The notes beneath the pieces are model-generated. The model saw only the letters and a list, made by a program, of their open reading frames with translations. It had not been told where the DNA came from and did no database searches. Position numbers and translations under genes: made by a program. Positions 1-64,000 of a stretch of DNA of 64,000 nucleotides are shown piece after piece. Source of the stretch: Ctena decussata (taxonomy: Eukaryota > Mollusca > Bivalvia > Lucinida > Lucinidae); assembly GCA_963989385.1 (NCBI GenBank), contig OZ022500.1:107735842-107799841 (forward strand), in the 5' to 3' direction. Every line of letters begins with the position of its first letter. Position 1 is the first letter of the stretch.

Positions 1-841
1 CTGCCTTCTATCAGTATCCTTCATCAGGCCCTACTTGTTTTCGTAATTCTACGTATCTGAGGGACAGGACTATATCTAAAGGTGTTATGAACTGGTTCCG
101 ATGTCATTATTAAATGTTTTATCTAATATATGGAGACGACAATCCTTCGTTTTCAGCCAGTAAAAGAGGTTATTTTAGAAGAGGTATCACAATGCCAAAA
201 GGATTTTTTCCAGAATAAAAATTGCATATAAATCCATTCTTCCACCAATTACCAATGTTTAATGAAGTTTCACTAAAAGAAAGAATTAAATTTTCGTTAG
301 ATTTTTTATTTAAATAGACGAGATTGATTCTGCGAGGTCGTGCTACGTTTTTTATTCAAAAAGAGGTGTTTGCTGCACATAAAATGTCAAATGTACCCTA
401 TCCTTTGCAATGTTCTTCTGGTAAACTTCAGATAATCTGACAAAACCAAAAGGATTCGACGTCAGTATTAGTGCCCAACCCCTCTCTTCGCTGTATAAAC
501 CAATCTAAAGTTACAAGAATAGTACATGATGTACACATCAGGGAGGCTTATGAAGTTAAGCGAAAATAATCCTAATGTAAGATAATTTCGGGGACAGTCC
601 TAATTATTGTCAGTGCTAAATACTGTCTTTTCAAAATTCATGATATTACCTCGCAACTGCTTTGCTGTTTGAAAATTGCCACCAAGAAGCAAACACTGAT
701 ACAAAGTCAACAGCCTATCCAAGATACCCAATGGCAAATAGAAACACAAGAATTTCCTATATTATACAATTAACTATTCTTTCAAATAAAGTTTCGTTGA
801 AACTTACAGGTAGAAAAGAAGAAACTCAGACAAACCTGTCT
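1..841. other. No gene recognised
   Basis: AT-rich sequence with only short chance reading frames. I see no repeat that recurs elsewhere in the window and no RNA gene. Confidence 0.5.
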
Positions 842-2386
842 TTAAGACCGAAGACTCCAGGGGAGCTTATAGGATAGGCAGCCGTCCGTCGTCGTACGTC
901 TGTCGTCAACATTTTCAAACAACATCTCCTCTGAAGCCTGTGGGCCGATTGGGCCAAAATTTCATCTGTAGCATTGTTCGGCTAGGGCATTGAGAGTTTG
1001 TGTTTTTTATGAAAATCGGCTCTTTTGTTTGGTTGCTGTGGCAACTTGGAGTTCCCATAGACTCAAAATGGGGAAAATTGAAAAATGGCATTTACTGTCA
1101 AGCCGCTGCAGATTTTTGACGAAATTTTATAGAAATGTTCCTTAACAAGTCTTCTATTAGCTATATGTCTTTTTGCCCACTGCTCTTTTTATTGGTTGCC
1201 ATGGAAACCAAAATGCAAAAAATGGAACAAATATCTCCTCTGAAGCCACTGGGACAATAGGACCCAGACTTCATCTGTAGACTCCTTGTGCTTGGAGATT
1301 GAAAGTTTTTTTTTATGGAAATCAGCTCGTTAGTTAAGTTGCTATGGCAATCAGAGTTTCCATTGACTTATTACGGGGAAAATTGAAAAATGGTATTTAC
1401 TGCTAAGTCTTTGCAGATATGATTTTACAAAACTTTCATAGAAAAAATCCTTGAGTAGTCTTCTATAAGCCATATTTTTGTCCCACTGCTCACTTTTATG
1501 TGGTTGCATGGAAACCAAAATGAAAAATTGGAAAAAATATACTTAAATTATCTTCTCAAAAATCGTAAGCTCGAAGATGCTGAGACTTTATGGAAATATT
1601 CAACACATAATAAGCCTTTACAGATTTTTTTTCTTTTTTGTGAAAATCAGCTTAAATACGGTTGCTAAGACATCTGTGAGTTTCCATAGACCAGTAATGG
1701 GGGAAATTAAAAAATGACATCTACTGTCCAGGCACTGCAGATCTTTTGACAGAATTTTTATAGAAGTGTTCCATGAGTAGTCTTCAATCAGCCATATGAT
1801 TTTATGCCTACTTCTCATTTTTATTTCTTGCCATGGGAATCACAATGCAAAAATAGACAAATACCATAACATATCTCTTAAGAAACCATATGCTCTGTGA
1901 GGCAGAGACTTCATAGACGTACTAATTATATTAGCCTCTACAGATTTTGTTTTCCATCGTCAGTGTTCTAAGGATATGGTTGGTATGTCAACTTATATAA
2001 TGGAAAGAAACAAAAAAGGGATTCATTGCTAAGCCACTGCAGATATTCTGACCTTACGTTTTCAGAAATATTCCTTGTGGTCTTGTATCAGCCCTGTTTT
2101 TCTGCACACTGCTTATTTTGATTGGTTGTCATAGCAACCAAAATGAAAAAAAAAATAGCAAACCATCCTTTGAAAGTTATCTTTTTTTGTTGCCATGGCA
2201 ATCAAAATATGGAAAAAAAGTTATATAGTTTCTTATCAACTCAAAAGACTGTCAGACTGAGACTGTGTGGTATGTTTATTTTTGTATTAGCCTGTACAAA
2301 TGTGACAGCAATTTTTTATACTGTCCAAATGAGATAGCAGTTTTGAGCTAGAGATCAGGTGAGCTTTGTGGCCCGTGGGCATCTTG
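842..2386 (-). mobile_element. Tandem-core (Helentron-like) element, GCTCACCTG type
   Basis: On the minus strand the element begins near 2386 with CAAGATGCCCACGGGCC, followed by GCTCACCTGA. It ends near 842 after a GACG/GTCG-rich stretch (about 885-910) and a weak hairpin. The core is about four degenerate tandem units of roughly 310 bp; each contains a TTGCCATGGAAACCAAAATG-like block (about 1195, 1505, 1835, 2130, 2195) and a tail like CTTCTATTAGCCATAT. The architecture matches the better preserved copies at 32842 and 49079, but this copy is more diverged and its 3' end is approximate. No protein is encoded; the short frames inside are repeat artefacts. Confidence 0.7.
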
Positions 2387-3167
2387 ATTCAGCATAGTTT
2401 TCCCTGTATTAAGCAAGCACCCGTCTTACGCAAAAGGGTTTGCCCTGCCCTTGAGGGCTTGCTTTAGACAAGTTTGGCTGTACTGCACGCTGAATTCAGA
2501 TTGACTGCAGTAAAATCTAAGCTATTTACCAACAGTTTGAGATATTTAGGTAAGCCCAAAGTAATCAGATAGGAGTGAAAGCAATTGGTATTGATCTACA
2601 AATTTGTATCAAGTAAAGAAGCCAAATTCATTCAATTTACACAAGATTAGAGAATGTTTTCGAAGCTTTAACGGCTTGATTGTGAATTCATGTAAGTTGT
2701 TGACTAAACATTTGACCTAATTCTCATTCAGCCGAAATAACCAGATAACAAATATCAAAAGAGTCTTTAGACATTTCAGAAAAAAGGAAACATTCTATAT
2801 AAAAGCTTAAGAGTATATTTGTGATTTTATTGTCACTAGGGGGTCTTACTGCACTATCGCATTGTGAGGTGGATTGTTATTGCAGATCAATTTTCTATAT
2901 CTATGGGTATTTTAGTAGCATCGGGAAAGTCAGGGGATTTAACTTGAAACTAATTTCGTTCGTGCTAAATGAACCTTATCAAAGTTGTTGATGACAGACA
3001 TATCTGATGGCGTATGATATGAGTCTTCTGGCACCTAGCCAACCAAGCAAATAATTTTATTTAAAGGTCAGTTCCAACAAATAACAAATGCTGAAAAGAT
3101 AAAACCAATTTGAATGCATTTGCACATGGATAAACATTTAGAACTAGATTTTACTGCACGTTAATTA
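2387..3167. other. No gene recognised
   Basis: AT-rich unique-looking sequence. I found nothing supportable here. Confidence 0.4.
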
Positions 3168-3502
3168 TCACAGGGTATAATCGATTCCGCCAAATGTCGC
3201 TTCCTGCAGAGACTGTACATCATATTTGGCTTCCGCCGAGACTGTCCGCGAACTCTTGCTTCCTGCCGAGACTTCTGTACATGATAAATGACTTCCTGCA
3301 GAGACTGTCCGCGCAATTCTGCTTCCTGCCGAGGCTCTCGGCAGGAAGCAGAATCATGCGGACAGTCTCGGCAGGAAGCCATTTTTCGAGGACAGTAGTC
3401 TCTGAAGGAAGCAAGAATTCGCGGACAGTCTCGGCGGAAGCCAAATATGACGGACAGTCTCTGCAGGAAGCGAAAATTGGCGGAATCGATTATACCCTGT
3501 GA
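3168..3502. mobile_element. Palindromic MITE with tandem motifs in both arms
   Basis: The terminal inverted repeats TCACAGGGTATAATCGATTC and their complement meet at a centre near 3338, so the whole 335 bp is one long inverted repeat. Each arm holds about four direct repeats of CTTCCTGCCGAGACTGTCCG-like motifs. TTA flanks both ends (3165-3167 and 3503-3505), consistent with a 3-bp target duplication. Arg- and Ser-rich reading frames appear on both strands because of the repeats and are not genes. The superfamily is not assigned. Confidence 0.85.
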
Positions 3503-3928
3503 TTATTCAAAATGAAAATATGATTTGGGCAGATTTCTCTAACTCAATTCATAACTTAACTACATACTGGTTATATTGAAAACTCTGCACCTTACCTTCT
3601 ATATCACAGATGATGAGACGTTTCTTGAAATAAGCCACAATATGAACGTATGGCAAAGGGAATACTATTCATATTGATATAACGGGGCAAGTTTGAAACC
3701 TTTTCTTTCAGGAAAGCTGCTGATGCCAAAACAAGGTCATATCTTCACACTTATGTGCTGTTTTTTAACATCATGATACTACAGATAGATGACGGAGCGT
3801 TCTACAAAACCAAATTCAGCTCTGACATCGGTGCGATGCATAAAGCAGGAGACGCCTCTGGCCTCAGCTAAATATGACAGTCAAAATAAAAGACAATGGA
3901 CCAACTCGGAGCCAGGCGGTACAGCCAT
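3503..3928. other. No gene recognised
   Basis: No repeat or coding signal that I can support. Confidence 0.4.
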
Positions 3929-4038
3929 CCCAGCGGGCACATGACGTCGAAATGACGTCATACTGACGTCGATGTGACGTCATTACGTCGCATCGACGTC
4001 AGTACGACGTCATTTCAACGTCATGTGCCTGCTCGGAT
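3929..4038. repeat. Imperfect palindrome dense in TGACGTCA
   Basis: Arms starting GGGCACATGACGTCGAAATG are mirrored around about 3985. The segment carries roughly nine ACGTC/GACGT units, several forming the full CRE octamer TGACGTCA. A diverged relative with CAACGTT/ACGTTG units and the end motif GTGCTCACTGGGT lies at about 63330-63430. It looks like the terminal part of a dispersed repeat and not a promoter, although the octamers are consensus CREB/ATF sites. Confidence 0.7.
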
Positions 4039-4683
4039 TAGTTCCGCTGCACCTCTTGGGGAACATTGAGAACTGAAACAACAACAACTTGCCAATCTCA
4101 AATTACTTACTTTACCAGATGATAGATGTCTAGCACTAGTTAAATATTCCTGTTGAAAACGTCGTCTGGAATTTAAGCAGAAAAAAAATCAGATTCCGTG
4201 CAGATTAATCTAACAGTATACAGGGCTTATATTAAGAAAAGACACATAAACAAACAATATAATAACACTGCCTGATATACAAATTGAGAAATCTAATAGT
4301 AAAATTCTATTCATTTGTAGATAAAATGATTTTTCTTGAGGTGAGTAAAGAATCAACCACGGAAACCGCTGCAACGGTAATCGAATTTATGACAAATTAC
4401 ACTGTAACTGCTAACAGCGGGTAACGAACATGCATGCCTTTTATATTGAAAGTGTCCTACACTATATTTTGGTTGTAAAAAAGCACTGCAGAATATACCT
4501 GTAGTATTCTAAAATTCCTGCAGGCACTCATCATTTAAACGGTTGAATCTGTGTGCTGCAACAGTCTTGTGGGCAGAATATAATAGTGGCAATCTCATTT
4601 GATCATATCTACATGACAATCAGCGCACTTTTAGACTGTGACTGATTGAGTTCCACCATAGATGTAAGTACATGCACACATTT
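4039..4683. other. No gene recognised
   Basis: AT-rich sequence without a supportable feature. Confidence 0.4.
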
Positions 4684-4867
4684 GAGCCGCCATACGGGAA
4701 AACCAACGAGATGGCATGTACGCCCAGCGAAGACTCAGATCAGCCAGGGCATCCGCCTAGTCCGATAAAAATACTTCACTGTCCGCATGGAAGTAACTGC
4801 GACCCTTAGCTACGCTTTAAGCTCTGAGCGCGCATGCCACTTTGGTGGTTTTCTCGTGTCGTGGCTT
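4684..4867. mobile_element. Degenerate copy of the GAGCCGCGACAC palindromic MITE
   Basis: It starts GAGCCGCCATACGGGAAAAC, contains AGACTCAGATCAGCCAGGGC and ends GGTTTTCTCGTGTCGTGGCT. This is the same order as the complete copies at 51755, 59754 and 63484, but about 50 bp shorter and much diverged. Confidence 0.75.
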
Positions 4868-5106
4868 ATATTTACATGTAAATAAGCGCACTTTAAGACT
4901 TAGCCTGGTTCAGTTTCATCATAGATATAAGTACATGAACACATTTTATAATAAATGATGAAGTAACATTCCAGCGGAAATAAAAGTTCAACATTCGCTC
5001 AATGGCGATATCATTTTCCTACTGTATTTAGTATTCCTTTGGCAATGTATATGAATGAATAGAAGCTGTTTCTATTAATCTATGGAACAAATGTCTCACT
5101 CAAACA

Positions 5107-5328
5107 GGGGCCGTATTTATAAAACGACTTAAGTGGTTGCTATGCTGTTGCTGAGGCTGAATTTCTATGAAGGAGATGCCCTACAACTATGAAATTTGCT
5201 CTGGAGGAACAGTCTAAAAAGACTGTTCCTCCAGAGCAAATTTCATATTTGTAGGGAATCTCCTTCATTGAAAGGTAGCCTTAGCAACAGCATAGCAACC
5301 ACTTAAGTCGTTTTATAAATACGGCCCC
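5107..5328. mobile_element. Fold-back MITE, GGGGCCGTATTTATAAAACG family
   Basis: A 222-bp nearly perfect inverted repeat. Each arm runs GGGGCCGTATTTATAAAACG, then a GGTTGCTATGCTGTTGCT block, then GAAATTTGCTCTGGAGGAAC, to a centre of AGTCT/AGACT. Two further copies are at 22034-22255 and 53433-53655, so this is a dispersed family. Transcribed, it would form a hairpin of about 105 bp. Confidence 0.88.
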
Positions 5329-5961
5329 AGCTGTTTATGTACTCTGGAGGAAAGCTGTCTCGGGCTGAATATCGTTGCAATTAATTTAAATATAATCAAT
5401 CAAACTTATAGACCTGTCATAAATCATAAGCGTTTAAAATGTAAATAATAAAGTGTAGACAAAGCAATATACGAGGGTCATTTCAGAAATAGTGTAAATG
5501 AGGCGGCCATTTTTAGGAATGTTGACAGATTTTTGAAATTTATGTCTTAACTTTCAGATTTACATATCACCCAATGGCATTCACTCAAAAAATTTGAGGC
5601 TCTGGTATTTTCTTCCCAATTATGTCTTGACAAGTGTTGTTAGGGTAAGGACACTGAGTAGAAACAGACAGAATATTTATGTAAAGACAAATTCATATTT
5701 TCTTATCTCTGGATACAACCAGCTCTGGAGTGATACATATAATAACTGTTATACTGAAAATATTTCAGTATGAAAAATATCGTATTACCCTTGCTAACAC
5801 ACAAGATTTACCTTGCAAGATAGGCTAATCATAGAACAATGCGCATTATTGATGACATCACTTCCTGCGCTAAATTGAAATGTATAGTAGGTTGTTTAAA
5901 CTTCCATTTTGTGGTCAAATTAATTGAACGTAAATGTTTGGTGACATATATGAAACAAAAA
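5329..5961. other. No gene recognised
   Basis: AT-rich, no supportable feature. Confidence 0.4.
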
Positions 5962-6294
5962 ATAAATAAATTTTAAGAGTAGCTACACTTCAGGAACTGA
6001 CTGAATCAGATCCCAAACCCTATCCCCAACATCAAAGGGAAAGATTGACAAAGACGTCCCAACAAACAACAAATTACAAGTGATAAGCCTAATCAGCAGC
6101 TCTTTCCCAAATAGGTGGCAACTCAGCTATCTTTATTGAACTAAATAATTTAGACCAACAGAAGGGTTACAACAGACTAAGTAAATTATACGAAAAACAT
6201 TTAACAATTATTTTTACCTATTTTCTATTTTTATTATAGAAGCGTTAAAATGAGAACACGATAAATTAAACAGCACCGAACATAAAACAAATAA
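5962..6294 (-). mobile_element. Inverted copy of the Naiad 3' tail
   Basis: The reverse complement matches 13938-14272 almost throughout, from ACATAAAACAAAT at the inner end to CAGTCAGTTCCTGAAGTGTAG at the outer end. Only the terminal ~330 bp is present, with no coding part. Penelope-like elements often leave partial and inverted copies of their terminal (pseudo-LTR) sequence. This copy lies about 7.6 kb upstream of the main element, in the opposite orientation. Confidence 0.88.
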
Positions 6295-7358
6295 GATTTA
6301 ATTCGTCATGCTTGTTTTCTGTTATAAATAATTTTTTATGACACCTTATGCTCTTTTGTCAGTGGCCTACCTGATTTTTACGATAAGTTTCCCCACCCAC
6401 CCACATATTTCAATGTCAGTTTGTCATATCAAATAACAAGTCTTTCAAGTCTTTATATATGAATTTTTCTACCAATATGTCCCTTTAATTTTTGACATTA
6501 AACAAAGTTAAATATATTGAGCCTGTGTCTTTTCATAAGTTTCATTTTATTTTTTTATATTTTACATGAATTGGTGCTATTCTGCAACTTCAGGCGTGGG
6601 GTTTGCACACGTATCATCCAGTTTCATCAGTGATTTGATGCCAGTCGTAACAAAATATAGTGACCTAATCATTTCAGTAACAAAGTGTCTGTCATGTGTT
6701 GAAATTAGATGTGACTGAGTCAAAAACACACTTTTATTGATATTATGCATTTATAATAACTTTGCATAAATAACCACATAGCATACAAAAAAAACTCGTT
6801 TATTATGTTACTTTTGGAGAATCTGGAAACGATTTCTGTACAACTTTCTAATTTACATTGAAAGGACAGTACTACGTGTTTCTTTATTAAAATATATCAT
6901 TTTCCCATTGAGCAAACAGCAATAGAACTCGAGAGACTTTCAGTGAAAATGTATAGTTTCCAGTATCCACACCCTTATGACGTATAAGCACATGTTGTCA
7001 TGCATGGGTGACTTAGAAATTCTTTTAATGCATACGATTCTAAAGCACTTAAATTTAGCTTTCCAATGATATATAACACCACTGCTAAATATCAGCCAGT
7101 AGGCTAACATGAGATCATTTACATTATTTCTGAAATGCCCCTCGAACTGTCATTATGAAGCAGCTAACAGTTTGATAGTAATGGGCTTTTACGGTTTCAA
7201 TTTTGACTGCAATATTGCAGGGCCAACCTCCAAAGAATAGCTGCCTAGCCAACCATAAATCGGATGTAGGCAAACAGTGCCGACCAAGATCAGACGCCAT
7301 ATACTTTAGCATAAAACAAATGGACATTTCTGCTTAAATTGAAATACAAATAATAATA
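6295..7358. other. No gene recognised
   Basis: AT-rich sequence with no supportable gene or repeat. Confidence 0.4.
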
Positions 7359-7379
7359 AAAAAAAAAAAAAAAAAAAAA
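7359..7379. repeat. Poly(A) run
   Basis: A homopolymer of about 20 A, 65 bp upstream of a dinucleotide microsatellite. Confidence 0.9.
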
Positions 7380-7445
7380 CAACATTTGATAAGAACAGAA
7401 TAGTTTACTCGGCACAAAGGGGTTGACGAAGATACAATGAAATGA

Positions 7446-7460
7446 CACACACACACACAT

Positions 7461-7514
<54 letters not shown>
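7446..7514. repeat. Compound microsatellite (CA)n(GA)n
   Basis: About 30 bp of CA followed by about 38 bp of GA. Long Leu/Ser/Cys-rich frames across it on the minus strand come from the repeat. Confidence 0.95.
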
Positions 7515-7515
<1 letters not shown>

Positions 7516-8649
7516 AAAACGAACTGCAATGCACTGAAACATGAACAAGGAATTTCAAATGAATTAATGTTCAAATTCTTTATTACTCTCAGTTTTACAT
7601 AAATAAACAACACGAAGAGCAACAGGCATATTCTAAATATACGACAGAAACAACAAAATGCTAATTTGCAAAAGAACGCATTTCTGCAGTCCTTCCTTAT
7701 TATACTGAGTGTGGCACTTAGTCTAATAAAGAAAAACTGCAACAATGCGTTTTTGTCTCGCCTCCGACTAACAGAAGCGAGACATATGCATCACTCTCCC
7801 GGTGTGGTTGCTTTGTCAGGTTGTTGCGTTTAGCTCTGTTTTGTGACACCGCGCTGTCAGGCCAGACACAATAGTACATAGAATTCTTGTTTTGAACAGC
7901 TAGCACTAAACCCACCAGAGATCTAATTCGAGTTTATGCATCATGCGACCTCATCTGACGACTTTTAGAATAACACTTGCTTGAAGGGATACCTCAATTG
8001 ATCCTTAAGTGATCGAGTCAATCGTTTATCGAAGGTAGGCGAAAACATGAGTGCTCTAAAAGTGATAAACCACCTTCCGTTAGCAGAACTTGTCTATTTA
8101 ACATGCGATCAAAATAAGCGCTGAGATTCCTAACGGTTTTCTTAATCACTAGCCGGCTCATTTGAAAAAGATCCTTGCCGTCCAACTAATACTTACATCA
8201 CTATGACATAATTTCCCTACATATTCCCTGTACAATTTCGGGAACCTATGCCAGTTACCATGGGCTTGATTGCGCTGGTGTTTATTATCTACAATGAGTA
8301 ACGACCGCCATCTTCAGGTTTTAAGGCCAAGGCCTGACCGTGCTCCACATGAAATCGCGAAAGAAGCTGTGCAGTGGTTTTGGAAAAGGTTCGCTTGAAT
8401 TATTTCAGTTGTTAACGAACAGTGCATGGCGTACTATGAGCACATTGCGCTTTGCATCGGACAGAAGATGCAAACACCAACAAAAAAAAACTGCTTTGAT
8501 TTAGTCTAACACACGTGTCGTCATGTACAAAGTGAGTTCTAAACGATGATATAATGCACTGACGAGTTGTTTTCACTTCATGGTACATGTGCAAGTCTGC
8601 CGAGTACAATGGGTACGGGAGTGGCTTGGTGATGTTGCTGCATAATTTT
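7515..8649. other. No gene recognised
   Basis: No coding or repeat signal that I can support. Confidence 0.4.
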
Positions 8650-8850
8650 CAGTGCCTGGGTGTCCACTAATTTGGATTGTAGTAGGACAAGGGCTTACTA
8701 ATCTTGCAATAGATACGGGTGGGATGCTTGGTTTATTTTCTCTCGTCTATCAAACTTCTTTTCTTTCTCCCTCTCTCTTGCAGACGGCTCGGTATAGACT
8801 GAAATACTGTCTCAAAGAGCTGTTAAACCAAAATCACCAACGAACAAACT
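8650..8850 (+). mobile_element. SINE family 2 copy, 5'-truncated
   Basis: It shares GTAGGACAAGGGCTTACTAA, the block TTCTCTCGTCTATCA, the CTCCCTCTCTC stretch, CGGTATAGACTGAAATACTG and the end CAAAGAGCTGTTAAACCAAA with the fuller copy at 40436-40666. The 5' part is missing. Confidence 0.85.
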
Positions 8851-8861
8851 ATGGATACGTT

Positions 8862-8909
8862 CGGCATGATTACTTGGATAAGCCCGAGTTTACCCAAGTA
8901 ATCATGCCG
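8862..8909. repeat. Perfect-armed inverted repeat
   Basis: CGGCATGATTACTTGG is mirrored by CCAAGTAATCATGCCG, separated by about 16 bp. It follows directly on the SINE copy. Confidence 0.85.
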
Positions 8910-10482
8910 ATCATGTCCAATATTTCTTTTGATGTTGCAACCGTGGTGAAGATAGGTACCGTGATGATTTATCTAGAATTGTTCGGCTTCTTTTCAGCAA
9001 TTATTCTGACAAACTAACGCTGAAGAAGAATGATTCATGACTATCTCCCACTAAGATTTGGTCTGTATCTGCATAAAACTTTTGTATGATGTCGCTGGAA
9101 AGCATTTTTATGATTATATCGTATAAATAATCAAGTATTCGTATGTGTATGTTAATAGGTCAGCATAAATCTGAATTCGTCAGGCTACATGGCATTAAAT
9201 GGCAAGAGGACTATCGACTCTAAAAAACTAGTTCTTTCAATATGTAGCTACAAGACTGGAATAATTGTGGAAATGTTGACTTTGTATTAAAGCATAAATA
9301 CCAGCATTGCATGGGTAGCTATTTGCATGAATCTGAAATAGAAAAGTTATACTTCAGTACAACTAAATGATACGACAAGAAAACTAAGCTTATAAAAACT
9401 CCGAATGAAGATGCCAACAGTCAGAGTTCTCAGCCTTCAAAGGTAAAGTTAAACAAAGACGATAAATCATTACAGTACGTACAACGTACAGAGATACCGA
9501 CAAACAAAATATATTCATGAAACACTATGCCCCCAACCGCATGCTTGCCTCTAAAGAAGGTTCATCCCATAATGTATAAGTCAGAAAGTGGTATAACTCA
9601 ACCAAGCATTAAGAAAATTGGCTAAAAAGGTCATATACACTTTGGCCTGTGACTGTATGCTAAATACAAAAATCATGGCCTAAGGGGTTCTTCAGATATT
9701 TTGTTCACAAAAGTAAATAGGAAAATTCTCAGGAACTGGCGCAATTCAATCCCAGATCCCATCTGGCATTAATCGTCCATATTTTAATTGAAAGACGGTA
9801 TTTACAAAAAATAAGAATCATCTGGGCTTCTTCCACCCATTGGTTTATTTGATATGTTGTGTAGTTAATAGCTTCTAGTCTTTTGGAATCACGCAGTCCA
9901 GTTAGAGAAGTTCTAAAATACACTAATACTACGATTCGGCGCAAGAAGACAGGAGCAGCACTGGGGTGTTAGCGACTGTGTCAGTTCCTGTTCGTCGCCT
10001 CACTGCTGAAAATATTTAAAGGAGCAGCTGATATTTTCCCATAGACATTACGACAACATATACCCAGTTCCACGGCCCATGAATTCGATCGCCAAAGGTC
10101 AAGAATTTCTAATTCCTTTGCAGCTGTTGTAAGAACGATCGAAGTTTAAGGCAACAAGAATTTCAATACAACTGATACCCTGATCATTTCCATGGAACAA
10201 ATTTTGCATTTTTTTATTTTTCTGAAACTGAGGCATTTTTCTCGAAGTCTATAAAATCTCAGAAACTAGAGTTCAAAGTGACCCTTTCAAACAGGTCACC
10301 TTGTTAGACATTCAGCTTCATAGGCAAAATGATCGTGTTGATTTGGGTTGTAATTTCCCTGTTCTGAAAAAATGCAATTTTTAATCAAAATTTCATTTGT
10401 ACAAAAATCAGTCCATGAACATGGGCAGGGCATATATTGGTTCAAAACTTGTGCTGTCAGTAATCTCGACCCTCTTTAAAAC
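8910..10482. other. No gene recognised
   Basis: AT-rich. The stretch 9727-9770 faintly resembles the outer end of the Naiad tail in reverse, but too weakly to call. Confidence 0.35.
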
Positions 10483-10725
10483 ATGGCAAAATTGGAATTT
10501 CCGTGTCTTTGTCGAGCGAAAGTAAATGGCCCTCAAAGTGAGGATGCGTTGCAATGTCCTCTATGGAAATATATTTGGCGTTCCTTTAACTATTTTGAGC
10601 AGTGTATTAACAATCACGAATGGACTTTAAGGTATTTCGATTTCAATGTTTATCATTATTGCTATTATAATTGTCATGTTTTAGGGAAGGGTGTGGTTAG
10701 TGTTTGTAAATATTCTATCTATTAA
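10483..10725 (+). pseudogene. Possible N-terminal remnant of the Naiad ORF
   Basis: An 80-codon open stretch directly upstream of the Naiad nuclease domain. It is Cys-, Tyr- and His-rich (CLC near the start, CPLWKYIW, YHYCYYNCHV) and ends in TAA. The reading shifts relative to the nuclease frame, which begins about 70 bp further on. It may be the degraded start of the element's protein or unrelated sequence; I do not recognise the domain. Confidence 0.35.
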
Positions 10726-11659
10726 GCATCTTTTCAACTTATTCCTTTGAAGGAGACTGATACTGATATACGTTTTAACCTGAAAAACACAAAATTGCAA
10801 CATGCAATATGTTGGACAAACTAGTCGTGCCCTTAAGAAACGATTTGGTGAACATTATCGTAGAATTAAAAATCCTAAAAAAATTGATACTTTTCTTTAT
10901 CAACATTTTAAACGTACAGGCCATTCTCCTGCTGACGTATCTATACAGCCAGCAGAGAAAATAATTTATGACACTAAATCATCCTCGCGTTTCCAAAATA
11001 TAAAGAGACACGAGGTTGAATTAAAATGGATAAAATTGTTACAAACTGCATTTCCATTAGGGTTTAATGACAACATTTATCAAGAAGGTAACATTTCGAA
11101 AATGCCTAATTTTGATGTATTTTCTCTTTTTGATATTCCAAAACGCAAGCATAGAAGTCATGGTTTAAGAAAAAATGGTAACATAAAACGAAAAAATACT
11201 GCTGTTAAGAAAACCAATACTTCCCTTAAAATTTTGTCGGAAATACTAAAAAACCAAGGTCGACATTCTATGCTCTCATTTTTATGTTCTCTTCCGGTTT
11301 CTGTTAAATGCATTTTAGATAATGAGGCTAATAAGTTCTACGATAAGGGTCATCAACTGTACGTGGCCGCACTCCTGACAAGATGTTATACTCAACATGC
11401 TCTTCGTCCACTAATCGAATCTGAGATCAACCATAAAAGACATTTTCTCAAAATTCCTTTTATAAATAAAGGAATTGATTTTATTGACCTACAAAGTATT
11501 TTTAAGGATCGGTCTGTAACTGCATCGATCCCGGATTATTTCGTGAATAAGGAGCCACCTATCATATGTTATAAATATAACAAACCAATTAGAAACACTA
11601 TATTTAACTTTAATAAACTGGTCTCAGATCTTGATGTTCATACAAATACACCCGATACA

Positions 11660-11662
11660 TGA
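11660..11662 (+). other. In-frame TGA at the CxC linker, candidate Sec codon
   Basis: The reading is open on both sides: TNTPDT before and DCTDSKFIYPAAGHVITG after. The TGA sits where the first Cys of the clade's CxC motif is expected, giving U-x-C. Cys-to-Sec replacement is known for Naiad proteins of clams. Confidence 0.7.
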
Positions 11663-12073
11663 GATTGTACAGACTCCAAATTTATCTATCCTGCCGCTGG
11701 CCATGTCATTACAGGGAATCTTAATATTATTTCAGATTCAAGAATTCGTAACATTATTTCGAAGGGACCAAAATATAGATTTCCTAACCGTATTGATTTC
11801 AAAAAATGTAGGGAAGATATAGCCTGTTCTTTAACTGATTTTGGTAATCGATGGTGCAAGCGGGAACATGTTGAGTCTGATGCCTTAAAGGAATGGAAGG
11901 TGAACATTTTTAATGTAATGGATAAACGTATTAAGTTCTATTCCCAAAACACAAATCTTTTGCCGCCTAAACCTAAATCAACATTTCGTCACCTGAAGTT
12001 GGGTATCCAGCAGTTTCATAGTAAGAACGTTCTGGTTCCAGCAGACAAGGCTGCAAATAACGTTGTCGTTGTT

Positions 12074-12076
12074 TGA
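12074..12076 (+). other. In-frame TGA in the RT N-terminal region, candidate Sec codon
   Basis: It is exactly 138 codons after the TGA at 11660, in the same frame, between ADKAANNVVVV and RLHYINTLKQEL. The coding quality does not change across it. The residue normally here could be Cys or Trp; I cannot tell without an alignment. Confidence 0.55.
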
Positions 12077-13531
12077 CGGTTACACTATATTAACACATTG
12101 AAACAAGAACTTCGCGGCACTAAGGCCTATGAAGAGACTCAGAAGACGAAAAGTCTGTTGTCTTTAGGCACTGTAATGATATAGCCCTCAGGTTTTCTGT
12201 AAATGAAGAGGAACGGCAGGACAAGCTTCCTACGATGTACTGGTTTCCTTAACTTCATAAACGACCATATAAAGCCAGGTTTATTGCTAATTCTAGTGCT
12301 TGTACCACTACTGAACTTTCCAAATTATTAACTTCTTGCCTTACCGCTATCAAAATTCATGTAATTAGGTACTGTGAAAAAGTTTACGTACGGTCAGGAA
12401 AAAATTTGTTTTGGTCAATTAAAAATTCTACCGAGGTTCATGATAAGCTGAAGTCTAGAGGATATCGCGCGTCTAGTTTGTCTACATACGATTTTTCTAC
12501 ACTCTGTACAACTTTGCCCCATAATTTAATAAAAAAGAAACTAATAAATTTAATTGAGACTACTTTTCAGAGAGAGGGTGCTCTTTATCTTGCTTGCAAT
12601 GATAAACATGCTTTTTTTTACTTCCGATGACCAAAAAAGGTTTAAAATGTGGTCTTGCCAAAATGTTTGTGATGCTTTAGTATATCTTCTAGATAACATT
12701 TTCATCAGATTCGGTACTAAGTTACACAGACAAATTAAAGGAATTCCGATGGGTACTAATTGCGCTCCTCTTGTAGCAGATTTGTTTCTATTTTGCTATG
12801 AAAGAGACTTTATGATGTCTCTTTTTGATGATTCTCAATCTCATGTCATTGAAACATTCAACTCAACGTCTAGATACTGGGACGACCTTTTAAATATTGA
12901 CAACCCTTATTTTGAAGAAATGGTTTATCAAATTTATCTTGCTGAATTGCAGTTAAATAAAGCAAATACTTCTGATACCGAGGCCCCATTTTTGGATTTA
13001 CATTTATCTATTTTAGATGGATTTGTTTCATCTAAAATTTATGACAAACGCGATGATTTTGATTTGGACATTGTTAATTTTCCGTTTTTGGATGGTGATG
13101 TTCCCCGCACCACTTCTTATGGTGTTTACATTTCTCAGCTTATTCGCTTCGCTAGGGTGTCTAGTCATCTGGCTGACTTCAATGCTCGTAATAAAAGTTT
13201 GACTGCCAAGCTTTTACAGCAGGGGTATCGGTATCATAAACTTCGGAAAGCTTTTTCTAAATTTTATCGTAGACACTTTGAATTGGTTTCTAAATATAAT
13301 ATAGGGTTAAGGTCATTTTTGCAACAAGGCCTATCGGAACCTGAATTTTATGGTGACTTAGTATATAAATTACGCAAAATCGTAGGGAAAACAGAATTTC
13401 CCGATCAATTTAAGAAAATTATCATACGATTTAAACGCATTGGCTATAACATAGATGTAATGCGACAGTCTGCATGCTTAGTGGTTAACCCAATCACGGT
13501 TGACAACTTTGCTGTCCTCTTTAATTGCTCG

Positions 13532-13627
13532 CCGGTGGGTCGGGGTTCAGACTCTATGATAGCCCCTACATAAAGTTATATATTAGTTGGTTGGGGCCGG
13601 ATGTTTGTCTGTTTCTTGGCCCACCGG
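13532..13627 (+). promoter_or_regulatory. Candidate SECIS element overlapping the Naiad stop codon
   Basis: Helix I: CCGGTGGG (13532-13539) pairs with CCCACCGG (13620-13627), and CAGAC (13548-13552) with GTCTG (13607-13611). The 8-nt strands between them also pair mostly (G-C and G-U), giving about 20 bp. Quartet: ATGA (13556-13559) faces GGAT (13599-13602), giving U.U, G.A, A.G and a fourth non-canonical pair. Helix II: GCCCC (13562-13566) pairs with GGGGC (13593-13597), extended by AC/GT. The AA at 13572-13573, 12 nt after ATGA, falls in the apical loop and is also the AA of the TAA stop codon. This matches eukaryotic SECIS rules. No folding program was run. Confidence 0.72.
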
Positions 13628-14272
13628 GGTTCAACTGGTGGTCTTCTTTTGCTCCAGTACTCCAGTGGTGTTGCTGACGCCCCAGGGATCTCCGGGTGTC
13701 TCAACACGTTTTGGCTGTCGAGTCCTCATCCTTGCTTCATCACGGTCTTTTCTTGATCTTAATTGTTGACCATCATGACTCTCTGGTGAGTTAGGGGACC
13801 TCCATACGAATCGAACTACCAACTAATTGTGTGCACCGCAGCGGAGGGTGAGGGTGAAGGTTTGGGCCCAGTAAAACCGGTTTAAACCCCCCAGTAGTTA
13901 TTACTGACCGTCCCAAGGCGGTACTTTTGTTGCGGTTGCATTTGTTTTATGTTCGGTGCTGTTTAATTTATTGTGTTCTCAGTTTAATCCTTCTATCATA
14001 AAAATAGAAAATAGGTAAAAATAATTGTTAAATGTTTTTCATATAATCTGCTTAGTCCGTTGTAACCCGTCTGTTGGTCTAAATTATTTAGTTCAATAAA
14101 GATAGCTGAGTTGCCATCTATTTGGGAAAGAGCTGCTGACTCGGCTTATCACTTGTAATTTATTGTTTGTTGGGATGTCTTTGTCAATCTTTCCCTTTGA
14201 TGTTGGGGATGGGGTTTGGGGTCTGATTCAGTCAGTTCCTGAAGTGTAGTTCTCTTTAAAATTGTCATACTA
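13574..14272 (+). mobile_element. Naiad 3' UTR and terminal (pseudo-LTR-like) tail
   Basis: Non-coding sequence from the stop codon to the shared outer end CAGTCAGTTCCTGAAGTGTAG. The outer ~330 bp recurs inverted at 5962-6294. The block GACCGTCCCAAGGCGGTAC with a CCCCCC run and GTAAAACCGGTTT (about 13875-13925) recurs in diverged copies near 36340, 36650 and 58240. Short outer-end fragments lie at 23815 and 41343. This spread defines the tail as part of the mobile unit. Confidence 0.85.
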
Positions 14273-16183
14273 AATTATTTTACAATGACCATTCGGACAT
14301 TACAGTTGAGTTTGAAAGTCATAGTTGAAAAACAAGGTAAGGGGATACTGTAACTAGCTAGTAAAATAATTTGCTTGCAGTGCATAACGATTTCAGAACT
14401 CCTTGTCTTTAGCTGACAGCAAAAACCTGAAATGCAAGAAAATCTTGAAATTAAATGAAAACCTTGAAATTAGATGAAACTCATAAAAGTGTCTGCAAAA
14501 GTTCATTCATGCGTTATTTGTTGCAAATTGGCTTTATCTGGTCGATATTTATTAATTTGTCGAAGGTGACCTTTGCCTGATGAAGCTTGTTTAGTGTGCT
14601 TGACGCTGGAAGGGATACCTACCAAATATGTCCATATTTAATCTGCAGATACTGGTGCAAAATCGGACAGGACTTTGGCGATAAGTTGACTCAAGCAAAA
14701 TGCGTCTGCTAGTTTCGTTTGTTTGGTCTGTTCCGGGCTAGTAGAATCTAACTGTTTCAGCACTGCCAAAGGACTGAATTGTTCAGGATCTATTTCATTT
14801 GTCACTATATGATTATCGTCATTAATAAATATTAGGATTACTTAAACGATTCAAATTATTCTGAAAATCTGAATTTGCTGAAGCCATTGTCTGCCCGGGA
14901 AGTCCAACAGTGCAAATTTAGTTAGAAAACAGCTTCTTCCATGAAGACTTATGACTGCTACAATTCAAATTTGCAGAACTAAGCTAAAGGGATAATTCGG
15001 GATAATTCCCGCTGTAAGTTACAACAGTAGGGAAACGCCAAACGCAATCTCCCTTTATGATAGCAATATTTTAAGGAATCTCAAAAAGCACAAAATAAAT
15101 AAATAAATAAGTAAAAAATAAATAAATAAGTGAGTCGAAAAGTTAGATATTTCCAAGAAAGGGACACACCAAGAGAGGCGGAAGTAGCAGACTCGGTTCG
15201 AACAAGTCTATTCATGAGAAACAGTTAAATGTGCAACACTGGTTACGCCCTCTAGACCGAGTCCAGCGGATTTTTTCGAATTAACTCTGAATGCACTTGG
15301 TAATGCCAAAGAATCAATCATTATTTATTTTATTATAATAAGGTACGGGGAGATTTATTTGGGCCGTCAAACAGCACTTTCACCAGCTCTAATAAAGACA
15401 AAATGAGTTCTGGAAAGGCCCTTCAGAAACAATAAATAACTATTTTGAGAAGTTAAAACAGGGAGAAGGCATACAGAGAAAGCTGTTGGGCCGTTTTCAA
15501 CATTGATGTAAAATATATCTAAGTTTATGTTGACTTAAAAAAGAAAAAAAACTACAGTTGAAAACCTCAGGCGATGAAACGAGTGCAAGGAGAACCCGAT
15601 TGAATTTTCAAGTAATTAGAAAGCCTAAGTAAAACAATGTAACAATTAATCTTCATCAGATATATTGCCCCCTAAATAAATAGAGTCTGTAAGTAGTTAC
15701 ACGTTAAAGACTGGCGATGTCTTTTTCAGATATTTAGAGCAGGATCCCAACTTTAATTTTATGTCTTATTAGCTGAGATACATGTCTTATTATGAAGCTG
15801 CACTTTGGAATTTACCTCAGCCTTATCCAATTTAAATGCTAATTTCGTTTTCTGTGAGGCTTTTTATTGGACGTATTGCTATAATTGTTATGCTTGAGCT
15901 TGAAGTTCATGTACAGGAATAATGTGATCAATATATCATAGTATTCTGTAATATTAAAGCGAGAATAAACTTTCAAATATCTGTATTTGTACTTTAACTG
16001 TTGAGGTTTTCAACAGCAGTCGTTAAGTAATTTTAAAGACACACTGAAACGTCGCCCTATGTTTCGATATAGCTGTTTTCGGGCCTTATGCAACAAAAAG
16101 GCTCATACACTTTATAAAGAAATGGGGTTTTATTGATATGTTCAGCTTTATATTAGTGTTTGACTTTGTGTTCGTTATTTAGT
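14273..16183. other. No gene recognised; small AAAT microsatellite
   Basis: AT-rich. The only clear feature is an (AAAT)n-like run at about 15090-15131. Confidence 0.4.
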
Positions 16184-16394
16184 ATAGCCTCGTGTAATTT
16201 CGGACAGCGGGTAAATTCGGACATACCATGGCAGTGAAAATCCAGATGAGACAGGTCATAATGAGCCGTCTCATCAAGATTTTTCACTGTTTGCCCAGTT
16301 AATTTTGTTTTAATTCCAAACAACCAACATATAATTGAAACAACGTCCCTGTCCGAATTTACACGCTGTCCGAATTTACCCGACTTTACCCTAG
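16184..16394. mobile_element. MITE with GTCGGGTAAATTCGGACAGC ends, copy 1
   Basis: Its inverted termini read AATTTCGGACAGCGGGTAAA on the left and GTCCGAATTTACCCGACTTT on the right. An internal palindrome has GATGAGACaGgTCA facing TGAGCCGTCTCATC. The same order occurs at 32102, 57779 and 62459, so this is a dispersed non-autonomous family of about 210 bp. Confidence 0.85.
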
Positions 16395-17403
16395 TCCTTT
16401 CCTTTTTCGTATGCTTTGTGTGCCGTCTGAACTGTTTTGCTTTCTCATTTGGTGCTTCGACTGGTTCGAAACAGTTAGCTGTTTAGTCCGCGTAACTACG
16501 GAAAACAGAAAAAAAATCACGTATGAAACTATGATGAATGACAGAAAAGCATCTTAATGTCTACTTTCCTATTCTGTCTTCAACAATTTGTTGTTATTTT
16601 GCATCTGGTGTATCATGGTAACACTTACGAGTAGGGTTGGCGATCTGACAGATCTAAAGCGGTGCTTAATTCTGTTGGGGCTCATCTTTGTGATTGTCTA
16701 AATTTCTGGGATTGTTTTGGAAGGAAATCCCCATTTTGTAGCAGAATTTCATAAGAATGATTTAGATATTTCAGGGCATCCTAGAGGGGGGGGGGGATTT
16801 TATGTAAAAGGCGAATAAATACTATATCTGGAAAGAGACTGTTTACTTAGCTATTTGCACGCCACAACGTACATGTATTGCCGTCACGTACCGTTTCTGT
16901 TGTTTGCAAATTTGATGCTGTTGGTCGGATGTGGAATTTTATTCAGTTCCTGAACATTTTCTTGTTTACTTCGAAAGTTCTTTTTAATTCTATTAGCTTA
17001 TCTTCTGTAATATAGAAGGAAAAAAATATTGACCTACATTAAAACTATCTGATTGCACTTATTTTTGATGCTATATATAGAAATAGGAACAATTAGACAA
17101 ACGGAAATACATGCCGACTTTTTCTACATAGGAAACGTAATGTGGTATATTTCATTACGATTTGATCATGACAAACCTCGAAAAGTGCTATTACATGCAA
17201 TTTGGTGCGTGCTGAAGCTATCTTTTCTAAGCGGGAGATAGCCATTAATCATTTAACGTGAATGTTTTGTATCAGAGTAATAGCCACAAATGAGGTAATC
17301 CAGGCAAGATCATAACCATTATTACACACAAGAAAGAAGGGAAAGAGGGAAACACAAATGATACAAGTGTAAGAGTATATTTTCGAGAACTACCAAACAT
17401 AGT
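16395..17403. other. No gene recognised; short poly(G)
   Basis: The only clear feature is a run of about 11 G near 16786-16797. Confidence 0.4.
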
Positions 17404-17439
17404 CTAATAACAACTACAAAGACAAAGAAAAAAGGGTGG

Positions 17440-17996
17440 GGGGGGGGGGGGGGGGGTGGAAAGCAAAATGGGCAGCTTTACAGGTGACGACGATGCTAGG
17501 AATCGAAATGAGAAGTTTACGATTCTGGATCGGACAGTATCATAAACTATCGGGGTTTCAACAAAGACAAAGAAAAAGGGAAAGGGGGGGGGGGGGGGGG
17601 GGGGAGGAGGGGGGAGCAAAATGGGCAGCTTTACAGGTGACGACGATGCTAAGAATCGAAATGAGAAGTTTACGATTCTGGATCGGACAGTATCATAAAC
17701 TATCGGGGTTTCAAACACAAAGACAAAGAAAAAGGGAAAAGGGGGGGGGGGGGGGGAAAGCAAAATGGGCAGCTTTACAGGTGACGACGATGCTAGGAAT
17801 CGAAATGAGAAGTTTACGATTCTGGATCGGACAGTATCATAAACTATCGGGGTTTCAACAAAGACAAAGAAAAAGAGAAAGGGGGGGGGGGGGAGCAAAA
17901 TGGGCAGCTTTACAGGTGACGACGATGCTAGGAATCGAAATGAGAAGTTTACGATTCTGGATCGTACAGTATCATAAACTATCGGGGTTTCAATGT
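17440..17996 (+). repeat. Four-unit tandem array separated by poly(G) runs
   Basis: Units begin GCAAAATGGGCAGCTTTACA at 17463, 17616, 17760 and 17895 and end CTATCGGGGTTTCAA, each followed by CAAAGACAAAGAAAAAGGG and 10-24 G. The unit bodies are nearly identical; spacing (153, 144, 135) differs mainly through poly(G) length. The unit start resembles GCAAAGTGGGCAGCTATACA in the Naiad-tail copies at 32597 and 36546, so the module may come from such a tail. Long Pro-rich and Gly-rich frames on either strand are artefacts. Confidence 0.9.
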
Positions 17997-18002
17997 TCTA
18001 TG

Positions 18003-18278
18003 AATTGAATTGAATACTTTATTAATGCAATAAGCCATATGGCCCATGAGCATATATACATACATATCACATTTAGTTAACATACAGGATAGCAAGCATA
18101 ACAAGTATATACAACAATGAGGAAAAGTATAATACCTATAGTTACAATAAAGCGTATACTATGATTAGAATTGTACTTATGGGAGAGGTGCACCTAAAGA
18201 CGAAGATAAAGGGAGAAAAGAGAATAAGATGAGATGTGTACGAAAAAAATATCAAAACAATAGTAACGATGAGAAATA
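18003..18278 (-). mobile_element. LINE 3' end: outer 3' UTR and tail
   Basis: On the minus strand this ends with GGCTTATTGCATTAATAAAG and then a short (ATTCA)n tail at 18003-18017, a typical non-LTR retrotransposon terminus. Upstream it continues, across the inserted element 18279-19420, into the rest of the UTR and the RT gene. Confidence 0.8.
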
Positions 18279-19420
18279 CAAGAGCTGTCGCCTGACAGCA
18301 TAGCTCGCCTGAATAGGTGCTTGCCCATCACACAGTCGTTATGGTGGTGTTGACAGCCATGTATAAAACTTCAGGCAAGCATGTCCATAATGACAACACA
18401 TTTATAAACAAAGGCTATCTCAGAAATGTCTTAAAATAAAAATAAAAAAATCCACATAAAATTTCAAAGTCCATGAGCTTGAGGTCAAAGAACTAAGGGG
18501 TAGGGGGGAGGAGGGCTGGGCTAGGATGTATCAAAGCCTTTAACCGTTATCTAACATCAGTCCAAGTATTAGTATCAACTGAGTCCATTGTGGCACTGTG
18601 AAATTATGTCTTCATTAATATAAAACTAATCAAAATCTTTAAGACAAAACTCAAAGTCCATGACCTTGACATCAAGGTCATCCAGTCGGCTAAGTATATA
18701 GTGTTTTGTAAAAACTCAAAAAAGTGTCTAACATCAGTTTAAGTGTAAACTAAATCTCTGCCAAGCATTATGAATCAGTACGCAATAAGAAAACTTTAAT
18801 AAAGACCAAATTTCCTAAGTCCCTGACCTTGACATCAAGGCCACCGAGCAGGGCTGGGGTAGAACTCTGTAAAACTTTGGACTAATATCTAACTACAGTG
18901 CAAATATAAAAAGAATTCATCTATGGTTTCAGGAGATATGTGTCATTAAAAAACTTTAACCAAAACATCCAATCAATAAAAAGACAATTTTCTAAGTCCA
19001 TGACCTTGACATCAAGGTCACTGAGGGGGGTGGGGGTAGTACCTTGGAAAACTTTAGACCAATATCTAACTAAAGTGCAAGTATCAAAGGAATCCATCCA
19101 TGGGTTAAGGAGATACTGGGCTTTAGAAAACTTTAACCAAAACATCCAGTCCCAAAAAACTCACAATTTTCTAAGTCCATGACCTTGACATCAAGGTCAA
19201 GGAGTGGGGTGGGGTGGTACCATGTTAAACTTTGGACCAATATCTAACTACAGTGCAAGTATCAAAAGAATCCATCCATGGGTTAGGGAGATATAGGTCT
19301 TTAAAAAACTTTAACCAAAACATCCAATCCGGACGCCGACGCGGACGCTGACGCTGACGCGGACGCCGACGCCGTGGTGACAACAATAGCTCTTCCTGAA
19401 CTTTCGTTTAGGCGAGCTAA
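18279..19420 (+). mobile_element. Tandem-core (Helentron-like) element inside the LINE 3' UTR
   Basis: It starts CAAGAGCTGTCGCCTGACAGC, whose GCTGTC/GACAGC forms a hairpin, followed by ATAGCTCGCCTGAA. The core is degenerate ~200-bp units with the near-palindrome GACCTTGACATCAAGGTCA. Then comes a GACGC-rich block (19330-19373), and the element ends CAATAGCTCTTCCTGAAC, loop, GGCGAGCTAA. Removing it joins LINE UTR sequence that resembles the related UTR segment around 19611-19640. The longer copy at 44210-47110 is the same subfamily. Confidence 0.88.
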
Positions 19421-19794
19421 TAATGCCATAGTACGCATTATAAGCCACCTTTGAAATAAATATATATCAATCAGAGGTTCTGTTGGCAAGTGACTGGGTA
19501 AGTCCCCCACCTACAGGCCATCGAACCTCCGAAGATGTAAATACCTACAAAGCACAAGATAAAATGAAAAATAAGAAGAAATGTGTACAGACAAATATCC
19601 AAACAGTAATGACAGTAAAGAATAATAATGCCACCCTATATATTACGAGCCCCCTTTGACCTATAAATCAATCAGAGGGTCTTCTGGCGAGTGGTTGGGT
19701 CAGTCCCTCCCGACAGGCCATCGAGCCACCGAAGATGTAAATACCTATCATATGAAGGCGGAGAATACAACGCAATGCCACCCAGACACCCTTA
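19421..19794 (-). mobile_element. LINE 3' UTR, inner part with internal duplication
   Basis: It lies between the LINE stop codon (19795-19797, minus strand) and the inserted element. Two related blocks on the plus strand end in CGAAGATGTAAATACCTA (about 19490-19550 and 19690-19750), showing a duplication within the UTR. Confidence 0.7.
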
Positions 19795-20640
19795 TTATAG
19801 GAGTAAAATTTCTTTTCTAAGCTGAAAGGCTTTTTCGACGTATACACTTAGTTGTTTTAACATTTTACAATTGACTGTGCTTATTAATTCAACAAACTTT
19901 AGCATATTTGGTCTTGTCCAGAAAAATTTATTGATGTATAATTTTCACAAGTCAGTGTAAATAGGACATTCTAGCGAAAAATGAAATTCATCCTCTAAAA
20001 CATTGCATACTTTACATTTTCTATTTTAATATGGAATTTTGTTAGGTTTTGCCCAACGGCCAACTTCTACTTCAAGTCTGTGCGAATATAATCGTAAGCG
20101 ACTCAAATTTTTTTCGGTATTTCATAATATTCAAAACATCTAAATATTTTTGATACTGGAAATCAGCAAACGTAATATAACATCTAGCTCTTGTTGAATT
20201 TTCCAACCGAGAATGCCAGTCCTGCGCAAATACATCCCTCACCCTTTGTTTAAAGATATTCAAAAATGCTTTAACATTACCCACACCCTGTGTTTCCCAA
20301 ACAATCATAAACCCTAACCTACTGAGTAAATCTTTTATACATGATGCCCAGTCTTCAAAGGATGTGTCGTCATATCTGAAAGCATCATATTATAAACCTG
20401 TTTAGTATATTTATTTTCCTCAGTGCAAACTACTTTGAACCAATATCTAATAATAGACAAATAACTGCGCGACTGGTAATCAATTCTACCTAATTCGCCG
20501 TATATGAAATCATTTTGCGTTGACTGTTTAACGCCCAATAATGTCTTACAGAGCTGCAAATATACCCTTTCTATTGACGGAGACTTATTGAAACCCCAAA
20601 CACAAATGGAGTATATGGATTAGTGCCATGAGAACACAAG
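19795..20640 (-). pseudogene. LINE ORF2 C-terminal part (5'-truncated RT protein)
   Basis: This is the C-terminal third of a non-LTR retrotransposon polyprotein, downstream of the RT catalytic core. In order on the minus strand: a segment like SIYSICVWGFNKSPSIERV, then LLGVKQSTQNDFIYGELGR, SYLSIIRYWFKVV, WETQGVGNVKAFLNIFKQR, LENSTRARCYITF, then RLEVEVGRW and KCKVCNVLEDEFHFSLEC, the Cys-His motif that ends such proteins. Frames shift near 20330 and in an A/T run near 20108, and extra stops occur. The RT catalytic domain and the endonuclease are absent, typical of 5' truncation. The clade is left open (CR1/I-like range). Confidence 0.85.
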
Positions 20641-20685
20641 CTTTCAAACGACCACAACATAACCATATAGCCCGGCCTGAGTGTC

Positions 20686-20831
20686 CTCTGCTCTGCAATA
20701 CCGATTTTTAACCTTATTTATGACTAATGTGTCATTAATGGGACGTTGGCAAACAGTTCTCTGCTCTGCAATACCGATTTTTAACCTTATTTATGACTAA
20801 TGTGTCATTAATGGGACGTTGGCAAACAGTT
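20686..20831. repeat. Exact 73-bp tandem duplication
   Basis: Two identical copies (20686-20758 and 20759-20831) of a unit beginning CTCTGCTCTGCAATACCGAT. The lack of divergence suggests a very recent event or an assembly artefact. Confidence 0.95.
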
Positions 20832-20974
20832 TGCATAAAAGTTGCAGCTATTTTTTTCAAAATAGGAAAGTTTTAAAACCAGACACCCGAAAATGGCGAG
20901 TGGACTCATCAAATATATTATGACAGAAGAGTTCACTGGGCATTAATGGGTTAAATGATGATCGTTTGCGAATG

Positions 20975-21604
20975 CAAAGGAGCAGTATGTATAAGGCTGT
21001 TTTCATGGCCACAACCGATTTTCTTTAAACTTTTAAACTTTGTAAACTCAAACTACTATGTGTTTGCTGTAATGTCATGCAATATCAGATCAATTGCTGA
21101 AGGTTTATTAGTTGTGTACAAGATGAACGTGGGTGGGGTAATTTTGACCCAAAGAGGGTTCTGTTAAGAAAATGCTAATATTTTTATTGCTACTTAGAAG
21201 TAGAAGTCTACCATTTCATGACTCCTTATGCAATGCTAGATATAACAAATGATTATCATACTTTTGTGAAATTTCAACACACAATATGTTTATACTCACT
21301 TGTATGACATACCTAAATTTTAGCCTTTTTTATTCTGCAACTTTGCGCAAAACAACAACAGCTTTTTACACTCAAAGCTATTCCAATAATATTTTGCACT
21401 TATACAGAATATTAGATGGTTGTTTCAAAATTATGCCGATAATTTTCTACAATGAATATATATACATATATAAAGAGAGAGTAATCTCCCTTTAAATGCG
21501 TTTTTTCATGACATTACAGCCAACACATAGTAGTTTGAGTTTACCAATTTTAAAGAAAATCGGTTGTGGCCATGAAAACAGCCTTATAGACACTGCTCCT
21601 TTGT
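20975..21604. mobile_element. MITE with ~110-bp terminal inverted repeats
   Basis: Left CAAAGGAGCAGTATGTATAA is mirrored on the right by TTATAGACACTGCTCCTTTG. The arms continue through the blocks TTTTCATGGCCACAACCGAT and AAACTCAAACTACTATGTGT. The 630-bp element has no transposase. The interior contains a TATATA-rich palindrome near 21455. Confidence 0.88.
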
Positions 21605-22033
21605 GTTTTGATTGTTTGAGAAAGATTTAGTTTCTTAATTACAGAAGAAGATTATTTACACTGAACAGTCACCTTTTATTCATAAATAAAGAGTGATTTT
21701 TCAGTATATAATGTTAATTATCCCTCAACGGGGTTTCTTTATGATACAGGAGAAGAGTAGGTTAGGAAAACGGTATGAAATACTGATCGTTTTAGCATGT
21801 GCTACCAACAACTATTTTCGGCTGATCTGCACATTCTGGCAAAAAGAATCCCTGTTTGCACAAACAATCGAAAAAAATAAAATAAAAAAATAGAAGCATC
21901 TAAAACAGGCAACCCGGACGTGACGTGCAGGACGATCTGATTAATTGCTTTGCCTATTGTATATAGAACCTAAGTCTGTTCTTCATGACAGAGATACAAA
22001 CTTAGATGTGGCAGCAACTTGAGAGGAAAACTG
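21605..22033. other. No gene recognised
   Basis: No supportable feature. Confidence 0.4.
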
Positions 22034-22255
22034 GGGGCCGTATTTATAAAAGGACTTAAGTGGTTGCCATGCTGTTGCTAAGGCTGAATTTCTATGAAGG
22101 AGATTCCCTACAACTATGAATTGTGCTCTGGAGGAACAGTCTGAAAAATACTTTCCTCCAGAGCAAATTTTAAAGTTGTAGGAAATCTCCTTCATAGAAA
22201 TTTGGCCTTAGCAACAGCATAGCAACGACTTAAGTGGTTTTATAAATACGACTCC
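22034..22255. mobile_element. Fold-back MITE, GGGGCCGTATTTATAAAA family, copy 2
   Basis: Same order and length as 5107-5328. The right end is slightly eroded (ACGACTCCTAAG instead of ACGGCCCC). Confidence 0.88.
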
Positions 22256-22612
22256 TAAGTGATAAAAAAACGTGAGAATGCTGACTGCAAACCTTATCTT
22301 TATTTCTGTCTAAGGAGCAAATGCTTTCCATAAAGAGTAGATCTCTGTTAGATCCGCCGTTCAGGAAAGCAAGCAGAAAGCCACCAAGTTGTTCCGTTTG
22401 CAAAACCGGCTGGAAATAGGGGTGTGCCCATATACCTGATGTAGTACTATAAAGCAATATAATTTCGATGTACAATATACATAATTTGCAATTAAAAGTG
22501 AATGAAACTTTGCTTAAAAGGTTTTAGTTGATCTCACTGAAGCTGGTGGTAAGTGTCATGTGGCAGTTGTAAATATTCTCCCCGCACTTCACGAAAGAGC
22601 AAGCAGTTCTTT
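22256..22612. other. No gene recognised
   Basis: No supportable feature. Confidence 0.4.
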
Positions 22613-23697
22613 TTACGCCCGTTTGAAAAACGGGACGTATATTGTTATAGCGCTGGCGTCCGACGTCCGTCCGTCGTCAACTTTTCGTTTCCGGACAACT
22701 CCTCCTATAGTTTACATCCGATCGAGCTGAAGCTTTGTATATAGTAAAACTATGAGGTGGACCAGCGCATATCATTTCTAGGTTACGCTCCAATGATTTT
22801 TAGCGGAGTTACAGCCCTTTAGAGAGGCGCGGTAGCCGAGTGGTTAGAGTGGCTCGGTTATTGTGCAGAAAGTCACCGGAAGGTCGTGAGTTCGCGGCTC
22901 ACCGTCGCCATCCGATGACTGGAAAACTGTCTCTGTCAACCCAGCAGTAAATGGGCACCTTTTTCGAATTACGGAAGGATAAGGCAGCGAAAGGAGAGAG
23001 ATGGGCTCCGCCTTTCATCAGCTGGGCCCAAGATACGGTGGATCTCTGACCCCCACTGCCCCTACGGCTATTAGGCTATGGGAAACCTTTACCTTCACCT
23101 TTTTACAGCCCTTTACTTAGAATTTTCGGGTGTTCGTTTTCCGGATAACTGCTCCTACAGTTTTCATCCAATTACGCTAATTCAACCTAATGTGTATTAG
23201 GTTGAGACAGTATTTCTAATAAAAGAATAATCGCTTCCGCTTCCTTATTTTTATGAGTACTATCCCTTTGATTACCTTTTTAAGGCTTTTCTTTTGAAAA
23301 CCCTTATGTTTGGAAAATCTTGATAAACTTAATAGCAATGTAGACAAGGATGAAACGGTGTGTGTCATATTAGAATGGTTTTCCCTATTACTTACTTTCA
23401 GAGTTACGTCCCTTTTATTATTTCTTAGACTATTTTTGTGGGCACCATTACTGGGTAGTTGTTTTGGATATCTTGATGACACTCTATAGCAATATGCATT
23501 AGCTTGATAATGTGTGTTTAGTATGGGAATGTTTGCTTCCCCTATTTAATTTTGGAATTACTACTTGCAGACCCTTCTTGTGCACACATTAGTACCTGTT
23601 TGTGGCTGATTGTCAGAGATATAAATCTGCCTGTTATGACTGGGCCCAAACTCACTAAAAAAAACGGGCGTATATTGCCCCGCTTGCGGTGCTCTTG
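22613..23697 (-). mobile_element. Tandem-core (Helentron-like) element, ATACGCCCG type, with SINE inside
   Basis: On the minus strand it starts CAAGAGCACCGCAAGCGGGG (hairpin CCGC/GCGG), followed by ATATACGCCCG. It ends with a GACGGACGGACG-rich block, ATACGTCCCGTT, loop, AACGGGCGTAA. Two related core units contain TTCCGGACAACTCCTCCTAT-like text. The layout matches the GCTCACCTG elements with a different signature motif. A SINE has inserted at 22822. Confidence 0.78.
22822..23102 (+). mobile_element. tRNA-derived SINE, family 1, complete copy with TSDs
   Basis: The 5' head GGCGCGGTAGCCGAGTGGTT carries a pol III A box like a Ser/Leu tRNA. A B-box-like GGTCGTGAGTTCGCGGCT lies about 55 bp on. The body is shared with copies at 61981 and 62716, and the 3' end is GGGAAACCTTTACCTTCACC. 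Thirteen-bp target duplications TTACAGCCCTTTA flank it exactly (22809-22821 and 23103-23115), proving insertion into the older element. Confidence 0.92.
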
Positions 23698-23814
23698 TTT
23701 TTATATATTTTATTTCCCCCTGGGATGCTTTAGCCCATTATTGTATCTTTTAAAATTTACCACCACATAAGCCGCTGTTTGGCGAATTATGCAGCCTTGC
23801 TGGAGATAGGGATT

Positions 23815-23862
23815 GGGATCTGATTCAGTCAGTTCCTGAAGTGTAGTTACTCTTTAAATTTT
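23815..23862 (+). mobile_element. Naiad outer-end fragment
   Basis: GGATCTGATTCAGTCAGTTC continuing to GAAGTGTAGTTACTCTTTAA matches the outer terminus of the main element (14218-14266). Only about 50 bp is present. Confidence 0.8.
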
Positions 23863-24299
23863 AATATAAATATATACTCAGCGTCAATGAAAACGCACCA
23901 GTTTGGAACTTATGTCACATTATGTTCGTTTAATGTTTGGTTTTATGTAATAGACAATTTGGTTAATCTTTATTTTCTGGTATTGAGAAAGAATTTTTGC
24001 AAATTAAATTACGTTCATCAGTGGGTGCTATCAAGCGTGACGTCAGTACTGACGCATTTGAAAATTTTCGATATCAAATGACACATTTAAAGCGTAATAA
24101 ATCCATATTTCATGCTCTACCAGACAATTGGTTGCAAATGAATCTTTAATTGGAAGGTCTCTTGACATAAAATTCAATTTTTTCACCATTGAATTATGAC
24201 GCGGTTTGGCAAATAAGGGTAACGTTAGCCATGAAACGTCATGCTCTGGCTGGATAATGGTTGACGTTTGCCCCACGGAACTTCTTAGTTTTGTAAAAG

Positions 24300-24846
24300 A
24301 GATCAAACTCCAAGTAGTTCTGTTTATTTTATTCCCGACTAGTTTCGGTTATTACAACCTTTCTCAAGGGACATATTTGTAAACAATGAAACATAATGAC
24401 ATCAACGTCACATGACGTCAATGGCAACGACGTCAAAAAATGGAAATGACTTTGGTGTAAAATCTTACTGATTAAACAGTGTTATGCACATTTAACAATA
24501 ACAGGATCTCAGAAGATGCAAAATCACAGGAAAAATGCAATTTTAAAAGCTATATATTAAGATGCCTGTAATAACTGTCATGTTAAATGAAAACTGAGCC
24601 GCAGGACAGCAATGTCTACAAACTCAAATAAACCAGAGGAAACCCAGATCAGCCTGCGCAACCATGCATTCTGACTAGAGCTCCGATAGGTTGTAAGAAG
24701 AATTTAGGCTTCCCAAGTAGCCGCAACAGAGGGCATATTAAAGGGAAATCAGACAGTACAGATGCGCAGGCTGATCAGAGTTATAAATTGGCACACAGGT
24801 AAAGATTATAGAAAACACTGTCCCGGGGTCAAATAGGCAAAAGTTA
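24300..24846 (-). mobile_element. Penelope-like element 3' UTR
   Basis: Non-coding sequence downstream of the nuclease domain. The segment 24320-24370 reads on the minus strand GAGAAAGGTTGTAATAACCG then AAACTAGTCGGGAATAAA, a stem-loop followed by an A-rich end. 24590-24790 contains a GATCAGCCTGCGCA...TGCGCAGGCTGATC inverted repeat, probably a small later insertion. Confidence 0.55.
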
Positions 24847-27010
24847 TTAAAATAACACTTTGGAATTCATGCCTTTTGGAGCAACCGTACCAAGAATGTG
24901 CATTCAAGACGTTTCCTTTAACAGTCTTTTCCAATTATTTGGAATTTTTTCAATAGGCATAAACGAAAAATCGTGAATGGTATGTCCTGGAGAATTGAAA
25001 TGTTCTGAAACATTGGTAAACATATCTGGAAAATGCATAATGTCAATTTTATGACTATTCATGCGATTAGCACATTTCTGGATGGTCTGTCCAACATACT
25101 GAGCTTTACATTTCTTACATGTTATCATATATATTACATCAGTGGAAATGCATGAAAGGTTTTGCTTTATTTTATGCACACATGATGTAGTAGTACTCGT
25201 AAAGCAGTCAGACTCATGAATAGTTGAACAGTGTGAACAACGGCGTCTATCACATTTGGTTACATTGTAAGAAGCCACAGATTTACTCATTTTTGAGTGA
25301 ACTAGCATGTCATGAATATTAGCCGGTCTTTTGTAAGCAACTATTGGCTTAGATTCAAATAAGTAACGTACACTTTCACTTGCTGATATCTTAAGTAAAC
25401 CCCAATACTGGTTAATAATTTTGCCTATGTTAGGAAGAGAGGGATTGTATGTACAGACAAAGGGGATAATATCTTGACTTTCAGAAGGTTTGGATTCTAA
25501 AGCTTCATCAACAGTCAAAGTTGATGCTTTTTGAATAGCTTCAGATAAAATATCAGCAGGGTAGTTACGCATTTGAAAATAAGTTTTCAGTTTTTCTAGA
25601 CTTTGTTTGAAACAGTCATTACTAGAAGTGATGCGACGATACCGTTTAGCCTGACTAAATGGTATGCCTTTTTTACAAGACAGAGGATGACAGGATGAGA
25701 ACTTAATATACTGATGAACATTGGTGTCCTTTTCATGTACACTAGTTCTCAAGATCCCAGCATCAGATTTTTCAATTTTGACATCTAGAAAAACGGCATC
25801 CGTTTTTGAGTAACTGTATGTAAATTTTATGGTTTCGTGACACTGGTTGAGGTTCTCAAGAAATCTTAATAATTGCTCCTCACTGTCATTCCAGATCATG
25901 AAAACATCATCCAAAAATCGTAACCACAAAAAAGGTTGCAAGTCACAAGAGTCCAGAAATTCCTTCTCAAATTTTCCCATGAAAAGTGAAGCATATGAAG
26001 GGGCCATACGTGTCCCCATAGCAGTGCCTAGTTTTTGAAGGTAGTGATTTCCATTAAATTGAAAATGGTTTTTAGTTAAAACCAGCTCAATTAAATCAGA
26101 AATGCACTGGATGGACTTTTCTGGTTTGCAACCAGTTTTCATGAAATACTGACATGCTTCAATACCCTCTTTATGCGGAATGTTACTGTATAAAGAACTG
26201 ACATCCATAGTAACGAGGAAGCTATCCTTAGATAATTGAGGAAGCTGTCTTATTTTGTTTATGAAGTCAATAGTGTCTTTGATATATGAAGGTAAGGATT
26301 CCATATGTGACTTTAAAGGTAGGTTCCTGGACTAGCGATAACAATTATGTCCACAAAATAATTTCGTCTTTTTCTGAGCATTATTGAATTCTCTTATTTT
26401 TCTGAATTTGTTGCTACTGAGAAACTCGTCAGATGTTGAAGAAAATAGTCGTTTTCCCTTTTGGTTTATTTTCTTTCGTTGGAATTCCAGTTCTAAAAAT
26501 AACTATGTTTATTATGTCTATAAGTGGGCGATTTCTGATGCAATTCTCCAAAGGTCAATTTTCCCTTGCCGTGATCTCTGCTAGAGGTCCTGGCATGGCG
26601 GATGGGTTAAAAATATCCCAAAACGCAATGCAGCATGATGTCAGCCACGTTATCTATTTTGGCGCGAACTAAAAATAGCGCTAACTGGTGTGCGAAGCAG
26701 AATTAGGAAATCCCTTGCAAAACAACTTTTCTAATATTTTTTTTATTTACACTTTTTAGTGAAACTTATTCATTCCCTTTTATAAGTGCTTTCCAACAAC
26801 TTGGATGAACAATCATCAAAATTATGATGCATTCCAAAGTACAGGAACCTACCTTTAAGGTGCTATCAATAAAAGCAGACACGTTCTCAGTCAAAGAACC
26901 ACAGGCTGACACGATAGGTCTACCAGGATAACCTAAAGGTAAAATAGGATCGTATGTTTTGTGTGTCTTTGGTAAGATACGGAACTTCTGAAATTTTGTT
27001 TCTACTTCTT
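24847..27010 (-). pseudogene. Canonical Penelope-like element ORF: RT then C-terminal GIY-YIG
   Basis: Standard PLE order on the minus strand. N-terminal part (27000-26859): ILPKTHK and GYPGRPIVSACGSLTENVSA. After the MITE insertion the RT continues with VTMDVSSLYSNIPH (motif A), GTAMGTRMAPSYASLFMGKF (motif B) and RFLDDVFMIW (motif C). Then come FLDVKIEKSD, a Cys-rich linker (KCDRRRCSHCS) and GIY-YIG motifs VIYMITCKKC, QYVGQT and HFNSPGHT. The catalytic-Glu helix reads KRLLKETS-TGA-MHILGTVAPKGMN, so a TGA at 24904-24906 replaces a Trp; the frame then runs on to TAA at 24847. Frameshifts are also seen upstream of about 27000. The element is inactive because of the MITE and the nonsense codon. 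Confidence 0.9.
26317..26854. mobile_element. MITE with TTAA target duplication inside the PLE ORF
   Basis: Terminal inverted repeats AGGTAGGTTCCTG and CAGGAACCTACCT. TTAA flanks both sides (26313-26316 and 26855-26858). Removing 538 bp plus one TTAA restores the PLE reading frame through FIDSTLKSHMESLPSYIKD, which fixes the boundaries to the base. TTAA duplications are typical of piggyBac-type transposition; the ends themselves do not resemble canonical piggyBac ends. Confidence 0.92.
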
Positions 27011-27421
27011 ATTGCAGCATTTTTGCTTGCAAAAAAAGTATTTAATTTACTTTTAGTTACTTTTGTCTGCCCTTGTTTGATGAACATGCCATAAAGTGAC
27101 GTTCGAATCCAAATCACTTTGTTGCATTCGGTGGTCTGGATGTTTTTTCTATGGCGATTTCATAGGGTATCTATACTCTAGCAAAATCCATCATTGAGGA
27201 ATTTCTGTCATGTGAAATTATGGTAGAATTCCGTTTTTCTTTGATTTCAAAGCTTATGTTACGTAACACACTCAAAGCGTACCTTCAGGCAGAATGGCAT
27301 CATGTGCGTAATAAGGTAATCCGATATGATAACTATACCCTGTTGATATAGTATGATCATTGAATTTAAGCCAAAAAAAATACATTTTAAGACTGGTGCG
27401 TTTTCATTGACGCTGAGTATA

Positions 27422-28027
27422 CCTTTTCCAACGTCAGGAGATGACCACTATAAGCTTTTAGCTTACTGTCAGATCCTGATACTTTACTAATAGATTGTAC
27501 ATTATACATGTGAAGTGATTAATAAGAAACGTTTAAATAACTGTAACTCGGCCTTTCGTTCTTGTGTTTGATCTTTGTTTACAAAGTAGTCAAAATACCA
27601 AAATCGTAAGCCCGAAGCCATAAATCATGGAAACATTGACAAATTAAATTCGCAATATTTAAATACACAGACAAAAAAGATTTAGGCACGTGTTGGCAGT
27701 TATATAATTCCACTTAACTTTCCATTTTGTATTATGCAGTTTGAAATAGAAAATAGGTAAAATTAAGTGTTTGTGTTGTATAATGTATTTTATATATTTA
27801 GGATTTTTTTATGTATCTTGTATGTTTTGGGTAGTTTGAAATGGAAAATAGGTAAAATTGGGTGTTTAGGGTTTAATGTATTTGATATGTTTTATTTCTT
27901 CTAAATAATAATTTACATTTTCTCTGTATTTTACTGCTTAAGTCTGTTATCGAAGATGTAATGTTGCGTTTTGCCATTCTTCTTTTTGTTTCTTGGATGG
28001 GTTGTTGCCTAATCTGGGTATATGTTT
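27422..28027. other. No gene recognised
   Basis: AT-rich, with a short two-fold repeat of GAAATAGAAAATAGGTAAAA-like text near 27745 and 27838. That text resembles part of the Naiad tail but is too short to assign. Confidence 0.4.
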
Positions 28028-31000
28028 TTATACCCCGCATCACGTTAGTGGCGGAGTATTATGTTTTCATTTTAGCCGTCCGTGTGTCTGTCCGTCCGTC
28101 CGTCTGTCCGTTTGTAGTACGTACGTCCGTCCGTCCGCGCTTCGTTTTCGTGCGATAATTAGAGTATTTATCAACGGATTTCATTCAAATTTTGCATATG
28201 CATTTGGACCAAGAATGTCTCGCTTGGGATTGTTAATGGGCGAATTGCGATAATTTCTGACAGAGTTATGGCACTTGCCAATGTCCAAACAAGAGGCCCA
28301 AATGGGCCATATATCGCTCACCTGGCTATTTTGCAACGGGACCATTCTGAAACAAAATTGGTCCAATTCCATTGAGATTTTCTCATTTGCACATTTTGCT
28401 ACTTTAGGTAATAGAGGCCAACTTGCCTGGTCTTTATATATTTACTGTTGAAACACCTCGATGCAAGAATCATTTTGCCACAAAATCCATTTCATCAAAA
28501 GCCATTCAGGGGTTACTGAGATATTGTCAGTTTCATGTTTTGTGCCATTTTTAGCAATGGCAGATGGTGGCCATCTTGGAATGCCAAAATGCAAAAAATC
28601 GAAATGCTTCATGCAAGGATCTTTTTGACACAATATTGGTCCAGTTTCACTTTAATTTTCTAATTTTCACATTTTGCTATTTTAAGTAACAGAGGCCAGC
28701 TTGCTGGGACTATATTTGTAAAGGTTTTGAAACACCTCAAAGCAAGAATCATTTTGCCACAAATTTCGTCTAAATCTATTCAGCGGTTACTGAAATATTG
28801 TCATTTTCATGTTTTGTGCTCTTTTTAGTAATGGCAGATGGTGGCCATCTTGGAATGCAAAAATGCGAAATATCGAAAACGCTTAATGAAAGAACCATTC
28901 TGACACAAAAATTAGTCCAATTCCATTGAGATTTTCTAATTTTCACATTTTTCTAATTTTAGTAGCAGAGGCCAACATGACTGGTCTATAGATAGTTATT
29001 TTTAAACATCTCAATGCAAGAATCATTTTGACACAAATTTAGTTAAAATCCATTCAGCGGTTACTGAGATTTTGTCATTTTCATGTTTTGTGCTATTTTT
29101 AGTAACAGCAGATGGCGGCCATTTTGGAATGTCAAAATACAATTAATCGATACGGCTTCATGCAAGGAAAATTCTGACACAAAATTGGTCCAATTTCATC
29201 CAAGGGTTCTTCAGTAATTGTCATTTTTATGTTTGTGTTTTTTTAGTAACGGCAGATGGCAGCCATTTTGGAATGCCAAACTGCTTGAAACAAAACGGCT
29301 TCATGCAAGGAACTTTCTGACACAAAATTGGTCCAATTGCATTCAATGGTTCTCGAGTAATTGTCACTTTATGTTTGTCATTTTTATGTTTGTGTTTTTT
29401 TAGTAACGGCAGATGGCAGCCATTTTGGAATGCCAAACTGCTTGAAACAAAACGGCTTCATGCAAGGAACTTTCTGACACAAAATTGGTCCAATTGCATT
29501 CAATGGTTCTCGAGTAATTGTCACTTTATGTTTGTGCTATTTATAGTAACGGCCCCAAATGTGGCCATCTTGGGTAGTCAACTGGCAGAAAATTGAAATA
29601 ATTCCTTTCAAGGACCATTTCTGACCAAAGCTTACCAGAATCGGTTGCGTTTTCTTGAGATGTTGACAATTGAGCAGAATCGGTTTTGTAAACGCTAAGT
29701 AGGTCATAGTGAATCGGATTTGTAAACGCTAAGTAGGTCACTATGACCTAATTTCTCTATAGACTTTTGATTAATACAATTTTCAATTCCAAGGTCCCAT
29801 TTATGTTCCACGGAAATTTTCGACCAAATATACCAAATGGTTCTGGAGAAGAAGTTGATTTTTCTGTTTTTGCTATTTTTAGTAACGGCGATCATCTTGG
29901 ATTCTTGAACTGACCCAATTTTACAATTTTGAAACCCTGCAGTCTGGTAATGCTCACTTTGAAATTTGAGACCCAAGGGTTAAGTAGTTTTAGAGAAGAC
30001 GTCGTTTTTTGACACTGTCATTTGAGCAAAATAACACTCGTAAACAGAAAGTAGGTCACTGTGACAAAACTCCACTATAGATTTTTTTTCATTTTTACAA
30101 TTTTGAATACAAAGGTTTTACTGATGTTCCATGCCAAAATTCAGACAAATATACCCAGTGGTTCTAGAGAAGAAGTTGATTTTGTTGTTTCTGCTATTTT
30201 AAGTAATGGCGGCCATCTTGGATTTTCAGACTGACCCAATTTTACAATTCTTAGACCCTGGAGTCAAGTCAAATTCTACGTGAAATTTGAGAACCATGAA
30301 ACCAGTAGTTCATGAAGAAGATGTTTAAAACTTTGCTTAAGGTGTTGACGGACAACGCACGACGCACGCTTTGGTATGACAATAGCTCACTATGGCCCTT
30401 CGGGTCAGGTGAGCTAAAAATGGTTTTTGGCCTCTGGTTCCTTTACTACTTGGAATATCATAATGAAACTTCACAAACATGATCGAAGTAACAACAACTT
30501 TGTATGAGCACAGAAAATTTTATCATCAGAGGTTAGCCCCTGCCCTGGGGCTACATAATGTATAAATCATGAAAAACTCTATATAAAATCAGCGTTGGAA
30601 GCAATTTTTCTGAAACTTACAGTAAATGATCAGTGATGAAAGCCTGCAGTGTTGCTCAAATTTACACCATGTGAGTTACCTCCCCCTGCCCCGGGCTATA
30701 CACATGCATAAAATGATGATAAAATCTATATAAATTCATCTGAAACAGATTTTTCAGAAACTTACAACTGATGACAGAAGTAATAAAAGCTTCTTGTTGT
30801 GATTAAAATTTAACCCCTAGGGGGTTATCTGCCACTGCCCTGTGGCCACACACATGTTTAAAATCACTAAAACTGTATTTGGTTAGAGTGGTTAGTGATT
30901 TATCGGAAGCTTATAGTTAGTAATCAGAATAATGACGTGTCATGTCATGACTTAGACTTTTTCCATGTGCCTTGGGGTCTAGCTGCCCCTACCCTAGCCT

Positions 31001-31079
31001 TATACAGAGAAAATATTAGTTTGGAAAAATTGGCAAGTGAAAAAAGGTTTGCAGTGGCGGGGTATCACGCAGTCGTTTG
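28028..31079 (-). mobile_element. Tandem-core (Helentron-like) element, ATACCCCGC type, host of a nested element
   Basis: On the minus strand the 5' end reads CAAACGACTGCGTGATACCC near 31079. The 3' end lies at 28028 after a GACGGACGG-rich block and the hairpin ATACTCCGCcac...GCGGGGTATAA. Core units (30430-30890) repeat GAAACTTACA and CCCTGCCCTGGGGC motifs. The nested element 28290-30417 interrupts it. Confidence 0.72.
28290..30417 (+). mobile_element. Tandem-core (Helentron-like) element, GCTCACCTG type, nested
   Basis: It starts CAAGAGGCCCAAATGGGCC (hairpin GGCCC/GGGCC), then ATCGCTCACCTGG. The core is many degenerate units with GGCAGATGGCAGCCATTTTG and GGTCCAATTGCATTCAATGG motifs. A GACGGACAACGCACGACGCA block follows, and the element ends AATAGCTCAC, loop, GGTGAGCTAA. 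Two adjacent units (29218-29374 and 29375-29531) are identical, so repeated short frames appear there. Confidence 0.88.
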
Positions 31080-32101
31080 CAATGCTTTTATTTATATAAT
31101 ATTTTTAAGAAAGCTCGAAACAGTTATTTTTTCCTGAGACTGTTTATTTTTATGAGACGTTGTTTTGTCTGTCGACTGGGAGAATTAAATAGTTTGATTA
31201 TTTCAGTGGCATGAGCGACAGAACCGTCACATTATGTCTTGTATAGACAATTCTGTCGGTTTTAATAGTTATGTAATAGCGACGAAGTTGGTACAGCTTA
31301 GTTCCCAGACAGTCAAAATGCTCAGTTTGAACGTGTGTGTTGAAATCGTGTTTGGTCCCAAGAAAAAAGTCGTTGTCATGTTTATTAACCTTGTTATTCC
31401 CAGATCCGTGTTGTTGTTCGTCCAATTGCACCTCCTCGCACCCAGTCTGTCCGTTTCCTTTTTAATTCGAAAAGGACTTCATGTGTCTTTTTTCCCTGAA
31501 TCTTCTCCACATAGCCGTGAAAATTGAATTACATGTTGAATGGATGAACACCCAAAATTGTTCTTTATACTCCAACAGTGCAGAACCTGATCAGAAGAAG
31601 CGATACGCACAGTCTGTTCTAGGTCTACACTGTCTGCACATGTTTCTGTAGTCGATTTTGTTTTTAAAGGACCGATTTGCAGTACTTGGCGAACAACGCA
31701 AATTATCTTTTCAAGCATTGAATGCAGACAGAAATATATTAGCAAATGCTTCTAAATTAAACCCAGAGCCGTGTGCTTGGTAAGAAACTTGCGGACCATG
31801 TCTGCAAGGTTTGCCATCTCCACTTTAACATTCTGATTTATATTCTCAGACCCATTCAGAGATTTTTATTTTTTCGAAACGTGTTATATTAAATGGCTAC
31901 GCTTTCGAGAGAAGCAACTCTGCTATTTTCCTTTTTGTCTCCGTTTGTCATAGGCGTCAAAAAATATGAAAAGGAAATAATCATGAACCGAAACAATCAA
32001 CTTCTACATTCTGCGTCAACCACAAACTTTTAAGGGAAATAATTTGCTAGCCTAAGAGCAAATTCTTCAATTATTGCAATGCTTTTGTCATCCGAGGAAG
32101 C
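31080..32101. other. No gene recognised
   Basis: No supportable feature. Confidence 0.4.
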
Positions 32102-32319
32102 TAGGGGAGAGTCGGGTAACTTCGGACAGGCGGGTATATTCGGACATACAATTGCAAACAGTAAAAATCCAGATGAGACGGCTCATAATGAGCCGCCTCA
32201 TCAGGATTTTCTCTGTTTGGCCAGTTAATTTTCGTTTTAGTTCCAAACAACTGACAGATAAAGGAAACAATGTCAGTGTCCGAATTTACCCGCTGTCCGA
32301 AGTTACCAGACTCTCCCCA
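32102..32319. mobile_element. MITE with GTCGGGTAACTTCGGACAG ends, copy 2
   Basis: Same order as 16184-16394: inverted ends, then the internal GATGAGACGGCTCATAATGA palindrome. The termini are CTAGGGGAGAGTCGGG and CCAGACTCTCCCC. Confidence 0.87.
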
Positions 32320-32544
32320 AATAGAAAGTCAATAAAGTTGTCATCCTTTGAAAACAAAAGGAATGAGAAAAAACATGGAGTTGAACCCATAAAATCTTAA
32401 ATGTTTCCAAACTGAAGCTGGGTTAACACACTCTGATGAGTATTTTTGCAAACAAATGAAACAGGATTTCCTGAAAACGCCAATTTTAGTCCTTAAGCTG
32501 ACGCAAGTACCGGATTGAAAGAGTCAAAACAGTCCACACGAAAC

Positions 32545-32740
32545 ATATAAAACAGTTTTTTTTCTATTTTTAATTATAAGGCATGACAGGAAGCAAAGTG
32601 GGCAGCTATACAGGTGGCCACATTGCTAACAGACCACAGACATAACAAACATAGGACGAACGGTGAGATACCACAGCAGAAGTACTGCATTGTAAAGGCC
32701 AGTGATAAATTACTGAGGGTGGGGAGTGGGGACCTAACTC
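32545..32740 (-). mobile_element. Diverged Naiad-tail fragment
   Basis: Contains CTATTTTTAATTATAAGGCA, GCAAAGTGGGCAGCTATACA and a CAGTGATAAATTACTGAGGG-like block. These occur in the same order in the copies at 35970-36425 and 36460-36782. Confidence 0.7.
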
Positions 32741-32841
32741 TATTACTGACTACGGTATTGATGATGATAATGATGATGATTTTAAAGCTGATGAGAGTGC
32801 TGATTCCTCTGAAAGTAAAGATGTGCCTTTGGCGAGATATA
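32741..32841 (+). pseudogene. Transposase-like gene, N-terminal acidic segment
   Basis: It encodes an Asp/Glu/Ser-rich stretch (DYGIDDDNDDDFKADESADS, then SESKDVPLARY) that stays in frame with the segment after the inserted element at 34700. The true start is lost beneath the Naiad-tail fragment. Confidence 0.6.
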
Positions 32842-34699
32842 CAAGAGGGCCAAGTGGCCCTGGATCGCTCACCTGAGCAAAAAGGTTAAAGGTCAAACTA
32901 GGGTCATAATTTGAACAAACCTCATAGTTTGCAACCATTTCCAGATGGTTCTGAAGAAGAAGATTTTCGAATGTTTTTCTATGTATTGCTATGGTTCAAA
33001 CCCTGGAGCCCCTGGGGCAGGGCCATTTTCGACCCTGGGGCCATCATTTGAATAATCTTGGTAAAGGACCACTAGGCAATGCTAAAAGCTAAATTTCAAG
33101 CCTCTGAGCCAAATGGTTCTGAAGCAGAAGATTTCTGAATATTTTTCTATGTATTTCTATCGTTCAAACCCAGGACCCCCTGGGGCGGGGCCATTCTTAA
33201 CCCTGGCACCATCATTTGAACAAACTTGGTGAGGGACCACTAGGCAATGCATCATACAAAATTTCAAGCATCTGCACTAAGGGGTTCTGGAGAAGAAGGT
33301 TTTTAAGTACATTTTAAAATCGAACCCAAGACTGCCTGCCCCAGGGCCATTTTGGATCCCAGGGCCACCATTTACACAAACTTTGTAGGAGTCCACCAGG
33401 CAATGCATCATACCAAATTTCAAGCATCTGAGCCATGTGGTTCTGAAGAAGAAGATTTTTCAATAGTTTCCTATGTATTTCAATGGCTCAAACTCAGGAC
33501 TGTCTGCCGCAGGGCCATTTTGGACCATGGGGCCATCATTTGAACAAACTTGAAAAAGGACAACAAGGCAATGCATCATGCCAATCTTCAAGCATCTGAG
33601 CCAAGTGGTTCTGAAGAAGAAGATTTTTTAATATTTTTCTATGTAGTTCTATGGTTCATACCCAGGACCCCCTGGGGCGGAGCCATTTTAGACCCTGGGG
33701 TCATCATTTGAACAAACTTGGTAAAGGACTACTAGGTAATGCTACATGCCAAATTTCAAGCATATGAACCTTGCAGTTCTGAAGTAGAAGATTTTTTAAT
33801 ATTTTTCTATGTATTTCTATGGTTCAAACCTGGGACTCCCTGCCCCGGGGCCATTTTGGACCCTGGGGCACCCATTTGAACAAACTTCGTAGAGGACCAC
33901 TAGGCAATGTTACATACCAAATTTCAAGCATCTGAGGCAAGCAGTTCTGGTGAAGAAGATATTTAAGTATTTTTTAGTTTCGAACCCACGACCCCCTGCC
34001 CCAGGGCCATTTTGGACCCTGGGGCCACCATTTGAACAAACAAGGTAGAGGACCACTAGGCAATTCTACCAGCCAAATTTCAAGCATCTGAGCGAAGCAA
34101 ATCAGGAGAAGAACATTTTTAAGTATTTTTTAGTTTCAAATCTAAGACCCCCTGCCCCAGGGCCATTTTGGACCCTGGGGCCACCATTGGAACAAACTTG
34201 GTAGAGGACCACTAGGCAATGCTACATACCAAATTTCAAGCATCTGAGCCAAGCAGTTATGGAGAAGAAGATTTTTAAGTAATTTTTAGTTTCGAACCCA
34301 AGACCCCCTGCCCTAGGGCCATTTTGGACCCTGGGGCCACCATTTGAACAAACTTGGTAGAGGACCACTAGGCAATGCTACATACCAAATTTCAACCATC
34401 TGAGCCAAGCAGTTCTGGCGAAGAAGATTTTTAAGTATTTTTTTAGTTTCGAACCCAAGACCCCCTGCCCCTGGGCCATTTTGGACCCTGGGGACACCAT
34501 TTGATCAAAAAATTGGTAGAGGACCACTAGACAATGATTCATACCAAATATCAAAGCCCTAGGCATAGCGGTTTCAGAGAAGATGTCATTTAAAGCAAAT
34601 TGTTGACGACGGACGACGCACGACGCACGACGCACAACGGACGACGGACACTGGGTGATCACAATAGCTCACCCTGAGCCTATGGCTCAGGTGAGCTAA
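32842..34699 (+). mobile_element. Tandem-core (Helentron-like) element inside a transposase gene
   Basis: It starts CAAGAGGGCCAAGTGGCCC (hairpin GGGCC/GGCCC), then ATCGCTCACCTGAGC. About eleven ~156-bp units follow, each with CAGGGCCATTTTGGACCCTG, ACCACTAGGCAATGC and CCAAATTTCAAGCATCTGAG. Then come GACGGACGACGCACGACGCA and the terminal hairpin CTGAGCCTATGGCTCAG with GTGAGCTAA. Excising 32842-34699 with no duplication keeps the transposase frame open (ARYITSKKSASK), which fixes the boundaries. Confidence 0.9.
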
Positions 34700-35967
34700 T
34701 AACATCAAAGAAATCTGCAAGTAAACTATCACATAAGCAAGTAAGCTCTGTTGGTGGCAATGCATCCACTGCTGACCCTGCCATAATGACTGACAAATCT
34801 GGGGATTTGGATTTTGATTGTTTCAGTTCCTGGTCTTTGCATACTTTTTACTATTGTTCAGTGCAAAGTATGTCTGAATTTATGGATATTCAGTCCATAT
34901 GGGAGTCTCTGGGGATGGTCCTTCTGAAAACAATGCCAAGTCTGTAAGTGGTTCTTCTGACCCATCTTGAATCTGGATATGACCTGTCACACACTGCTGA
35001 AACAAGAGGTAGAATAAGAAAGCGTCAACCACATAAGTGGCAAAACAATATTAGAAAACAAAGGTGCAACTCAAGTCAAGACTATATAAACAAGCATTGC
35101 ATATACGGACCTGCTAGGATAATGAAAAAAACTATGGTCATAAATGTAGATACAAATGCTCCAGTACTTTCTGTAATTCTGATAGAGAGAAACTGTTTCA
35201 CTCATTATGGCAGCATGGGGATATTAATAAACAGAGGCAGTTTCTCCCTAAGCATACAGTACGAAAAAGTAAGAAAATCAAATCTGTACATGCTAGCAGA
35301 AGGACTTTGCCAATAAACAGGTTTCTTCCCCGCCAAAATGAGCTAAGTAGTAATATAAGAATTTGTAAAACATTCTTTTTAAAAATACTTGGGATCTCTA
35401 ATAAATGGTTACAACTGCATATGAAAAACTAAATGACATAGGTATTTGTGAAGATGATAAAAGAGGGAAGTATTCTAACAGGCCTAATAAAACTTTTGAA
35501 GATCAAAGAATGCACGTGCGCCAGCACATCCGTTCATTTCAGACCGTTGAGAGTCGCTACTGCAGGAGAGATTGTAAAAAGCTGTACCTCCCGCAAGATC
35601 TTAGTCTATCTAAAATGTACAGGCTTTATAAAGATCATTGTTCAAACAGTGGTGCTACTCCGGTTAGCCAATAATATATATATGATGATGTCTTCAACTC
35701 GGAGTTCATCCTTGCTTTCCACTCTCCAATCAAAGATTAATGTTATGTTTGTGTTTCGTTTGCAAATGCTATTGCTGATGAGAAAGAAAAAAATGGCTGA
35801 AATATATGAAAACCATATCAAAAACAAAGAATAAGCTCGCAAACATAAAGAACATGACAAAAGTCAAGATAAGAATACTAATTCTGAAACAGTTGTCTGT
35901 TGTTTTGACCTTGAAGATGTCTTATTGACCCCGAACTCATTTGAGCCATGTCTGCTTTATAAAAAGA
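34700..35967 (+). pseudogene. Transposase-like gene, central part
   Basis: In order: GGNASTADPAIMTDKSGD, then RGRIRKRQPHKWQNNIRKQR, KQRQFLPKHTVRKSKK, NIRICKTFFLKILGIS, NRPNKTFEDQRM, RQHIRSFQTVESRYCRRD, KKLYLPQDLSLSKMYRLYKD and CCFDLEDVLLTP near 35900-35925, which holds a probable first catalytic Asp. Several stops and frameshifts interrupt it. The protein type is familiar as a widespread uncharacterised multi-copy family in cnidarians, insects and molluscs with DDE-transposase character. I cannot name the superfamily with confidence. It is not a host gene. Confidence 0.7.
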
Positions 35968-36425
35968 AAAGGAAAAGATAGGCAATGATCAGGAATCAAT
36001 ACAATCAATTCCCACATTCCGCTCTCAGAACCAATAGGGAAAAAAGCACATACACACAAAAAATTGACACAAGTTAACAAAATACACGCCCAGTAAATCG
36101 AATTAGTAGCTCTTTCCAAAACAGATGGTCATTTATCAACATCAACCCCAATAACAGCATCGACATCTTTTTTTACTTATTTTTTATTTTAATTACAATA
36201 AACAAAAAACAACAACAACAAAACACAGAAGGCAGATTGGGCAGCAATACAGGTGAGCAAACCGCCAGAGACCATATTGGTTCATTTTTGCTTATTGGGA
36301 CACAGCAAATATACATCAAGGAATCGCAACAGATGTGCCGCCTTGGAACGGTCAGCAAAAGATTACTGAGGGGGGGGGGGGGGGCTTTAACTAGTTTTAC
36401 AGGACCCAAACCTTGCGCTTAGTTT
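35968..36425 (-). mobile_element. Naiad-tail copy inserted in the transposase gene, first of two
   Basis: On the plus strand it shows CACATTCCGCTCTCAGAACC, AAAAAATTGACAC, AGCTCTTTCCAAAACAGATG, GGGCAGCAATACAGGTGAGC, CCGCCTTGGAACGGTCAGC, a G run and CTAGTTTTACAGGACCCAAA. This is the reverse complement of the order in 13870-14260, in a diverged subfamily. Confidence 0.78.
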
Positions 36426-36459
36426 CCGAAATGGCCCAACGCAAGAAAAGCACACGCAC

Positions 36460-36782
36460 CACACAACAGAGCAAACAATCTATACGAAAAACATTTAACA
36501 AGTATTTTCAACTATTTTCTTTTTTATTATAAAACATAACGGAAAGCAAAGTGGGCAGCTATACAGGTAGCCACATTGCTAGCAAACCACAAACGAATTG
36601 ACTAAGACACAAGAAGGCGAAGAACCACAATAGAAGTACCGCCTTGGCACGGTCAGCAATAAATCAGTGGGGGTATTAAACTAGTTTTACTGTGCCCAAA
36701 CCTCGTCCTTTGCTTCTGCAGTGGTTTGAAACATTACATTAGCTGTTTGGTCCGCATGAAGGTTTCCTAACTCATCAATGAT
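36460..36782 (-). mobile_element. Naiad-tail copy, second of two
   Basis: CTATACGAAAAACATTTAAC, GCAAAGTGGGCAGCTATACA, CCGCCTTGGCACGGTCAGCA and CTAGTTTTACTGTGCCCAAA repeat the same order as the preceding copy. The pair forms a head-to-tail partial tandem, as Penelope-like elements often leave. Confidence 0.78.
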
Positions 36783-37602
36783 CAAAAGCAGACTTAATTC
36801 TTTCAATTTTACCGTATATGATATGGGCACCTCTGCTGGACATTGCTATCTCTGGAACGAGACAATATCCAGCAGAGGTGCACGTGAAATGGCTTCATGT
36901 TTTTTTTTCATTTATTTAAGACATGTCAGGGAAGGGCAAAAAAGAATTTATTATGTACTCGGACAACTGCTGCGCACAAAATGAAAATAAACGTTTTTTT
37001 GACAATGCTGTGGTATTGTTTGCAAAAATTTAATTTGAGATCAATCACCCAAAAGTATCTTGAGAAGGGCCATACCCAGAATGAAGGGGATTCCATTCCT
37101 GCAGTTATTGAATCAGCCAGCAGAAAAATTTCCATATACACAACATCTCAGTGGGCTGCCACCATCAGAGCTGCAAGGCATAGCAAACCTTACGTCGTTC
37201 ATGAACTAAATTTCACAGATTTCTTTGATTTTAAAGGGCTGGCACAAAACTTGAAGAAATTTGAAGTAAACACTGACAATGAAAAAGTTTACTGGAACTC
37301 AATCAAAACACTTACTCTCAATTCTACAGCCCCAAATCAGTTTGAATATCAGACTAATTATGAAGGTCAAGTCTACACTATTAATCTTTTTCATAAACTC
37401 GACTTCGAGAGATACCCAAACCTGCTTCTCTCAGTCTTTATGCGGTGTAAAAATATCCCGTGACAAGTACTTTGATTTACTCAGACTGTGCACTAGTAAC
37501 GTCATACCAAGTGTGCACCACAGCTTTTACTTGCTCCACATGAGTCAAGGAACAAAAGCAATTATGAAAATGGCAAGTTTTAAAGGCTATGACCTTCTGT
37601 GA
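36783..37602 (+). pseudogene. Transposase-like gene, C-terminal part
   Basis: It begins SRLNSFNFTVYDMGTSAGHC, resuming the gene after the Naiad tails, then YLWNETISSRGAREMASC. MYSDNCCAQNEN at 36949-36984 is probably the second catalytic Asp region. It continues RSITQKYLEKGHTQNEGDSI, which has a His/Glu typical of the third site, and WAATIRAARHSKPYVV. A frameshift lies near 36985 and another near 37445. Together with 32741-32841 and 34700-35967 this makes one broken gene of about 2.2 kb of coding sequence. Confidence 0.7.
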
Positions 37603-37914
37603 CAGTACTGGGCCCAGTTGTTCGAAACATAATTAGCTTAATTAAAAAAAGCCATAACTCTGGGATTCATGTTATTAGTCAAGGATTTGTTAAGTCTTCT
37701 AGTACGCAAAAAATCAAATTTGCTTATATTTTCTGCTGAAAAAATGTTAAGAGCTTTAGCACAGCTCTGCTCTGAAAAAAAGTATAAAAGCTGTGAGTCA
37801 AGTTAAAACTGTTTCATCCCAATAAACACACACATTTCCTGTGCCATTTAAAGAGTAAAACGGTTGTAACTTAAGTTACAACTCTTTCGCACCGGGAGTA
37901 GTAGTTGATTAAGA
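37603..37914. other. No gene recognised
   Basis: No supportable feature. Confidence 0.4.
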
Positions 37915-37985
37915 TACAGTGGTCACTAACCCCAACTGCCCCTACGCCTATTAAGCTATGGGAAACCTTTACCTTTTTACCTTGT
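37915..37985 (+). mobile_element. SINE family 1, 3' fragment
   Basis: GTGGTCACTAACCCCAACTG, CCCCTACGCCTATTAAGCTA and GGGAAACCTTTACC match the 3' end of the complete SINE at 22822-23102. The head is absent. Confidence 0.85.
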
Positions 37986-38104
37986 GAACAAACACCATAA
38001 TTTTGATGCAAATACAGTCATTCATAGCCTTATACAATTACTGTTTAATAAATATAAAAAAAACAATAGTATTTTATTTAAGGACGAGTAATATTTTTAA
38101 GCTT

Positions 38105-38217
38105 ACGTTTTACTGAATTGTAAACTACATCAAGTCACGAGCAAAGTAAGTGAACCATGAAGGAGTTTACGTAACTTTGCTTGTGACCCGATGTAGTTTA
38201 TATTTCAGTAAACGTTA
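38105..38217. repeat. Imperfect inverted repeat, small MITE
   Basis: TACTGAATTGTAAACTACAT and the later AGCAAAGTAA are mirrored by ACTTTGCTTGTGACCC and GATGTAGTTTATATTTCAGTA around about 38160. Confidence 0.75.
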
Positions 38218-38364
38218 GAAATAACTTTTATATCTTTTAGCGATGATTATTTCTAGTTTCCACTGATTCCACTGAAATCACTTCTAAGAAAAAAAAGTCA
38301 AAATACAGGAAAGATAGCTTTAAAAGTCTCTCTTGCCGGTGGATACGAACAACTGATGGAACAG

Positions 38365-38512
38365 CTGTCTTAACGTCTCGAAGCCACCGCCTATCCTCCG
38401 CCGCAACTACTGCAAGTACGGTATGCCCTTGCCCTACTACTATCCACATTAGTAGGACGCCCCGGCACTGAAGTTAACCCAGCACCTTTGCCCGACCCGA
38501 CCACCCCATCAG
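38365..38512 (-). mobile_element. SINE family 2 fragment
   Basis: CTACTGCAAGTACGG, CCTTGCCCTACT, GACGCCCCGGCACTGAAGTT and CGACCCGACCACCCC are the reverse complement of the 5' half of the copy at 40436-40666. Confidence 0.8.
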
Positions 38513-40435
38513 GTCAAAATAGTGCCTGTATACATAGGTAGTGACGCGAACAGAGAATTTCGCCACGTTAGTCAATATATACTGCTTTGTAAACAGCATG
38601 GGGTTGGTTTTTTGTTGAATAGGTATAAAGAAAGCTTTGTACTGATAATGTTAATATCAACATTTATGCACTTTAATAAAATTTCAGTCTGGGTACAGAA
38701 GCAGCTGTGAGTTGATTCTCGTCATGTTTGGGAAAAACGCGCATATATCAAATTTAAATATACCAATACCGATAATTCCTAAAAGTTAAAAAGAATAAAA
38801 AGGACGAGCAGGACTCAAGAGGCAACAGACATCCCCTCAGAGCACAAACTGAGTAGTCAACGCAATAAAATATCCGTAGATATCAAGTAAGGGACTCCTG
38901 CATATTGTAAAACTCGAGAGCGCAGGTATCTCCCACCGAGCAACGTCAAACCCAGTGGACCCAGTAAAGAAATGACAGTCATAGTAAGAGAAAATAGATG
39001 TCTTATGGAAGAAGAACCTGCACAAAGCAAATCATTGCAAATAAATAATTCAAGCCAACCTTAGCTAAGATCTATGTTACAACGAAATGTCATTTTCTGT
39101 TTTAGAATACGATAAGAGACCCTTTTTACTTGAAAACATTGAAAGTTTAAAAAGCAACCTTTATTTATCTGTCTCTTGTCTGATAGGAATATAAAGTTAG
39201 TTTTTACTTCGGCACCAGTCCCCCTTGAGAAAACACGATCAAAAGTAAAGACACTTGAAAACAGCGATATATATTGTGTTTCACACCAGACACTTCACCG
39301 TTATGCCAGTAGATCTCTATACCTAGTAAACGGCTAAAAGTGCTTGAAGAATTTAACAGCATTAGCAAATGCCAAAAGTCACAAACATTATCTCAAGATC
39401 TACAGTCTTAGCCGGAATAATTGCTTGCTACTACGTTTGGAATAGTGTTATTGTATGCGAACTTCACTTCAAATGTCAAAAGAAAACACACTCCTGCATG
39501 CTTTGAAATTATGTTGTGACATCTGAATCAGCTTGATGAGTTCATGCTTGATATTATTGCTAAGTAATTGAAAAAGGAAGCGTTATTTTTAAGCGTTCTG
39601 TTTGTATAGACATTGCACGGGTGGCTTCCCTTCTTCCCACCTCCATGAGACGAGTACACAAAATTGTGATTGTTCTATCTACTCGAACACACAATCATTT
39701 ATTTCCATCTTCGAATCTGACCAATTTCAGTTGTCATCTAACAGATATTTTATAAACCAAGTGTCAAAGATTGCAGTAGCCTGATTTGAGTCTTTGAATC
39801 AGGAAGATTTAAAGTGTATTGGCACAGTTTTATCATCCGAAATATCCCATCACACATATCAGGGCGATGGGAGGGTGATGATGAAAGGCTGTGAGCAATG
39901 GAACCCCGCTTACATTTGGAAAGATTTCCGCCTCCAGTGGGTCTTAAAGGAAGGAATTAACTCCTCCAAAGGTGTATGGGAACACCGGTATGTTGCTCCG
40001 TATTTTGCATATAGGAGAATAAATTTCATGATCTCCTGTCTGCTTCTCTGGATTTCCTAGCCCTTTACAAACGGGGTATACTCTTAGATGATAGTATTGG
40101 CTTCTGGAGGAGCCAATTCCTTCCTTTATGAGTAGACTTCTGATAATTTCACGGATGCTCTCCCCGAGAGAGTGTCCCTGCACCTCCAGTTTATATGCCT
40201 GGATAAGTATTAACAAGTTTATAACGACCCTGTGAGGCAGTATTTTAGTCTGTATAACGCCGTCTGCCAAAGAGTGGGGAAAGAAGAGATATATAGGTCT
40301 ACCACAAAAGAGAAAAAATCCTAAATGAACCAATTTCACTTCTGTTGCAATCCCTGCAGGCCTTTGCCATTCCTTAATGTCAAGGACTCTTAAAAGGATC
40401 TCATGGTTCCTGCCGAGGATCCGACTCGGGACCCA
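38513..40435. other. No recognised gene; local inverted repeat
   Basis: A minus-strand frame of 131 codons at 39944-40339 has no domain I recognise. An inverted repeat AAAGGAAGGAATTAACTCC / GGAGCCAATTCCTTCCTTT lies at 39949-39975 and 40112-40134, so the region may be a further unidentified repeat. Confidence 0.4.
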
Positions 40436-40666
40436 GGGGTGGTCGGGTGGTGCGATGGTGCTAGGTATAACTTCCAGTCCTACCGATTTGGATAATGGTA
40501 GGATAAGGGCCTAATGTGCTTGCAGTAGGTGCGGGTGGGGTTGTTTGGACATTTTTTCTCTCGTCTATCATTTCTCTCTTCTTTCTCCCTCTCTTTGGGA
40601 GACTTCCCGGTATAGACTGAAATACTGTTTCAAAGAGCCGTTAAACCCCAAACAACCAACCAATCA
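40436..40666 (+). mobile_element. SINE family 2, near-complete copy
   Basis: Head GGGGTGGTCGGGTGGTGCGA, then TATAACTTCCAGTCC, TGCTTGCAGTAGGTGCGGGT, TTCTCTCGTCTATCATTTCT, CGGTATAGACTGAAATACTG, AAAGAGCCGTTAAACCCC and a CAAACAACCAACCAA tail. Six copies in the window share this order. The simple-repeat tail indicates retroposition; the RNA origin of the head is not clear to me. Confidence 0.85.
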
Positions 40667-41342
40667 ACTCGAGACCCTTCGATTTTAGGGCGAGCACTCT
40701 ACCACGTCGCCAACAAGGGCTTCGCAAGCGGCGCATAATACGCCCGTTTTAATGTCACAAAGGAGTTACAGAATGAACAAGACTGTTTACAAAAGAATAG
40801 ACCGGCAGACAAACAGGGGAAACCACTCTATAATTAATGACGGAAACATTAATTAAATATTTAACACATCAAATACTATTAGTTTACCAAAATTCAGCTT
40901 AAGTGGCTCCTAAGTTGAGTAATGCCAAAGTCAAACAAGGGCGTTAATTCATAAACTAAATATACTAGCTATAACATTCTTGGTTATAATACATTCCCTT
41001 GACAATATACACATCACCATCAAGTTGTGTTAGAATATACTAAACGGTTAATTTGAGGAAATTTATGCAAGGGCAGATAATTCAGTAAGTAAGCCAGAGT
41101 TACCCATTATTATACACATTCCTACGAAGTTTCATTCTAATATTTCAAAAGCTTAAGGAGATATGGAGTGAATGGAAAATTCTAAAAATACTATTCAAAG
41201 GGAGGTTACTCCAAAATTAAGAAAGGGGCGTCAACTATTCTTATATGTGACAGATCATCTTATGATCATGCACACTGCTTTGAAGTTTCATTATGATATT
41301 CCAAACAGTACTGAGTTAAGGGATGCACAAGATAAGTATACA
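40667..41342. other. No gene recognised
   Basis: No supportable feature. Confidence 0.4.
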
Positions 41343-41385
41343 CTTATTCAGTCAGTTCCTGAAGTGTAGGTACTCTTTAAATTTG
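41343..41385 (+). mobile_element. Naiad outer-end fragment
   Basis: TTCAGTCAGTTCCTGAAGTG then TACTCTTTAAATTTG matches the outer terminus of the Naiad tail. Confidence 0.75.
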
Positions 41386-41514
41386 TTCCGCAAGGCAGTT
41401 TCATGTATAATGCACCTAGCTTATATCCTGTGACATTAAGCAACTTTTAGTAGGAGGTCCAAAGCAAAATGCATGGCGTCTTCGATCGACAAGAGCTGCT
41501 TGCGAAACAACATT

Positions 41515-41560
41515 AGAGAGAGAGAGAGAGAGAGAAGGGGGGGGGGGGGGGGGGGGGAAA
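41515..41560. repeat. (GA)n followed by poly(G)
   Basis: About 20 bp of GA followed by about 23 G. Confidence 0.9.
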
Positions 41561-42720
41561 GAGGGAGATGTTATAAACTCGGGCACAATCAGCATTTTCA
41601 TCGCGACATGACTAAGCTTGTTAAGTCGACAATGCCATGCCATGAAGGAGTATGAAAAAATATGTAAACCTCAAACAACACTCCTTAATGAGAAATCTGA
41701 GGAAGCTTTATCCGTATTAGTGTCAAATATAATACGTCATCGACCTTATCTGGTTACACTGATCTCAGTGAACAACTTGATATTGCAACGTAAGCCGACT
41801 AATATCCAGCTTACAATCTGATATTAAATGCCTTTACAGAAAGAACAATGTTTCATCGCACGAAAGTAACACAATAATTTTGTTTAACTTAAGTAGATTA
41901 ATTACTGCAGGCAAGGAACCATTAAGCTTAGTTCACAAGGGCAAAGTTTCTGTGACTAAGTAGGTTTGGCATAGAAAAATTTGCTCGTGTGAAAGCAAAA
42001 GTATGCCACATTTTCATTGCCCAATTGAATGGTAAAGTTGATATGACAAACAAAATTTGTCCGTGTGAACAGAAAATTTGCCACAGACTATGTAACAAAG
42101 CAACTAGCTATGGAGATGAACACAGAAAACTTGGCTCATACTCAAACAGTTTGATTTTGAAGAAAGTATATTTAACATAGAAAATGTGGCACTGTTGGAC
42201 GATTACACGAGCAAAGTTTGTTTGTCCAGGTAACTGACGAATAATGTTTGATCGTGCGAACACAGCAGCAAATATTTCCTTGTCAAAGTTTATCTGACAA
42301 AGATTCTATGCCACAGTTTTATTTAACAAATAACGCAAAATATTTAGCAACCTTAAAGTTTCTGTGATAAAGAAACTTTGGTCGTGTGAACGAGGCTTTA
42401 ATCCCAACGAGGGACGTTTGTCAAGGTCTTTTTATGTATACTTTTACGCTATACGTTCAGAGCAAATTGAGGCTAAGACATGTATTTACCTCCACATCGT
42501 GTAACTGGAATTTTTGATAGTATTTTCTGCCAGCTATGAAAATAAATGGTTTCATTATTGTTCTGCCTTTTTTATTTTAGTTCTATTTATTCTTGCGCTT
42601 TGTCAAAGTTTGCATCAAGGATACATGCATATAATGCGCAGTTATTCCAAAGCTATCAAAATTTAAAACTATAATAACTTGTTTGAATTCAATAAATAGA
42701 AATCTGAATTTGATTGATTA
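41561..42720. other. No gene recognised
   Basis: It contains several loosely similar repeats of GTGTGAACA/AAAGTTT text around 41930-42400, a degenerate tandem array without coding potential. Confidence 0.45.
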
Positions 42721-42729
42721 TTTATTGTT

Positions 42730-42739
<10 letters not shown>

Positions 42740-42760
<21 letters not shown>

Positions 42761-42954
42761 GGTTAACGGCCTTTGAAACAGTATTTCAGTCTATATCGGT
42801 CTCCCAGACAGAGGGAGAAAGAAGAGAAATGATAGACGAGAGAAAAAAATATCCAAACACCCCACCTGCACCTACTGCAAGCACAGTAGACCCTTACCCT
42901 ACGCCCTGGCACTGGAAAATACACACTGCACCATCGCACCATCCGACCACCCCC
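42740..42954 (-). mobile_element. SINE family 2 copy
   Basis: Reverse orientation: GTTAACGGCCTTTGAAACAG, CAGTATTTCAGTCTATATCG, CACCTACTGCAAGCACAG and CACCATCCGACCACCCC. A poly(T)/poly(G) run of about 36 bp replaces the usual tail on its 3' side. Confidence 0.87.
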
Positions 42955-43118
42955 TTATTTGAATTTGAAGAGTAAAGCCACAGAGTATATAAAAACCTTG
43001 ATACATTCATTAGCTACGCGGTTTATTAAAGGGTAGCATATGGTCTTTAAAGCAACAAATTCTTGTTTTAGAAGAGGATTCACCCTTATTGATACATTTT
43101 ACTGCCCATTTTCTAACA

Positions 43119-43741
43119 TATATGAGCCGTTCTCTGTGAAAACCGGGCTTAATGACATTACGTAATAATGACGTTGTTTACGTATGAAAAACACAAAAAA
43201 TAATGATTTTTCTGACCTCTCTTTATTTTCATGAAAATACCTTAGTTGTTGAAATATAACAGAATACTTATAAATTCTGGCAAAATTTAGTCATTCATAT
43301 GATAGATGTTGCCATGACAACGCTTAATCCATGGTAACCCTGAAGCCTTGAAAACGTGGTATATCAATACAAAGACCTATATAACTTGTGAGAGAATGTT
43401 GAATCATGCAAATTTTCACGTGAGTGCTATCATATGCACATTAAACATGAGCAAACACTCATTTTGTCCGAGTTATTTTGCCTAACACGCGCCAAAATCT
43501 CGTACAAACAAACCTTATGACGGTGACGTCAAAACATACTGGCACGACGTTTACAACGTCATATAAAGAAACTGCACTACCTGTATGATTCTAAAGACCA
43601 TATCTTCGTAACAAATAGTGGCAACCGACTCAAATTTTCAGGAAACGTTTAAAAAAGACAGTACTTTCCAGTGATGGTGTTATCTAAAATTTAATTGCTA
43701 TGTCATTAAGCCCGGTTTTCACAGAGACTGGCTCATATATA
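43119..43741. mobile_element. MITE with ~40-bp terminal inverted repeats
   Basis: Left TATATGAGCCGTTCTCTGTG, then AAAACCGGGCTTAATGACAT; the right end is the mirror image. The element is 623 bp, lacks a transposase, and has TA-rich flanks consistent with a TA target. Confidence 0.88.
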
Positions 43742-44209
43742 GATGGGTCAGGCAGGTCAAGTTTATATGTTCCATAATGATGACCAGAGGGTGTGGGTGG
43801 GTTGCTTGAAGGACGAAAACTCAAGACGATGTGTGGATCAGAAAATAATATGCCGTCTTCCTACAGGTACATGTACCTACAACCGCATTACCCTAGCCGA
43901 TCATTAATGATTCACTACAATTATTTATAGACGACTGCGTAATACACAAAAACACAAACGAAAGATTCTCATCATCATATTTCAATTCTCATATCGACGT
44001 TACCCCCGCACCTCAGCGGAACGTATCCATAGCCGCAGTAACGGGGCGCCGAGCGTCCGTCCATACGAAAGATTCTACGTACAAATAAGTCCGATAAAGA
44101 GGACTTTAAGGCACGCTCACACTGTAAGGTACATGTACCTTTAAAAACAGATAAAGCATTACTGCAAATATCCTTTCCAAAATTCAAAAACAAGTTATTA
44201 ATATATAAA
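43742..44209. other. No gene recognised
   Basis: No supportable feature. Confidence 0.4.
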
Positions 44210-44457
44210 CAAGAGCTGTCGCCTGACAGCATAGCTCGCCTGAATAGGTGCTTGCCCATCACACAGTCGCTTTGGAGGTGTGGACTTCTATGCATAAAAC
44301 TTCAGGCAAGCATGCCCATAATGACAACACATTTATGAACCAAAGCTATCTAAGAAAGAAGTCTTAAAATAAAATTAAAATAAAAAAAAAATCCACATGA
44401 AATTTCAAAGTCCATGAGTTTGAGGTCAAAGAACTAAGCAGTAGGGTTGGGGTGTGT

Positions 44458-44488
<31 letters not shown>

Positions 44489-47110
44489 GGGGGGGGCTAG
44501 GATGTAACAAAACCTTGAGCCATTATCTAACATCAGTCCAAGTATTAGTATCAACTGAGTCCATCGTGGCGTTGTGAAATTATGTCTTCATAAATATAAA
44601 ACGTTAACCAAAATCTTTAAGACAAAATTATAAGTTGATCATCCAGTGGGGTAGGTATATAGTGTTTTGTAAAAACTCAAAAAAGTGTCTAACATCAGTT
44701 CAAGTGTAAACAAGCAAATTCGGTGAATTTATATCCCCCGCCGAAGTGACCTTGATTTGTTTATGGTTGTTTAAAATTTCATAAAATTTTAAGTTTCATA
44801 AAATTTTTTTCACTGGTTACTTAGGAGGCTGAACTTGTGGATTGTACATAAAATCAAGGGCAATATCTCTGGGATAAGTAAGGCATGAGCTGGAGCTGTT
44901 CTTCTTAAACACTTGACTCAGCATCACTGCACTATAATGATACATTTTAAATTCGGTTACAAGAAATTTTGTTTGTCAGGACCCTACTAATGGCTAATTT
45001 GTGGATTTTAAATCAATTCAAGGGCATTAAATCATGCACTACTGAAGAGATTATGACAAAACATAATGTGCACTGCCTTGTCATGACAATATATAATTAT
45101 TATAAGTGTCATGAAATTCCATTAATTGGTTACTTAGTTATGACTCAATTTGTTGATTTTAAGCCAATTCAAGGGCAATAACTCATTGCTTACTGCAGCA
45201 ATTCTGACAAACTGTAAGATGCACCAATGTGTTATGGTGATACATATTTTGTATAATTTTCATAGAATTCTATTCATTGATAAGTTAGTTATGGCTGGAA
45301 ATGGCAATCTCACATTGATCCAAGGGCAATAATTCATTCAGTTTTGATGCCATTCTGATGAAACTTTATGTGCATATCCACTTTATGGTGATACATAATT
45401 ATTCAGTTTAAATTTCATGAAGTATTGGTTACTTGTTTATGCCTCATTTCACTGATTTTAAGTCAATTAAAGGGCAATAACTCATGCATTACTGAATCCA
45501 GTCTGTGGAAACTTCATGTGCATCAGCACATTATAGTGATATATATTTATATTAAGTTTCATGAAATTCTGCCCAGTGGTTACTTAGTTACAGCTCATTT
45601 CATTGATTTCAAGTTAATTAAAGGGCAATAACTCATGCATTACTGAAACTAGTCTGATGAAACTTTATGTGCCACAGCACGTTATAGTGATATATACTTA
45701 TTTTAAGTTTCAAGAAATTCCGCTCCATAGTTACTTAGTTATGGCTCATTTCATTGATTTTAGGCCAATGAAGGGGTAATAACTCATGCAATACTGCAGC
45801 CAGTCTGATGAAACTTCATGTGCCACAGCGTGTTATAGTGATATATATTTATTTTAAGTTTAATGAAATTCCGTCCAGTGGTTACTTAGTTATGGCTCCG
45901 GATGGACAGACAGAAGGTGCGGCGGGTCAATTAAAGGGCAATAACTCATGCATCACTAAATCCAGTCTGAGGAAACTTCATGTGCATCAGCACATCATAG
46001 TGATATATATTTATTTTAAGTTTCATGAAATTCTGCCTAGTGGTTACTTAGTTCAGGCTCATTTCATTCATTTCAAGTTAATTAAAGGGGCAATAACTCA
46101 TGCATTACTGAAGCCAGTCTGATGAAACTTCATGTGCAGCAGCGCGTTATAGTGATATATACTTATCTTAAGTTTCAAGAAATTCCCCTCAGTGGTTACT
46201 TAGTTATGGATCATTTCGTTGATTTTAAGCCAATAAAGGGGCAATAACTCATGCATTACTGAAGCCAGTCTGATGAAACTTCATGTGCCGCAGCGCGTTA
46301 CAGTGATATATATTTATTTTAAGTTTCATGAAATTCCGTCCAGTGGTTACTTAGTTATGGCTCCGGACGGAAGGACAGACAGAAGGACAGACGGACGGAC
46401 GGACATGGAGAAACCTATATCCCTCCGCCTTCTGCGGGGGATAACTAAATCTCTGCCAAGCATTATGAATCAGTATGCAATTAGAAAACTTTAATAAAGA
46501 ACAAATTTCCAGAGTCCGTGACCTTGACATCAAGGTCAATGTGCGGGGTTGGGGTAGTACTCGGCAAAACTTTGGACTAATATCTAACTAAAGTGCATAT
46601 ATAAAAAGAATTCATCACTGGGTTCAGGAGATATGTGTCTTTAAAAGACTTTAACCAAAACATCCAATCAATAAAAAGACAATTTTCTAAGTCCATGACC
46701 TTGACATCAAGGTCACTGACGGGGGTGGGTGTAGTACCTAGCAAAACTTATGACCAATATCTAACTACAGTGCGAGTATCAAAGGAATCCATCCATGGTT
46801 TAAGGAGATATTGGGCTTTATAAAACTTTAACCAAAACGTCCAGTCCAAAAATACTCCCAATTTTCTAAGTCAATGACCTTGACATCAAGGTCATGGAGT
46901 GGGGTGGGGATGGTACCCTGTTAAACTTTGGACCAATATCTAACTACAGTGCAAGTATCAAAAGAATCAATCCATGGGTTAAGGAGATATAGGTCTTTAA
47001 AAAACTTTAACCAAAACATCCAATCCGGACGCCGACGCTGACGCGGACGCTGACGCCGACGCCGGGGTGACAACAATAGCTCTTCCTGAACTTTCGTTCA
47101 GGCGAGCTAA
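44210..47110 (+). mobile_element. Tandem-core (Helentron-like) element hosting a second element
   Basis: Same subfamily as 18279-19420: start CAAGAGCTGTCGCCTGACAGC, AAGTCCATGACCTTGACATC units, a GACGC block, and the end CAATAGCTCTTCCTGAACTT, loop, GGCGAGCTAA. A (TG)n plus poly(G) run lies at 44454-44497. It is split by the element at 44711-46444. Confidence 0.9.
44711..46444 (+). mobile_element. Nested tandem-core element, ATCCCCCGCC type
   Basis: It starts CAAGCAAATTCGGTGAATTT (hairpin AAATTC/GAATTT), then ATATCCCCCGCCGAAG. About ten ~160-bp units follow with AAGGGCAATAACTCATGCAT, CAGTCTGATGAAACTT and TTTCATGAAATTC. Then come GGACAGACGGACGGACGGAC and the terminal hairpin ATCCCTCCGCcttctGCGGGGGATAA. 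The uninterrupted paralogue at about 18737-18760 reads GTGTAAACTAAATCTCTG. Here the same text is cut exactly between GTGTAAA and CTAAATC, with no target duplication. Confidence 0.92.
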
Positions 47111-47461
47111 AAACTGTCACTTTACTCGTTCCATGACAAAGCTTTAACAGCCGTTACCCCCTGTAACAGAGGCTTTTAAAGATCTGTGTGTTTCATCGGT
47201 TAAAAGACGGACGTTTTCCCTTCCAAAACAATTCCAAATTCTAGATCCGTCTCATAAGATTTTGGGGTTATTTTGGATAAGACAGATCTAGAATTTTGGG
47301 ATTATTTTGGAAGGCATTATCCCAATTTATACCAGAATTTCATAGACTGATCTAGATATTTGGGGTCATTCTAGAGAGGGGAAAATCCCGTTTTATAGCA
47401 GAATAAATAGGATAACAGATCCTTGAAGTCTAACTGACACTGAAGCAGGATCCTGTCAAGG
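47111..47461. other. No gene recognised
   Basis: Contains two similar GATCTAGAATTTTGGGATTA / GACTGATCTAGATATTTGGG segments near 47240-47360, a small degenerate repeat. Confidence 0.4.
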
Positions 47462-47521
47462 CGTTATAAGGTCTATGAATATCACATTTGATCAAATGTG
47501 ATATTCATAGACCTTATAACG
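47462..47521. repeat. Perfect 60-bp palindrome
   Basis: CGTTATAAGGTCTATGAATA continues to a TTGATCAA centre and is mirrored base for base. There is no spacer, so it can form a cruciform or a blunt hairpin. Confidence 0.95.
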
Positions 47522-47779
47522 TATTGTTTGACATAATGGAGAGGCTTAATCCGAATAAACGTCAAACGTGTTCAGCATACAGTCCCTATCTAGTTAGATG
47601 AGTGTTAATAATACTCTGATGTGTTGGATCAGTAGCAGGAAAGCCGATTTCCTCTCTTCTCATCGTAATTTGTTGTCTCAGCGCTATTCTTGAAAGTACA
47701 ATAATAACTATGTTGTCAAACGACGGAAAGGCCGCTTTGTCAGTTTCAGCTTGCAAGTGATTGGAAGTTCCCCCCTGCA

Positions 47780-47965
47780 AAGTCAAAAGATAGGCAACAA
47801 TAAGGTATTAATCACATCCCACATCCCGCTCTCAGAACAATAAGGGAAAAAGGCACACACAAAAAATTGACAAAAGCACGAAAGACACGCATGGCAAACC
47901 GAATGAGCACAGCTCTTTCCCAAACAAGTGGTCATTCAGCTACCCTAAATAAAAGCAGTAGCAAC
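47780..47965 (-). mobile_element. Naiad-tail copy, diverged subfamily
   Basis: CCCGCTCTCAGAACAATAAG, AAAAAATTGACAAAAGC and AGCTCTTTCCCAAACAAGTG, then CAGCTACCCTAAATAAAA, match the order in 5962-6140 and 35990-36150. Confidence 0.8.
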
Positions 47966-48069
47966 ATCTGTTGCAAGTCCAAATCTTTTGGAAGTCGATC
48001 CAAGTGTAGTTTTGGGTACATGCGATTCCATTGATTTTATGAACGCTCAGACTAGCCTGTCGATTTAAA

Positions 48070-48126
48070 GTCTGCTCAGAGCATGCGCAACTCGTAACTT
48101 CGAATTGCCCACGCTCTGAGCAGACT
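48070..48126. repeat. Short inverted repeat
   Basis: GTCTGCTCAGAGC is mirrored by GCTCTGAGCAGAC with a 31-bp spacer. Confidence 0.8.
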
Positions 48127-48658
48127 ACACAATTGTTTCACGTGGCGGGCCAAACATGAAATGGCAGCTAGTCAAACTAACAATCAACGGATCAATCGTT
48201 CTAAAAAGTAAGACACAGATGCTTATGCGTTCAGTGATTGGTTGTAAAATGTTTTGATATAATTAGAATTGTTTCATTTCCATAACGGACTCATATGAGC
48301 ATAAAAACAGACAACACCGCATAACTGCATATGAAAGGTATAATTCAAGTTTACAATTTCTTGTATATCGCGGTGAGAAACAGAAACGTTTAAAGAAACT
48401 ATAGCCACATTAGTTCACTGTGACATGCATACTGTCTGTATTCAGGGCCTATACATCTCGTTTCTTGCTCTTATTCAAATGATCCAGTTATTTTCAGCTA
48501 GTGATGAACTTGCGCAGTTTGCAGTGTCCGAGAACAGTTTTTCTTCACACAATATGTTGGTATGTAACAGAAAGTTGTCACTGATTGTGATGGTAGAATC
48601 GTCTCTTCCTGATGTCTGCGGCTGGTCTGTCTCGCGGACTGTGTCATTTTATATGTGC
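48127..48658. other. No gene recognised
   Basis: No supportable feature. Confidence 0.4.
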
Positions 48659-48955
48659 TCAGATTGGTGAGTGCATTTCCTGGCGAGAACTGCCCCTAAG
48701 CCATTTTCCCTATTTTTTTAGGCTAAATTACCCTGCAGAAGTTAAATAGAGAAAAGGACACCTGTCATGCTACATTAATTTTGACTTGAATGCATTTATA
48801 ATATGTACTCGGATTGATGCGTGCATTTCCTGGCGAGAACTGCCTCTAAGCCATTCCCCCCATTTTGTAGGCTTCACTACCCTGCAGAAGTTAAATACAG
48901 AAAAGGGCACCTGTCATGCTACATTAATTTTGACTTGATTGCATTTATAGGCAAT
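48659..48955. repeat. Diverged 150-bp tandem duplication
   Basis: GTGCATTTCCTGGCGAGAAC at 48671 recurs at 48821. Both units continue through CCCTGCAGAAGTTAAATA and CACCTGTCATGCTACATTAA with scattered substitutions. Confidence 0.92.
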
Positions 48956-49078
48956 GCTTAACTTTGTTTCCATAATCTATTTATATCATCTAATGTCTTT
49001 ACACTCTTTCTTCTGTATGATTGATTTAAACTGTAAAGCAATGAAATTATAAACGTTCATGCCTTCTCTCCTTGTTTT

Positions 49079-50790
49079 TTAGCTCACCTGAGCCAGAGGC
49101 TCCGGGGGAGCTTATAGTATGGTCAGGCTCCGTCGTCCGTCGTCGTCCGTCGTCCGTCCGTCCGTCGTCCGTCCATCCGTCCGTCCACAATTTCAAACGA
49201 CTTCTCTGAAACCGCTGGGCCGATTGTAACCAAATTTCATATAGAGCCTCCTGGGACCTTAGGAACAAAAAGTTGTTCAAACGGTCCTGGTCACATGACC
49301 AACATGGCCGCCATGCCCATATATGGTAAAAACCTAAAAAAATCTTCTTCTCCAGAACCAGTAGGTCGATGGCCTTGAAACTTGGTATGTAGCATCGGGT
49401 ACGGGAGTACTACCAAGATTGTTCAAATAATGACCTTGGGTTGACCTTGACCTTTTTTACGGTAAGGTCAAATTTGCTTCCTTGTGCTTTTATATGGCAA
49501 AATGCTAGAACATAAGATATCTTGGAAACTGTTGAAGATTTTGGGATAAAAATTGGTATCTACAGTCATCTTAATGAGTACATGAAGATTTATGAGTACA
49601 AGAGGTCAAGGTCTTTCTTTGACCTTTGACCCAGAAATCTCAAATTTTGAAAATTCCAAACAATCTCCTCAAAAGCCCCTGAGCCAATTGAAACCAAATT
49701 TCATATAGAGCCTCCAGGAGTTGAGGGAACAAAAACTTATTCATACGGTCCAGGTCACATGACCAACATGGCCGCCATGCCCATATATGGTAAAAACCTT
49801 TAAAAATCTTCTTCTCAAGAACCAATTGACCGATGGCCTTGAAACTTGGTATGTAGCTTTGGGTACTCGAGTACTGTCAAGATTGTTCAAATTATGACCA
49901 TGGGTTGACCTTGACCTTTTTTACGGCAAGGTCAAACATGGGAAAATGCTAGAACATGAGATTTCATGGAAAGTTTTGAAGAGATATGACTAAGAATTGG
50001 TATATACAGTTATCTTAATGAGTACATGAAGATTTGTGAGTACAAGAGGTCAAGGTCATTCTTTGACCCAGAACTCTCATATTTTGACAATATCAAACAA
50101 TCCCCTAAAAAAAACTGGGCCAGTTGTAACCAAATTTCATATAAAGCCTCCGGGGATTGAGGGAATGAAAATTTGTTCAAACAGTCCAGGTCACATGACC
50201 AACATGGCCGCCAGGACCATATATGGTTAAAACCTTTAAAAATCTTCTTCTCCAGAACCAATTGACCGATGGCTTTGAAGCTTGGTATGTAGCATTGGGA
50301 ATTCCAGTACTATCAAGATTGTTCAAAATAATGACCTTGGGTTAACCTTGACTATTTTACTGCAAGGTCAAATGTGGGAAAATGCTAGAACATGAGATTT
50401 CATGGAAAGTTTTGAAGAGATATGACTAAGAATTGGTATATACAGTTATCTTAATGAGTACATGAAGATTCATGAGTACAAGAGGTCAAGGTCATTCTTT
50501 GACTTTTGACCCAGAACTCTGTCGTTTTGACAATATCAAACCATCTCCTCAAAAGCCCCTGGGCCAATTTTGAAACCAAATTTCATATAGAACCTCCAGG
50601 GGTTAAGGGAATGAAAATTTTTTCAAACGTCCAGGTCACATGACCAACATGTCCTCCATGCCCATATATGGTTAAAACCTTTAAAAATCTTTTTCACCAA
50701 AACCAATTGACTGATGGCCTTAGAGTAACTAACCCTAGAGTACTGAGGCTGAATGGACCCAGGTGAGCTACAGGACCAATGGTCCTCTTG
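49079..50790 (-). mobile_element. Tandem-core (Helentron-like) element, GCTCACCTG type
   Basis: On the minus strand it starts CAAGAGGACCATTGGTCC (hairpin GGACC/GGTCC), then GTAGCTCACCTG. The core has about four 430-460-bp units, each with GTCACATGACCAACATGGCC on the plus strand, plus GGTTGACCTTGACC and AACTTGGTATGTAGC blocks. A GACGGACG block (49120-49190) leads to a terminal hairpin ending GAGCTAA at 49079. Confidence 0.9.
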
Positions 50791-50935
50791 TTTTTCAGAG
50801 GCATTGCTAATGATACACTTACACAAACATTGACGCCATTGTTTAGACTCAAATGATCTTTTTTTCTGGTCATAGTTGAGTTAGTCTTTAAACTAGTTAG
50901 CATGAAAATGGTCTAATATTTCTAATCAGGACTTA

Positions 50936-51180
50936 AGAAGGTAAAAGTTGTCACATAGCCTAGTTGCCGAAGGGGCAGAGTGTGTTGGAGCCTATCATAC
51001 CATGGGCACAGAATATCAATGGAGGAGCCCGTGCTTCTCCTTTCGATGCCCCTACCCTTCCGGATCCCGGATTCGATAAAGATACGTATTTTCTGCTGAA
51101 TTGACGGCGAGGTTTCAGTCGCTGGCTCGCCAAATGGGGATTCGACCGGCGACATTTTACGCGGTACTGTCTCAGAAATT
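50936..51180 (-). mobile_element. SINE family 1 copy, diverged
   Basis: Reverse orientation, with AAGGTAAAAGTTGTCACATA at the 3' end, CTCCTTTCGATGCCCCTACC, TTTCTGCTGAATTGACGGCG and a head region near 51140-51180. It aligns by order with the copy at 61981-62225. Confidence 0.7.
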
Positions 51181-51754
51181 AAGTTATTTGATAAGACCAT
51201 TTTTTCCATAGTTTGCTGATCCATGGATCGACTAATATTGTCAGTGAAAAACAAGAACAACAAAAACAACAAAACTTGGTATTTGTTTAAGACTAGTTGA
51301 TAATATATACTATTGTGAACGGTAATACACTCGTTGATGAAAATTTGAAGTTCTACACACGTGGTTTATTACTGAACAACCGGACGAAAGAGAACTGAAG
51401 CAATTAGAATGACTAAACCAATAGCACTCAAACACATGGTCTGGTGTGTCAATAAGCTCATTTGTCTTTATTGAAACACTGTCCTTAGATAATTCAAGCA
51501 TTGAGCAAATTATCAATAAAAACGAAGTGACCGAGTATATACTTTCTGGTTCCTTGGGATCACTGAGGTCGTTTAATGTTATTTTAGAAAAGTAAGAGTT
51601 TTGTTTAAAGCGGTGCTAGCGGATGTGTCTAGTATTGCATATTGTATTACTGGTCAGGAATAGATTTTGGCATACCGATTCTGCTTTGTTTTTTTCCTTT
51701 GTTTTGGTGTATTGTTTGCTTCAGTTGTATTTTACTTTTCGAAACTTATTAAAT
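51181..51754. other. No gene recognised
   Basis: No supportable feature. Confidence 0.4.
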
Positions 51755-51990
51755 GAGCCGCGACACCTCAAAACCAACAATGTGGTTGTGCGCCCAGCGC
51801 AGACTCAGATCAGCTTGGGCATCCGCCCAGTCTGATCAGAGTCTTCGCTGTCCGCATGGAGGTAGCTCAGTCCCTCAGCTACCCTATAAGCACTTAGCGA
51901 AGAGTTTGAGCAGACTGGGCGGATGTCCAGGCTGATCTGAGTCTGCGCGGGGGGCACAACCACTTTGTTGGTTTTCTCGTGTCGTGGCTC
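51755..51990. mobile_element. Palindromic MITE, GAGCCGCGACAC family
   Basis: Arms GAGCCGCGACACCTCAAAAC and GTTTTCTCGTGTCGTGGCTC. The inner arms CAGACTCAGATCAGCTTGGG and AGGCTGATCTGAGTCTGCGC face each other around about 51875. About 235 bp, no coding capacity. Confidence 0.9.
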
Positions 51991-53432
51991 AAATTTTATC
52001 TTCACTGCAGCAAGTGTTAAGTGCCACTTGTTACCTGAAACACCAGTAATTCATTAAACTACAGATGATATATATTCATATTCTGGTCATTTGGCTCAAT
52101 GATTTCCTTTAGAGTCATTTTAGAAATAGGATTCTGCTTCAGCCAGTGCTGGAGGGTGTGAACAGTGTCACCAGATATTGTCAGGGTCACTGAGGAGGCT
52201 TTATTAGCCGAAACTATGTAGACTGGCCCACGTGCCTGCTTCTGAATGTGTTCTCTGCTGTATAAGGAACTCTTTAAGATTTTAATTTTACTTTACTGCA
52301 GCTGGTGTTGCGGCCGTAAATCGTCTTCCCGTACATCATCCATAGTGCAGATTATATTTTATTTTCATCCTTTGAGATCAGAGGATATGTTCTGAGGAAT
52401 CTGAAATTTTAGATATTTAGACTCTTATTCTAGAATATCGTCTTACACATAATTTGGATCCTTTTTGATACTGTCTTTGAGTCGACTGCCCAAGTAAAAT
52501 TAGGAAATTACAGTACGGTTTCTCTGCCTTTGTCACTTGATATTGTCAGGGTCACTGAGGAGGCTTTATTAGCCGAAACTATGTAGTCTGGCCCATATTT
52601 CTGCTTTTGAATGTGTTCTCTGATATCGAAGGAACTCTAAGATTTTAATTGTACATTTTCCTAGTGGTCATGATCAGACAAAGTCATATCGAGTCTGCTA
52701 TTTTCGTTTTTTTCCTTGCTTCCAAAGAATATAACATTTCAGATCTTATTTATTACAAATCGTGTTGCTTTGAAAATTATATAGTGAAAATATACTTAAG
52801 TTTTTGTCCCATGCTTTTCCCATTTATATCTAGCAAAAGCATGTTTTCTAGATCGCATAGGTTATAATCGAACAGTATAATAGGTTTAACGATCTGTAAA
52901 ACACAGTATTTAAACTTCAAAAGGAAGCTGATTAAGTTACAGAGTATTAAAACAGAACAGTTTACTAGAAAAACTATTAAGTTGGCGAATACTGTTATGC
53001 AACTGCCAATCATAGCCGTAATCATTAAAACAACAGTAAGTTCATGGAACCTGTTTTAAGGACAAAATGTACCGCGTTACTATTACATATTGATTTTCTT
53101 GAATCACATTTATATAGTGCATTTACTGCTCCTCAAAGAATTACACATGCATGTAACTGTTTTATTGATATTTTGATAAAGCTGACTCAAAGTTTTTTAA
53201 TTTCTATCGTACAGACAAATAGTAACCCAGTGTAAAGAGTAACGTGTAAAGATTCGTTTCGACATTTTCATCATGAACGGAAACTTTTGTCCTAATGTTG
53301 TATATTTCTGGCCAAAGACATGCCAAGAACTGTGATGTCCATCTCAATTTCTCCCTTGACTCATACTCCAATAAGGCCGGTTGGAGCGACGCTCGAGAAA
53401 CTCTCGAGTGAGTGCAGTTTAAGTATAGATCA
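51991..53432. other. No gene; dispersed direct repeat
   Basis: A block of about 110 bp at 52170-52290, with GTCAGGGTCACTGAGGAGGC and TTATTAGCCGAAACTATGTA, recurs at 52545-52650 with few changes. No reading frame has recognisable content. Confidence 0.6.
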
Positions 53433-53655
53433 GGGGCCGTATTCATAAAGCCATTTAAGTCGTTGCTATGCTGTTGCTAAGGCTAAATATCTATAAAGGA
53501 GATTTCCTACAACTATGAAATTTGATCTGGAGGAACAGTCTTTGTAAGACTGTTCCTCCAGAGCAAATTTCATAGTTGTAGGGAATCTCCTTCAAAGGAA
53601 TTTAGCCTTAGCAACAACATAGCAACCACTTAAGTCGTTTTATGAATACGGCCCC
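53433..53655. mobile_element. Fold-back MITE, GGGGCCGTATT family, copy 3
   Basis: Complete copy with both ends (GGGGCCGTATTCATAAAG and its mirror). Its centre TCTTTGTAAGACTGTTCC marks the axis. Confidence 0.9.
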
Positions 53656-53870
53656 TGGTATTCACGTTCTCCACTCCACATAAAATTCGTGGATGAGACT
53701 CCAGCTGAACTCCAGTGTCACTACAACTGTAGTCACAATGATTAAAACAAAATTTTCTCAGAGACCAAAACGAATTTATGAAAAGAACCTGTGAACAAGC
53801 ACACAGCTGTTGTGGAATGTAAGAGAACAGAGCATAGAATCACCAGAGGCAAAACAAAAATATGGAAAGA

Positions 53871-54104
53871 TTGATTGATTGATTTGGGTTTAATGGCCCG
53901 TTGAGACAGAATTAGTCTATATCGGGCCGTCTCCCAGAGAGAGGGAAAAAGAAGAGAAATGATAGACGACAGAAAAATGTCCAAACAATCCCCACCCGCA
54001 CCTACTGCAAGCACAGCAGACCCTTGTCCTACAAAGTTCCAACTCAGTAGGATGCACCGGCACTGGAAGTTATACACAGCAATATCGCACCACCCGACAC
54101 CCCC
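53871..54104 (-). mobile_element. SINE family 2, complete copy with target duplications
   Basis: AATATGGAAAGA flanks it exactly at 53859-53870 and 54105-54116. On the minus strand the head is GGGGTGTCGGGTGGTGCGA and the 3' end runs into CAAATCAATCAATCAATC. The 12-bp duplications confirm retroposition and define a 234-bp unit. Confidence 0.92.
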
Positions 54105-54116
54105 AATATGGAAAGA

Positions 54117-54568
54117 GATTACGGAGGAAATCAATTCCTTTTCCATGGCAAGTTAAACAAGCGGAATGAGAAGCAGCTAAAAATGTTGTGATCACATGAA
54201 AATGAAGAAGAAATCTGCAGAGGAAAGAAGAAAATATTTAAGAACAGATAGGAAGGCGCGATTAAAAACTTGGCTGTGGTAGGAAAACGTCGTATCTACG
54301 TGGATGTGGCACAGACGTAGATTCAACATGATTTCAAAGTCGTGTGTTCGTTGCGCCCTATCGTAATTCCTAAGTTAAGATAAAACTGTGTCTTCGTCCA
54401 AATTGTATATGAAAATGTTACCCGCCTTGTTTTATGTTTTATCTATACAGCTTTCTTAAAGATGTTTCTGTTTTGTAATGTTTGTATGTAATTATATACT
54501 GAAGTAAACAGAACACATCTGAAATCGCCCAGCGTACAACAATTTCAGTGAATACACCTAAAATTTTC
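54117..54568. other. No gene recognised
   Basis: No supportable feature. Confidence 0.4.
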
Positions 54569-54627
54569 CCGCCATTTTCGCAAAGCGAGATCACTTTAAA
54601 AGTGATCTCGCTTTGCAAAAATGGCGG
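54569..54627. repeat. Near-perfect 59-bp palindrome
   Basis: CCGCCATTTTCGCAAAGCGA leads to TCACTTT and is mirrored by AAAGTGATCTCGCTTTGC then AAAATGGCGG. Confidence 0.92.
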
Positions 54628-54734
54628 TGTAGTGACACCCTGTTTGCTTCAATGGGCAACGTAACCTTTTCAAAAAGGGGTCTTGTCTCAAAGAAAAACA
54701 CTTTTCTAGAATGTTCCTGACAAGCAAAATAATA

Positions 54735-55167
54735 ACTTCGTAAATGCTTGTGACAGGGTTACGGTTCTTGTGCACTGCACTTCCCCTAGTTGTCCTCTAT
54801 CAATGTGTGAAGTTTCATTTAGTTCCCCAATATACTTTCAGAGATATGCTCCGGACAAGCAAATTATTGAAAAAAAAAAAAAAAAAATGGAAAGGGAGCT
54901 AACTTCGCAAAAACTTGTGACAGGGTTACGGTTCTTGTGCACTGCACTTCCCCTCGTTGTCCTCTATCAATGGGAAGGGAGCTAACTTCGTAAATACTTG
55001 TGACAGGGTTACGGTTCTTGTGCACTGCACTTTCTGACATTGTCCTCTATCAATGTGTGATGTTTCATTTAGTTCCCCCTTATACTTTCAGAGATATGCT
55101 CCGGACAAAAGTGTGACGGACGGACGGACAAAGCGGCAACTATATGCTCACTCTTCGCGGAGCATAA
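54735..55167 (+). mobile_element. Partial tandem-core element, ATATGCTC type
   Basis: Three units of GACAGGGTTACGGTTCTTGT with TCAGAGATATGCTCCGGACA are followed by GTGACGGACGGACGGACA. The terminal hairpin ATATGCTCactcttcgcgGAGCATAA ends at 55167. The 5' end is not identified. Confidence 0.65.
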
Positions 55168-57778
55168 TAAAAGCGCTGCAGGTATTGCACCTTGGCCCGC
55201 AAAGGCGCTTACATCATCAAACTGCCATAACTCTGACGAAAAAGAAATCAAAAGAATGGTGCATTAATCTTTCCCTTCATGTGATAAATATTGATGCATG
55301 TTCACGTACCAATTTTGGTAAACACAAGCAAAGTCCAATCCATTACAAACATTCTAGAGTAATAACTATGTTGAAAAATAGAGAAAATTAAAACGTAAAC
55401 GTCAAAACCTAGATTTCATACACGTATAACCCAAAGCCAAAGTTTCATAGAAGTTCATTTTTTTTTATTCTGAAAATATTTTGGGAAAACATATTTTTTT
55501 TTTAGATAAATCAAAAGTCGTAATTATGTTAAAATACAATTTAAAAGTCAAAACCTATATCGCACATGTATCAATAGATACACAAAATGGTGTCGAAATG
55601 TCACCATTTATTCTGAAGATATTTGAGAAAAGCACATCTTTTTAAGAAATCAAGGGCTGTAACTGTTGATAAAACATACATTTTTAACATAAATCAACGG
55701 CTATAACTCTGTTGTTCGGAATAAAATTAGCCCACTTGCGATCTCATATCACTTCTCTCTCCTCCCCCCCACCCCCTAGAGTAGTGTCAGTACAAAGTTT
55801 GCAGAAAATCGGACAAAAGCTTCTAAAGTTAGAATACGGAAACGAAGCGCTGATGGACGGACCAACGGCGGACACTCAAACTTTCGGAGAGTATGACATA
55901 ATACCCCGCCACCCTGAGAACTCAAATATAAAAACATGGAAATACTTCATTACTCCCACTAAACTAGTTTTTTTCGTATAAAATTTCTTTTTAGTCTGAC
56001 GAAGAGAAACTTAACACTATAGGTACAAATAATTTAAGCACAAACAGCTATTCTTTCTTAATCTTTTGGCTCATATTATGGGTAGTTCGTTTCTGTCCTT
56101 GAAACAGTTAAGCCTTAAAGTCACTCTAAAGGTCAGGAATAGTCCGGAGTATTACAAAACAAACTGGAAGCATTTAACATATTTTTGCTAAACGGTTTTG
56201 CAGGCAAAGGGCTTGGTCACAGATTCTACAAAATACCGGCCCTTCAAGAGTGGTAGGGCTGTAGTATTATGTAAAAACTTGTGCTTATCTGTATTTCCAT
56301 GTATGTTATGAAAATCTAAATAACTACTATTCCATGCTCATTCTTTTAATAAGATTTTTTGTCTGATTAAATTATCGACGTCATTTTAGGGAAAAATGTC
56401 AGTGAGTTTGGTTATTATCGTTGAGTGGGTTTGAACTAATTTCACTCAGAATGTATCTTCTGTTTTTCCGGATGACTTCTCTTACAGTTCCTTTAAGCAG
56501 AAACTTCTCTTATTTCGCAGAATAATGCTAATGCAAGATATTTGTTTCAAGTAAGTTAAATCTGACAATTTAAAGCTAAGATTTCTGATCATCTAAATTG
56601 CCTCAGAAATAGATTTCTTATATCAGCAACTTAGACTTGAATGTCAAGCCTTAATTTGTACGTAATTATCGTCTAAGGAATCAGTCAATCTCTAGCGTAC
56701 ACTTAGCTCAATCTATGATTAAAGCTCTATTGTACTCAAATCATTTGGAAATTGTAATTTAGAGGTTAATAGAAAACAGAAGATGATCAAAGAAATATTT
56801 CAAACATTCTTTTGGAGCGTGAAAGTGACTATAAGCACGAATGTGCAAGTGACACGCCAGTGATTGATGATGCTCCAAACGACGTGACATGTAAATGACA
56901 CGAGTACCAAGAGGATAAGGAACGCTTTTTGTGGGTCTTAGCCATTGTATCTTTGAAGTACGATTTATAACCATCATCGTATAGTAGTTCTTCGCGAATT
57001 ACTTTTTCCTACATGCCATGATTGAAACTACTTGTCTCAGCCGAAGTACAAAATTCTGATAATGCTGCGGTACACGCATGAGCAGGGTCATTCAGAATGG
57101 AGGAACTGCTTCCCTCATGGAGGGTCCATAAACAACATTGGTATTCTATATACATAAACCTATAACCAATACCACAGGTTAGCTCTAATAGCTAATAAGC
57201 ATTGTTCAAATGGTTCAAAGCCGTATAAACATCGTGCAAAGGCTCAGAGATCGATAGAAAGCTTTCTGAATAAGTTCTTTTAGATTAGGAAGATGTCTGG
57301 GACAGCTGCTTCCGGTAAAAGCAAGCGAGTTAAAACAAGTCTTAACCGGGCCACAAGGATTATTACAGATGTGCCAAAATTGTTTTTGATAAATAATATA
57401 TTGAAAGAGACTGGGTTGGAATGACTTTGATACTTACTACTTTGACCATTTTAACTTTCAGCAAGAAACCAGTTATAGATTACTTAAAGATTACTGCGGG
57501 CTTAAAGATGTTTAACGAAGCTATTACATTTGCCCTAGCTTCTTTCTAAAACGGTTTACTACTCTTCTTAACTGATCATCACAAAAATCACTCTTATCTC
57601 GACTTAGAACCGATTGTAGTTAGCTCCCCGTAAGGTACAGTCTTCTATCCGCTGGTGCGAGGCACGAGTTGCAAATGATTACGTACTGCAAGGTATTCGT
57701 TAATCTGGATCTTAGAAGAGAGATGCTTCCCGAGGATCTTCCTTCGGAATTTATTTCATACACAGTGGGTCTGCCAAC
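55168..57778. other. No gene recognised; probable element remnant
   Basis: 55480-55915 looks like a decayed tandem-core element. It has repeated CAAAACCTA/TAACT units, GGACGGACCAACGGCGGACA, and ends in ATAATACCCCGCCACCCTGA, like the terminus at 28028-28060. The remainder has no supportable feature. Confidence 0.45.
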
Positions 57779-57999
57779 TAGGGTCAAGTCGGGTTAATTC
57801 GGACAGCAGGTTAATTCGGACAGTGACACTGTTTTCTTTATTTATATGTCAGTTGTTTGTAATTAAAACAAGTTTAACTGGGCAAACAGTGAAAATCCTG
57901 ATGAGACGGCTCATAATGAGCCGTCTCATCTGGACTTTCACTGTTTGCAATGGTATGTCCGAATTAACCCGCTGTCAGAAGTTGCCCGACTCAACCCTA
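57779..57999. mobile_element. MITE with GTCGGGTTAATTCGGACAGC ends, copy 3
   Basis: Well-preserved inverted ends TAGGGTCAAGTCGGGTTAAT and GTTGCCCGACTCAACCCTA. The internal palindrome GATGAGACGGCTCATAATGA is in inverted orientation relative to copies 1, 2 and 4. Confidence 0.9.
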
Positions 58000-58129
58000 A
58001 TAATATGCTTCTACAAAGTCGGTCTGAGCTTAAACGCGTAATGAATAAAAATTTAAGGTAAATGGAGATACCCAGAAAAGAACATAATCACAAAACACAG
58101 CCCATACAGGACATCGATAGTCATATAAT

Positions 58130-58370
58130 ACATCATTTTTTTTTACATATTTTCTATTTCAGCTCACACTACAAAACATGAAGCAATGTGAACGTCTATT
58201 CACAGGTGTGCTAGAAATACAACAGACGTATCCGCACCCGCCTAGGAACGGACAGTAGCTTAAGCTACTTGAGACTCAAACTAGTTTTACGCGCGCAATT
58301 CTCGCACTCCCTTCTGATGCAGCTTCAAAATCAAGTAGGAGTTTGGTCTACGTAGAGGCTTCCTACCTAC
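58130..58370 (-). mobile_element. Diverged Naiad-tail fragment
   Basis: TTACATATTTTCTATTTCAG, CCGCCTAGGAACGGACAG, ACTTGAGACTCAAACTAGTT and TTACGCGCGCAATTCTCGCA follow the order of the tail copies at 36170-36425. Confidence 0.6.
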
Positions 58371-59743
58371 CCGGATAGACATCAGAGATAAACACTACCA
58401 TTGTTTAGTGGCTGGATTGTACTAAAAACTTGTTTTAAAAGTTTGCATAAACGATGTCATGATATACCAACGGTACGAAATAAACTAACAGATTAGTTCT
58501 TGGTGGATTATTTTATATCTAAAGGTTTATTGTGAAAACTATTATTAGGCACGTGTGTATTTGCATATATGCAACTACGCAAATGATATGGAGTGAGACC
58601 GGAAAAGGTTCTTTTTCATCAAACAGTAAGGTACAGAATTGGCAACATTTTAGCTGCCATTGATCATGCTGCCATCGATCTTGTGGAGAACAATGTTTCC
58701 TCACTAACAGATTGTATTGCCTTTAATGAGTGCTTTAAGTGGTAACTGACACTTCTTGGTAAAGCTTGACAGATCTGAATTTGATCGACCATGAGAACAC
58801 ATTTTGTGTCGATGCAGCTGAAAGAAGTTAAATAAGTGACTACTATTATGATAAGAAGAATTGAAAGAACTAAAGAACTCTCTGGGGAATTGCAGTATTA
58901 TCAGAGGAGTCATAGAAAACTTAACGCATTTTATGACCCTAATAGACCCATGTTCCCTGTCTGAAAAAAAAATCAGTAGGCTATATTCTGCATCTATACT
59001 GTTCCGTTTACCTCATCGAAACATAAACGAAACTAGTACTTCTTCGTCGTTGTCTGCATTCAGCAACTACTTCACGTTTAATATTATTCTGTGTCAGTCC
59101 CCAAATGTGCGAATCAGAAATGTCAGTGATGTGCGGATTAGCCGTGTCAGTGTTGCAGTAGACAGTCAAACGCACAAAATATATATTCGATTCCGTATAA
59201 GTGTATCAAAGTACATGCTCCAATTTCCATATAAATGGTCAGTGGATGATGCATTAAGGTGGTTGCATGAAGTTATAATAAAGTACTGCTAATAGTTGTA
59301 ACTTTCTATTCTCATTATAGCCGTATCAATACCCATGTACCGACAGTAGAGATTTGCATTGGGTTGACAGGATGAGGGTGGAGTACATGTCGTGTTGGGG
59401 CATTTTGTGCTATGAGCCGGTGTGGAATAGCGGATGTTATTTTAAGATCGTGTCTATATTCTCTTTCTCTGCTCTGGTAGCGATCTAAGTGGCCTAATAC
59501 TGGTTCAAGTGGACGTTTACCCCCAACATAGGTAGTCAGTCAGTCAGATAGTATGCATTTTTGCTGCAGTGTTCTTGGCTTTGTTTTATATTCTTCGAAT
59601 TTCCAAGCACTTAAGACGGAGATAGGTTTCAATAACTACATTCCTTGATGTAAAGCAGCCATCTAAGAAGCACTTACTAGATGCTTGTAAGATTTGACCT
59701 TAATATCATCTTAACATTATGAATCAATTTGTAGCATCATGGT
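58371..59743. other. No recognised gene; one 143-codon frame
   Basis: A plus-strand frame at 58861-59292 has no domain, repeat or similarity that I recognise. Its composition does not stand out, so I do not call it a gene. Confidence 0.35.
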
Positions 59744-59753
59744 AAATTACATT

Positions 59754-59986
59754 GGAGCCGCGACACGAGAAACCCAACAATGTGGTTGTGCGGCCAGCGC
59801 ACTCAGATCAGCCTGGGCATCCGCCCGGTCTGACCAGTCTTCGCTGTCCGCATTGATGTAGCTTAGAACCTTAGATACCCTTTGAGTACTTAACGAAGAT
59901 TCTGGTCAAACTGGGTAGATGCCGAGGCTGATTTGAGTCTGCACTGGGCGCACAACCACAGTGTTGGATTTCTCGTGTCGTGGCTC
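59754..59986. mobile_element. Palindromic MITE, GAGCCGCGACAC family, with 10-bp target duplication
   Basis: AAATTACATT flanks it at 59744-59753 and 59987-59996. The arms match the copies at 51755 and 63484. A duplication of about 9-10 bp suggests a Mutator-like source. Confidence 0.9.
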
Positions 59987-59996
59987 AAATTACATT

Positions 59997-61348
59997 ACAT
60001 CTAATAGCTATCACAGAGATGAAAGCATCGACAGATAATCTGCATCTGTAAAGTAACTTAAGATTATTATGCGTTTTGTGTCTGATATTGTATATGGCTT
60101 ATGATTTCCTGGGTAACTTTATCTATATTTATGATTAAAACATAATGAATAAAGAACCTGTTTCCGAGATATCATATTCTGGATGGATTAAAATTATCAT
60201 TTTGTTGATCTCATTTTACATTTTACAACAGCACGCATCCTCTACAAATAAAATGCTGAGCACACTGAGAAACGGTTATGTAATTTTACAGTATTACGAC
60301 TGAAGATCTTCTTGTGATTTCAGTTTTCAAAATACAATAAAATAATAATGCATAAGTACGAACGTTAACAACAAGTTTTTGCATAGCAAGGCGGTAATGC
60401 ATATGAATAAATATACCCTTGCGTCTATAAAGCTTCGTGTCCACAGATATCAGTTTTTATGATATCATTTAAACACAACAAATTTAGTACTTATAAACAA
60501 GAAAAAATATCTGAGAAAATGCAATTCTGGTTACCCGAATTTCATGTCACCATTACAGTATTAAGTTATATGGGAACAACTTCATGTTTCCCGTTACTGT
60601 TTTCAACAAGAGACAACTTCCGCGGTTTACTGTTGGCCTCCTTGGACGACTTAGCCCTACCAAAATGGGGTCTTTTCTTGAAGAGAGGCTAAACGTAAAT
60701 GGAAGAATTACTTCCGCAGAAAGGTCATTCATCTATCAAATCTTTCGATACATTGGATTGATAGTGTTTTATGATTGTGGTCTGTTCTGGTGTCTTTATG
60801 TATGCAGCACAGATTGCTTTTATATCGAATTATATGTAAACTGCAGCTGCACAGTGTATGGTTTTATTATTGTTGCTTTTATTGTTTCTATTTGTGTAAT
60901 ATTTAAATTGATGTACCCTTCGATATTAGGCATAAATGATTAATATATTTTCAGCAAAGCTTTACCTGAGCGAAGGTGGCAGGTGGTCTAAAAGCCATTT
61001 TATACTCTTTTTATGGCGTTTTAACTTTTTATCATCAAAGTTTATTTGCGTTTCATTGTTCACTTCTTATGTTTTTGTCTTTAAATTGTCTCCTATATTA
61101 TGGTATTATGTTATAGAAGCAGTGTTTGAAATTTGAGTAGCATCAAATTTAAAAAAAAAGGAAACAAAAAAGCTGAATATTTAGAAAGAAATAAATGAAC
61201 AAGCTGGAATCCTCGTGTTCCGCGAAAATGTTCCACATGACGCACGTAAAATAAGTGAGTGGTATAGCCGTTTTCTCCCGAGCGCAAGCGGGGTTTTGCT
61301 TATTTCCTCGAAAACGATGACAGTTTAATTAAATGTTCGAATGTTCCA
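59997..61348. other. No recognised gene; hydrophobic frame
   Basis: A plus-strand frame at 60584-60943 (119 codons) contains RLSPTKMGSFLEERLNVNG and then two strongly hydrophobic segments. I find no family match and no splice context. It could be chance coding in AT-rich DNA. Confidence 0.35.
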
Positions 61349-61462
61349 TTTGTTGGTTGGTTATGTTGGGTTTAACGGCCCTTTGAGACAGCATTTCAGT
61401 CTATATCAGTCGGACGCCCCGGCACTGGAAGATAAACCATAGCACCACCCAACCACCCTTCT
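61349..61462 (-). mobile_element. SINE family 2 copy with internal deletion
   Basis: GGTTTAACGGCCCTTTGAGA and CAGCATTTCAGTCTATATCA are joined directly to GGACGCCCCGGCACTGGAAG and ACCACCCAACCACCC. The middle ~110 bp is missing. Confidence 0.85.
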
Positions 61463-61980
61463 AAAGTTCTTATGTTTCTTATAACTATACATAACAGAAT
61501 GCGAAAAATCCAAATTTTGGGACGCTCTTGTAAAACATTTTCCATTAACAGTAATCATGGTAATGCAGCAACTGGGTACTTTGACTGAAAGGTGTCGTTT
61601 GCTTGTTAGAACACTCAGCTAAAATATTGTTGACAGACAACAGCGTATATTCGCTGTTTACCACAGTCGTGGGCGTCTATGTATGAAATAGTAAAATGTG
61701 TTTGCCTGTCCGCAGGCATAACGCATGTTGTCATTAGTCACGTGACACTATGTTAGTATCATAGTCAAGTATCATAGGTATCATAGTCGAATCGAAATCA
61801 ACAATTTTACTTAGCATGCGCATTTACAGGCCACCGGTTAGACAATAATAATAGAAACAATTGAACGGGCTTACTGAAGTAAAATAAAGAAATGAATAAA
61901 TAATATCAATTAATAATCATTAATAAATAATTCGAATACAACATAAGTAAATAAATATAACTGCATCACTTGAAGATATT
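61463..61980. other. No gene recognised
   Basis: No supportable feature. Confidence 0.4.
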
Positions 61981-62225
61981 AAAAAGGTAAAGGTTTCCCA
62001 TAGCCAAGGGGAGGTGGGAGTTTGATAAAGGCCCACTGTATATTAGGCACAGCATATGAAAGGCAGAGCCCATCACTTTCCTTTCGCTTTCTTATCCTTC
62101 CCTGGTTCGGAAAATGTACCCATTTGCTGCCGGGTTGACAGCGAGATTTCTTGTCGCCAGCTGCCCGAACCCCAACCTGCTGTACCATGACCGACCGTCT
62201 CTAACCGCTCGACCACGGCGCATTT
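61981..62225 (-). mobile_element. SINE family 1 copy
   Basis: Reverse orientation: AAAGGTAAAGGTTTCCCATA (3' end), GGCAGAGCCCATCACTTTCC, TTGCTGCCGGGTTGACAGCG and the tRNA-like head CTAACCGCTCGACCACGGCG (A box complement). Confidence 0.88.
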
Positions 62226-62458
62226 CTACAGATAAAGCTAAAGTCTGTCAGATATTATTTGTGCTTGTGATTTACTAACAGCTATTTTCGAGCTTTGGAA
62301 TTACCATGACTTTTCAACAAATGTCTCGTATATAAATGCACTCTATTTGAAGCTGGCGGCGGTCTTTTGCTTTTCAAAAATTCTAAAGTACTTTATGGAA
62401 GCAAATAGTCCAAAAATTCATAATTTTACTTTCTTTTTTTTTATCAGCAGTTCTTATC

Positions 62459-62711
62459 TAGGGCCCAGTCGGGTAACTTCGGACAGCGGGTACATTCGGA
62501 TATACCATTGCAAACAGAGAAAATCCAGATAAGACGGCTCATCATGAGCCGTCTCATCAGGATTTTCACTGTTTACATGATGAGCCGTCTCATCAGGATT
62601 TTCACTGTTTACCCAGTTAATTTTGTTTTAGTTCCAAACAATTAACATATAAAAGAAACATTGTCACTGTCCGAATATACCCGCTGTCCGAATTTACCCG
62701 ACTTTACCCTG
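62459..62711. mobile_element. MITE with GTCGGGTAACTTCGGACAGC ends, copy 4, internally duplicated
   Basis: Same family as 16184. It carries a 36-bp tandem duplication (62544-62579 and 62580-62612) of the palindrome arm beginning ATGAGCCGTCTCATCAGGAT, making it longer than the other copies. Confidence 0.9.
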
Positions 62712-62715
62712 ATAG

Positions 62716-62938
62716 GAGAGGTGTGTGGTCGAGTGTACAGAGGCGCTCGGCCATTGTGCAGAAAGTCATTGTCTCCGTGTCAACCAGGCAGAAAATAGGT
62801 ATCTTTTTTTCGAATCAGGGAAGAAGGAGAGCGATGTGATCAGCCGTTCATATGCTCTGCCTAAGATAGGGTGTGTCTCTTACACCCGTTGCCCATGCAG
62901 CCAGCAGGCTACAGAAAACCTTTCCCCTTTTATTTAAT
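62716..62938 (+). mobile_element. SINE family 1 copy, diverged
   Basis: GTGTGTGGTCGAGTGTACAG (A-box-like), GCTCGGCCATTGTGCAGAAA, GTCAACCAGGCAGAAAATAG and GAAAACCTTTCCCCTTTT follow the order of the copy at 22822. It abuts the preceding MITE. Confidence 0.82.
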
Positions 62939-63483
62939 AATTAGCTAACGTCATACTGGAAATTAGATAGGTTACACATTGTTGAAATACATTTGCAATT
63001 TTCAAATAGCCTTATCCATAAAATTAAGGGTTTTGATGAGCCCAGCGCGAATGTCGAGCGTTGATAGCATTGCTGTTTCAGAGTCCAATGAACAAACAAG
63101 CAAAGGTATATAAAAACTCTCTCATTTTAAATGTAGTCTTCGGCCTTCAGTAGGGTTTTTATAGTAAGGAATCTGAACACATAACGTACTTAGCAATAAA
63201 TTTAATTATTTTAGGAAACATATTTATCTCTAAAATTATAATTTTGGATACCTGAAGTTCTTTTTTCACCATCAATATCAGTCTGCGAAGGTATTACTCG
63301 CCAACACACAAATGTAAACAAACACTGCACCAACGTTGATTCAACACCTTGACGTTGATTTAATGTTTCAAATGACGTTGGATCTAGGTTGGTTCATTGC
63401 CATTTCTATGTTGTGTGCTCACTGGGTAACCTACATGGCATTGCACACACTTTCATTTCCGTATGCCATTGCGGACCTTAATT
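62939..63483. repeat. Mostly unassigned; ACGTTG-rich repeat end
   Basis: At 63330-63430 repeated ACGTTGATTCAA and GACGTTG units end in GTGCTCACTGGGTAACC. This resembles the terminus of the CRE-rich palindrome at 3929. Nothing else is supportable. Confidence 0.5.
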
Positions 63484-63719
63484 GAGCCGTGACACGACAA
63501 AACCAACAATGTGGCTGTGCGCCCAGCGCAGACTCAGATCAGCCTGGTCATCCGCACAGTCTGATCAGAGTCTTTGCTGTCCGCATGGAGGTAGCTTAGA
63601 CCCTTAGCTACCCTTTGAGACTTTAACGAAGAGTCTGATCAAACTGGGCAGATGCCCAGGCTGGTCTGAGTATGCACTGGGCGCACAACCACATTGTTGG
63701 TTTTCTCGTGTCGCGGCTC
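63484..63719. mobile_element. Palindromic MITE, GAGCCGCGACAC family
   Basis: Ends GAGCCGTGACACGACAAAAC and GGTTTTCTCGTGTCGCGGCTC. It has the same inner arms and length as the copies at 51755 and 59754. Confidence 0.9.
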
Positions 63720-64000
63720 AATTTGGTAATGAAATTGTCACATGGCATGCTCATCATAATTTTAAGGGGACTATGTACACTATGAGGGAGGGCAACTCAG
63801 TTATATTAGTTTTGTTTCCCTTAGCAATATGGGCCAACCCTTAAAGGACAGAATTAGCTCATGTAGGAGCATTTTTTTCCTTTGAGATTAGACTCCTTTT
63901 TGGAAAGATTGATCATCTAGGGAAGCAAACAGGAACTCATAAAAGTTGTTCTCCATTGCAAAAAATGGCGAACAAACATGCAGCTGTACCCACACAACTT

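Follow-up and report, generated by a model that had tools for sequence, protein, structure and literature searches.

A dead Penelope-like element of Ctena decussata whose active ancestor probably read three UGA codons as selenocysteine

We describe a dead copy of a Penelope-like element with the domain order of Naiads, whose active ancestor probably (we put this at a little over nine chances in ten) read three in-frame UGA codons as selenocysteine (Sec) under a SECIS element at the end of its open reading frame (ORF). The copy lies in a 64,000-nt stretch of the genome of the bivalve Ctena decussata (C3:107735842–107799841 of 1.66 Gb), which we call the window. In the active ancestor, the host machinery would have decoded the three UGAs as Sec, directed by the SECIS; Sec would actually have been inserted, and in the nuclease, the CxC linker, and the reverse transcriptase (RT) these residues would have functionally replaced Cys. 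The family would then offer, in many copies, a clear example of a seemingly selenium-dependent mobile element, with three Sec codons preserved across the 40 copies compared. It allows one to ask what makes an element replace conserved Cys by Sec and whether its transposition tracks the supply of selenium.

A first-pass annotation of the window had placed a retroelement at 10735..13627. The element is there, but these limits were too narrow: A blastn comparison of window positions 9000–16000 with 20 copies from the same genome extended it from 10755 to ∼14263 (Table 1). The window copy is truncated at its 5′ end, with 16 of the 20 compared copies reaching further 5′. As a coding reference we used L009, a family copy whose 955-codon frame is interrupted by three TGAs only and by no TAA or TAG; codons are numbered accordingly. 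Aligned to the L009 ORF by tblastn, the frame of the window copy is broken near 12140 and 12615; moreover, a TAA stands at 12250, at a Lys position of L009, and YWDD has replaced the YLDD of the L009 RT box. The window copy is therefore dead. Pieces of the 3′ end were also found upstream of the ORF in four of the 20 copies (L014, L017, L024, and L025), as expected of pseudo-LTRs. Elsewhere in the window, a stretch on the minus strand (24856–25158) matches the nuclease region of the L009 ORF at 35% and is perhaps another Penelope-like remnant.

Table 1. Features of the element copy in the window (positions are those of the window)
Feature	Position	Strand	Basis
Whole element copy, 5′-truncated, decayed	10755..14263	+	blastn against 20 copies
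GIY-YIG endonuclease region remnant (LIY...QYVG), end approximate	10766..11080	+	Alignment with P0140, P0146, and P0154
In-frame TGA 1, codon 23 of L009, predicted Sec	10781..10783	+	Comparison of copies and relatives
In-frame TGA 2, codon 316, predicted Sec, first position of the CxC motif (U-D-C)	11660..11662	+	Comparison of copies and relatives
In-frame TGA 3, codon 454, predicted Sec, DKAANNVVVV-U	12074..12076	+	Copies, relatives, and genome-wide pattern
Reverse transcriptase region, broken	12139..13570	+	L009 ORF vs. window (tblastn)
SECIS with extended basal stem; core 13548–13611	13532..13627	+	Rfam SECIS_1, fold
Terminal TAA in the SECIS apical loop	13571..13573	+	Copy columns, SECIS alignment
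3′ UTR / pseudo-LTR part	13574..14263	+	Pieces also upstream of the ORF in 4/20 copies

The family is present in high copy number. A DNA search of the genome with positions 10735–13627 returned at least 47 matches, drawn from the best 40 of 4970 first-look candidates, and we compared 40 copies, namely, 39 other loci (in batches of 20 and 19) and the window copy. All three TGAs were near-fixed. Among copies having the full codon, TGA was found at codon 23 in 26 out of 27 (the exception being TGG), at codon 316 in 36 out of 37 (exception TAA), and at codon 454 in 37 out of 38 (exception TGG), and the terminal TAA was kept in all 33 copies with that column. Every other in-frame stop column (15 TGA, 37 TAA, and 17 TAG columns) was occupied in at most two of the 40 copies, which excludes a chance origin of the three TGAs and agrees with the expectation that other stops would not recur. 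The first-pass annotation had seen two TGAs in an otherwise open frame; those at 11660 and 12074 do share one frame, and the third, at 10781, had been overlooked. The alternation of TGA with TGT or TGC that it had envisaged between family copies did not appear in any of the 40, the exceptions being two TGG and one TAA, and Cys states are those of other families. A degenerate pattern carrying TGA at site 454 gave 252 matches genome-wide (none for the control), and the eight of these that were displayed include two clearly distinct forms.

We tallied the residues opposite the TGA sites over 236 proteins from two protein searches, excluding P0001. Cys stood opposite codon 23 in 49 of the 50 relatives covering the site (Trp in one), opposite codon 316 in 89 out of 95 (Trp in six), and opposite codon 454 in 109 out of 121 (Trp in 10, Ile in one, and a gap in one). 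Among the 140 relatives with at least 55% identity, none covered site 23, several began right after site 316 or 454, and the sole Cys displayed at site 316 (in P0141) appears misaligned. In two proteins, P0123 and P0128, Trp was found opposite a non-Trp residue at sites 316 and 454 only. We infer that the families with Trp or late starts may themselves carry TGA, translated with table 4 by the gene caller. Cys is found at 454 in other close relatives, and families may therefore vary at this site. Contigs binned as Candidatus Thiodiazotropha and a Pinctada protein are among the relatives, a hint of a bivalve host. Searches of viral_contigs with either of two queries returned zero relatives; genome_contigs yielded four loci, two of them with long matches to the L009 ORF (L029 and L030), and scans of all four for SECIS and twister were negative up to E 10.

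The Trp residues at sites 316 and 454 would be expected if TGA were read through in some other way, by a near-cognate tRNA or under a nonstandard code that reads it as Trp. We regard this as extremely unlikely: Distant relatives mostly have Cys, the Trp pattern in P0123 and P0128 resembles what table 4 of a gene caller would presumably produce, and the SECIS match described below favors Sec.

The SECIS-like fold that the first-pass annotation had reported at the 3′ end was confirmed, with a minimum free energy of −43 kcal/mol, a z-score of −4.45, and none of 200 shuffles equaling it. The Rfam model SECIS_1 (RF00031) scored 39.9 bits over the core (cut-off 35; E 1.5e-5 in 7 kb); this was the sole gathering-level Rfam match in the window, and it spanned the whole 64-position model, including the AUGA and the apical AA. 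All 10 copies scanned (L009–L018) had a SECIS_1 match of 31.3–43.6 bits, seven at or above the cut-off and three below. Among the 33 copies with the AUGA column, 29 read ATGA, two GTGA, one TTGA, and one ATAA, and the apical ATAAAG was kept in 33 out of 33 copies with its column. The AUGA is lost in individual copies such as L013 (ATAA) and L009 (TTGA), as expected from decay. Near-fixed TGA, conserved Cys in relatives, and a scored SECIS together support the earlier proposal that the TGAs at 11660 and 12074 were ancestral Sec codons.

The ORF ends inside the SECIS. The AUGA encodes the Met of the C-terminal DSM(I/M)APT, the stop codon UAA lies in the apical loop, and only the 5′ part of the SECIS is coding. 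An S-M-(M/I/T/L/V)-x-x-T end was found in 89 of the 119 relatives with at least 55% identity that reach codon 930 or beyond, being absent in 30, and in none of the 96 relatives below 55% identity, a set that includes alignments possibly short of the C terminus. Judging from these protein ends, the overlap of SECIS and ORF end looks clade-wide. We tentatively suggest, as a possibility less probable than its opposite, that the structure of the SECIS dictates the C-terminal peptide, with the UAA supplying the apical AA; terminating ribosomes would then cover half of the SECIS, and termination could be coupled to Sec recoding, possibly limiting output. A SECIS placed over a stop codon would make a natural test of termination and Sec recoding sharing one RNA. 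The fowlpox virus GPX4 selenoprotein is also reported to have its SECIS inside the ORF, functional in mammalian cells (PMC6769590). The two arrangements are alike in this placement and differ in that the viral SECIS is described there as lying within the ORF, whereas here the coding sequence takes up the 5′ part and stops in the loop. Several close relatives (P0071, P0055, P0048, and others) end in ...VGR(T/A/I)SD, six residues before the L009 C terminus and ahead of the SECIS AUGA.

A second TGA-bearing family occurs in the same genome. A search with P0140, one of the relatives with Cys, gave 36 scored places, of which 34 had at least three TGAs; 29 of these 34 had three TGAs, no other stop, and frames of 991–1224 codons, evidence that consists of TGA numbers per place. 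One of the remaining two places had one TGA, and the other had none. One of the 29, L052, has a 3′ end whose DNA is clearly unlike that of the window and which carries a SECIS_1 match of 35.0 bits at the same position, over DSMMAPT-stop. In an alignment read by eye against the SECIS of the window, a basal G-C pair has become A-U and a further pair is missing. At the two TGA-poor places (L053 and L054), whose 3′ ends are alike through the stop and past it, the SECIS scan of these ends was negative up to E 10.

This comparison also bears on whether the hairpin might serve another step of the life cycle, such as RNA priming or packaging, and resemble a SECIS by chance. The hairpin is part of the end region of the element, and its basal stem is longer than that of the Rfam model, both of which would suit such a role. 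Against it stand the match to the whole 64-position model with its AUGA and apical AA, the survival of the hairpin in another family, where one G-C pair has become A-U, and the missing matches at TGA-poor places; we consider a different role most improbable and retain the hairpin as a putative SECIS. Farther 3′, a twister ribozyme (type P5) reading of 13846–13922 (19.1 bits; cut-off 37.6) was set aside because L052 gave no match at E values up to 10 and, in the alignment, the P2 stem is not preserved there (strand GGGT aligned with AACT).

We then asked what the variants among family copies say about the protein. Variants seen in a single copy (235 synonymous to 831 nonsynonymous, or 22% synonymous) have a neutral make-up, the neutral expectation being 21%–28% synonymous as calculated on a 21-copy set. 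Variants found in three or more copies had a ratio of 35:31 (Fisher p 1.3e-7 vs. single-copy variants). The contrast was present after codon 454 (21:14 in three or more copies vs. 137:448 in single copies, p 8.6e-6), weaker in codons 24–315 (p 0.033) and 317–453 (p 0.031), and persisted outside CpG sites (28:28 vs. 185:733, p 2.2e-6); variants in exactly two copies (28:89) were without such a contrast. Many shared variants group into subfamilies, for example L020/L023/L033/L040 and L024/L035/L046/L049, and in the subfamily copies all three sites read TGA if the codon is present, save for one TGG in L023. Because variants in three or more copies are constrained past the last TGA, selection on the active lineage seems to have reached the part of the protein that follows the third TGA.

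The region upstream of the nuclease is less straightforward. Some 480 bases upstream of codon 1 in L009 and other copies, a 5′ stretch absent from the window copy, hold ∼160 codons that are open in another frame and have a Cys-rich end. A frame change separates this stretch from the nuclease ORF family-wide, with TAG at codon 0 in 23 out of 25 copies. Of the 29 places whose only stops are three TGAs, 25 have frames open over 1041–1224 codons, so the frame change may be peculiar to the family of the window. Either an old lesion or a programmed shift may account for it.

Such a shared frame change could also mark a defective founder, and the TGAs, being common to nearly all copies, could then be nonsense mutations of that one founder, amplified in trans in a family that never made the long protein. 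Yet the three near-fixed internal stops are all TGA, with no TAA or TAG among them, and all fall at Cys positions of most relatives; a SECIS is present; the variants in three or more copies show constraint past the last TGA; and another family in the genome likewise has three TGAs and a SECIS. We therefore hold a defective founder to be very unlikely, and decoding of the three UGAs as Sec in the active ancestor remains our preferred reading.

The order of a GIY-YIG nuclease followed by an RT, seen in the first-pass annotation, was borne out through relatives that align over ∼90% of the ORF. The ORF of the L009 family itself had no Pfam match at E 0.01. P0140, P0146, P0154, and others share 38%–41% identity with it over 87%–91% of its length; an N-terminal Pfam GIY-YIG match lies above the cut-off in P0140 and P0146 and just under it in P0154 (21.9 vs. 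22.6), and a C-terminal RVT_1 match lies below the cut-off in P0146 and P0154. These Cys-type relatives thus have the same domain order and differ in having Cys at the three sites where the family of the window has TGA, as well as in their C termini, the S-M motif being absent from 96 out of 96 relatives below 55% identity. In the linker, U-D-C occupies codons 316–318, and most relatives displayed have C-x-C. In the nuclease, the comparison covered the Cys positions of the CCHH motif: The UGA at codon 23 takes the place of the first Cys, and a second Cys follows.

Naiads have an N-terminal GIY-YIG domain with a CCHH motif, a CxC linker, and a C-terminal RT with an insertion in the fingers domain, together with pseudo-LTRs or a tandem arrangement. 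Craig, Yushenova, Rodriguez, and Arkhipova reportedly described Naiads of clams and spiders in 2021 as selenoproteins with several Sec codons. From its permuted order, CxC linker, and pseudo-LTRs, we take the element to be a probable Naiad-type Penelope-like element; its domain order and predicted selenoprotein status fit those reported for clam Naiads, the likeness extending to the N-terminal GIY-YIG, the CxC linker, the C-terminal RT, and several Sec codons. Finally, we noted that residues 1024–1299 of P0140 form a ubiquitin hydrolase (UCH) domain after the RT part, and a similar UCH domain seems, by eye, to follow the RT in L030 from ∼1795.
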